Source: a virus
Length of the DNA: 31,826 nt
Reading direction: 5' to 3' (one strand)
Virus record (IMG/VR): IMGVR_UViG_3300046522_000530
Location: 1-31,826 of that record
Shown here: positions 1 through 31,826 of the stretch, piece after piece
How the letters are laid out: each line of letters starts with the position of its first letter
Numbering within the stretch: the stretch's first letter is position 1
The notes under the pieces: model-generated
What the model saw: the letters and a program-made list of their open reading frames with translations, nothing else
What the model was told of the DNA's origin: nothing
Databases searched by the model: none
Made by a program: the position numbers and the translations under genes

Positions 1-140
1 TCCGCCTCCGGCCACACGTACTCGCCCGTCTCCTGGTTGAAGACCGGTGCGCCCGCGGCGGGCCGGGAGAAGCGGACGGTGTCGAGGAGGATGAATCCCT
101 CGAGGAACGCGGCAACCGAGGACAGGTCAAGTCCCGCCAT
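1..140 (-). CDS. phage head-tail protein, DUF6093-like (partial, C-terminus outside window)
   Basis: Only the first 46 codons are inside the window. The gene starts at an ATG at 140 and runs off the left edge. The visible protein begins MAGLDLSSVAAFLEG, followed by LLDTVRFSRP and then a NQETGEYVWPE segment. This matches my memory of the N-terminus of DUF6093-type actinophage proteins, which have a helix, then LDTVRI.RP, then a statement about tag or gradient values, and sit between head and tail genes. The stop of the upstream gene (142-144) is one base away, so the two are translationally linked. The family call is from pattern memory and only moderately sure. Membership of the virion operon is firm from context. 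Confidence 0.6.
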   Translation of the reverse strand, partial: MAGLDLSSVAAFLEGFILLDTVRFSRPAAGAPVFNQETGEYVWPEA

Positions 141-141
141 G

Positions 142-528
142 TCAGCTCGCCTTCCCTTGGGCCCAGTCGGTGAGGGTGGCGAGCATCGCGCGCGCGGTGG
201 CGCCCTGCCCGCCGCCGTAGTCGGCCCGGTTCATTGCGGCCTGGTCCAGGAGGACGGGGTCGACCTCGGCAAGGAACGCGGCCACCAACTCACCCGGGCT
301 CTTAGAGACGCCGACCGCGACGCGGGCCAGGCCCTCCCACACGACGCCGTCGGTCTGTCGGGTGTGCAGCACGAGGGTGGGCAGCTGGTCGGCGATGGAG
401 TGGTGCAGGGTGTAGCCGGTGACCTGGCCGGCGGGCATCGGTGTGCCGTCCAGGGTGATGGTGGCGCTGCCTGGCTGCGCGTCGATGCGGACGCCGTGGG
501 CCTGCGGTTCGGAGGGAGTGTCGGTCAC
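142..528 (-). CDS. phage structural-operon protein, unknown
   Basis: A 128-residue protein starting at GTG 528, whose start overlaps the stop of the upstream gene by 4 bp. Residues 20-60 look beta-rich (SATITLDG, GYTLHHS, LPTLVLHT) and the C-terminal half is helical (PGELVAAFLAEVDPVLLDQAA). I do not recognise a family. The position between a MuF-like head protein and a DUF6093-like protein suggests a head-tail connector or minor virion component. There are no membrane segments, cysteines or obvious catalytic motifs. Confidence 0.75.
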   Translation of the reverse strand: MTDTPSEPQAHGVRIDAQPGSATITLDGTPMPAGQVTGYTLHHSIADQLPTLVLHTRQTDGVVWEGLARVAVGVSKSPGELVAAFLAEVDPVLLDQAAMNRADYGGGQGATARAMLATLTDWAQGKAS

Positions 529-881
529 GCTTCACCTTCCTCCTGGGAGGTTCCTTCGCCGGCAGTTTCGGGGTCGGCCGGGAAGGGGACTTGGAGAGGC
601 ACCGTGCGCTGAAATGCGACGGCTTCTCGGGTGATGAGGTTGACCTCACGGTGGCCGTCGGGGTGCTCGTAGTACTGATGGAAGACGATGACGTCGATCA
701 GCCAGGGAACCCCGCCCTTGACCGTGCCGTTCGGTACGGCGAGGACGAACACGGGCCGGGTGGAAACGACCTGCTGGGGGTCAATGCCGTTGGCCTCAAG
801 CCAAGCCACGATGAGCTGACGACGCTCTTCGGTGGGGACGCCGTATCCGGCGTGGACTGCCTGCGTGTCGGGCGGGATCAC
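525..881 (-). CDS. phage structural-operon protein, unknown
   Basis: A 118-residue protein with a GTG start at 881, overlapping the MuF-like gene stop by 4 bp. It overlaps the next gene downstream by another 4 bp, a tight translational-coupling chain typical of phage late operons. Residues 17-33 (TEERRQLIVAWLEANGI) form a likely helix. They are followed by a beta-rich core (VFVLAVP, WLIDVIVFHQYYE, REVNLITREAVAFQRTVPLQVP) and an acidic tail rich in Glu. No family is recognised with certainty. A minor head-tail role is inferred from position. Confidence 0.75.
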   Translation of the reverse strand: MIPPDTQAVHAGYGVPTEERRQLIVAWLEANGIDPQQVVSTRPVFVLAVPNGTVKGGVPWLIDVIVFHQYYEHPDGHREVNLITREAVAFQRTVPLQVPFPADPETAGEGTSQEEGEA

Positions 882-1714
882 AGGTGGGCTCCCGATCGGA
901 TTTCAGTGCGGCCAATGAGGTCGAGACGAGGCAGAAACTCCCTCTGGCAGTGGGCGTGTGCCACGGCGTGGGCCAGAGCGTCCTGGACAGTGCGCAGGGT
1001 GCGGTTGGCGCGGTCCGGGTCGGAGTGATTCAGCCAGCCGCAGTCGGCGCCATCACGGACCTCCAGCCACTCGGTGCCGAGTTCGTCCAGGGCGGTGCGG
1101 GCGGCCGCCGTGTTGGCGGTGGTGACGGCCTGCCAGGTGACGGCAGCGCGCGCCCACGCCTCCACCGGGTGCCGGGCGTTGTTGGCGTAGATGACCGTGT
1201 TCAGGGGGTGGTCGCGGCGCAGCTGGTCGGTGTTGACGCGGCCGGTGGTGTCGCGGGAGGCATCCTGGGCGGCGCGCAGGAAGGCGCGGGCCCGGCGCAG
1301 CGCCTCCTGGATGCGGCCGGTGAGGTCGGAGTAGTACTGCGCGGATGCGGTGGTGATGGCGGCGCGGTGCCGGTCGGTCCACGTGAACAGGCTGTTGGGC
1401 CGGTCGGCGTTGTCGAGGAGGGTGAAGGCGCCCTCGCGGTAGATGAGGGGCAGGTCGGTGGAGGCCCATCGTTCTGCGAACGCTCCGGCGGCCCGACTGA
1501 ATGCGGCGAGGCTGGTGTTGAACACTGCGATTGCGGCGCGCACGCGGCGGCTGACGCCGTTGCGGGTGGGCGGGATGGTGGCCAGCGCGTTCAGAAGGCG
1601 GGTCTGCGCGATGGTGAGGATGTTCCAGGCGTCGCGGAGCCGTCCGACGGCTCCGGTGATGTAGGCCAGGAGGCGGGATCGGAGGCTGCGGCCGCGCCGT
1701 ATCTGGGTGGTCAT
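878..1714 (-). CDS. MuF-like minor head protein
   Basis: 278 residues from ATG 1714, which overlaps the upstream gene stop in an ATGA. The N-terminal two thirds are helical and Arg/Ala-rich. The C-terminus carries the hallmark block of SPP1 gp7/MuF-type minor head proteins: EVRDGADCGWLNHSDPD, a spacer, then AHAVAHAHCQREFLPRLD. This is the Asp-Cys-Gly-Trp plus His/Cys pattern that normally ends the domain. Proteins of this family are bound to the portal, inside or at the head, and act early in capsid assembly or DNA delivery. An open frame extends further upstream to 2041, but it would overlap the whole connector gene and lacks phage-like composition, so the start at 1714 is preferred. Confidence 0.8.
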   Translation of the reverse strand: MTTQIRRGRSLRSRLLAYITGAVGRLRDAWNILTIAQTRLLNALATIPPTRNGVSRRVRAAIAVFNTSLAAFSRAAGAFAERWASTDLPLIYREGAFTLLDNADRPNSLFTWTDRHRAAITTASAQYYSDLTGRIQEALRRARAFLRAAQDASRDTTGRVNTDQLRRDHPLNTVIYANNARHPVEAWARAAVTWQAVTTANTAAARTALDELGTEWLEVRDGADCGWLNHSDPDRANRTLRTVQDALAHAVAHAHCQREFLPRLDLIGRTEIRSGAHL

Positions 1715-2061
1715 CGCCGGGGCCGTTCGCGCAGGAACAGCACGCCGAGCGTGGTCCCGACAGTGGTGTCGGTGCTGTCGTCGGCCGGGGCGGTGGGGTC
1801 GTCGGGTGCGGTGGGGATTCCGGCCTCGAGGCCTGCGATCTGACGTTCGAGGGCCTTGATGTTCTCGGCGAAGCCGACCCCGACAACGCTGGACACGTTG
1901 ACGGTGGCGGGCTGCTGCAGGAACGCGGCGAGCCGGCCGCGGAGGACCTCGAGGGCGACCGCGCGGGCGGTGCCGAGGCGGGCGTAGCGGGCGGCGAGGT
2001 CGGCGGTGGGGGTGGTCTCGCCGAGCTGGGCCAGGAGCCACGCGGTTACGGCGGCGTCCAT
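1711..2061 (-). CDS. head-tail connector-like phage protein
   Basis: 116 residues from ATG 2061, preceded at ideal distance by CCAGGAGGTAG, a near-perfect Shine-Dalgarno. That signal decides the start against a longer open frame. The protein is helical (TADLAARYARLGTARAVALEVLRGRLAAFL, split by short turns) with a weak central Gly/Val stretch and an acidic Asp/Ala/Thr-rich linker near residue 95. Size, helical content and position after capsid genes resemble gp6-type head-completion or connector subunits. The family is not certain. Its gene is separated from the upstream gene by a strong hairpin (2103-2149). Confidence 0.65.
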   Translation of the reverse strand: MDAAVTAWLLAQLGETTPTADLAARYARLGTARAVALEVLRGRLAAFLQQPATVNVSSVVGVGFAENIKALERQIAGLEAGIPTAPDDPTAPADDSTDTTVGTTLGVLFLRERPRR

Positions 2062-2102
2062 GTCGGCTACCTCCTGGAAGCTGGGGTGGGAAGGGGTACG
2101 CG

Positions 2103-2149
2103 TGCGGGCCCGCCGGGTGGCGCCCCCACCACGTGGTGGCGGGCCCGCA
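2103..2149 (-). terminator. strong hairpin between capsid-side and connector genes
   Basis: A perfect 12-bp inverted repeat (TGCGGGCCCGCC at 2103-2114 and its complement at 2138-2149) with a 23-nt loop that itself contains ACCAC/GTGGT. It lies between the stop of the 103-residue gene (2156) and the Shine-Dalgarno of the connector gene (2061). No T-run follows in the direction of transcription, so it could be a partial terminator, an RNA-processing structure or both. Reduced expression of downstream genes relative to capsid is the natural inference. Confidence 0.6.
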
Positions 2150-2155
2150 TGCGCT

Positions 2156-2467
2156 TTACTCGCCGCTGTCGCCCTCTGCAGCGGCGGCCCGGCCCCGAGC
2201 CGGCGCGGTGGCCGCCTTCTTCGCGGCCGTCTTCTTGGCCGCCGGGGCGGCCTGCTTGGTGTCCTTCTCGCCGTCACCGTCGCCGGAATCGGCCTTGCCG
2301 TCGTCGCCGGTGTTCTCGGCGGTGCTGGGCAGCTTCCCGTCCTCCCATGCGTCCGGGTTGGTGACCAGGGCCGCAAGGCGCGGCTCGGGCTCCTCTCCGG
2401 GCAGCAGGAGGACGGTGCGGTGACGCTCGGGGTCGCGGACGTGCACGGCCTTGATCAGCTTTGCCAT
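2156..2467 (-). CDS. small phage head-operon protein with Lys/Ala-rich tail
   Basis: 103 residues from ATG 2467, six bases after the capsid gene stop. The N-terminal half (KLIKAVHVRDPERHRTVLLL, then PEPRLAALVTNPDAWEDG) has the look of a short protein commonly found right after the capsid gene in actinophages, where the segment ending ITNPDVW or VTNPDAW recurs. The C-terminal half is low complexity, Asp/Gly then Lys/Ala-rich (AAKKTAAKKAATAPARG), with histone-tail-like character that could bind DNA. Its molecular role is not known to me. Confidence 0.75.
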   Translation of the reverse strand: MAKLIKAVHVRDPERHRTVLLLPGEEPEPRLAALVTNPDAWEDGKLPSTAENTGDDGKADSGDGDGEKDTKQAAPAAKKTAAKKAATAPARGRAAAAEGDSGE

Positions 2468-2473
2468 GGCAGG

Positions 2474-3523
2474 TCAGCCCCCGAGGACGGTTGCCGAGAT
2501 GTGGATGTCCGGCACGTAGAGCACCGGCATGCCGATCGCGGCGCCGCGGGTGTAGATCTGCACCGGGTTGTCGTCGACGTGGGTGACGACGACGATGCCC
2601 GGGGCTTCCTGCCGGGTGAGGGCCGGGTTCGTCCCGGAGGTGAACTGGGCCGCCTCGCGGGTGACGCCGAACTGGGTCTGCGCCCACTCGGAGGCCGGGA
2701 CGTCGGGGATCATGATCCACTTGTTGTCCGGGATGACCCGCTGGTAGGTGTCGTCGTTCCACACCTGCACGTCGTAGATGACGATGGGCGGGAGCCCGAA
2801 GCGGGCGCGGACGGCGTCGACTTCCGGCGGAGACAGGGTCGTGCCCGGGTTGTTGGCGGCGTTCTGCCCGTAGAAAGCGACCTGGTACTCGGCGTTGGAG
2901 GCGAGCAGGGCCCGGGCGCGCCGGGAGGTGAGGACCTCGCGCGGGGCGGGGGCGCCGGAGTCGATGAGGTAGTCGATCCAGGCGCGCTCATCGGACAGGG
3001 GGGTGGCGGTCGGCTGGTCCCACAGAACGGCCGCGGTCGGCATGTTCGCGGCGGGGACGTTCCAGTCGACGTCCAGGCCGAGGCCGGGCAGGTCGACGGT
3101 GCCGGTGGCCAGGAGCTGGCCGGCGGCGAGTTCCTGCGCGGTCTGGATGGACTCCACGTGCCGCTCGACGTCGCCGTAGAGCAGGTCGATGTAGGCCTGG
3201 GTGTTGGCTCCGCGGCCGACGTCCAGGAGGATCTGGTCCATCTCGGAGACGGCGAGGGTCTGGCCGAGGGCGGGCAGCATGCCCTCGTTGACGACTCGCT
3301 CGGCCTGCCGCTTGGCCATCGCGGTCGGCGCGTCGTAGGCCCGGAACTTCGCGGCGTTGACGCGGCGCTTCGCGCTGGTGGTGCGGAACTTGACGCCCTG
3401 GATCTGCGTCTCCGGGAGGACCTCGCGGGTCAGCCGGTAGTTCGCGGGTGTGTCGATCTGGCGGGCGAAGACGGTCAGGTCGGCCGCGTTGGTGTCGGCC
3501 AGGAGGAGCTCGAGAGCTTCCAT
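2474..3523 (-). CDS. major capsid protein, E-like family
   Basis: 349 residues from ATG 3523 with AAGGAG at good distance. The organisation fits the phage major capsid protein E family. An N-terminal segment mentions ARQIDTPANYRLTREVLPE, a long helical middle runs from KRRVNAAKFRAYDAPTAMAK through QTQAYIDLL-like stretches, a beta-rich core follows, and the C-terminus holds IPDNKWIMIP and APGIVVVTHVDDNP. Length matches the family (roughly 330-360). The HK97-like fold would build the icosahedral shell. It lies directly downstream of a decoration-like protein and scaffold, the usual order. Confidence 0.88.
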   Translation of the reverse strand: MEALELLLADTNAADLTVFARQIDTPANYRLTREVLPETQIQGVKFRTTSAKRRVNAAKFRAYDAPTAMAKRQAERVVNEGMLPALGQTLAVSEMDQILLDVGRGANTQAYIDLLYGDVERHVESIQTAQELAAGQLLATGTVDLPGLGLDVDWNVPAANMPTAAVLWDQPTATPLSDERAWIDYLIDSGAPAPREVLTSRRARALLASNAEYQVAFYGQNAANNPGTTLSPPEVDAVRARFGLPPIVIYDVQVWNDDTYQRVIPDNKWIMIPDVPASEWAQTQFGVTREAAQFTSGTNPALTRQEAPGIVVVTHVDDNPVQIYTRGAAIGMPVLYVPDIHISATVLGG

Positions 3524-3541
3524 TGGTATCGGCTCCTTCTG

Positions 3542-4291
3542 TTACCGGTAGTGGATGTTGACGCCGGGCGCGGTCGCGGCGACGTCGGTGGGGTCGAACG
3601 GGATCGGGCACTTGTCGGCGAAGACCTCGCCGTACCAGAGCAGGGCGCCCGATGCCTTCGTGGAGCCGGGGTTGAAGCTGATCTCGGAGACCAGGAACCC
3701 GGCGAGGACTTCGGTGCCGTCCGACGCGGAGGCGCCGCCGCCCGCGGTCGTGGTGGCGATCGCCACGGCGGGGGTGCTGCCTCCGGTGAGGGAGGCGGTG
3801 GCGGTCATCGCGGGCTGGTCGTCGCCCAGGTACTGGCCGCCGAACGTGACGACGATCGCCGTCCCTGGGTGGGGGCCGCCGGACACCGCGACGTCACCGA
3901 CGTTGATGTTCGACAGGGCCTCGAGGGCCGTCTTCACCTGCGCGGCGGTCGCGTTGTAGGGGATGGCCGCGGTGGTCTGCCCGGACCAGGTCAGCGTGTA
4001 CGTGCCGCCGGTCGGCGCGCCGGTGATGGTGACGGTCTGGACCTCGGACCGCGGGCCGGAGTACGGGGCGTACAGGCCGGACGCGGTGACCTTGCCCAGC
4101 GGGATGCCGGACTTCATCACGTTCCGGTTCTGGAACAGGGGGTTCGCCGACACCGCGTAGTGGGTGCCCTGGGTGAACTTGGTCAGATCGAGCGCGATGG
4201 TGTTGGTGTCCTGGACTCCTACCAGGGACGCGAGCCACGGCCGGTCGGCGGTGACACTGTCCGTGTAGGAGTAGGGCTGGAAGTCGTTCAC
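3542..4291 (-). CDS. head decoration-like protein with inserted beta-sandwich domain
   Basis: 249 residues from GTG 4291, preceded by GAGGAGAAGG. An open frame continues upstream to 4375, but the Shine-Dalgarno favours 4291. Residues 1-80 and 187-249 (for example SEISFNPGSTKASGALLWYG) resemble a head decoration protein D-like subunit. Residues about 85-185 look like an inserted repeat domain of a type I know from phage virion proteins: VTITGAPTGGTYTLTW, then IPYNATAAQVKTALEAL, then GDVAVSGGP and IVVTFGGQYLGDD. The insertion is probably displayed on the capsid surface. The decoration assignment rests on position between scaffold and capsid. Confidence 0.75.
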   Translation of the reverse strand: MNDFQPYSYTDSVTADRPWLASLVGVQDTNTIALDLTKFTQGTHYAVSANPLFQNRNVMKSGIPLGKVTASGLYAPYSGPRSEVQTVTITGAPTGGTYTLTWSGQTTAAIPYNATAAQVKTALEALSNINVGDVAVSGGPHPGTAIVVTFGGQYLGDDQPAMTATASLTGGSTPAVAIATTTAGGGASASDGTEVLAGFLVSEISFNPGSTKASGALLWYGEVFADKCPIPFDPTDVAATAPGVNIHYR

Positions 4292-4329
4292 GGCCTTCTC
4301 CTCAGGAAAAGCGGTGTGCGGTGACAGCT

Positions 4330-4345
4330 GCACCCGCTCGGGTGC
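4330..4345 (-). terminator. small hairpin upstream of decoration gene
   Basis: GCACCC (4330-4335), a 4-nt loop and GGGTGC (4340-4345) form a perfect 6-bp stem in the 111-base gap between the scaffold stop and the decoration start. It is too short to be a strong terminator. It may tune the scaffold-to-shell ratio. Confidence 0.35.
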
Positions 4346-4402
4346 GCGTCCACGAGGAGGAGGGCGTGGTCCCAAAGTCCCTGGCCGGGTGGCCTGGGTG
4401 GT

Positions 4403-5140
4403 CTATGCGGTGGCGCGCTGGTGTCCGCGCAGCTTGGCCATTTCGCGGCCGCGGTCGCCGGGCTTGCCGGTTGCGCTCTGGCGGGAGGGCGGTCCTCCGG
4501 CGGGTGCGCCGCCGGGAGCCGGGGGAAGCTGAGGAGCGGTCGGGTCGGTGGCGGGGGTGACGCCGAAGAGTTCGGGGCGGCGTTCCTTCAGCTTGGCCGC
4601 CGCGTCGGCGATGGTGGCGTCGTCCGCGTCGTCGGCGACACGCAGCAGGGCCGCAGCGTCTTCGAGGTCGACTCCGGTGGCGCCGAGGCCGACGAGGACG
4701 GCCCGCTGGTTGGCGGCCCGCTCCCGCGCGATGGCGGCCCGTTCCCGGGCGTCCGCGGCGGCTTCCCGGTCGGCGAGCGCCTTCTCCCTCTTCTGCTGCT
4801 CGGAGAGGGAGTCTTCCTCCGCCTTGCGGGCGGCGGCGATGAACGCCTCGGCGTCCTCGATGCTGTTGAAGCCGTGCTTCTCGGCGAACTCCTTGGCCGC
4901 GGACCGCTTGCCCTGGGCCTTCTCCTTCGCGGCGAGCGCTTCGACTTCGGCCTGGGTGAAGGTGCGCTGGGCGGGCGGGCCCGGCTTGGGAGGATCGGCG
5001 GGCGCCGGGTCACCGGCCGGAGGCGTGGGCGGGTCGCCGCCGTCGTTGTAGAAGACGGCGAGACCTGTGAGGCCGGTGTAGGGGCGGGCCCATGCCGTGG
5101 GGTCGGCCGGGTGTTGGCGGTGCTGCGCGGGGCGACGCAT
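4403..5140 (-). CDS. phage scaffolding protein
   Basis: 245 residues if it starts at ATG 5140, which has GGGAGGA ten bases upstream. A longer frame to 5209 overlaps the portal stop but has a poorer signal and would cover the conserved 14-bp element at 5167-5180. The N-terminus is Pro-rich. Residues about 60-170 are a highly charged coiled coil (FTQAEVEALAAKEKAQGK, then EEDSLSEQQKREKALADRE, then AADARERAAIARERAANQR), followed by a short helical segment and a Pro/Gly/Arg-rich tail. This is the composition of capsid scaffolds, which direct shell assembly and are then removed. The order portal, scaffold, decoration, capsid supports it. Confidence 0.85.
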   Translation of the reverse strand: MRRPAQHRQHPADPTAWARPYTGLTGLAVFYNDGGDPPTPPAGDPAPADPPKPGPPAQRTFTQAEVEALAAKEKAQGKRSAAKEFAEKHGFNSIEDAEAFIAAARKAEEDSLSEQQKREKALADREAAADARERAAIARERAANQRAVLVGLGATGVDLEDAAALLRVADDADDATIADAAAKLKERRPELFGVTPATDPTAPQLPPAPGGAPAGGPPSRQSATGKPGDRGREMAKLRGHQRATA

Positions 5141-5166
5141 CAGTGCTAGTCCTCCCATGGACTGTC

Positions 5167-5180
5167 CAGGCCCCGCGCCT
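5167..5180 (-). repeat. 14-bp conserved leader element, copy 1
   Basis: CAGGCCCCGCGCCT on the plus strand, i.e. AGGCGCGGGGCCTG in the sense of transcription. It sits in the gap between portal stop and scaffold start. The sense-strand sequence can fold as CAGGC, GCGGG loop, GCCTG. Two identical copies lie upstream of portal (7113-7126) and terminase small (9625-9638). Confidence 0.8.
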
Positions 5181-5205
5181 GAGATCAAGGAGAGCACAGG
5201 ATTCG

Positions 5206-7095
5206 TCACGCGTTGCCCCCGGTCCCCTGCTGCCCCTGTGGGTCGGTGTTCTGGGCCGGGTCGCCGGCGGCTGCTGGAAGGCCGGGGAGGGTCGGTTCGG
5301 GCGGTGTGGGGTCGGGGTTGAGGCTGATGCCGAGGAAGTTTCCGACGGCTCCGGTGTCTCCGGTGGCGTCGGCCAGGGCGCGGGCCTTCTCGAACTGGCG
5401 GGCCTGGATACGGTCGATCTCTTCCGCGGTGTCGTCGATGGGGAACCCGGCCTCCATCAGCATCTTCACGCCGGTCTCCAGGGAGATGACGCCTCCGGTG
5501 ACGCCGGTGGCGACCTGCTCGAGGACGGACGCCTTGTCGGTGGGCGTGTATGGGCCGAACACCAGCTTCGCGGGCAGGACGTGCACGCCTGCCCAGTCGG
5601 GATGTTGTCCGGCGAGGTGGAGGCGCTGCACCATCTTCAGGAGCAGGGCGTACTTGTGGTCGCGGGCCAGGCGCATGCTGCCGATGAGGGAGTCGAGCGG
5701 CCCGAGGCTGATCTGCATGGCGAACCCGGAGGGCACCTTGGACGGGTCGAGGGTGCCGAGGGCGACGGCGGGCAGCCGGGCGACGTTCGCGGCCCGGTCG
5801 GCGAGGTCGTGGCGGTGCTCGCGGAGTTCGCGCAGGGCGGGGCTGGTGTCGACGGTGTAGAGGCGGCCGTCCTGCCCGAGCTTGAGGACGGCGCCGGGGC
5901 CGATCTGGTATTCGCTGCGTTCGGTGCCCGCACCGGCGATTCCGATCATCGGCAGGCCGGTGGTGGCGGACGCGCGCGCGGAGTCGGTGTCGGAGCCCTG
6001 GAGCTCGTCGAACACCTGAAGGACTTTCGCGAGGGATGACTGGCCCCAGTGCTCCTCTGCCGGGGGCACGGTGTTGGGGACGTGGAGGACCGGAATGAAG
6101 TCGATCATCAGGTCCAGGCGGTCCAGGACCTCGCCGTCGCCGCGGATCGCGAACGTCGCCAGAGAGAGGGGCAGGGTGTCGACGTCAATGTCGCCCTTCA
6201 GGTCCCCGATCTCCCACGTCGCATCCGTCAGGTAGCAGGTGAGGGCGGACGGGCCGTCGTTCCACGCGTACTGGCGGGTGATGGCGCCGCTGGCCGGGTC
6301 GATGACGTCGCCGCGGCCGATCGCGGGCACAATCTCACCGTCCGGGCCCTCCGCGGTGACCGGGGCGCGTACAGCGCGACGGCCGGACTCGTCGACGCCG
6401 GTCGCGGTGGCCGGGCCGATGGGCGCAAGTTCGTAGGTGATGCGCCGGATCCTCGGCTTCAGGCCGCGCTTGGGGTCCTCGGGGAGCTCCCACGCGAAGT
6501 GGACGCGGTCGGGGTATTCGCCGGCGTCGTCGTCCTCGCCGATGACGGGAAAGTAGAAGCCGGGGTCGGTGACGCGGAGAGTGACGCGCTGCTTGCCGGG
6601 GTCCCAGGCGAGCCGGTACACGCCGTCTCCGAGACAGACCGCTTTACGTTCGGCCTGCTGCATCCGCATCGGCAGCAGTTCATCCTCGGCCCAGGCGCGC
6701 AGCAGGTCCTGGACGTGTTCGGCGGCCGTGGCCTGCGGGTCGGGCTGGCCGCTGCCGTCATGTTCGGCGCCAGCCACGGTGATGTGCTGCTCGCGGCCCA
6801 GGACGTGCGACATCAGGGTGTCGATGAACATGCTGGGGTCGCCGAACTCGCGGCGCTCCCGGGCGTCGGGTCCGTCGATGACGGCGGCGATCTCGGCAGC
6901 CTGGTTGTTGTCGTAGGCGGCGAGCATCTTGTACGCGGCCAGGCGGCGCTGGTCGGTGTCCGGTACCCACATGGCCTGGGATTCGGGGAAGACCCGCCGG
7001 CTGGGCATGCCCAGGTTGTCGCTGAAAACGGGCTTGTAGTTCAGCCACGACCAGCCGTCGATGATGAGCGCCCTGGCGGTCGCGATGAGGCCCAC
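5206..7095 (-). CDS. phage portal protein
   Basis: 629 residues from GTG 7095 with GGAGGGAAC upstream. The composition and motifs are those of siphophage portals. The opening is short and helical, a QQAERKAVCLGDGVYRLAWDP segment is typical of the portal wing, beta strands follow (YFPVIG, HFAWELP), and IPVLHVPNT and GQSSLAKVLQVFDELQ precede the long pore-lining helix region. The tail is Pro/Gly/Gln-rich. The portal forms the dodecameric DNA gateway at one capsid vertex and docks the terminase. Length is at the long end of the usual range. It follows terminase large and the nuclease, as expected. Confidence 0.88.
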   Translation of the reverse strand: MGLIATARALIIDGWSWLNYKPVFSDNLGMPSRRVFPESQAMWVPDTDQRRLAAYKMLAAYDNNQAAEIAAVIDGPDARERREFGDPSMFIDTLMSHVLGREQHITVAGAEHDGSGQPDPQATAAEHVQDLLRAWAEDELLPMRMQQAERKAVCLGDGVYRLAWDPGKQRVTLRVTDPGFYFPVIGEDDDAGEYPDRVHFAWELPEDPKRGLKPRIRRITYELAPIGPATATGVDESGRRAVRAPVTAEGPDGEIVPAIGRGDVIDPASGAITRQYAWNDGPSALTCYLTDATWEIGDLKGDIDVDTLPLSLATFAIRGDGEVLDRLDLMIDFIPVLHVPNTVPPAEEHWGQSSLAKVLQVFDELQGSDTDSARASATTGLPMIGIAGAGTERSEYQIGPGAVLKLGQDGRLYTVDTSPALRELREHRHDLADRAANVARLPAVALGTLDPSKVPSGFAMQISLGPLDSLIGSMRLARDHKYALLLKMVQRLHLAGQHPDWAGVHVLPAKLVFGPYTPTDKASVLEQVATGVTGGVISLETGVKMLMEAGFPIDDTAEEIDRIQARQFEKARALADATGDTGAVGNFLGISLNPDPTPPEPTLPGLPAAAGDPAQNTDPQGQQGTGGNA

Positions 7096-7112
7096 AGAGT
7101 TCCCTCCGTCTT

Positions 7113-7126
7113 CAGGCCCCGCGCCT
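7113..7126 (-). repeat. 14-bp conserved leader element, copy 2
   Basis: An exact copy of the 14-bp element of 5167-5180, here in the 36-base gap between the nuclease stop and the portal start, about 18 bases before the portal GTG. Like copy 1 it is preceded in the sense direction by a TGATC sequence and a GTxCTC box. Confidence 0.8.
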
Positions 7127-7131
7127 AGTGA

Positions 7132-7512
7132 TCAGAGTACGGGCTGGGCGGGGTCGGCTTCCCCCGGCTGTGCGGGCAGGAGACGCTTGCCGCCGTCGTA
7201 GGGGATGGCGAACCCGTCGGTGAGGAGGTCGACGTTCAGGGTCCGCTCGCCCGCTGTGATCGTGCCGAGGAGCCTTCCGAACTTCTCCTTCTTGTCCTTG
7301 ATGGTGCGCAGGACGAAGTCGGGGCCGTTCTGGGCGAGCCACTGGGCGGTGTAGGCGGTCGCGTTGTCCCCGGAGAGGGTGCCGTGCTCGGGGCAGTTCA
7401 CGCCGGCGAGGCGGATGCGCTCGCTGATGCGGATGTCGAATCCGAGGTCCACGTCCAGATCGACGGTGTCGCCGTCGACCACGCGGATCAGGCGTGCGGA
7501 GTACTCGTACAT
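7132..7512 (-). CDS. thermonuclease-like (SNase family) nuclease
   Basis: 126 residues from ATG 7512 with TGGAG seven bases upstream. It aligns well with the staphylococcal nuclease fold. DGDT at 13-16 (Asp15 corresponding to nuclease Asp21), IRLAGVNCPE at 33-42 (Arg34 and Glu42 matching Arg35 and Glu43) and FGR at 78-80 (Arg80 matching Arg87) preserve all the catalytic positions I know. The enzyme would hydrolyse DNA or RNA phosphodiester bonds with Ca2+. No signal peptide is seen, so it acts in the producing cell. Its place between terminase large and portal suggests a role in packaging or DNA processing rather than nutrition. Confidence 0.85.
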   Translation of the reverse strand: MYEYSARLIRVVDGDTVDLDVDLGFDIRISERIRLAGVNCPEHGTLSGDNATAYTAQWLAQNGPDFVLRTIKDKKEKFGRLLGTITAGERTLNVDLLTDGFAIPYDGGKRLLPAQPGEADPAQPVL

Positions 7513-7527
7513 GGTGTTCTCCAGGGG

Positions 7528-9090
7528 TTATCGGCGCCCGGCCAGGCGCTGGTCGGTGTAGTTGGTGGTCCCGAGGCCCTGCGTGGCGGGGTCGGCGAGC
7601 TCGGTGAGGGCGTGGACGGCGGCGTCCATGCGGTCCGGGGAGTCCATTCCGGGCAGCCACGTCACCATCTGGCCCTCGAGCTCGGTGAACTCGCCAACGT
7701 GGTGGATCTTCCCCTGGCGGTACAGCTGGGCGATGGGCTCGGCGCGGAGGCGTTTGCCCTGCTTGGCGTGGACCTCGATGACCGACGGCATGAGTAGGCC
7801 CTTGGTCTGGCCTTCGCGTTGGAGTTCCGTCCATGCCTGGCTGACGATCTGCCGGGCCATGTCGCCGCCGAAGTTGTTCTCCACGATGATCGCGTCCGCC
7901 TGGCGTTCGATGGCCAGCAGGCAGACCTCGGTGCCCCAGGTGTCGGCGCCCATGGTGCGGGAGCGGTCGTCCAAGACGTAGAGGTGGCCGTCGCGGTCGC
8001 GGGCGGCGCAGACGAGGCCGACTTCGTCGTTGCGCATGGAGTCCCCGCCGGCGTGGTCGACGGCGACGATGATGCGGGTGGGTGTGATGCCGGGCCAGGC
8101 TTCGGGCTTGAGCCGGTTGCCGGTGATCCACGCCCACTTCCAGACGCCGCCTTCGAGGGGGCGGGGCTTTTGCTGGTAGAGGGCGTACCAGACGCGTTCG
8201 CCGACGCTCTCGCGGGTGTCTGCGAGCTCTTGTGCGTCGTACTGGGCTGGCCACAGGGGTTCGCCGATGGGGCGGTGGAGGGCGTCTTCGGTGCTGTCGG
8301 CGATGGCGGGCAGGTCGATCTGAAGCCAGCGGTGCGGCTCGTGCGCCAGTAGCCGACCGGACAGGTCGTCTTCATGCCACCGCGTGTTGATCACGATTAT
8401 GGAGGCGCCGGGGGCACGTCGGGTGAAGAACACGGACCGGTACCACTCCCAGACGCGGTCGCGTTGGGCGGGGCTGGAGGCGTCGTCATGCCCTTTGAAC
8501 GGGTCATCCACTATGCCCAAATTAAACCCTTTGCCCGTAAGTGCGCCTCCGACGCCCGCGGCAACCAGGCCACCCCGCACGGACGATCCGCGCTTCTGCT
8601 CCAGGTCGAACCGGTTGGCGGCACGTGATCCGGGGTGCAGACGGACCCCCAGGCTTCCGGTGTACTCGTGGAGCTGGTCGCGGACCCATCGGCCGTGGTC
8701 TTCTGCGAGGCTCGCTCCGTGGCAGGCGATCATGATTCGGTGTTCCGGGTGACGCCGCAGGTACCAGAGAGGCCCCCACCGTGAGGCTCTCTGACTCTTG
8801 CCGTGCCGGGGAGGCATGGTGATCATCACCTGCAACCGCTCCCCCGCGGCGATGCGCCGGAATGCCCCGTCAATGAGGTCCAGGTGGGCGGCCTGCTTCT
8901 CCCGCCCTTCGGTGAGGACCGCAGCGAGCGCACCCGGTGAGCGGTCCATGGCGATCTGCCGCTCGATGTGCGCCAGCTTGAGGCGGAGTTCCGGGGTGGC
9001 GCGTTCAGCGACGCGGCGGCGCTGGCCAGCGGGCAGGCTGCGGTATTGGGTGAGCAGCGCTGCTTCCCGGTCAGGCGTCGCTGTCGTCAT
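7528..9090 (-). CDS. terminase large subunit
   Basis: 520 residues from ATG 9090, whose start overlaps the terminase small stop by 20 bases. An in-frame extension to 9129 exists but would lengthen the overlap. The ATPase domain has Walker A MPPRHGKS at 92-99 and Walker B LGIVDDP at 191-197. The C-terminal RNase H-like nuclease is marked by IIVAVDHAGG, AIIVENNFGG and the late acidic DRMDAAVHAL. The protein cuts concatemeric DNA and drives it into the procapsid through the portal. The motif set is complete, with no sign of decay. Confidence 0.93.
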   Translation of the reverse strand: MTTATPDREAALLTQYRSLPAGQRRRVAERATPELRLKLAHIERQIAMDRSPGALAAVLTEGREKQAAHLDLIDGAFRRIAAGERLQVMITMPPRHGKSQRASRWGPLWYLRRHPEHRIMIACHGASLAEDHGRWVRDQLHEYTGSLGVRLHPGSRAANRFDLEQKRGSSVRGGLVAAGVGGALTGKGFNLGIVDDPFKGHDDASSPAQRDRVWEWYRSVFFTRRAPGASIIVINTRWHEDDLSGRLLAHEPHRWLQIDLPAIADSTEDALHRPIGEPLWPAQYDAQELADTRESVGERVWYALYQQKPRPLEGGVWKWAWITGNRLKPEAWPGITPTRIIVAVDHAGGDSMRNDEVGLVCAARDRDGHLYVLDDRSRTMGADTWGTEVCLLAIERQADAIIVENNFGGDMARQIVSQAWTELQREGQTKGLLMPSVIEVHAKQGKRLRAEPIAQLYRQGKIHHVGEFTELEGQMVTWLPGMDSPDRMDAAVHALTELADPATQGLGTTNYTDQRLAGRR

Positions 9091-9595
9091 CCTCGTCCTC
9101 TTCGCCGTCCTCCAGGTCCTCGTCTTCATCGTCGGAGTCGTGGGCGAAGGCGGGGATGTCGGCGTTCTCCTGGTCAGAGATGCCGATGAGTGCGGTCAGT
9201 TCGGAGAGTTCGCCGCCGCTGAAGGGGATGGCGCCGCCGTCGGGGCCGGAGATCTCGGTGCGTACGGGGACCTTGACGCCCATCAAGTCGGTGAGGTCGG
9301 CGATGAGCTTGCGGGCCTGCTCGGAGGCTTTGACGTCGCCGGTGATGGCGTCGGGCCAGACCGCGGTGAGGAGTTCCTCGAGGCGGGAGGACTGGAGTTG
9401 CCGGTACAGCTCAGCTTCCTGGATCTCGAGGTCGCGGGCTTTGCGGCAGGCTCGGGTGAGGTCCTTGGACGCGGTAGCGCGCGAGATGCCGAGCGCTGCG
9501 GCGATGTTGGTGACCTTCTCGCCTGCGATCTTCCGTCGGAGGATTTCGGCGCGGCGTTCCGAGGCTATGGCTTGCTGGGCTCGAGAGGCTGGCAT
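9071..9595 (-). CDS. terminase small subunit
   Basis: 174 residues from ATG 9595. Residues about 25-50 form a helix-turn-helix (VTNIAAALGISRATASKDL) for recognising the packaging site. A helical oligomerisation part follows (LYRQLQSSRLEELL, then ASEQARKLIADLTDLMG), and the extremely acidic C-terminus (DSDDEDEDLEDGEEDEDDD) probably contacts the large subunit. The size fits the family. Being first in the virion operon and next to terminase large makes the assignment secure. A longer open frame up to 10252 is an antisense shadow of the lipoprotein region. Confidence 0.88.
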   Translation of the reverse strand: MPASRAQQAIASERRAEILRRKIAGEKVTNIAAALGISRATASKDLTRACRKARDLEIQEAELYRQLQSSRLEELLTAVWPDAITGDVKASEQARKLIADLTDLMGVKVPVRTEISGPDGGAIPFSGGELSELTALIGISDQENADIPAFAHDSDDEDEDLEDGEEDEDDDSDA

Positions 9596-9624
9596 GGCGG
9601 TGGGGCTCCCGCTTGTGTGGTTGT

Positions 9625-9638
9625 CAGGCCCCGCGCCT
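9625..9638 (-). repeat. 14-bp conserved leader element, copy 3
   Basis: The third exact copy of the 14-bp element, 30 bases upstream of the terminase small ATG and thus in the leader of the whole virion operon. It lies between the divergent lipoprotein gene and the operon. Confidence 0.8.
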
Positions 9639-9694
9639 GTGACGAATGATCCACGATTTGTGTCTTCCCGTTCCCCTGGGGCGGGTTGGGCGGG

Positions 9695-10063
9695 ATGCTG
9701 CCCGGCATGAGAGAGATGCGCAGGCGGGGGTCCGCGGCTGCTGTGGTGGCTGCGGTGTTGGTGCTGGCGTTGGGCGCGTGCAGCGGTGGCGGGAAGCCGG
9801 ATCGGCCTTCTGCGACCGTCACGGCGACGGCTACAGCCACGGTCGATAGAGCGGCCGCACGGAAGGCGTGTGTGGACGCGTGGGTGAAGGCGCTGGACGC
9901 GGGTACGGCGGACGCCGATCATGAGCCGGCGGTGTGTGGCCAGGTGCCGGGGCAGAGCGCGGAGATGTATGCGGAGGCGCTGCTGGAGCACAACAGGGCG
10001 AACCGTGAGCGGATGGACGACTGCCTTGCGGATCCGTCCTGTACTGAGATGCCCATTCCGTAG
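9695..10063 (+). CDS. small secreted lipoprotein, phage moron candidate
   Basis: 122 residues from ATG 9695; an internal ATG at 9707 gives 118. It has a classic lipoprotein signal: Arg-rich n-region (MREMRRRG), hydrophobic AAAVVAAVLVLALGAC, and lipobox LALGAC. The mature part carries a Thr/Ala linker and then a charged domain with four cysteines (KACVDAW, PAVCGQV, DDCLADPSC). It would sit on the outer face of the membrane. Transcription is opposite to the flanking virion and transfer operons, the pattern of a prophage-expressed moron gene. Superinfection exclusion is one possibility, but nothing in the sequence shows it. Confidence 0.8.
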   Translation: MLPGMREMRRRGSAAAVVAAVLVLALGACSGGGKPDRPSATVTATATATVDRAAARKACVDAWVKALDAGTADADHEPAVCGQVPGQSAEMYAEALLEHNRANRERMDDCLADPSCTEMPIP

Positions 10064-10095
10064 TGGTGCCGAGTGGGGTGCTGGCTTGGGCGTGA

Positions 10096-10252
10096 GTCGG
10101 CCCCAGCACCGGGGGGATTCGGTGTCGGGGCCGACGTGTGCTCGGGGCCGGGGGGGATGGTTCCCCGAGCGGTCTGGGGGTGTGTCGGCCCGGTTTGGGT
10201 CTCGAGTTGGGCGCGGGGACACCGGGGCTCGATCGCCTGTCCGGGCCGACAC
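10096..10252. repeat. array of three hairpins between convergent genes
   Basis: Three perfect inverted repeats: GTCGGCCCC (10096-10104) with 10127-10135, GCTCGGGG (10140-10147) with 10163-10170, and GTGTCGGCCCGG (10182-10193) with 10241-10252. They fill the 246-base gap between the lipoprotein stop and the Mrr-like gene stop, where two transcripts meet head-on. Bidirectional termination is the simplest reading. Because terminase small is about 500 bases away, a packaging-site role cannot be excluded. Confidence 0.7.
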
Positions 10253-10309
10253 GTCTGATCGTGGCGTACGGGCCGCGGTTTGTCTGAGCTGCTTCCCCCG
10301 GGGTGCGGG

Positions 10310-10978
10310 TCACTGCCAGGGCGGGCGGCCGCCGTTGGCCCACTGGACGAGTACGTCGCCGTTGATGAGGCGGATGGGCGTGGGCAGCATCGCGTTGGTG
10401 TCGACGGCGGCGCGGGTGAAGTTGGCGGTGGTGACGATGGCGGCTTCGTGGCAGTGGTGGATGTCGCGGTAGACGCCGTTGGTGGTCTGGATGGTCTCGG
10501 AGCCGACGTTGTTGCCGGGACGGTATCGCTTGCACTGCACGAGGATGCGGCGTCCGTCGTTGAGGTGGACGAGGACGTCCATGCCGCGGTCGTTGGCCTG
10601 GCCTACGGCGGTGGCTCGGGCGACGGAGGGGTCCTTCTGGGCGAGTTCGGCGATGGCGCGTTCGAAGCGGGCCGGGGTCATGCGGTGGAAGGCGTCCAGG
10701 GTGCGGCGGCCGCGGGCGGGCAGCGCGGGTCGGTAGAAGCTGAGGCCGTTGATCCTCTCGATGAGCGGGGCGAGGCGGCGGGGCCGGACGGCGCGCAGGA
10801 CGAGCAGGACGCCTATCAGAGCGAGCGTGGTGGCGGTGAGGACGGGCCAGGTCTTGGCGATGCCCATGAGAGTGATGGCGATGCCGGCCCACCACCAGCC
10901 GAGGCGGGGTAAGCGGCGCCGGTAGCGGGTTCGGGTGGGGCGCTTGGTGCGGCGGGTCGGGTTGTGGGTGGTGGCCAT
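10310..10978 (-). CDS. membrane-anchored Mrr-like restriction endonuclease
   Basis: 222 residues from ATG 10978 with GGAG upstream. A basic N-terminus precedes two membrane segments (about 26-45 and 47-63). The cytoplasmic part from about 100 is an Mrr_cat/PD-(D/E)XK domain: TPARFERAIAELAQKD helix, GQANDRGMDVLV with Asp134, then RILVQCKRY at 145-152, where Gln148 replaces the usual Glu as in other Mrr proteins and Lys150 is catalytic. Homologues occur beside plasmid transfer genes in Streptomyces. It closes the transfer cluster as its last gene. Cleavage of foreign or methylated DNA near the membrane is inferred. Confidence 0.82.
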   Translation of the reverse strand: MATTHNPTRRTKRPTRTRYRRRLPRLGWWWAGIAITLMGIAKTWPVLTATTLALIGVLLVLRAVRPRRLAPLIERINGLSFYRPALPARGRRTLDAFHRMTPARFERAIAELAQKDPSVARATAVGQANDRGMDVLVHLNDGRRILVQCKRYRPGNNVGSETIQTTNGVYRDIHHCHEAAIVTTANFTRAAVDTNAMLPTPIRLINGDVLVQWANGGRPPWQ

Positions 10979-10993
10979 GGGGGTCTCCGGTGG

Positions 10994-11563
10994 TTAGCGG
11001 GCGGGCGGGAGTTGGTTGCGGGTGATGGCGACCAGACCTTTGGTGTCGGCGTTGATGGTGTTGGTTGTCTGGGTGATCTGGCCGCTGTAGTGGTTGTGGA
11101 TGGTGGGCGGGGCGGCTTCGACGACGTCCTTGGCGCTCTTCATGAGGGACTTGAGGGCGAGGACGGGGAGGGTGAAGGCGGCGGGGATGCCGACGATGCA
11201 GCCGCAGACCCACGCGACGACGGTCGGGTTGGCGTGGCCGGTGGACCACAGGACCGCGCTGACAGCCCCGCCGAGGACGGCGGCGAGGACGCTGCTGGAG
11301 AGGATCGTGGTGTTGAGGTCGACGGCCTTCTGGCTCATGGGCGGCCGTCCGGGCTGGGTGACGGGCGGGGCGGTGCCGATGCGGGATCCGTCCTTCCAGG
11401 AGGGCACGTCGGGGTCGTCGATGCGGATGGCGGTGGGGGCTTGTGTGGCGATCTCGTTGACGGCGGCCATCAGCTGGTCGGCGTTGGCTCGGACGGCGGC
11501 GTCTCGGTGGCCCTGCCCGGCCGTGGTGGCGGTGGGCTTCTGGGGCGGCGCGGGCGTGGACAC
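10994..11563 (-). CDS. membrane protein of the transfer cluster
   Basis: 189 residues from GTG 11563, supported by AAGGAG upstream; a much longer open frame in this phase is an antisense shadow. Two membrane segments (about 85-106 and 113-137) divide a helical N-terminal domain (RANADQLMAAVNEIATQA) from a cytoplasmic or exported tail (HNHYSGQITQTTNTINADTKG). It lies 29 bases after the FtsK/TraB-like gene and before the Mrr-like gene, so it is probably co-transcribed with them. A role as a Spd-type partner of the DNA pump is inferred. I know no exact family. Confidence 0.75.
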   Translation of the reverse strand: MSTPAPPQKPTATTAGQGHRDAAVRANADQLMAAVNEIATQAPTAIRIDDPDVPSWKDGSRIGTAPPVTQPGRPPMSQKAVDLNTTILSSSVLAAVLGGAVSAVLWSTGHANPTVVAWVCGCIVGIPAAFTLPVLALKSLMKSAKDVVEAAPPTIHNHYSGQITQTTNTINADTKGLVAITRNQLPPAR

Positions 11564-11592
11564 GGTTCGGGGTTCTCCTTGAGTGGGGTGGG

Positions 11593-13857
11593 CTAGTGGG
11601 TGGTGAGCTGGTAGACGCCGCGTTGGCCGGCGGGCTGGACGTGGCCTTCGGCGCGGAGTTCGCCCATGGCGTTGTTGACGGATCCGGCGGCGAATTCGTC
11701 GGCGAGGCGCTTGCGGACGTCTTTGAGGGCCGTGGGGCCGTCGGCGAGGACGTCGAGGATGCGGTCCTTGATGGTGCCGGTGGACGGCTGGTCGTCCTCG
11801 TCGGCGAGGGAGTCGACGATGGCCGGGTCGTAGTCGGTGGCCTCGCCTTCGTCGTCTCCGGCGAGGAGCTGCTCGGCGAAGGCCAGCCAGCGCGCGTACG
11901 ACTCCTGGAAGACGCGGTCCTCTTCGGGGGTGAGGCGCGGGATGGGGGCGGACTCCATGAGGGCGATGAGGCCGGGGTAGGTCTTGTTCTCCTTGCGGGC
12001 GAACCAGGTGCGACCGAGGAACAGGCTGCCGCTTTGGATGAGGTTGGCCATGCCCGCGGTGATGGGCCCCTTCTTCGCTTCCTTGCCGTGGAAGGCGGCG
12101 TCGATGTCGCTGCCGGATCCGACCTTGAAGTGGCGGGGGATGGGCTCGGGGTAGACGCCGGGCGGGAGGACGCCGTCGGCGGCCATGTGCTGGGTGGTGC
12201 TGGAGTTGGTGCGGCCGAGCCAGACGGTGCCGTTCTTGGCGTTGGCGCGGATACGGTCCTTGTCGCCGAGGTCGGCGAGGTGGATGGACTGGGCGGCGAA
12301 TCGGATGCCCTTGCCGAGCTTGCGGCCGGTGGCCTGGTTGTCGCCGACCAGGCCCGTGACCCACTTGCGGAACGGGCGGGGGACGGTGGCGTCGGCGGAC
12401 AGGATCCGGTTGAGTTCGTCCAGGGTGTCGTTGGCGATGCGCCACGGCTGGCCGGGTTCGAATGAGCCCCACCCGTTGGCGGCGGAGATCTTCTCCCGGT
12501 ATTTGCCGAGGTCGTTGGATGCGGCGAGGGTGGCGGCGGTGGCGGCGATGCCTTTCCCGAAGTGGTAGACGCGGCCGTCGGCCTCCGGAAGCGACATGCC
12601 GTCCTGGGCGTCCGCGACGATGCTGACGATGCCGTTGATGCGTTCGGCGGCCAGGATCGTCAGGAGGGTGACGGACTTGCCGGCGCCGGGGGCTCCGACG
12701 AACAGGTCGGTGATGGCGCCCATCTGTGGGTCGTAGAGCGGGATGCGGGAGGGCCTGCTGTCGTGGCGCAGGCCGAGGGCGATGGTGCCGTCGGCGTCCA
12801 TGGTGAGGTCTTCGACGGTGGCCTCGCGCAGGTTCATCAGGGGGTGGGTCTTGTAGAGGGAGATCAGGCCTTCGCCGAGTCCGTCGGTCTCCACCATGAG
12901 CAGGCTGGCGTCCGCGATGTCGAATGCGCGGGCGAGGAGTTTCTGGTTGAGGTTGATGAGCTGGTTGTCGGGGGCGGTGGTGCGCAGGGCGATGCGGTTG
13001 TCGTCGATGCGGTAGTCGGTGAGGACCATGCCGGGGGCTGCGCCCTTGGGGTGGGCGATCTTTTCGTCCCAGAGGCGGTGGATGGGGTCCTGCTGGGCCT
13101 GGGCGGCGGCGTCGAGGGTGGGGCGGGCCTCGAGGAGTTTGCGGCCGGGGCCGGATCCTTCGATGAGGCTGAGGGTGACGGTGCCGGGGGGCAGGTCGAA
13201 CACTCCGGCGAGTGTGGTGGGGTTGAGGTCGGGGACGGCTTCGCCCTGCGGGGCGATGACGATGCCCCAGAAGTCCCGCACGCCTTCCTGGTACTGGGTG
13301 ACGTTGGTGAGCAGGGTGGTGCCGGTGGCCTTGGCGTTGGCCCATTCCCAGGCCCGGTATTCGCCGTAGGTGGCGGGCGGTGCGGGCTGGTCGGGTGCGG
13401 TCTCGAGGGCCGGCCTGCTGGCGTCCGGGTCGGGCAGGGCGGGGAGGGCGGCGTGCAGGTTGGTGGAGTGGGTGAGCGGGGTGGTGACGGCCATGAGTAC
13501 GCCCCAGCCGACGGATGCGGCGTACTCCCACCAGGCGGTCCCGGGGGTGAGGAGGTCGGTGAGGTAGACGGCGGCGCCGGACAGGAACGGCAGGGCCCGC
13601 TGGCAGGCGTTGATCAGGCCGAGGCCGAGGGGGGCGTCTTCGATCTTTCCGTACAGCCAGTAGAAGGTGCCGCCGGCGACGCCGAGCGCGCCGAGGTGGG
13701 CGGGCCACAGGCCGGGGTGTTGGGGGGCGATGGTGATGCCGAGGGTGGCCGCTCCGTAGACGGTGCGCTCGAGGCGGGCGCGGCGGCGGATGCTGCGGGC
13801 GGGCACGTGCTTCGGGGCGCCCTGCTCGAGGGCGGGGGTGTTGTCGGTGGCGGCCAC
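11593..13857 (-). CDS. FtsK/TraB-like DNA translocase (conjugative transfer)
   Basis: 754 residues from GTG 13857 with AAGGAG. The N-terminal 130 residues hold several membrane segments (about 35-50, 55-72, 85-103, 110-126). A central domain leads to Walker A GAPGAGKS at 388-395 and a Walker B-like strand IVSIVADAQDG near 411. The C-terminal 60 residues (STGTIKDRILDVLADG to the end) look like a winged helix, comparable to the FtsK gamma or TraB DNA-recognition domain. In Streptomyces plasmids such proteins form a membrane pore and move double-stranded DNA between hyphae. Spd-like neighbours support transfer rather than chromosome segregation. Confidence 0.85.
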   Translation of the reverse strand: MAATDNTPALEQGAPKHVPARSIRRRARLERTVYGAATLGITIAPQHPGLWPAHLGALGVAGGTFYWLYGKIEDAPLGLGLINACQRALPFLSGAAVYLTDLLTPGTAWWEYAASVGWGVLMAVTTPLTHSTNLHAALPALPDPDASRPALETAPDQPAPPATYGEYRAWEWANAKATGTTLLTNVTQYQEGVRDFWGIVIAPQGEAVPDLNPTTLAGVFDLPPGTVTLSLIEGSGPGRKLLEARPTLDAAAQAQQDPIHRLWDEKIAHPKGAAPGMVLTDYRIDDNRIALRTTAPDNQLINLNQKLLARAFDIADASLLMVETDGLGEGLISLYKTHPLMNLREATVEDLTMDADGTIALGLRHDSRPSRIPLYDPQMGAITDLFVGAPGAGKSVTLLTILAAERINGIVSIVADAQDGMSLPEADGRVYHFGKGIAATAATLAASNDLGKYREKISAANGWGSFEPGQPWRIANDTLDELNRILSADATVPRPFRKWVTGLVGDNQATGRKLGKGIRFAAQSIHLADLGDKDRIRANAKNGTVWLGRTNSSTTQHMAADGVLPPGVYPEPIPRHFKVGSGSDIDAAFHGKEAKKGPITAGMANLIQSGSLFLGRTWFARKENKTYPGLIALMESAPIPRLTPEEDRVFQESYARWLAFAEQLLAGDDEGEATDYDPAIVDSLADEDDQPSTGTIKDRILDVLADGPTALKDVRKRLADEFAAGSVNNAMGELRAEGHVQPAGQRGVYQLTTH

Positions 13858-13890
13858 GAGGGGTTTCTCCTTCCAGGATGGGGTTGGCGG

Positions 13891-14394
13891 TTAGCGGACG
13901 GCGTTGAAGCCGGGCTTGGGCTGGGCGTACGGGGATGCCTGGCGGACCTCGTAGATGCCGCCGTACTCCGACTGGTGGGAGTCCTTGACGAACTGGGCGT
14001 TCATCTCCATCTGGTCGGCCGCGTTGGCGAGTTCACCGGAGGCTTCGGCGACGCGTTCGAAGGCGGCGGCAACCTCGATGGCCTGCGCCTGGAACCGGGT
14101 GTCGGCTCCGGCCTGGTGGAGGTGCTCGGCGAGACGGCGGGCGCGGGCCGCGTCCTGGTGCATGCGCATCTTCAGGAGGTGCAACTGCTCCTTGAGGAGG
14201 GCTGCTGCGGCGGCGAGGGCCATGATGCGCAGAGACAGGGTGACGAAGTTGAGGATGCCGCTGATAGCGCCTGCCCAGGTGGGACGGTCGGCTGCGCCGC
14301 GGCTTGCGGGTACGGGTGCGTTGCCGCTGGCGGCAGCCTCGGATCCGGTCTGGACGGAGGTCGGCTCGATGGCGCTGGTGGTGTCGTCGCTCAT
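13891..14394 (-). CDS. single-pass membrane protein of the transfer cluster
   Basis: 167 residues from ATG 14394; the longer open frame to 14706 is antisense noise over the next gene. A disordered Ser/Ala N-terminus is followed by one membrane helix (about 40-66, ending LRIMALAAAAALL). A long amphipathic or coiled-coil part comes next (EQLHLLKMRMHQDAARARRL, then AAFERVAEASGELANAAD), then a short tail. It sits between the large basic membrane protein and the FtsK/TraB-like ATPase with gaps of 11 and 33 bases. It is likely a structural partner of the pore. The family is not recognised. Confidence 0.75.
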   Translation of the reverse strand: MSDDTTSAIEPTSVQTGSEAAASGNAPVPASRGAADRPTWAGAISGILNFVTLSLRIMALAAAAALLKEQLHLLKMRMHQDAARARRLAEHLHQAGADTRFQAQAIEVAAAFERVAEASGELANAADQMEMNAQFVKDSHQSEYGGIYEVRQASPYAQPKPGFNAVR

Positions 14395-14405
14395 GGTCGC
14401 TTCTC

Positions 14406-16730
14406 TCAGGCCTGGTTGTGGATCGGGGCGGACGGGGTGGTCAGGCCGGCGTCGGCGGTGGCGACGTTGTAGGGCCGGTAGGCGTCGTTGAGGTCGTTGT
14501 CGGCTGTTTCGGCCATCTCGGCGGCCTGGAGGCTGGAGGTCTGCATTTCCTCGGCCATGCGGGCGACGAGGTCCATGGACTCGGCCATGCGGGCCATGGC
14601 TCCGGAGAACAGGGGGCCGATCAGGTTGTGGTTGACGGCGAGGTCCTCGGCGAACGCGAGAAGGACTTCGCGGAGTTTGATGGCCCGGGCGGCGAGCTTG
14701 TGGCACTGGTCGTGGGTTTTGAACGCGTCGTCTTTGAAGTCGCCGTATTCGTCGATGGCGTCGTCGAGGGTGATTTCTGTGGCGTGCTGGGCGTCCATCT
14801 GCCGGCCCTGGGTGAGGTGGTTCGCGGTGCGGGCGGCGTCTTTGCGGGCTTGGGCGATGACCGCGTGGGTGTCACGGCTGGCTTGCGGCATGGGGATCGG
14901 CTTCCTGGGGCGGGTGGTGCCGGGGCGGGGCGGGTTGGTGGTGGTGGCTGCGTCGAGGGCTGCGGGGCCGGTCGCGGGGAGGGCGGCCTGCCCGGTGTTG
15001 ATCGCGTCCGGCTCCCACTGCTTGGCCTGCGCGCCTACGTAGTCGTCGCGTTCGACGGTGTAGGCGCCTCCTGTCGCCTGTCCGGCGGCCTGGCCTGCGT
15101 TCTCGAACGGGCTGCGGCGCTTCCGGTTTCCGCCGGGCGCACCAGCCTGTCCGTCCTGGCCGGACTGTCCGGCATTCGCACTGCCCCCGGACGCCCCCGG
15201 CGCCTGGCCGGGCCCGTGGGCGGCCTGCTGGGGGTCCGGGCCGGTGCCGCCGAAGAAGTCGCCCTTGGCGGCCTTCTTCCGTGCCCACGCCTGCGCCTTC
15301 GCCCACCGTCCGGCGTGCTGCTGGCCGCCCTGCTTGTTCTTCTTCAGGTTCGGCTTCGGCGTCTTGGGGGCCGTGTTGGTGCCGGCCGGCCCGCCGGGGG
15401 CAGCCTGCTGGGGTCCGGGCTTGTTCTTGCGGTGGCCGCGGTCCTTCCAGATCGGCGGGACGGGTCCGGTCTTGCGCTTCTTCCACCGCCGGCCGGCGGC
15501 CTTCTTCCAGTCGTGCCACAGGGCCTGGTTGAGCTTCCTGCGGTTCGCCCCGGCGGCCTGGGCCTGGATCTTGCGGGCCTTGCGGTTCTTGGCGTTCGGG
15601 GTGTTCTTGCCCGCCGGGCCCAGGCTGTTCTTCGGGCTGTTCTTCGGCGCGTTCTTCTGGTTCTTGGGGCTGTTGCCCCACAGGGCGGGGTTGTCGGGTC
15701 CGCGCTTCTGGCGCTTCTTCCAGCGGCGGGCGGCCGCCTTCTGGGTGTCCTTCTTCAGCGCGGCGCCGAGCCCGGGACCGCCCGCACCGCTGTTGCCCTT
15801 GCCGCCGCCGAGCTGCTTGCGGCGCTGCTTGTCCTGTGCGGCCTTCGATCCGCTCTGGGAGTTGCGGCGCGGGCTCTTCTTCGGCTCGAGGACGTTGCGG
15901 GGCTTCTTCTGCTTCAGACCGCCGCCCGACCCGGACCCGTTGTTGGGCCCGCGCCGGTTGCTGTTCTTCTTCGAGGAACCGCCACTGCCGCCCCCGAACA
16001 GGCCACCACCAGTCTTCGGCTTCTTCCGCCCGGCCGACGAGCCGCCGCTGCTGCCCGCTCCCCCACCGCGGCCGCGGCCACCCGAGGACTTGCCAGAACC
16101 GCCCGACCCGGAGCCGGAGCGGCCCAGCGACTTGCGGCCGAACTCCGGGCCGGACTGCACGCGCTGCTTCGCGCGCTGCTGCGCCTGCTTGCTCTGCAGG
16201 CCCTGCATGGCCAGGACGTGCTTGCCGCGCGCCTCGTCCGCGGCGAGCCGCATCTTCAGGCGGGCCTCGCGGATCTTCGCGTTCTCGGCTTCGGTGGCGA
16301 GGCGCCGCTGGCGGCGGTCGGTGAGGAAGGTGTGGGTGCCGCGCAGGGCGGCGACGGCGACGGCGAGGCAGGCTGCCAGGGACAGTGCGCCGAGGCGGGC
16401 GCCTGCGTAGCCGTCCTGATTGTCGTCGCCGTGGAAGGTGTCGGGGACGTGCCCGGCCGCCGGGGCGGGGGACGCCGCGGGTACGGGGAGGAGGGGTGCG
16501 GTCAGGCCGGGGTCGGGCAGGGCGGCGAGCGTGTCGAGGGGGCTGCGCCGTCCGCGGCGGCCCGGGCCGGCCGGGCTGGGCGTGGTGGGCGGGAAGTCGG
16601 GGCGCGGGGGGACGTCGGCGTCTGCCGCCGGCGGGGGGTCTGTGAGGGTGGTGGTGGGCGCCAGACGGAACCCGATCTGGGGGAAGTTGTAGACGCGCGC
16701 GTCGGGCTGGTCGTCGGTTTGGTCGGTCAT
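14406..16730 (-). CDS. 774-residue very basic membrane protein of the transfer cluster
   Basis: Starts at ATG 16730 after a strong AAGGAGG. Residues 1-105 are Pro-rich, one membrane helix lies at about 110-130, and a charged helix follows (RRQRRLATEAENAKIREARLK broken near 150). A long low-complexity section (about 185-500) is rich in Lys, Arg, Asn, Gly, Ser and Gln with repeated WKK and KNxKN patterns. The last 130 residues are folded and helical (DHAVIAQ-like helices, FAEDLAVNHN). The basic section could hold DNA at the membrane. Codon use matches its neighbours, so it is not a recent insert. No enzymatic motif is visible. Confidence 0.82.
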   Translation of the reverse strand: MTDQTDDQPDARVYNFPQIGFRLAPTTTLTDPPPAADADVPPRPDFPPTTPSPAGPGRRGRRSPLDTLAALPDPGLTAPLLPVPAASPAPAAGHVPDTFHGDDNQDGYAGARLGALSLAACLAVAVAALRGTHTFLTDRRQRRLATEAENAKIREARLKMRLAADEARGKHVLAMQGLQSKQAQQRAKQRVQSGPEFGRKSLGRSGSGSGGSGKSSGGRGRGGGAGSSGGSSAGRKKPKTGGGLFGGGSGGSSKKNSNRRGPNNGSGSGGGLKQKKPRNVLEPKKSPRRNSQSGSKAAQDKQRRKQLGGGKGNSGAGGPGLGAALKKDTQKAAARRWKKRQKRGPDNPALWGNSPKNQKNAPKNSPKNSLGPAGKNTPNAKNRKARKIQAQAAGANRRKLNQALWHDWKKAAGRRWKKRKTGPVPPIWKDRGHRKNKPGPQQAAPGGPAGTNTAPKTPKPNLKKNKQGGQQHAGRWAKAQAWARKKAAKGDFFGGTGPDPQQAAHGPGQAPGASGGSANAGQSGQDGQAGAPGGNRKRRSPFENAGQAAGQATGGAYTVERDDYVGAQAKQWEPDAINTGQAALPATGPAALDAATTTNPPRPGTTRPRKPIPMPQASRDTHAVIAQARKDAARTANHLTQGRQMDAQHATEITLDDAIDEYGDFKDDAFKTHDQCHKLAARAIKLREVLLAFAEDLAVNHNLIGPLFSGAMARMAESMDLVARMAEEMQTSSLQAAEMAETADNDLNDAYRPYNVATADAGLTTPSAPIHNQA

Positions 16731-16790
16731 GACGCCTCCTTCCGGGGTTGACAGGCAGTAGTCGGATCGGTCACCCTCGCGCGTGCGCGT

Positions 16791-16839
16791 TGCGCATGCG
16801 CATTGGGCCGGTCATCACCTCGTTTTCGGGGGGTGATGA
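16791..16839 (-). promoter_or_regulatory. palindrome and hairpin upstream of the transfer operon
   Basis: A perfect 12-bp palindrome TGCGCATGCGCA (16791-16802) and a perfect 8-bp hairpin TCATCACC (16812-16819) with 16832-16839 lie in the 121-base gap upstream of the 774-residue gene. In the direction of transcription the hairpin comes first, just after the stop of the 73-residue gene, and may terminate it. The palindrome then lies 60 to 70 bases before the next ATG, fitting an operator. Confidence 0.5.
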
Positions 16840-16851
16840 TGATGAATAGGG

Positions 16852-17073
16852 TCACCGTGCGTGAGCCTGGTAGAAGTCGTTGAGGTGGGCGGCAAGCTTG
16901 TTCGCGACGCTCGGGTCACCGTTCTCCAGCGCGTCCTTCGCGAACTTGCGGCACACGTTCGTCCAGAACGTGATGAGGTGCATCGGCCCGGCCTCCGCGG
17001 CCTTCGCCTGCGCGGTGTTGTAGTGCTCGGCCTGGTTCTTCAGCCGGGCTTTGGCCTGCTCTGCGGGGGTCAC
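16852..17073 (-). CDS. small helical protein, unknown
   Basis: 73 residues from GTG 17073, overlapping the preceding gene by 4 bp. It is all-helical and soluble (EQAKARLKNQAEHYNTAQAK, then FWTNVCRKFAKDALENG). The spacing of Lys and Ala suggests an amphipathic helix bundle. I know no family. It is translationally coupled to the 183-residue coiled-coil protein, and the pair may work together. Confidence 0.7.
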   Translation of the reverse strand: MTPAEQAKARLKNQAEHYNTAQAKAAEAGPMHLITFWTNVCRKFAKDALENGDPSVANKLAAHLNDFYQAHAR

Positions 17074-17621
17074 ATGGCCTCCTGGTCGAAGAGCTCGCTG
17101 ATGTGCGGGATCGGCTGCTGCGGCTGCCCGCCGCCGGGGAACGCGTAGGGCTGCGGGCTGACGTACTGGGGCGCCTGCTGTACGGGCGTGACCTGCGGGT
17201 TTCCTACCGGCTGGGTGCCGTGCAGGGCGTGCGCGGTCCTGTCGAGGGACTTCGCGACGGTCTCGTGGACGCCCGCGGCCAGCCCGAGGCGATTGCGCCG
17301 GGTCTCGTTGCGCTCCAGTTCCTTCACGCGCCGCTCGGGCAGCTCGAGGACTTCCCGCACGTAGACGGCGTTACCGGCTTCCATTTCGGCTGCGGCCCGC
17401 TCCAGGTGCCGGATCACCTTGTTCAGCCGGCGCACCACCTTCGCAGCACGCCGCCGTGCCTGACCTGCGTTTTTGTCGCCTTCGATGTGGGTGTTGGCGA
17501 TGCGGGCCTGGATGATCTGTGCCATCTGCCGCATGTCGGAGGCGTCGTTGACGTACGTCTCACGCTGCTCGTCGGTCCAGGTCCGCATTCCCTGCTTGGT
17601 CATCAGGGCGTCCATGTCCAT
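17070..17621 (-). CDS. coiled-coil protein of the transfer region, unknown
   Basis: 183 residues from ATG 17621, with GAAGGAG six bases upstream; longer frames in this phase are antisense to SpdB-like sequence. Residues 15-130 are charged helices (DEQRETYVNDASDMRQMAQI, then RRAAKVVRRLNKVIRHLERA), followed by a Gln/Pro-rich disordered tail (VTPVQQAPQYVSPQPYAFPG). There is no membrane helix. It lies just after the SpdB-like gene. It may be a cytoplasmic adaptor of the transfer system, which is inference from position. Confidence 0.72.
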   Translation of the reverse strand: MDMDALMTKQGMRTWTDEQRETYVNDASDMRQMAQIIQARIANTHIEGDKNAGQARRRAAKVVRRLNKVIRHLERAAAEMEAGNAVYVREVLELPERRVKELERNETRRNRLGLAAGVHETVAKSLDRTAHALHGTQPVGNPQVTPVQQAPQYVSPQPYAFPGGGQPQQPIPHISELFDQEAM

Positions 17622-17673
17622 CAGGGGCTCCTTCACGTTTGCGCTGAGGGGTGGGGGCGGTGGTTCAGGGCGG

Positions 17674-18696
17674 TTAGAGGTAGCCGCCGTCGGTGGTGGT
17701 GCGCTGCTGCTTGGTGCGGGACAGGACGGTGCGGACGTACGCATCACTCGCATCGATTCCGTGATGCGCGAGGCGCGCCACGATCTGAGGCGCTGATGCG
17801 GTGGGGAGCGCATCGCGTACCACTCGGACTGCGGCGGCCTTGGAGAGGCCGTCGAGGTGCAGCGCCGCATCACTGGCGTGAGGCGCCACGGCGTGGGGCG
17901 CGACGGTGGGCATCTGGGGCGCATCATGGCCGCGAGCTGCGACTTCACTGACCGCATCGGTACGCGGTCCGATGCTGCGAACCGGGCTGTGGGGCGCCGG
18001 TGATGCGCCGAGGACGGTGGCCGCATCAGCGGAGTGGTGCGCATCGTCGACCTGGTGCGCATCGCCGTGATGCTGCGTGATACGCACCGCATCACCGGTG
18101 GTGAGCTCCATGGGGCGGCGGCGCATCAGTTCGCGCTGCCGGTCCTGCCGCATCAGTTCGATGTCGAAGTCGGTGGAGACTTCGGTCATAAGGAATTCGG
18201 CGCCCATCTTCTGCTGCCGCATCCGGATGCCGTGCTGCGCCTCGTCGAAGACCATGCCGCGTTCCATGCGGGCGAGGGCGTGGAGTTCGTCGTGGGTGAG
18301 GGCTGCGGGGTCGCGCATGTCGGCGAGGGCGAGGACCCAAACGGCCTTGGCACCGAAGGGGAGGAACGGTCCGGCGGCGGTCATGGCAAGGCTGTGCTTC
18401 TCGACGCCGTGCATGGCGAGGAAGGCGGCGACGACAAGGAGGGTGGCCCAGCCGAAGGCGGGGACGATGTTGCGCTGCTTCTTACCGACGGCGATTCGCA
18501 GGCCGCGGGCCTCAGCGATGATGACGGAGCCCCAGATGACGTCGGCGCCGGCGGCGACGGTGAGGGCGATGAGGCCGGTACCAAGGAGGTCGACGAGGCT
18601 CCAGGTCGTCCAGGCCAGGGAGGCCAGCGACAGGAGCGCTGCCGGGAAGAGGAGCGGCGACAGGGGCCGCTTACGGGTGGCCTGGACGGTCGTCAC
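17674..18696 (-). CDS. SpdB-like integral membrane protein with C-terminal HTH-like domain
   Basis: 340 residues from ATG 18696. Four membrane segments (about 14-30, 33-60, 78-97 and 103-126) are followed by a helical cytoplasmic part (HDELHALARMERGMVFDEAQ, then RQDRQRELMRRR). A His/Asp/Ala-rich linker (about 205-280) and a C-terminal helix-turn-helix-like segment (SAPQIVARLAHHGIDASDAY) complete it. The architecture is that of Streptomyces plasmid spread proteins (SpdB), which help transferred DNA pass across septa. The linker is unusual: its Asp-Ala pairs are all written GAT GCG although Asp is otherwise mostly GAC, see the repeat at 17740-18154. Confidence 0.8.
   Translation of the reverse strand: MTTVQATRKRPLSPLLFPAALLSLASLAWTTWSLVDLLGTGLIALTVAAGADVIWGSVIIAEARGLRIAVGKKQRNIVPAFGWATLLVVAAFLAMHGVEKHSLAMTAAGPFLPFGAKAVWVLALADMRDPAALTHDELHALARMERGMVFDEAQHGIRMRQQKMGAEFLMTEVSTDFDIELMRQDRQRELMRRRPMELTTGDAVRITQHHGDAHQVDDAHHSADAATVLGASPAPHSPVRSIGPRTDAVSEVAARGHDAPQMPTVAPHAVAPHASDAALHLDGLSKAAAVRVVRDALPTASAPQIVARLAHHGIDASDAYVRTVLSRTKQQRTTTDGGYL
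17740..18154. repeat. dense GATGCG hexamer cluster inside the SpdB-like gene
   Basis: On the minus strand GATGCG occurs at plus-strand positions 17740, 17749, 17809, 17866, 17920, 17953, 18022, 18040, 18058, 18088, 18122 and 18149. In the opposite orientation it occurs at 17763, 17795 and 18002. That is 15 in 415 bp, against about 0.2 expected for a random hexamer on both strands. Ten encode Asp-Ala. The rest fall in other reading phases (Leu-Met-Arg, Ala-His-His, Ala-Ser), so the DNA word rather than the protein seems conserved. A protein-binding locus is likely, such as a transfer (clt) or partition site. Confidence 0.8.
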
Positions 18697-18742
18697 GGGG
18701 ATCGGTGTCCTTTCGTGGGGTTCGGGCGGGTGGGCCGGGGGG

Positions 18743-18955
18743 TCAGACGCTGTGGTGGATGGCGGGCTCGAGGACCGTGTCGGGGGCGGTGTTGGTGGCG
18801 AGGGCCTCGAGCGCGTCGGCGATCCGGTCCAGGGCGGTGGCGGTGGCGAGGTGGGCGTGGACGTCGGCCTCGTGGAGCTGGCCGGCGCTGGGCCGGTTGA
18901 AGCCGTCGCGGGGGATGAGGGCGAGGGCGGCGTTGCGGGCGTGGTCGGTGCTCAT
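18743..18955 (-). CDS. small protein, unknown
   Basis: 70 residues from ATG 18955 with GGAAGGA upstream. It is soluble and helical (SAGQLHEADVHAHLATATALD, broken near 40, then RIADALEALATN), ending in a His-rich tip. No motif is recognised. It lies 46 bases before the SpdB-like gene and 24 bases after the preceding 50-residue gene, in a string of small genes that share Shine-Dalgarno context CCGGAAGGA. It probably belongs to the same transcript. Confidence 0.68.
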   Translation of the reverse strand: MSTDHARNAALALIPRDGFNRPSAGQLHEADVHAHLATATALDRIADALEALATNTAPDTVLEPAIHHSV

Positions 18956-18979
18956 GGGGTACGGGTGTCCTTCCGGTGG

Positions 18980-19132
18980 TCAGGCGGCGGGGGCGTAGGC
19001 GGCGAGCTCGGCGAGGATCTGCTGCGCGTCGATCTCGGCGGGGCTCCACTCCTCTGCACCGTGGGTGGCACGGAACTTGGGGCCGTTCAGCGGCTCGTCG
19101 GTGGTGGTGGTCGTCTGGTCGGTGGCGGCCAT
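18980..19132 (-). CDS. short acidic protein, unknown
   Basis: 50 residues from ATG 19132 with GGAAGGAGC seven bases upstream, which makes a real gene likely despite its size. The N-terminus is Thr-rich (MAATDQTTTTTDEPLNG), followed by PKFRATHGAEEWSPAEIDA and a final helix QQILAELAAYAPAA. No cysteine or membrane segment is present. Function is unknown. It sits between a zinc-ribbon protein and the 70-residue gene. Confidence 0.65.
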   Translation of the reverse strand: MAATDQTTTTTDEPLNGPKFRATHGAEEWSPAEIDAQQILAELAAYAPAA

Positions 19133-19137
19133 GGCGG

Positions 19138-19358
19138 GCTCCTTCCGGGTGGTGCAGGACGGGTGGTCGGTGGTGGGGGGCGGGTCAGCTGCGGCCGGTG
19201 GCGATGCAGGCGGCGCAGGTGCCGCCGTTCCAGTTGTCGAAGATCCCGCCGCAGACGCCGCACTGGCCGGAGTTCGCGACCACGTGCCATAGGCGGGTGA
19301 GCTTCTTCTTCAGGTCCTTCATGGGGTGGTGCTCCTTCCGGTGGTGCGGGACGGGTGG
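19138..19358. repeat. two copies of a 28-29 bp intergenic repeat
   Basis: GCTCCTTCCGG plus GTGGTGC(A/G)GGACGGGTGG occurs at 19138-19166 and again at 19331-19358, with one base inserted and one substituted between copies. Each covers the ribosome-binding site of the small gene just downstream in the minus direction (starts 19132 and 19322). The repeats flank the zinc-ribbon gene, so it looks like a duplicated or exchangeable cassette boundary. A shorter version, TCCTTCCGGTGGT, lies near 18968. Confidence 0.65.
19185..19322 (-). CDS. zinc-ribbon protein
   Basis: 45 residues from ATG 19322 with AAGGAGC upstream; a longer frame to 19388 lacks such a signal. The N-terminal half is basic (MKDLKKKLTRLWHV). 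The C-terminal half has CGVCGG and, 11 residues on, CAAC, a C-x2-C pair of knuckles that should bind one zinc. It may act as a small nucleic-acid or protein-binding factor. Flanked by the intergenic repeat on both sides. Confidence 0.7.
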   Translation of the reverse strand: MKDLKKKLTRLWHVVANSGQCGVCGGIFDNWNGGTCAACIATGRS

Positions 19359-19417
19359 GGTTGCTGGTCGTGCTCGGCATCGGGCCACCGTGGTGGCTGG
19401 CCCGGCACCGGGCGCGG

Positions 19418-19705
19418 TCAGACCATGTCGCGGTACTCGTCGACCATGTCGGCCGTGTTCACGAGGTACTCGACGGCCTTGTTGAGGAGGACCTTTCGCT
19501 TGGCGCCCTTCGAGGTGATGGCGTCGGACAGGTACGTGACGGCGGTCTCCAGGTCCTCCGCGCCGTTGATCCCGGCGTCCGTGAGGCGATCAGCAGCGGC
19601 CGTGAGCTGCTCGATGAACACCTGCGGGGTGGTGGCGGGCTTCTCCTGGGCGACGAACGCGATGTCGTCGACGTAGGGGGCGAGAACCGCGGGGGCAATG
19701 GTCAT
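19418..19705 (-). CDS. small helical protein, unknown
   Basis: 95 residues from ATG 19705 with AGGAAGGA about eleven bases upstream. It is acidic and helical: PQVFIEQLTAAADRLTDAGI, a turn, then EDLETAVTYLSDAI and LLNKAVEYLVNTADMVDEY. The layout suggests a three-to-four-helix bundle without catalytic motifs. I do not recognise the family. Codon use is standard for the region, and it lies 21 bases after the 138-residue gene. Confidence 0.72.
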   Translation of the reverse strand: MTIAPAVLAPYVDDIAFVAQEKPATTPQVFIEQLTAAADRLTDAGINGAEDLETAVTYLSDAITSKGAKRKVLLNKAVEYLVNTADMVDEYRDMV

Positions 19706-19726
19706 GGGGCCGGTGGTCCTTCCTGG

Positions 19727-20143
19727 TCAGAGCGGGTTGAGGTCGTAGACGGTCTTGGCGATGTCGGTGCGGGGGGTGATGTAGGCGTCGTGGTCGGCGA
19801 AGTCGGCGCCCGCGGTGCGGGCCTGGTCCTGGGTGTCGGTGGGGAGGGTGCGCAGGGCGGGGTTCTCGTCGGCGTTGAGGAGCCGGGCGACGAGCGCGGC
19901 GATGAGGGCGGCCACGTCGATCTGCGTGCCGGCCGGGTCGGTGGATCCGGCGAGCATCGTCACGACGGTCTGCGTCTGGGGGATCGTCAGCCGGTCCAGC
20001 GCCAGGAGCCGTACGCCGTCGGCGATGAGGTCCAGGCCGGGGTGGAAACCGACCAGGTCATCGAGGAGGCCGGCGAGGTCGTCGTTCAGGGGCGGGACCG
20101 CGTTGTCGGCGGTGTGCACGTGCGTGCCGGGGTGCGCGGCCAT
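19727..20143 (-). CDS. hypothetical protein
   Basis: 138 residues from ATG 20143, overlapping the upstream stop by one base. Its middle has several hydrophobic helices (LAGLLDDLVGFHPGLDLIADG, then VRLLALDRLTIPQTQTVVT, then VAALIAALVARLL) that are amphipathic rather than membrane-spanning. The ends are Asp-rich. No recognised domain. It belongs to the four-gene overlapping chain 21397 to 19727, so it is probably expressed with the early minus-strand transcript. Confidence 0.72.
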   Translation of the reverse strand: MAAHPGTHVHTADNAVPPLNDDLAGLLDDLVGFHPGLDLIADGVRLLALDRLTIPQTQTVVTMLAGSTDPAGTQIDVAALIAALVARLLNADENPALRTLPTDTQDQARTAGADFADHDAYITPRTDIAKTVYDLNPL

Positions 20144-20745
20144 CAGTCGTCGTCCTCGTCCGCGTACGGGTCGGCGATCTCACCGAACCAGCGGTCCAGC
20201 GCCTGCGTCACCGCCAGCTTGTTCACCTGCGGCTCGTTCAGGATTTCCCGGGTGATCTCCACCAGGTCCAGGCTGGTGAACGTGTCCGTGATGACCGCAG
20301 CCACCTCCGGGGTGCGCTGGGCGACCGCAGCCGCCGACCACTCCCCCGAGTCGATGACCTCGCCGACGAACCCGCCCGGGCGGGCGACGACCGCCTCCTT
20401 GATCCCGTCGGCCAGGTTCCGGAGGGCTCCATCGATCGGAGACTCGCTACCGACGTACGCGTTCTTGGAATCGATCGCGTCGGCCAGGTCTTCGGCCTGC
20501 TTGGCGGTGAGGTCGATGCTGTGGCAGCGGGCGACGTCGTCCCCGGTAACCCCAATCGGGGCGAGGTTCAGGCGGATCGTCGGCTTGTCACCGGGCTTCC
20601 GCAGTCCCTCCAGTAGGTGCAGGGCCTCGGACAGGTGCTCGATGGCCCGGTTCCGAACTGCCTTCTCCGCCTCGCAGAGCGGGCAGTCAGTAACGAAGTG
20701 CGGGGTCTTGAGGTGGCTGTGCCCGGCGTCCATGTTGCGCTCCAT
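20143..20745 (-). CDS. hypothetical protein with N-terminal zinc-knuckle-like motif
   Basis: 200 residues from ATG 20745; a GTG three bases earlier is also possible. The start overlaps the preceding stop by one base (TGATG). Near the N-terminus HFVTDCPLCEAEKAVRN gives a C-x2-C that with nearby His could bind zinc. The rest is mixed (IRLNLAPIGVTGDDVARCHS, then LTAKQAEDLADAIDS) and ends in a very acidic tail PYADEDDD. No family known to me. It is a soluble cytoplasmic protein of the early leftward operon. Confidence 0.75.
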   Translation of the reverse strand: MERNMDAGHSHLKTPHFVTDCPLCEAEKAVRNRAIEHLSEALHLLEGLRKPGDKPTIRLNLAPIGVTGDDVARCHSIDLTAKQAEDLADAIDSKNAYVGSESPIDGALRNLADGIKEAVVARPGGFVGEVIDSGEWSAAAVAQRTPEVAAVITDTFTSLDLVEITREILNEPQVNKLAVTQALDRWFGEIADPYADEDDD

Positions 20746-20927
20746 CACGACACCTTCTTCACGATGACGTGGAAGGAGTCGGTGGCGAGGTTCATGACGA
20801 CCTCGGCGGGCTGGCCCTCGCTGCGGCGGGCGGCGGCGAACTCCTCAGCCGGCCACGAGCCGCGCGGGGCGCCAGCGGGGAACGTCTCGAGGATGCGGGC
20901 GGTCGGGGTGGTGGTCTTGGTGGCCAT
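20745..20927 (-). CDS. small protein, unknown
   Basis: 60 residues from ATG 20927, coupled to the upstream gene (TGATG overlap) and to the downstream one in the same way. The sequence has a disordered N-terminus, EEFAAARRSEGQPAEVVMNL, then DSFHVIVKKVS, which looks like a small beta-hairpin plus strand. No cysteines or membrane segments. There is no independent Shine-Dalgarno of note, so translation probably depends on its neighbours. Confidence 0.68.
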   Translation of the reverse strand: MATKTTTPTARILETFPAGAPRGSWPAEEFAAARRSEGQPAEVVMNLATDSFHVIVKKVS

Positions 20928-21397
20928 CACGCGCTCACCGCCAGCAGCAGACGAGCGTCGCTGGCCAGTTGCTGAAGAGGCAGATCCAGGTCGAGAGCCT
21001 CCGCCGTGTCCGCCGGGATACCGGTCAACGCGGTGAACAGCGTGTCAATGTCCCGCAGGATCGCCGAGTAGGCGTCGTCGACCGCCTTCTGTGCGGCACG
21101 CGCGGCACGGCGGTCAGCCTCCCACTGCTGACCGCTGCTCCAGGCGGCGGCCTTAGCGGTCTGCTCGGCCTTGGTGTTCAGCTCGGCCAGGTGGTACGTC
21201 GGGCCACCCAGGATGCGCAGAACGCGCAGGAGCCGGTCGCCGGTGATCGTGGTGGTGTTCGTGATGCGGTGCTTGTTCGAAGCCCAGCGGGCGAAGTCTG
21301 CCGCGAGACGATCCACGGGCAGTACGCCGGACGCGTCCTTGTGGACGAAGTCGCTGGGGTCGGCTGTGCGGGTTGCCATATGGCGGATACGATCCAT
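20927..21397 (-). CDS. first gene of the early leftward operon, unknown
   Basis: 156 residues from ATG 21397, with CAGGGAGGCC upstream; an ATG at 21379 has no such signal. A long open frame above it continues to 21946 through the control region and is not used. The protein is helical: DRLAADFARWASNKHRITN, LLRVLRILGGPTYHLAELN, then QQWEADRRAARAAQKAVDD and an alpha-rich end (AEALDLDLPLQQLASDARLL). No known domain. It lies about 120 bases downstream of the leftward promoter proposed at 21525-21553 and therefore opens that transcript. Confidence 0.74.
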   Translation of the reverse strand: MDRIRHMATRTADPSDFVHKDASGVLPVDRLAADFARWASNKHRITNTTTITGDRLLRVLRILGGPTYHLAELNTKAEQTAKAAAWSSGQQWEADRRAARAAQKAVDDAYSAILRDIDTLFTALTGIPADTAEALDLDLPLQQLASDARLLLAVSA

Positions 21398-21476
21398 AGC
21401 GGATCGGCCTCCCTGATATGTGCAGGTGGGCGGGTTCTTGTCCGTGGCGGTGTAGGAGCCGCTTCGGGACACGCGG

Positions 21477-21503
21477 CCCCGGTCCGGCAATTGCTGGCCG
21501 GGG
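21477..21503 (-). promoter_or_regulatory. GC-rich hairpin in the leftward leader
   Basis: CCCCGG (21477-21482) pairs with CCGGGG (21498-21503), extended by CC/GG after a one-base bulge, around a GCAATTGC core. It would form just after the proposed leftward start (about 21518), so it may attenuate or stabilise the leader. In the plus direction it is followed by a T-rich stretch (TCGTTTCG). Confidence 0.45.
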
Positions 21504-21524
21504 TCGTTTCGTTGTGCTGATACG

Positions 21525-21563
21525 AGAGTCCCGCACCCCGTGGACTTTGTCAACAAGGTGCGG
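21525..21563 (-). promoter_or_regulatory. leftward promoter with flanking operator-like inverted repeat
   Basis: In the minus direction a consensus -35 TTGACA (21553-21548) is followed after 17 bases by GACTCT (21530-21525), a weak but permissible -10. A perfect 7-bp inverted repeat, CCGCACC (21531-21537) and GGTGCGG (21557-21563), brackets the -35 element. Its midpoint coincides with the -35 edge, which suits a repressor. The divergent HTH gene starts 20 to 40 bases away and may be controlled by the same site. Confidence 0.5.
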
Positions 21564-21581
21564 CATGATGAGGGAGAAGCG

Positions 21582-21851
21582 TTGACCAACGAGGAAAAGG
21601 AGGAGCCCCGCTTGCTGACCATTCCGGAGATCGCGGTGGACCGTGGTATCAGTCGCCAACTGGTCCACCGGATCGCACAGTCAGATCCGGCGTTCCCTCC
21701 CCCCGTGATCACGCCAGGAAGCACGCGGGCGAAGTACCCAGCCGACAAGGTCGCCGAGTTCTTCGAGAACCGGGTGATCCGTCCGGGCCGGCGTACAGAC
21801 CTGGAAGCCAGGCAGAGACGGGAGGACCCGGGATCGGACGACAAGGACTGA
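21582..21851 (+). CDS. small HTH protein, AlpA/excisionase-like
   Basis: 89 residues from TTG 21582, which has GAGGGAGAAG at correct spacing; an in-frame GTG at 21540 lies inside the operator region and has none. Residues about 12-60 are a winged or MerR-like helix-turn-helix: TIPEIAVDRGISRQLVHRIA, followed by the FPPPV wing-type segment and YPADKVAEFFENR. This is the layout of AlpA-like regulators and excisionases. The C-terminal tail is charged. It is probably a regulator acting on the adjacent divergent promoter. No integrase is nearby, so excision is less likely. Confidence 0.75.
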   Translation: MTNEEKEEPRLLTIPEIAVDRGISRQLVHRIAQSDPAFPPPVITPGSTRAKYPADKVAEFFENRVIRPGRRTDLEARQRREDPGSDDKD

Positions 21852-21936
21852 CGAGTCGTCTGCATGGCCCCTCCGGTGTCGTCGATCAGTGCTGACCCCA
21901 TGCCAGCACCAGCCGCGCCCCCTGGAGTTGAGGCCG

Positions 21937-21972
21937 CTGTTGGCAATCAGGCCGACGACGATTTGCCAACAG
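21937..21972 (+). promoter_or_regulatory. perfect 10-bp inverted repeat upstream of the XRE gene
   Basis: CTGTTGGCAA (21937-21946) and TTGCCAACAG (21963-21972), separated by 16 bases, end 64 bases before the XRE start. The two half-sites are 26 bases apart centre to centre, about two and a half helical turns, so a dimer spanning both is possible. Autoregulation by the XRE protein is the natural guess. Confidence 0.55.
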
Positions 21973-22036
21973 ACAAAGACCGCGAACAGGGCGCCAAGCC
22001 CTCCCGACAAGACGAGAGAGGAGGAAGACTCGGCGC

Positions 22037-23242
22037 ATGACGACCTTCCCGGAACTGCTCCGTGAGTGGCGCCTGGCTGCCCACATGTCCCTTGCGGACC
22101 TGGCCCAGCGCGTCCGCTACGACCGCACGTCGCTGCACAACTTCGAGACCGGCCGCCGGCCGACCCCGCTGTGTGTGGCGGAGGCAGCGGACGAGGCGAC
22201 CGGCGCGAACGGCGCGCTGGTGGAGGCGTGGAACCGGGAGGACCTTCAGCGGCGGGAGGCTGCGGCGACGCATCGGGTGAGGGCTGCGGCCCTGGCCATG
22301 ACGCGGGATCTGACCGCGCTGGCAGACCTGGACATCGCCGAGCTGCAGGACGGTGTGGCCGTCACGGCGGTCGACTACCTGGCGTCTCCCCCGGGTCCGA
22401 TGATGGACCGGGCGCACGTGCTGCGCGGTGAGGCGTTCGAGCGGATCCGGTCTGGGCATCACCGTCCGGCTGACCGGTCCGATCTGTACGTGGCCGCGGG
22501 CCGCCTGTCCGGGGTGCTGTCGTACGCGCTGCTGGACATGGGCGATGCGGACGAGGCGCTCGAGCACGCCACCGCGGCGGGCCGGTGTGCCGAGTTCGCC
22601 GGGGATGCCGAGCTGGCCGCGTGGGTGGCCGGGACGAAGTCGCTGATCGCTCGCTTTCAGGGCGACTACGGGCGCGCGCTGGAGTATGTGCGGGACGGCT
22701 ACCAGTGGGTCGGGGCCGGGCACGGTACCGGTGAGGCGCGTCTGCGCTGCGGTGAGGCCCAGTGCCTCGCGAACCTCGGCGACTCGAGGGCCGCGAACCA
22801 GGCCCTGGACGGCGCCGAAGCCGCACGGGAACGGATCCGCCGCCCGGACACCCTGGAGGGCTTGTTCGGGTTCTCGAGGGCGAAGCAGTCCTACTACGCC
22901 GGGTCTTCGCTGATCTGGCTGCAGGGCGGGCACGACGCGGAGCGCGCGCAGCGGGAAGCCCTCGAGGCGATCGCGCTGTGGCAGTCCGGTCCGGTGGAGG
23001 AGCGGTCGCTGGATGATGAGCGGCTCGCCCACATCTACCTCGCCACCGCCCGGGTGCAGCTCGATGACGTGGAGGGCGCGGCCGATGCCCTGATCCCGGT
23101 CCTGTCGTTGCCAGTGGAAGACCAGATTTCGTGGATCGTGAAGCGCATGGACCGGGTGGCGGGAATGCTCGGTGCTCCCCGGTACGCCGGTAACCAGACC
23201 GCTTCGGAGACTGTCGAGCAGATCAACGCCCTCGCGGCGTGA
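22037..23242 (+). CDS. XRE-family regulator with TPR-like C-terminal domain
   Basis: 401 residues from ATG 22037 with AGGAGGAAG upstream. Residues about 5-50 form an XRE helix-turn-helix (LLREWRLAAHMSLADLAQRV, then YDRTSLHNFETGRRP). The remainder is built from helical TPR-like repeats (GRLSGVLSYALLDMGDADEA, AELAAWVAGTKSLIARFQGD, then CLANLGDSRAANQALDGAEA). This type is abundant in Streptomyces, where the TPR part senses small signals or partner proteins. Here it is the best candidate for the master switch of the element. No phage CI-like peptidase domain is present. Confidence 0.88.
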   Translation: MTTFPELLREWRLAAHMSLADLAQRVRYDRTSLHNFETGRRPTPLCVAEAADEATGANGALVEAWNREDLQRREAAATHRVRAAALAMTRDLTALADLDIAELQDGVAVTAVDYLASPPGPMMDRAHVLRGEAFERIRSGHHRPADRSDLYVAAGRLSGVLSYALLDMGDADEALEHATAAGRCAEFAGDAELAAWVAGTKSLIARFQGDYGRALEYVRDGYQWVGAGHGTGEARLRCGEAQCLANLGDSRAANQALDGAEAARERIRRPDTLEGLFGFSRAKQSYYAGSSLIWLQGGHDAERAQREALEAIALWQSGPVEERSLDDERLAHIYLATARVQLDDVEGAADALIPVLSLPVEDQISWIVKRMDRVAGMLGAPRYAGNQTASETVEQINALAA

Positions 23243-23390
23243 GAGGAGACGAGGACAAGGTAGTGCGATCACCGCCCTGAACAGCAGAAACGGCCGCTCG
23301 GTGGCTAGACCGACGACCGTTCCCGCGCCGGCGTACTGCGAATACGACACGGCGATGACAGCCCAATCCTCTGCAAGGAAGGCAGCCGAG

Positions 23391-23750
23391 ATGACTCTAC
23401 TTGTTGGCGATCCTCTCGCGCTGCCCCCGTTCGCTCCGGGGAGGAGCGCGTTGAAGCAGCCTGATCCGAGAACGGTGGACGCCATCCCGCCCGTCGTGAC
23501 GTTCGCAACCGGAGCCGACCTCTTGGTCCGCCTCGGCCTCGCGAAGAACATGACCCGCGAGGGCGTACGCCGCGTCTCCAAGCACCCCAATTGGCCGTTC
23601 GGACCGGACCGCCCGTACCCGTACTGGGACCTGGCGAACGCCGACGTCATGGAGACCGAGCCGTTCCTGAAGTTCTTCCGGGACCACCCAGTCGTGGGGC
23701 GCGGCCCGGACAAGGAGCCACGCCGCAGCAAGGCCACTGGCCAGCAATAA
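23391..23750 (+). CDS. small DNA-binding-like protein
   Basis: 119 residues from ATG 23391 with AAGGAAGG at good distance; an in-frame ATG at 23355 lacks a signal. Residues about 35-75 (ATGADLLVRLGLAKNMTREG, then VRRVSKHPNWPFGPDRPYPY) look like a helix-turn-helix in which a strand-loop WPFGP follows the recognition helix, a pattern I associate with plasmid and phage regulators. The ends are disordered and the C-terminus is basic (GPDKEPRRSKATG). It may act with the XRE protein, 148 bases upstream, or in replication control just before rep. Confidence 0.65.
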   Translation: MTLLVGDPLALPPFAPGRSALKQPDPRTVDAIPPVVTFATGADLLVRLGLAKNMTREGVRRVSKHPNWPFGPDRPYPYWDLANADVMETEPFLKFFRDHPVVGRGPDKEPRRSKATGQQ

Positions 23751-23947
23751 AGGTCGCGTACTCCGATCAGCTCAGATCGCAGCCTGAGCCCGGAAACGCC
23801 GAACGGCCGGCTAGAGGTCGCAGCGCCCCATACCGGCCGTCCAAAGCATTGCCAGCGGATTGGCGTCCACTGGCTGGCGAAGCAGCACCGTCTTAAAGCG
23901 AGGCTTCATGCCCATCGTAGAGCCTGACGGCTATACGCCAAGTAGGA

Positions 23948-23979
23948 CCCCCGTACAGATCACTCACACGGTGCGGGGG
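23948..23979 (+). promoter_or_regulatory. hairpin covering the rep ribosome-binding site
   Basis: CCCCCG (23948-23953) can pair with CGGGGG (23974-23979) across a 20-base loop. The right arm contains the only purine-rich ribosome-binding sequence before the rep GTG at 23985. If formed, it would limit Rep translation and so copy number. Confidence 0.45.
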
Positions 23980-23984
23980 CGAAA

Positions 23985-25181
23985 GTGACGATCAACCCCC
24001 GTGCGACCCGGCGCGGCGGCCGTCTGGACTGGGTCAAGTTCGACTACGACCTGGCCCGGGACGGAAGCGTCGACCCGACTGACAAGGCCCTGTACGCGGC
24101 CATCGCATCGTTCGTAGACCTCGAGACCCGGGAATCCCCAGAGACCACGGACGTGGATCTGAACGGCATCCCCAGGGACGTCCCGACACGGAAGCGGCTT
24201 GCTGCGTGCATCGGGCGGTCCCTGGACACCGTGGACCGCTCCACCAAGAGGCTCGAGGACCGCGGCCTGCTGCGCGTGCACCGGCAGGAGGACCCCGACA
24301 ACCCGAAGTTGAGCCTGCCGAGCGAATACGAGCTGCTCGATCACGAACTCTGGGATCAGCGGGCAGCAGAAAGGGCTGCGAATCGGGCGGCACGTCGAGG
24401 TGAGAAGGGTGGCCGCATGGATGCGGCTACCCCCGGCCGCGCCAGTGCGGCTACCCCTGGCCGCATGGATGCGGCGGTAAAAGATGAGAGAGAAGTAGAA
24501 GAAGAGAAGGGTGGAGAGAAGGGAACTGACGGCCGGAGGCCCTCTACAGGTAGTAGGGGTTCGCGTGCTGGCGGCTCCGCCGCGTCCGGCAAGACGAAGC
24601 CCTCATTTTCCCGAGAGCAGCGTGGCCACTACGACGCGTTCGTGAAGGCCCTCCCTGCCCCTCTGGCCGCCTTGGTGCCGAGGGGGCTGCCGGATGCTCT
24701 GGTGCGGGCCGTTCTGGCTGCTGTGGACATCAGCAGTCCAGAGGGGCGGACTGTGGAGCAGCTGGTGGAGTACCGGTTGATGCCGAAGTGGGATCGGTAC
24801 TACAGCTCCCGGGACCAGGCCGGCCCGATCGAGAAGCCGGTGGGTGTGCTGGTGGCGATGCTGCGTCGGGATGCCGAGTGCGGGGACGCCCGGTGCGACG
24901 AGCGGACGAATGTCGACACGGGGCAGGCATGCAGCGCGTGCGAGATGCGGGCTGCGGACCGGCGTGCCGACCGCGAGAGGGAGCGGCAGGCCTCGGATGC
25001 GGCCGTGGTTCCGGCGGCCGTTCCTGGACCGCGCGCAGCCGCTCCCAGGGCGACGGCGGTTCCGGCGGTGAAGGTTGCGCCCGTGGTGGTGGACCCTGCG
25101 TCAGTTCCGCTTGGGAACTACCGAAGTGGTGCGCAGATGGCCCGGGCGGGAATGGTCGACAAGGCTTACCGGCCAAGGTGA
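23985..25181 (+). CDS. replication initiator with N-terminal winged HTH and C-terminal zinc motif
   Basis: 398 residues from GTG 23985. Residues 12-120 form an HTH_36-like winged helix (DKALYAAIASFVDLETRE, LAACIGRSLDTVDRSTKRL, LEDRGLLRVHRQED). Residues 143-166 hold three 8-residue repeats (GRMDAATP type) encoded by 24-bp tandem DNA repeats, then a Glu/Lys-rich linker. From about 200 a second folded domain follows, and near 305-330 CGDARC and CSAC look like a zinc finger. The lambda-O type design, an origin inside the initiator gene, is known for Streptomyces linear plasmid pSLA2 rep1. Helicase loading by the C-terminal domain is inferred. No helicase gene is in the window. Confidence 0.78.
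   Translation: MTINPRATRRGGRLDWVKFDYDLARDGSVDPTDKALYAAIASFVDLETRESPETTDVDLNGIPRDVPTRKRLAACIGRSLDTVDRSTKRLEDRGLLRVHRQEDPDNPKLSLPSEYELLDHELWDQRAAERAANRAARRGEKGGRMDAATPGRASAATPGRMDAAVKDEREVEEEKGGEKGTDGRRPSTGSRGSRAGGSAASGKTKPSFSREQRGHYDAFVKALPAPLAALVPRGLPDALVRAVLAAVDISSPEGRTVEQLVEYRLMPKWDRYYSSRDQAGPIEKPVGVLVAMLRRDAECGDARCDERTNVDTGQACSACEMRAADRRADRERERQASDAAVVPAAVPGPRAAAPRATAVPAVKVAPVVVDPASVPLGNYRSGAQMARAGMVDKAYRPR
24411..24524 (+). repeat. tandem 24-bp iterons plus purine-rich tract: candidate origin
   Basis: Three head-to-tail units with an exact 24-bp period start at 24411, 24435 and 24459. Units 1 and 3 contain CCGCATGGATGCGG, a 6-bp inverted repeat around GG; unit 2 is degenerate in its middle. 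Units 1 and 2 end CTACCCC. Directly after unit 3 (24476-24524) comes a stretch of about 49 bases with only about four pyrimidines, rich in AGA and GAA and the most A-rich sequence in this gene. In lambda, iterons inside gene O are followed by such a strand-asymmetric melting region. That parallel makes this the best origin candidate. Confidence 0.72.
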
Positions 25182-25186
25182 CCCCC

Positions 25187-25234
25187 GACACTGCCCATCT
25201 TGTATTGCGTACGTAATAGAAGATGGGTAGTGTC
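25187..25234. promoter_or_regulatory. 48-bp near-perfect palindrome containing a promoter (copy 1)
   Basis: Centred on CGTACG between 25210 and 25211, 21 of 24 base pairs match. The outer arms read GACACTGCCCATCTT and its complement. It begins six bases after the rep stop. A promoter is embedded: -35 TTGCGT (25205-25210), 17-bp spacer, -10 TAGTGT (25228-25233), so the palindrome would be an operator covering the whole promoter. The inner 29 bases (25198-25226) are identical to 27545-27573. As RNA it could also terminate rep transcription. Confidence 0.75.
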
Positions 25235-25246
25235 TTACCTGTCCCC

Positions 25247-25294
25247 CCGGGTCCTGACCGACTCTCCTTGGACCGACAGAAGGTCAGGACCCGG
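25247..25294 (+). promoter_or_regulatory. 13-bp perfect hairpin in the leader of promoter copy 1
   Basis: CCGGGTCCTGACC (25247-25259) and its exact complement (25282-25294) with a 22-base loop lie about 10 bases after the likely start of transcription and 90 bases before the next ATG (25387). No T-run follows. It could be an attenuator, a stabiliser or part of a small RNA. A half-operator-like TTACGCAA follows at about 25311. Confidence 0.6.
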
Positions 25295-25386
25295 TACTAC
25301 CGCCCTAGTTACGCAAGTACCACTCAGGCGGGCATGGCGAAAACCCTGCACTACAGCCCTCGTCATGTCTGCCTGGAGGTACACCC

Positions 25387-25548
25387 ATGTCTGAACCGCG
25401 CCCCAACTTCGACCAGAACCCGACCCCCCGCCTCGGCATCATCGCCCTCGCCGCCCTCTACCTGCTGATCCGCCTGATCGGAGGACAACCCGAAGACGCC
25501 GGCGCCCTCACCGCACTGGCCAGCCCCCTACTCGCCGTCCGCCTCTAG
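25387..25548 (+). CDS. 53-residue single-pass membrane protein
   Basis: ATG 25387 is preceded by TGGAGG eight bases away, a strong start signal. The protein has a polar N-terminus (MSEPRPNFDQNPTPR), one membrane helix (LGIIALAALYLLIRLIGG, residues 16-33), then a short acidic linker and a hydrophobic end (LTALASPLLAVRL) that might form a re-entrant helix. It is followed directly by a strong terminator, so it is the only gene of the transcript from the operator-promoter at 25205. Function is unknown. Confidence 0.78.
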   Translation: MSEPRPNFDQNPTPRLGIIALAALYLLIRLIGGQPEDAGALTALASPLLAVRL

Positions 25549-25550
25549 CC

Positions 25551-25582
25551 AGGGCCCACCCGACACCCCCCGGGTGGGCCCT
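25551..25582 (+). terminator. intrinsic terminator
   Basis: AGGGCCCACCCG (25551-25562) and CGGGTGGGCCCT (25571-25582) form a perfect 12-bp stem with an 8-base loop, followed by CTT. It begins two bases after the stop of the 53-residue gene. Confidence 0.85.
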
Positions 25583-25675
25583 CTTCGTGCGCCTAGGCAT
25601 TCGACTCACTCGAGGACTTCCAGGCCGCTCGAGCATCACAATCTGAAGCAGCACCCACCCACGAAACGGAGACCG

Positions 25676-26074
25676 ATGATCCCCGCCGATGGATCGCACT
25701 ACGTCCACTACGAGAAGAACAACAACGGCTACGTCCCCACGCTGCCCGTTGTCGCCTGGGACGACGACGGCTTCCCTCTCGTCATAAAGAGGGGCATGCT
25801 GCGCCGCGCCTCCGACCTCGGCAGCGTCACCGGCATCCATCAGAACCATGCCGCGGTCGTCGGCGCCGTACCGGGTGGTGGCTGGCTGATCGACTGCACC
25901 GACAGCGAAGGCAACTCCTGGACGACGCCGATCCTCGCCTGGACGATCCACGCGGACACCACGGCAATACCGCTTACGTCGGACAGCGACGGGGTGACCA
26001 GCGATGCGACGGAAGGCCTCGAGTCTTACCGCATCTACCACCCGGACATGACGGATGTTCAGAGCGGCGAGTAG
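25676..26074 (+). CDS. hypothetical protein
   Basis: 132 residues from ATG 25676 with GGAG upstream; the frame extends further up to 25574 but through the terminator. The protein is mainly beta-rich and soluble: PADGSHYVHYEKNNNGYVPT, LPVVAWDDDGFPLVIKRG, then HAAVVGAVPGGGWLIDC and WTTPILAWTIHADTTAIPL. Aromatic and Asp residues are frequent. I do not recognise the family. It is flanked by terminators on both sides and so is probably a single-gene unit. Confidence 0.78.
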   Translation: MIPADGSHYVHYEKNNNGYVPTLPVVAWDDDGFPLVIKRGMLRRASDLGSVTGIHQNHAAVVGAVPGGGWLIDCTDSEGNSWTTPILAWTIHADTTAIPLTSDSDGVTSDATEGLESYRIYHPDMTDVQSGE

Positions 26075-26087
26075 CCAGCTGCTCAGG

Positions 26088-26120
26088 GCCCGGCCATCAC
26101 CCCTCCGGTGGCCGGGCTTT
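26088..26120. terminator. intrinsic terminator between convergent genes
   Basis: GCCCGGCCA (26088-26096) and TGGCCGGGC (26109-26117) form a perfect 9-bp stem with a 12-base loop, followed by TTT on the plus strand. It separates the 132-residue plus-strand gene from the 94-residue minus-strand gene and may serve both. Confidence 0.85.
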
Positions 26121-26127
26121 CGCCTGC

Positions 26128-26412
26128 CTACCCGAGGGCGCCGACTCCCTGTGTGGTGACCTCCATCAGGTCAGGGTTCGCGCCGTCCGCCGGCACCACG
26201 ATCCGGATCAGGTTCAGGTCGTACAGCCGCAGCATCGCCCCGTACAGGCCGAGCTGGAGTTCCGTCCACGCCTCGCGCTTCGGGTCGTCCTCCGGGGCGT
26301 CAGAGTCGAATGTGGGCGGGTGGATGGTGTGGAAGAAGTCGGACGGTGCAACCGGCTCTTTGGCCTGGGCGACGAGTTCGAGGAGACGTCGTTCGTCGGT
26401 GTTCAGCGTCAT
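26128..26412 (-). CDS. small winged-helix-like protein
   Basis: 94 residues from ATG 26412. Upstream there is no Shine-Dalgarno, but CATACGCT, a good -10, ends about seven bases before the ATG, so the message is likely leaderless. The sequence (TLNTDERRLLELVAQAKEPV, SDFFHTIHPPTFDSD, then YGAMLRLYDLNLIRIVVPAD) reads as helix, helix, recognition helix and beta wing, a compact winged helix. A transcription-control role is plausible. No partner domain is present. It is convergent with the 132-residue gene. Confidence 0.68.
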   Translation of the reverse strand: MTLNTDERRLLELVAQAKEPVAPSDFFHTIHPPTFDSDAPEDDPKREAWTELQLGLYGAMLRLYDLNLIRIVVPADGANPDLMEVTTQGVGALG

Positions 26413-26447
26413 GCCGGACAGCGTATGCGGGTGCCGAGGGCCGCTGT

Positions 26448-26463
26448 ACGCCCCGTGGGGCGT
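26448..26463. promoter_or_regulatory. 16-bp operator-like palindrome
   Basis: ACGCCCC (26448-26454), GT, GGGGCGT (26457-26463) is a perfect inverted repeat in the divergent gap between the small winged-helix gene (start 26412, minus) and the zinc-ribbon gene (start 26552, plus). It may be the autoregulatory site of the former. Confidence 0.5.
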
Positions 26464-26503
26464 CTCGAGGACGCTTGTGCCACCCGATCCCCCGGCGTCC
26501 CGG

Positions 26504-26520
26504 CCGGTTCGCGCTCTACC
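26504..26520 (+). repeat. 17-bp repeat, copy 1 (copy 2 at 26824-26840)
   Basis: CCGGTTCGCGCTCTACC here and CCGGTTCGCGTTCTACC at 26824-26840 differ by a single base. Copy 1 lies 31 bases before a small zinc-ribbon gene and copy 2 lies 59 bases before a small membrane-protein gene. They may be shared regulatory sites or remnants of a duplicated promoter region. Confidence 0.65.
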
Positions 26521-26551
26521 CCCGCCCAGCCCGCTCGTTGACCCTCGAACC

Positions 26552-26809
26552 ATGGGCGCTGGGGAGCAGCTCAACACGTGTGAGGGATGCGGGAAGCCGG
26601 ACGGGCATGCCCGCCGGGTCCGAGACCTCGGGTTGAAGAATCCGCTCGCACTGTGCGGGGACTGCCTCGAGCACGCCCTGCGGTCGTGGGCGGGTGCCGA
26701 TCCGGTGCCGTTGACGACGTCGGAGGTGGAGCGGGCGGCCGCGGCGGGGATGGATCCGCGGATGCTGCGCCGGCGCCTCGACACCGCCCGCACGGGCGAT
26801 ACCGCCTGA
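26552..26809 (+). CDS. small zinc-ribbon protein
   Basis: 85 residues from ATG 26552. Two knuckles, CEGC near residue 10 and CGDC near 35, form a zinc ribbon around HARRVRDLGLKNPLAL. A helix follows (EHALRSWAGA), then a second helical part with SEVERAAAAGMDPRMLRRRL. No Shine-Dalgarno is visible, so the start is provisional. It resembles the many small Cys-rich proteins of actinophage early regions, whose molecular role is unknown to me. A nucleic-acid or host-protein binding role is inferred. Confidence 0.65.
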   Translation: MGAGEQLNTCEGCGKPDGHARRVRDLGLKNPLALCGDCLEHALRSWAGADPVPLTTSEVERAAAAGMDPRMLRRRLDTARTGDTA

Positions 26810-26899
26810 ACCGGGCCAGGTGTCCGGTTCGCGTTCTACCGGCTGACGTTCGGCGCGCGCATTCTGGCCGCGGGGAAGCAGCAGGCGGAGGGGGCGGGG

Positions 26900-27022
26900 A
26901 TGGCGAAGCGACGGCGGCCGCAACCACGAGACAACCGGGGCCGGTTCACGAAGACGGGCTTTCCGTTCTGGCTGGCTGTTCTGGTGGCTGTGGTCCTGGT
27001 GGCCTACGTCGTCGGAAAGTAG
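26900..27022 (+). CDS. 40-residue basic single-pass membrane protein
   Basis: ATG 26900 has GGAGGGGGC eight bases upstream. The protein begins MAKRRRPQPRDNRGRFTKTG, a very basic cytoplasmic segment, and ends with one membrane helix (FWLAVLVAVVLVAYVVG). The design resembles a membrane anchor that could hold DNA or act on host membrane proteins. There is no known family, and it is not part of any overlap chain. It is preceded by the second copy of the 17-bp repeat. Confidence 0.72.
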   Translation: MAKRRRPQPRDNRGRFTKTGFPFWLAVLVAVVLVAYVVGK

Positions 27023-27085
27023 CTGGCCCCGGAGCGAGGGGAAAGCTGGTCGACCGCCCTCAGGCCCTACGGCCTCGGGGCGTCG

Positions 27086-27289
27086 TCATGCCGCGGTGTC
27101 GTCGTCCGCGGCAGTTGGCAGCTCGGTGTGGCCCTCTGACCAGTCGTTCACCCAACCGCACGGCGAGCAGGAGTAGCGCCCGTTGATCCCGTAGATCTCT
27201 GTGCCGCAGCGTCGGCAGGCCGTCGTGGTGATCTCCTGCCCGCTCAGGAATTCCGCGGCCGGCGTGCGCGGGGATGGGGTGGCTGTCAT
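27086..27289 (-). CDS. zinc-ribbon protein, second of a pair
   Basis: 67 residues from ATG 27289, whose ATGA overlaps the stop of the 43-residue gene upstream. The middle has CRRCGTEIYGINGRYSCSPC, two C-x2-C knuckles 14 residues apart, a compact zinc ribbon similar to those in transcription factors and topoisomerases. The ends are disordered, and the tail is acidic. A longer open frame continues to 27622, but its extra part is an antisense shadow of the neighbouring reading frame. Confidence 0.72.
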   Translation of the reverse strand: MTATPSPRTPAAEFLSGQEITTTACRRCGTEIYGINGRYSCSPCGWVNDWSEGHTELPTAADDDTAA

Positions 27290-27417
27290 GGGCGGGAGCC
27301 TATCGTCGGGGCGGGCGCGGTACCGGAGATGGGGCCGCATTGCGGGCATGACCAGGAGCCGTCGGGGCCTTGCTGGGCCTGTCCTCCGCAGTTCGGACAG
27401 TTCACGGTGTCCACCAT
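27286..27417 (-). CDS. 43-residue zinc-ribbon protein, first of a pair
   Basis: Reads from ATG 27417 to the TGA at 27286-27288, overlapping the next gene by 4 bp. The sequence MVDTVNCPNCGGQAQQ followed by DGSWSCPQCG gives two C-x2-C knuckles. The overlap and the matching ribbon in the downstream partner make it a real gene despite the short length and the absence of a good ribosome-binding site. The pair may form one functional unit. Confidence 0.62.
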   Translation of the reverse strand: MVDTVNCPNCGGQAQQGPDGSWSCPQCGPISGTAPAPTIGSRP

Positions 27418-27544
27418 CCTTGGTTCGCGTTGTCGGGTCTCTTGAGGATCCCGCGGGAGGTGTGCGGGCGGTAGGTGGCGGGGCCGGTTTGGGCCGCCAT
27501 CGGGGCGCGTCGGGGCGGGGGTTGGGGGGCTTCCCCTCCCCGTC

Positions 27545-27580
27545 TCTTGTATTGCGTACGTAATAGAAGATGGCTAGACT
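27545..27580 (+). promoter_or_regulatory. promoter with palindromic operator (copy 2)
   Basis: The 29 bases 27545-27573 are identical to 25198-25226. Here the palindrome is limited to 27545-27570 (TCTT to AAGA, two mismatched pairs) around CGTACG. The embedded promoter has -35 TTGCGT (27552-27557), a 17-bp spacer and -10 TAGACT (27575-27580). Transcription would run into the plus-strand gene string that starts at 27685. The same regulator should act on both copies. Confidence 0.75.
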
Positions 27581-27684
27581 GGCCCCACACCACACCACAC
27601 CCCCGACCCAAGGCCGGGGCAATGCCGTGCCCGATCCACGCCAGGCTGGACCTGGACCCGCCTCCCCGCCCCTGGAGCAACCCC

Positions 27685-27930
27685 ATGACCGAAACCCCGC
27701 AGCCGCGCACTGACATCGACGACCTTCAGGCGCGCGCCGAAGCCTGTGCCGAGGGCGACTGCCCGCACGCCTACCAGGCCCGCAAAGCCGAACGCGAAGC
27801 CGAACGCGAAGCCGCTGGCTACCGGCACGAGCTGGAGGGCCTGGCGGACTACCTCGAAGACCGGGACGGCATCGACCCGGCCGTGGCCGTCACGCTGCGC
27901 GGCATTCTCGCCCGCGCCCTGGACCGCTGA
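27685..27930 (+). CDS. first gene of the rightward accessory operon, unknown
   Basis: 81 residues from ATG 27685 with TGGAG upstream; an in-frame ATG at 27622 would add 21 residues rich in Pro. It has a helical, strongly charged centre (YQARKAEREAEREAAGYRHE) and a C-terminal helix (DPAVAVTLRGILARALDR). Two cysteines (EACAEGDCPHAY) could bind metal. No family recognised. It follows the copy-2 promoter by about 100 bases and opens a long plus-strand series. Confidence 0.72.
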   Translation: MTETPQPRTDIDDLQARAEACAEGDCPHAYQARKAEREAEREAAGYRHELEGLADYLEDRDGIDPAVAVTLRGILARALDR

Positions 27931-28015
27931 CCTCGTGACCTCACGCAGGACGGTCAGCCCCGGGGCGGGGCTGACCGCGGAAACCACCCAACCACACCGA
28001 TCAAGGAGCAGCCTC

Positions 28016-28429
28016 GTGAGGCGTACCACGTGTTCCTCGTGCGGAGGTTCCCGCCCGCTGGCTACCAAAGACTGGTGCCACACCTGCTACCAACGATGGG
28101 TCCGTCACGGTCGGCCTGAGGGTGGGCCTCCAGCTCCGAAGCCTCTCCAGCCGTGCGGCACGGATGCTGCCTATCAACGACACGTCGCATACGGCGAGCC
28201 GATCGACGACGCCTGCCGGGACGCACGCAACGCCGCCCAGAATCAGCGGCGCGCCAAGCACCGCGCGGAGTCCAGCAGCCGCGGCCGGTGGACGGATGAG
28301 CAGACCCGAGCTACACGTGCCGTAGCCATCGCCACCGCTGACAGTCCGACAGACCGCCGTCTCCTGCTTGAGGTCTTGGGGCTTGTGCCCGCTCTGGACA
28401 CGGCTGCCACCGGCCAACGCGTCGCATGA
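28016..28429 (+). CDS. zinc-finger protein of the accessory operon
   Basis: 137 residues from GTG 28016 with AAGGAG eight bases upstream. The N-terminus contains CSSCGG, then WCHTCYQRW, a zinc ribbon with four cysteines. Next comes PCGTDAAYQRHVAYGEPIDD plus ACRDARNAAQN, a motif I know from small actinobacterial and phage proteins but whose function is not established. The rest is helical and basic (RRAKHRAESSSRGRWTDEQT). It may bind DNA or host RNA polymerase, which is conjecture. Confidence 0.72.
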   Translation: MRRTTCSSCGGSRPLATKDWCHTCYQRWVRHGRPEGGPPAPKPLQPCGTDAAYQRHVAYGEPIDDACRDARNAAQNQRRAKHRAESSSRGRWTDEQTRATRAVAIATADSPTDRRLLLEVLGLVPALDTAATGQRVA

Positions 28430-28505
28430 CCACGAGCACGGCCGCCCCTGTCGGAATCAGGGGGGCCGGCCCGGACATCCTCTCGCACGATCAAGGAGCC
28501 ACACC

Positions 28506-28922
28506 ATGACCGACCCCCGCATTGCCGTCCTGTCCGCCCTGTCCTCGCCCGGCTGGCATCCCGTCCCCGAAGCGCATGGCATGCCGTGGGATGAGGCCGA
28601 GCAGCTGCTCGCCGCCTACGACGCTTCCCGAGCTGCCGCTGCACCGTCTGCGCCCGCCGACCGGGCGGCCGTGCTGCGGGAGGCCGCCGACATCGCCGAC
28701 CGGCTGATGGATGAGCGGTACGGACCGGACTGCTCCTACGCGATCGGCGGCGAGGACGTCGCCCGCGAGCTGCGCCGCGTGGCCGACGAGGCGCAGCAGC
28801 CCGAGACGCAGGCCGACGACGAGCCGCCCTGCACGTGCGCCGCCGCCGGGGACTGCTTCGCCCCGGCTGGCCACTACGCCGACTGCCCCGCCGCTGTGTC
28901 CCAGCCCGGCAAGGAGGCCTGA
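28506..28922 (+). CDS. accessory-operon protein with C-terminal cysteines, unknown
   Basis: 138 residues from ATG 28506 with the same GATCAAGGAGC context as the preceding gene. The N-terminal half has HGMPWDEAEQLLAAYDASRA, then DRAAVLREAADIADRLMDER and GEDVARELRRVADEAQ, regular helices of a type common in Streptomyces phage small proteins. The C-terminus holds CTCAAAGDCF and GHYADCPAA, a possible zinc site. Its role is unknown. Confidence 0.74.
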   Translation: MTDPRIAVLSALSSPGWHPVPEAHGMPWDEAEQLLAAYDASRAAAAPSAPADRAAVLREAADIADRLMDERYGPDCSYAIGGEDVARELRRVADEAQQPETQADDEPPCTCAAAGDCFAPAGHYADCPAAVSQPGKEA

Positions 28923-28924
28923 TC

Positions 28925-29110
28925 GTGGCCGTCGCCGACCGGAAGAAGCTGCTACGCCAACTCGAAGGCCGCATACGGCGGGGCATCGCCCTCACCGACA
29001 CACGCTGGCAGCTCAGGGACACCGGCATGACAGCAGACGAACTGTGGGCGTTCGAACTGCCGATCCGACGCCGCATCCGCGAGGAACGAACAGGAAGGAA
29101 GTCCGCGTGA
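28925..29110 (+). CDS. small basic protein, unknown
   Basis: 61 residues from GTG 28925, two bases after the preceding stop, and overlapping the next start by 4 bp. Very basic (VADRKKLLRQLEGRIRRGIA, then ELPIRRRIREERTGRKSA) with a helical core (TAWQL-like, MTADELWAFE). The charge suggests nucleic-acid binding. No family known. The tight spacing indicates translational coupling on both sides. Confidence 0.7.
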   Translation: MAVADRKKLLRQLEGRIRRGIALTDTRWQLRDTGMTADELWAFELPIRRRIREERTGRKSA

Positions 29111-29685
29111 CCACCACCCAGGCCACGATCCCGGCCGTCGTCACCGAACCCGAACTCACCGCCTGGCTCGTCCAGGAACTCGGCCCCCACGTCGAGGACG
29201 ACTACCAGGCCGCCCGTCTCCTCCTCAACACCTTCGACCTCGCGGCGAAGGAGGGCAACAGCCTCAACAACCCGCACCAGATCGCGAACTGCATCGCCTC
29301 CACACCCAGCACCGACGGGCCGTGGACCCCGGTCGACACCGCCGCGGCCGCGAAGCCCCTGCACGAGACCTACCGGATCACCCGGAAGCCCGCCAACCAC
29401 GCCCAGGGCCTCATAGACCTCCCCATGCCGGTGGTCGTGTCCCGGCACCAGTGCCCGTTCTGCCGCCGCTTCACCCGCGCCCGCCTGGAGCAGGTCCAGG
29501 ACCACATGACGCGCTGCTGGCAGAACCCCGGCCTGCGCTGCTGCAAGACCTGCACCCACCACCAGGACGGAAGCCACCCCGAAGACGACGAGTCCTGCAC
29601 CCACCCCGACGGGCCGGAGTGGGAGGACTACCGATTCCCCGTCCTGCACTGCCCGCTCTGGGAGAAAGAGGCCGGCCGTGACTGA
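29107..29685 (+). CDS. zinc-finger protein of the accessory operon
   Basis: 192 residues from GTG 29107 (GTGA overlap with the preceding stop). A helical N-terminal domain (LTAWLVQELGPHVEDDYQAA, then LLNTFDLAAKEGN) is followed by CPFCRRFTRARLEQVQDHMT, which has the look of a C2H2-like finger. Two further cysteine groups follow, CCKTCTHHQDG and ESCTHPDG, then FPVLHCPLWE. That gives up to eight zinc ligands. It could be a DNA-binding or adaptor protein. It is not a recognised enzyme. Confidence 0.75.
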   Translation: MTTTQATIPAVVTEPELTAWLVQELGPHVEDDYQAARLLLNTFDLAAKEGNSLNNPHQIANCIASTPSTDGPWTPVDTAAAAKPLHETYRITRKPANHAQGLIDLPMPVVVSRHQCPFCRRFTRARLEQVQDHMTRCWQNPGLRCCKTCTHHQDGSHPEDDESCTHPDGPEWEDYRFPVLHCPLWEKEAGRD

Positions 29686-30079
29686 CGCCCTTCCCGAGTT
29701 CCTTGTCACCTACCTGATGGAACGGGACGCCCAGCGCGCCAACGCCGTAGACGCGACGCTCGCCTGCCTGACCGAACGAGAGCGCCGTCTGGTTCGCGAA
29801 GCCGCTGTCATGGGCTACGTCCAGGGCCGCCGGTACCTGACGGGTGACGACCATCCCAAGGACTCCGCGGTCCTTCATCTCGTGGTCGACGCTTGTCTGG
29901 CAGCCCCCGACCTGTACCCGGTCATCACCGGTGTTCAGCCGTGCGGCGAGTGTCGTCACCCGGAGTACAACCACCGCGACGGCGAAGACCCCGTATCGCC
30001 CGGCGTCTGTCTCCAGTGCGAAGCGGAAGGCGCCGAGGAAGCGCACCACGACTACGCGGTTGCGGCCGCTGGTGAGTGA
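29678..30079 (+). CDS. accessory-operon protein with zinc motif, unknown
   Basis: 133 residues from GTG 29678, overlapping the previous gene by 8 bases. The N-terminal part is helical (PEFLVTYLMERDAQRANAVD, then LACLTERERRLVREAAVMGY). The C-terminal third has CGECRHPEYNHRDGEDPVSP and CLQCEAEG, two knuckles of C-x2-C type. It may act as a metal-dependent binding protein. No function assigned. Confidence 0.74.
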   Translation: MTDALPEFLVTYLMERDAQRANAVDATLACLTERERRLVREAAVMGYVQGRRYLTGDDHPKDSAVLHLVVDACLAAPDLYPVITGVQPCGECRHPEYNHRDGEDPVSPGVCLQCEAEGAEEAHHDYAVAAAGE

Positions 30080-30278
30080 CGTGAAGCGGTGTCGTGTCTG
30101 TGGCCGTCCTCTGCCCCGCAACCGGACTGGCATCGGCCCGGTCTGCGCACGCCGCCTGACCGGGCCCACATCACGCCGATCCAGCCGGCCCGCACCCGTA
30201 CCGCACGCCCCCGACATCCCGCCCGGGCAAGACGCCCTGGCCCTTTTCGAATATCAGCCGACCCTCTGGAGTCTCTGA
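30072..30278 (+). CDS. DUF6011-like zinc-ribbon protein
   Basis: 68 residues from GTG 30072; GTG 30081 is an alternative start that has GGTGAG before it. The N-terminus CRVCGRPLPRNRTGIGPVCA fits DUF6011, a short domain common in actinobacterial phages and plasmids. It is defined by a C-x2-C pair, a basic loop ending TGIGPVC, and a second Cys. The Pro/Arg-rich linker and the DALALFEYQPTLWSL end are less conserved. Its 3-prime end touches the methylase start (TGATG). Confidence 0.72.
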   Translation: MSDVKRCRVCGRPLPRNRTGIGPVCARRLTGPTSRRSSRPAPVPHAPDIPPGQDALALFEYQPTLWSL

Positions 30279-31102
30279 TGAAGCCGCCCGTTCCCTACTT
30301 CGGAGGCAAGGGACGTATCGCCCCCTGGATCGCCAGCCTGCTCCCCCAGCACCGGCACTACGTCGAACCGTTCGCCGGAGGCCTCTCCGTCCTCCTCGCC
30401 AAGCAGCCCAGCCCCATGGAAACGGTGAACGACCTGGACGGCGAACTGATGACGTTCTGGCGCGTCCTCCGCGACCGCCCCACCGAACTGATCCGCGCCT
30501 GCGCCCTCACCCCGCACTCCCGCGCCGAGCTCACCGCCACCTGGGACCCCACAGAAGACGACCTCGAGCTGGCCCGCCGCATCTGGTGCCGCCTCGCCCA
30601 AGGCCGCTCCGGGACCCTTCGCAACACCGGATGGCGCTTCTACATAGACCCGGCTGGCTCCGCAACGTCAATGCCCGGCTACCTCGAGGCCTACGTAGAC
30701 CGGCTCGCGGCCGCCGCCGAACGCCTCCACCGCGTATCGCTCGAGAACATGCCCGCCCTCGAACTCATCGCCAAGTACGGCAAGCAGCCCGACGTGCTGC
30801 TCTACATCGACCCGCCCTACTTGGGCACGACCCGCGGATGGGGCAACAACTACCGGATGGAGATGAAGGGCGACGACGAACACCGCGAGCTCGCGGCCGC
30901 GCTCCGCGAATGCCGCGCCTCCATCGTCCTCTCCGGCTACGACAGCCCCCTCTACACCGAGCTGTACGAGGACTGGTACCGGGTTAACCAGGCCACGATG
31001 ACCGGGAACGCCAAGGAGGCGAAGGGCCGCACTGAAGTCCTGTGGTCCAACCGTGTGCTGGCCGGACGGCTGTCCCTGTTTGACGACACCCTGCTGGCGT
31101 GA
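30278..31102 (+). CDS. Dam-type DNA adenine-N6 methyltransferase (D12 class)
   Basis: 274 residues from ATG 30278 with TGGAG upstream. Motifs in D12/Dam order: PYFGGK at 6-11 (S-adenosylmethionine motif X), YVEPFAGG at 28-35 (motif I), DPPY at 178-181 (motif IV, catalytic). The target-recognition region lies between. It transfers methyl groups to adenine in a short palindrome, with GATC the usual one for this class, though that is inference. No cognate restriction enzyme lies next to it. The Mrr-like nuclease at 10310 is far away. It probably protects the element or alters regulation after replication. Confidence 0.88.
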   Translation: MKPPVPYFGGKGRIAPWIASLLPQHRHYVEPFAGGLSVLLAKQPSPMETVNDLDGELMTFWRVLRDRPTELIRACALTPHSRAELTATWDPTEDDLELARRIWCRLAQGRSGTLRNTGWRFYIDPAGSATSMPGYLEAYVDRLAAAAERLHRVSLENMPALELIAKYGKQPDVLLYIDPPYLGTTRGWGNNYRMEMKGDDEHRELAAALRECRASIVLSGYDSPLYTELYEDWYRVNQATMTGNAKEAKGRTEVLWSNRVLAGRLSLFDDTLLA

Positions 31103-31218
31103 ACGACGTGATTCCCGCCGTGTGTATCGCCGGAGTGGTGTGGGGGCTCACGTACCTCGCGACCGTCGACTGGATCCACCCCGGCACCCGCACCCCACCC
31201 GAGAGGACCCGCCCGTGA
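31099..31218 (+). CDS. 39-residue single-pass membrane protein
   Basis: Reads from GTG 31099 (4-bp overlap with the methylase stop) to the TGA at 31216-31218, which overlaps the next GTG. The N-terminal half is a membrane helix (VIPAVCIAGVVWGLTYLATV, residues 4-23), followed by DWIHPGTRTPPERTRP. Size and the two-sided overlaps suggest a real small gene. Function unknown. Confidence 0.6.
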   Translation: MNDVIPAVCIAGVVWGLTYLATVDWIHPGTRTPPERTRP

Positions 31219-31439
31219 CCGACAGCATGGCCGCCCGGGTCCGCATAGCACTCGCCGCCGCAGGCCCCACCGTGGTGCCCGCCATGTTCAGGGACGCCTA
31301 CCAGCGCGGCGGCACTCCCACCCACACGCACCTGGTCGCCATCGCGGCCGCCGCCGGCACTACCCCGATATGGCTGATGACCGGCTGGCCCGCAGCCCAC
31401 GCCATCAACGCCCTCGAGAACAAGGAGCCCACCACGTGA
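31215..31439 (+). CDS. small HTH-like protein, unknown
   Basis: 74 residues from GTG 31215, overlapped on both sides by 4 bp. The sequence (MAARVRIALAAAGPTVVPAM, then FRDAYQRGGTPTHTHLVAIA and AAAGTTPIWLMTGWPA) looks like two to three short helices with a turn, which could be a small helix-turn-helix of the XRE kind. It is not strong enough to be sure. No metal ligands are evident. Confidence 0.62.
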   Translation: MTDSMAARVRIALAAAGPTVVPAMFRDAYQRGGTPTHTHLVAIAAAAGTTPIWLMTGWPAAHAINALENKEPTT

Positions 31440-31826
31440 GCGAGCAGATCGACACCCAACGCCGCGATCGGTACGCCGAAGCGATCAGCCGCGGCATGTC
31501 CGGAGCTGGCGAACGGGTCAGCGTTCGAACCGCAACTGTGCAGGAGACCACCGAAGCCGTGATGGCTGTCGCGGACGCGGAACTGCACCGCATGGTCAAC
31601 GAGGCGCTGCTCAACCAGCCTGCCCTGCGCACCTGCCTCGTGCCTGGCTGTCTGCGCCAGTACGACGCGATGTCCTGCATGGCCGGCGACCCGCCTCCGC
31701 GCCCCGAGTGGTCCGGGACGGGCTGGGCCACGCTCGGATCCGGCACGATCTTCCCCGCGGGCGGGCACATCTGCCCCGACCACAAGCAGTTGGTCACCGA
31801 CCATCTGCCCCGCCGCGTGAAGCTCC
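31436..31826 (+). CDS. protein with zinc-ligand cysteines (partial, C-terminus outside window)
   Basis: At least 130 residues from GTG 31436 (4-bp overlap with the preceding gene) and still open at the right edge. The N-terminal part is helical (RRDRYAEAISRGMSGAGERV, then TEAVMAVADAELHRMVNEAL). Downstream lie TCLVPGCLRQY, MSCMAG and HICPDHKQL, with four or more cysteines that could bind zinc. It continues the string of Cys-rich accessory proteins. No function assigned. Confidence 0.72.
   Translation, partial: MSEQIDTQRRDRYAEAISRGMSGAGERVSVRTATVQETTEAVMAVADAELHRMVNEALLNQPALRTCLVPGCLRQYDAMSCMAGDPPPRPEWSGTGWATLGSGTIFPAGGHICPDHKQLVTDHLPRRVKL

Follow-up and report, generated by a model that had tools for sequence, protein, structure and literature searches.

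Several systems described in plasmids and phages bear on the locus reported here. The SpdA2 protein of plasmid pIJ101 binds palindromes (sps) that lie inside its own gene, and the SpdA2/sps pair affects plasmid stability (PMC4170104). SpdB2 of pSVH1 is reported to be an integral membrane protein that binds DNA non-specifically and interacts with TraB (PMC4170104). Among phages, phi29 has an integral membrane protein, p16.7, that brings phage DNA to the membrane (PMC4974454), and the cluster A mycobacteriophages carry stoperators, many asymmetric repressor sites whose sequence changes with the reader among related phages (PMC6550527). For arrays of sites embedded in spdB genes we found no earlier report in the literature searched, which covered few subscription papers.

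The window, by which we mean the whole 31,826-bp stretch analysed, is classed as a virus record and encodes a terminase, a portal protein, and a D12-type methylase, with FtsK/TraB-like and SpdB-like genes on the minus strand; Rfam and tRNA searches of it gave no matches. Its relatives include circular plasmids of 85–93 kb (e.g. pCQ3, pCQ4, and pSAM1), several of the relatives having terminase genes, and we therefore read the window as most likely a fragment of a Streptomyces plasmid-phage. The translocase gene lies downstream of the SpdB-like gene on the same strand, a tra/spd operon setting that recurs in pCQ3, pCQ4, pSAM1, and others; in annotated relatives the SpdB-like gene sits between a GntR regulator and the translocase. 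Between translocase and terminase, positions 10310–10978 encode a protein predicted to be a restriction endonuclease of the Mrr type; it has a hydrophobic stretch at its N-terminus and is 91% identical in one relative (L005). The features that concern us are the following.

17674..18696, minus strand: SpdB-like gene, 340 aa, with an N-terminal membrane domain, long helix, disordered linker, and C-terminal helix-turn-helix (HTH) domain (open frame, homologues, hhalign, AlphaFold2)
17692..17841, minus strand: coding DNA of the C-terminal HTH (residues 286–335), the proposed word reader (AlphaFold2, structural neighbours)
17740..18154, no strand assigned: GATGCG/CGCATC array, 15 copies, consensus YGATGCGS, in linker and HTH coding DNA (word count, codon-shuffle nulls)
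17872..18102, minus strand: coding DNA of the disordered linker (residues 199–275), with many words inside (pLDDT under 50)
18218..18223, minus strand: a 16th GATGCG of this gene, lying upstream of the main array (word count)
18316..18651, minus strand: coding DNA of four predicted membrane helices (residues 16–127; AlphaFold2 at low confidence, pattern common to pIJ101 SpdB)
11593..13857, minus strand: FtsK/TraB-like translocase with a C-terminal winged helix, tested as array reader and not supported

The AlphaFold2 model of the SpdB-like protein (23 sequences, mean pLDDT 59) has predicted membrane helices at residues 16–37, 42–63, 77–95, and 104–127, all of low pLDDT, then a long helix (135–193), a disordered stretch (199–275), and a C-terminal domain of three helices (pLDDT about 86–90), which were obtained again when that domain was folded alone. 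The structural neighbours of this domain are mostly HTH proteins, all weak; no match in the fold search had E under 0.001 (the best was a Pax-6 paired domain, VIA-align Z 6.7), so these matches suggest only a common HTH arrangement. Neither the window gene nor its HTH alone was assigned to a family in Pfam and NCBIfam, where the HTH_24 cut-off was reached only by the tail of class B, one of the HTH classes described below, and a sequence search of the Protein Data Bank returned nothing meaningful. The N-terminal domain aligns with pIJ101 SpdB (hhalign probability 87.9, E 3.3e-6, 124 columns), confirming the SpdB-like label that an earlier note, made from the sequence alone, had given to the gene.

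All 15 words of the array were found at the places where that note had put them within 415 bp; 12 point one way and 3 the opposite way, and they use several reading phases. On the gene strand, 10 words stand in phase 0, all spelling Asp-Ala as GAT GCG, and 3 in phase 2, including the copy at 18218; the 3 reverse words are in phases 2, 2, and 1. They lie mainly over the coding DNA of the linker and the HTH, with no signal of helical phasing in their spacings. The 8-bp consensus YGATGCGS summarises 121 different sequence contexts in the GATGCG class.

The earlier note held that the DNA word is conserved beyond the need of the protein and looked to a codon-shuffled null as the counter-evidence; across 10,000 shuffles for each null, similar counts were never reached. 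Synonymous permutation over the whole gene gave a mean of 3.8 words and a maximum of 11, against 16 observed, and permutation inside codons 181–340 gave a mean of 6.4 and a maximum of 13, against 15; when codons were instead drawn from the first 180 codons, the mean was 1.1 and the maximum 5. Among the 14 window genes tested, the SpdB-like gene is a clear outlier (z 8.3, the next being 2.9). The large Gly/Lys-rich protein encoded at 14406–16730 has a gene with AAGAAC and GAAGAA clusters, and these look protein-driven, since codon shuffles show no excess (z -0.9). Words in the SpdB-like gene that do not encode Asp-Ala are only in modest excess (5 versus 2.06 expected, P = 0.016), so that the window alone is not decisive and homologues are needed; these settle the matter.

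We compared about 48 distinct homologues from viral contigs, genome contigs, plasmids, and whole genomes, with homologues of the gene present in about 45 Streptomyces and related elements. The N-terminal membrane half is kept, and the C-terminal halves fall into several HTH classes. In most homologues one hexamer, spread over several phases and both strands, exceeds what synonymous shuffles of the gene's own C-terminal half give: GATGCG in class A, TGAGCC in class B, GCGA[T/A/G]C in class C, and GCGAAG/GCGAAC in class D, with GTACCG and TCCGGA each the word of a single gene. When every class word was tried in each class, the matrix came out near-diagonal; because the sub-classes GAAGCG (in A) and GCGA[T/A/G]C (in C) took their names from their words, the match between word and HTH is tested independently by the main classes only. 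The word agrees with the gene's own HTH class even at about 37–40% N-domain identity (L075, L078, and L079), and the labels of HTH class and word require at least 16 changes on the N-domain tree. Weak or marginal members are L012, L039, L072, and L077r. No embedded word was found in the very distant L080r, L081r, and L082f, and no array in the distant relatives pIJ101 spdB, phage SF3 gp690, jumbo-phage genes, and a Thermobifida plasmid gene (pTH1). The pattern that the earlier note had named as evidence against its reading, homologues that conserve Asp-Ala through GAC codons and lack hexamer enrichment, was not what the comparison gave. Plasmid searches with the C-terminal domains of classes B and C by themselves gave no match. 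Two observations on single classes may be added: the word of the class D genes L013, L029, and L030, which are enriched for both GCGAAG and GCGAAC, may be GCGAA with a sixth base that is partly free; the Streptosporangium homologue (L039:9001-10230) has a class B tail and a linker insert of about 100 residues.

Within class A, word positions turn over, which further bears out conservation at the DNA level. Across 15 class A genes, words are found at 50 different positions of the alignment, with every phase and both strands in use; the window gene shares 6 of the 14 in pCQ3 and 5 of the 12 in L004. Two genes, L036 and L038, carry GAAGCG and are nested among GATGCG genes on the N-domain tree. 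At some sites their linkers have Glu-Ala for Asp-Ala, and at a conserved ASAPQ site the Ala codon has gone from GCA to GCT, turning CGCATC into CGCTTC and leaving the residue unchanged. Their HTH domains show few differences from the GATGCG type (SKAAAVR to SKAEAVR, RDA to RAA). Linker and HTH are physically joined, and part of their shared swapping is thus hitchhiking; the one-base switch and the positional turnover, as read from these alignments, argue against hitchhiking as the whole explanation.

Four other accounts of the words have to be weighed. That a repetitive, Asp-Ala-rich linker together with codon bias produces them as a side effect would suit the 10 of 15 words that encode Asp-Ala and the modest excess of the remainder, but this is very hard to believe given that the shuffle nulls are exceeded here and in most homologues, that the words use several phases and both strands, that L036/L038 switch words synonymously, and that no other gene of the window behaves alike. 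The earlier note had suggested that the array is perhaps the transfer site and that either the TraB-like protein or the HTH-like tail of SpdB itself binds it; as a clt/TRS it would be read, as in pSVH1, by the winged helix of the adjoining translocase. The SpdB tail fits best, and the translocase is rejected as array reader for its lack of covariation with the word. The transfer-site account draws on the transfer-type operon of annotated relatives and on clustered direct repeats of about 8 bp like TRS; yet the GATGCG array stands beside at least four unrelated translocase C-termini with different winged helices. Close relatives of the window translocase occur only in L004/L022 and L007; L005 has an SpdB 81% identical to that of the window and a translocase only about 25% identical, and L006 and pCQ3/pCQ4 keep GATGCG beside yet other translocase types. 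Moreover, pCQ3 and pCQ4 have a separate CTGACA repeat cluster just 3' of traB, corresponding in place to the mapped clt of pWTY27 with its TGACACC (DC1) repeats (PMC3583192), and the words of our array are in mixed orientation. An FtsK_SpoIIIE search found no match over the cut-off in 14 of 17 records, which is supporting evidence only, since the window's own translocase and some others escaped the model too and the records may be fragments. L014–L021 are among the records with no match; L015 and L020 are phage-like and have arrays of their own, L015 with primase-polymerase, helicase, terminase, portal, and protease genes and an integrase match near the record end. We thus consider a transfer-site role not borne out and highly improbable.

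Another protein of the element or host (a partition or packaging protein, a nuclease, or a methylase) might read the words, their match to the HTH class then following from linkage, as HTH and linker are adjacent and swapped together. We hold this to be improbable: no neighbouring gene tested tracks the word, pCQ3 has separate ParA/ParB genes (the ParA model matched only three larger records), and the scheme is kept in phage and plasmid-phage elements with different gene sets. The main rival is that the array serves mainly in autoregulation, or in road-blocking of transcription of the operon, by the SpdB tail. Self-regulation is common for DNA-binding proteins that have sites in their own gene. 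Road-blocking has a parallel in the mycobacteriophage stoperators, which block elongation (PMC6550527). Against it, about 15 sites lie in the coding part and not at a promoter, they are in both orientations, and the reader is a predicted membrane protein; we judge it unlikely.

Some further clusters and loci were noted along the way. The repeats 3' of traB, six CTGACA/TGTCAG copies in pCQ3 (L088:22355-22497) and pCQ4 (L028:15737-15878), are a candidate transfer site. Iteron-like clusters lie outside the SpdB-like gene in pSAM1 (L024:7678-7790), L012:1960-2104, and L023:6635-6786 and are possibly replication sites. In loci L002–L007 and L022–L029, the translocase and intervening genes differ between elements with the same array, a pattern in gene content that suggests module exchange around a conserved SpdB-like gene.

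The reading we favour, and think reasonably likely as a whole, is that a membrane-anchored SpdB-type protein uses its HTH to read an array within its own gene, docking the DNA of the element at the membrane. The homologue comparison finds the array tracking HTH class, independent of the translocase, with coordinated word switches, and this joint change of tail and word suggests a self-addressed anchor for element DNA. No 6-mer in pCQ3 forms a stronger cluster anywhere on the plasmid than GATGCG does in the SpdB-like gene, and background counts elsewhere in the loci are low. By this comparison, the protein's own tail very probably binds the words in its gene: the C-terminal HTH would recognise YGATGCGS, of which there are about 15 in its own coding DNA. 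The next step, that many array-bound molecules dock the element on the membrane, we regard as an even call; the membrane would then keep the element in place for its replication, spread, or segregation in the mycelium. Since phage-like relatives carry the array, the role should not be limited to conjugation, and since pCQ3 has its own ParA/ParB genes, the array probably does not serve there as the main partition system. With reader and array in one reading frame, recombination would swap both as one cassette, and each element would thereby keep a matched, private address. Such a self-addressed docking cassette, comprising a membrane protein, an in-frame array, and an HTH swapped as a unit, could be widespread in actinomycete phages and plasmid-phages, and private address groups may decide which elements share a cell; we give this broader proposal about the same chance of being right as of being wrong.

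If true, a coding sequence also serves its own product as an extended array of binding sites, and reader and site have changed together many times. The GATGCG and GAAGCG readers, with their few HTH differences, would be natural pairs for learning how HTH specificity changes. It would also propose a testable role for the SpdB proteins of Streptomyces plasmids, which are poorly understood, the phage-like carriers with no detected translocase suggesting a function not limited to conjugation.

The proposed docking resembles, by analogy, that of phi29 p16.7, an integral membrane protein of the phage that docks its DNA; p16.7, for its part, binds terminal protein and single strands and has no sequence-specific array. 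With stoperators the locus has in common asymmetric sites that change together with their reader among relatives; stoperators are genome-wide, while here (in pCQ3) the strongest clustering stays within a single gene. As in the clt/TRS of pSVH1 and pWTY27, short repeats stand in a cluster (15 words within 415 bp, though in both orientations) whose reader would be the HTH-type domain of a membrane protein; the word here does not follow the translocase, however, and pCQ3/pCQ4 have their separate clt-like repeats. SpdB of pIJ101, SpdB2 of pSVH1, and their relatives compare with the locus in the N-terminal membrane domain (related to that of pIJ101 SpdB), the transfer-operon setting of the plasmid-type relatives, and, for SpdB2, a reported membrane protein with DNA binding; they differ in that pIJ101 spdB lacks an embedded array, the DNA binding reported for pSVH1 SpdB2 is non-specific, and the relatives here occur also in phage-like records with no detected translocase. 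The sps site is a conserved 12-bp palindrome in 1–3 copies, whereas here there are 7–16 short, mostly non-palindromic words (YGATGCGS itself is non-palindromic), a predicted membrane protein, and a word that varies with HTH class. Still, pIJ101 SpdA2/sps is an Spd protein with repeated sites in its own coding region, as the tail and words would be here, and its sites are conserved at the DNA level and match an amino-acid motif; we take it, by analogy, as the nearest precedent for sites within the gene of the protein that binds them.

Follow-up and report, generated by a model that had tools for sequence, protein, structure and literature searches.

Why two promoter-like sites at some distance from each other in a viral DNA fragment should carry the same block of sequence, and which protein would read it, is the question raised by this locus. 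The window (the whole stretch of DNA analysed, 31,826 bases) covers part of a pZL12-like Streptomyces phage-plasmid. It encodes a terminase, shares capsid, terminase and other proteins with the relatives W02 and G003, and in its structural genes is closely related to circular Streptomyces phage-plasmids of ~90 kb; a megablast comparison of positions 20000-31826 with phages gave no match. It is most likely that the block is an operator bound by one virus-encoded repressor, which keeps early genes quiet.

The repeated block and the genes behind it

The initial annotation claimed a 29-bp identity between 25198-25226 and 27545-27573. This is right, and the pair is both the longest exact repeat of the window and its only exact repeat of at least 20 bp. 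When the repeat is extended, 32 of 33 bases are equal, and with up to three mismatches allowed 27 bases of it are found twice, against 0.00 in 100 shuffles. The first copy belongs to a putative operator on the plus strand (P1, 25187..25234), an imperfect palindrome of 48 bp in which 21 of 24 pairs match, as had been reported, with the core TATTGCGTACGTAATA at 25203-25218. In the second putative operator (P2, 27545..27573, plus strand, core at 27550-27565) only 14 of 24 pairs match over an equal span, and therefore it is palindromic in the inner part only. Both have orthologous sites in G001, G002, G003 and W01.

The promoter-like elements described earlier (TTGCGT, 17 bp, TAG) are likewise present at both copies, on the plus strand. 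At P1 (25205..25233) TTGCGT at 25205-25210 is followed after 17 bp by TAGTGT at 25228-25233, and at P2 (27552..27580) TTGCGT at 27552-27557 is followed after the same spacing by TAGACT at 27575-27580. The pattern TTGCGT-N17-TAG occurs at no third place in the window, where 0.08 occurrences are expected. The 6-bp core CGTACG was also considered as the shared unit and was rejected; with 13 matches in the window it is common, so that the shared unit is the element of about 30 bp.

The genes following both sites are read on the plus strand. Behind P1 lies an open reading frame for a membrane peptide of 53 amino acids (25387..25548), which has no Pfam or PHROG match and whose homologues are 70% identical in G001 and G002 and 58% in G005; the second frame (25676..26074) matches DUF6253 (Pfam E 1.4e-5). 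The first frame after P2 (27685..27930) gave no match in Pfam and PHROG searches, and the series behind it includes a gene of a D12-class adenine-specific DNA methyltransferase (30272..31102, Pfam E 1.2e-22).

Putative operators of the related phage-plasmids

The initial annotation proposed that the 16-bp core be sought in relatives upstream of other genes. Longer relatives carry the element at about five orthologous promoters (P1-P5), two of which, P1 and P2, are held by the window. The sites precede early-type operons. The rule describing the site gave 98 matches in 27 records and none when the set was shuffled five times; in a reversed-sequence control, run with 28 records, it gave 2 matches against 102. 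The number of distal places is 1-4 per record having any; in W15, W17 and W21 no distal site was found under the strict rule. The known elements belong here as well, since pZL12 yields four matches though it was not used to build the rule, and pSAM1 has the P5 site and a weaker one at 40184. No operator or repressor of pZL12- or pSAM1-type elements was described in the literature searched.

Operators differ between lineages and largely agree within one, and lineage-specific half-sites recur inside genomes. The operators of G002 are those of the window, and G001 has the same operator too. The concert is incomplete: TA and CG centres are mixed in G003, W19 has two kinds of operator, and W11 and W12 have two centre lengths. 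Because orthologous promoters have the same element and its copies within one phage-plasmid have mostly changed together, the co-regulation of P1 and P2 by one element-encoded factor, as judged from these comparisons, is well supported. This part of the earlier proposal stands; the two regulators that it named, an XRE protein (22037) and the protein at 23391, do not fit.

It could be argued that no dedicated repressor is involved and that the block is nothing but a strong promoter, or else serves partition, replication or packaging. The block is indeed always promoter-like, and its spacer is conserved outside the palindrome too. However, the palindromic arms reach beyond the -35 element and change together by lineage, a pattern that a constant host sigma factor leaves unexplained, and in W01 and W02 every one of the ten sites is intergenic (between annotated genes) and promoter-like, with the ParA/ParB genes standing apart. 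Such an explanation is considered distinctly unlikely.

The P5 copy sits between a WYL-type gene and the gene of a small protein, here called P5div, with recombinase-type genes (ERF, Rad52, Bet) behind the latter. Both pZL12 and pSAM1 have the P5div gene together with the neighbour divergent from it. The window lacks the P5 locus, and neither P5div nor the protein family h62598 (see below) was found when searched for in its 31,826 bases. At P5 a TTG -35 element occurs on both strands at 23 of 23 places and elsewhere at 22 of 63, the reverse TTG being lost at the other 41 distal sites, with classes for the Fisher test of this difference set by hand and kinship uncorrected. In several lineages most non-P5 sites have one changed half-site and with it have lost the reverse -35.

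Candidate repressors

It is inferred from sequence that P5div is the best candidate binder of the operator and would repress the early promoters together with its own gene. Of 27 records 24 have the protein and the remaining three are fragments; it is also present in pZL12, as pZL12.30c, and its gene always lies at P5. It is probably a single-chain ribbon-helix-helix (RHH) protein like TraY of plasmid F. Its matches to the Pfam Arc profile (E 0.0027 and 0.0041; 18.0 and 17.4 bits) lie below the curated cut-off of 20.4, class-1 members giving no match to that profile, and an Arc-like PHROG was matched with E 0.012. In the model of the G003 protein strand-helix-helix is predicted twice at middling confidence (pLDDT 69), and the predicted structure of the long form reaches only pLDDT 34. 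VIA-align of residues 84-190 gave Z 5.6-5.9 with four F relaxosome entries, unrelated rows reaching 6.9; judging by chain length, the matched chains would be TraY. Foldseek searches of PDB and BFVD returned nothing with E below 0.001, and profile searches of PDB sequences found Arc at E 0.39-0.95 only and otherwise no convincing RHH match.

The distance between P5div proteins tracks the distance between operators (Spearman 0.399, 0 of 500 permutations; partial 0.240, 1 of 300). The Mantel tests comprised 15 of 36 query families (those with at least 18 records), with G004 left out and the best open reading frame per record taken without hand checks, and they are not decisive. The first rank belongs to the family h72814 (0.581, partial 0.298). 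By eye, h72814 looks like a membrane protein. Another lead concerns the Arg usual in the second RHH strand, which is missing from 6 of the 7 records whose P5 half-sites are TTGT or mixed and from 2 of the 17 TTGC records (Fisher p 0.0013, with hand-set classes and kinship uncorrected); a relation between half-site type and this residue may be suggested as a lead only.

Another conserved early protein could bind the operator, above all h62598, leaving some other task to P5div. This small winged-helix-like protein, whose gene lies immediately before P4, occurs in 24 of 27 records and weakly matches HTH_17 (E 0.0077); it follows the operator slightly better than P5div does (0.459, partial 0.264). 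Nevertheless the gene, lying before P4, is preceded by no operator in W01, so that autoregulation would not be expected, and the match of the protein in W14 is split across the record ends; this assignment is regarded as unlikely.

Still less can be said for the two proteins named in the initial annotation, both encoded near P1, one of them, the XRE protein, with an HTH_31 domain (E 8e-11). The XRE protein was rejected as operator binder on account of its presence in 5 of 27 records (G000, G001, G003, W11 and W20) and its absence from G002, which has the window's operators but in whose 65.6 kb no XRE was found, a GntR-like gene occupying that region. The 23391 family is near-universal (26 of 27 records) and was rejected because its divergence runs against that of the operator (Spearman -0.148, partial -0.226): compared with the window, G001 has the same operator and a 23391 protein of 48% identity, W14 a different operator and a 23391 protein of 70% identity. 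That either of them is the repressor is extremely improbable.

A proposed switch and known systems

With somewhat better than even confidence, the best explanation of these sequence data is that the operator would be a regulon-wide switch and P5div its repressor. By overlapping the -35 element and spacer of promoter-like sites, the operator would serve as the shared switch of a regulon spanning the phage-plasmid. P5div, probably with two RHH motifs per chain (four in the long forms), would bind the half-sites and in the plasmid state would block RNA polymerase at all operator-bearing promoters, repressing its own gene through P5; once it was lost or diluted, the early operons would switch on together.

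P5div might instead be no immunity repressor but a plasmid-state controller like Kor or TraY, which keeps early genes and replication at a low level. Genes for replication (Rep, DciA), on which the plasmid state depends, stand in the operon headed by P5div, and in fold the closest lead is a plasmid protein, F TraY. However, the operators are spread over the early operons of the whole element and are lineage-specific as in immunity systems, and the two purposes are not exclusive; the restriction to plasmid control is held to be quite unlikely.

Arc of phage P22, a small RHH protein, represses the early operon to which it belongs and acts as a true dimer at a single operator region. P5div resembles it by weak profile matches only, a sequence lead, and differs in being a probable single chain with an element-wide operator set. 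TraY, as described in PMC12117103, folds within a single chain as an RHH dimer would, and acts at oriT. P5div shares with it the probable single-chain RHH and the weak structural match to the four F relaxosome entries, but has an extra N-terminal basic stretch and a helical hairpin, and its putative sites are promoters.

Cluster A mycobacteriophages (L5, Bxb1, Trixie), as described in PMC6550527, have one operator/stoperator set per genome, with a consensus that differs between phages and follows the repressor; most of these sites are oriented and lie outside promoters, and a genome may hold up to about 30 of them. Common to both systems are a single set of sites in each genome, a lineage-specific consensus and a temperate phage of actinobacteria, but here about five palindromic sites stand at promoters, and the candidate belongs to another kind of protein. 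A multitude of sites mostly outside promoters was not found among the phage-plasmid operators. As to a consensus following the repressor, lineage-specific operators are seen and the correlation with P5div is present, yet other proteins correlate too.

The fuller proposal is put forward tentatively, as possible rather than probable: a single-chain RHH master repressor would silence Streptomyces phage-plasmids through an operator doubling as -35 element, the symmetric copy forming a two-way promoter at the repressor locus and one altered half-site setting the direction elsewhere, and lineages with different operators would be separate immunity or compatibility groups. A repeat of two copies thereby becomes a regulon traceable in 28 records, with a named candidate repressor. 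Since pZL12 and pSAM1 are known elements, tests are practical, and the operator classes would predict which Streptomyces phage-plasmids should exclude each other.

The repeated block and its relatives

Positions 25198-25226 and 27545-27573 of the window, a virus record of 31,826 bases, are identical over 29 bp, and this block is the longest exact repeat there and the sole one of at least 20 bp. TTGCGT, 17 bp and TAG are present in both copies and nowhere else in the window; copy 1 (25187-25234) forms a palindrome of 48 bp in which 21 of 24 pairs match, and copy 2 matches in 14 of 24 over the equal span. The repeat is thus as the initial annotation had described it. In the leader downstream of the promoter at copy 1 (P1), a hairpin CCGGGTCCTGACC...GGTCAGGACCCGG is found at 25247-25294, part of which is missing from the viral contigs G001 and G002 in alignment. 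The gene series after the promoter at copy 2 (P2) includes a D12-class adenine methyltransferase gene at 30272-31102 (Pfam E 1.2e-22).

When viral contigs were scanned for exact matches to 22 bases from the block, three of them (65.6, 74.9 and 93.2 kb) contained six stretches between them; a degenerate form matched eleven on five contigs. The degenerate form matched four stretches in 84,980 species genomes: two on a 93-kb contig of S. olivochromogenes DSM 40451, one in a Clostridia MAG and one in a Spirochaetales MAG, the last two being probably due to chance. Two circular Streptomyces plasmids with phage genes, NZ_CP109440 and NZ_CP130725, were reached by BLAST, and a protein of the latter had tblastn matches in 27 Streptomyces plasmid records. 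Nineteen further plasmids were added whole, 18 from among the matches listed (20 of the 27) and one from a separate search, so that the set comprised the window (G000), five viral contigs (G001-G005) and 21 plasmids (W01-W21). A 2020 paper described pZL12 as a singleton without close relatives (PMC7157519), and pSLE1 was later annotated using it (PMC4487206). As the 27 matching records show, the pZL12 family has since become large.

Lineage-specific operator sites

A site was defined by half-sites TTG[CT], 3-4 bp, then RCMA or GTAA, with no fewer than 7 of 12 letters alike between the halves and a -10 TANNNT placed 17-18 bp after the -35. This rule, drawn up after the operator sites of the set had been seen, matched 98 times in the 27 records and 0 times in each of five whole-set dinucleotide shuffles; reversing the sequences of 28 records left 2 matches against 102. 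In pZL12, which lay outside the rule-making set, there were four matches, all with TATTGC and GCAATA half-sites, three between annotated genes and one overlapping the annotated start of pZL12.12c. A divergent site may score twice under the rule, and the distinct places number 86, namely 23 at the divergent locus P5 and 63 elsewhere. A place away from P5 is present in 23 of the 27 records, the rule finding none in G004 (a fragment), W15, W17 and W21; looser searches gave candidate sites in W15 and W21. P5 of W19 escapes the rule owing to its -10.

The half-sites vary among lineages and repeat inside one genome, and this pattern, like the place and symmetry of the sites, is directly observed. 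TATTGC is paired with GTAATA in the window, G001, G002, most G003 sites and W01, and YATTGC with GCMATR in W02-W05. The majority of sites in W06-W09 and W16 have TTGT with ACMAT, W10 shows a 3-bp centre, the W13 sites away from P5 carry TCTTGC with GCMAGA, and W14 carries CCATTGC with GCAATGG. In W19, GTTGC-CGC-GCAAC stands at P5 and at two further sites, and W21 has CATTGCCATGGCAATG. Concert within a genome is incomplete: in G003 the centres are TA at P1 and P2 and CG at P3-P5, W19 has two operator kinds, and W11 and W12 mix 3- and 4-bp centres.

Grouped as orthologous by their flanks, P1-P5 are found in G001, G003 and W01, and P1-P4 in G002. All ten sites of W01 and W02 fall between annotated genes. 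In W01, P1 and P2 point rightward and P3 and P4 leftward into long series of small genes, SSB, HNH and WhiB genes among them; P5 there is divergent, and no site accompanies the structural genes. Homologues of the 53-aa membrane peptide encoded after P1 occur in G001 and G002 (70%) and G005 (58%), with no match in G003 or W01, hence the gene that comes first after P1 varies. An exchangeable regulator slot (22037-23242 in the window, with counterparts in G002, G005, W01 and W02) stands ahead of the near-universal 23391-type gene; it holds an XRE gene with TPR in G000, G001, G003, W11 and W20, and a GntR-like gene in G002, G005, W01 and W02.

P5 and the candidate repressor

In 24 P5 regions examined the operator sits between two divergent genes, one usually for a WYL protein and the other for a small protein, P5div. 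TTG is read on both strands at 23 of 23 P5 places versus 22 of 63 elsewhere (Fisher 9e-9, kinship ignored); at the remaining 41 the reverse strand shows TTAC, TGGC or TGGT. Read simply, this would make P5 a promoter that fires in both directions, the backward -35 having been lost from many of the copies elsewhere; such loss is no general rule, since distal copies of W10-W12, W14, W19 and G005 retain it. W02, W03, W11, W14 and W17 have a further operator-like copy on the P5div side, 53-78 bp off (start to start), which adjoins a GGAGG-type ribosome site. The promoters at the operator sites are presumed active, and the palindrome spans the -35 and spacer, for which reason a bound protein would be expected to repress.

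Candidate binders were compared by correlating protein with operator distance. Spearman values (partial in brackets) were 0.399 (0.240) for P5div, 0.459 (0.264) for the small winged-helix-like protein h62598, 0.581 (0.298) for the apparently membrane-bound h72814, 0.169 (0.011) for WYL and -0.148 (-0.226) for the 23391 family; the last speaks against the 23391 protein, which had been proposed as repressor. No choice between P5div and h62598 is possible by distance. Gene position appears to favour P5div, because among the regulator-like genes examined the operator precedes no others than P5div and the WYL gene beside it, and a different gene occupies the WYL place in G001 and G004. P5div is the leading candidate for the operator-bound repressor.

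P5div has a profile match in 24 of 27 records, the remaining three being fragments. The pZL12 protein (E 3e-79) matches twice, at 7-187 and 200-294, so the long forms contain an internal duplication. A ribbon-helix-helix (RHH) fold is weakly suggested from several sides. Residues 84-190 match F relaxosome chains at Z 5.6-5.9, with unrelated rows up to 6.9 on N-terminal helices, so that taken alone this match is a lead. Single-chain RHH proteins are already known. F TraY is described as a single polypeptide having the RHH-dimer fold (PMC12117103). In the RHH2 strand of W06-W09, W16 and W17, Thr or Met replaces the Arg normally found in LNVR, and the change coincides with P5 half-sites reading TTGT or mixed; this position may govern specificity, an association that kinship confounds. 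Ahead of the helices (e.g. L176, 3001-3080) lies a conserved Arg/Pro-rich, RPPRGPRP-like start, mostly omitted by annotated starts, which could be a DNA-binding arm.

Place in phage-plasmid biology

Operator sets of phage-specific consensus spanning a genome are already known (PMC6550527). The literature searched did not show such a set combined with a single-chain RHH protein in pZL12-like phage-plasmids, the operator also acting as a two-way -35 at one locus. The regulon may serve immunity, control of the plasmid state, or both.
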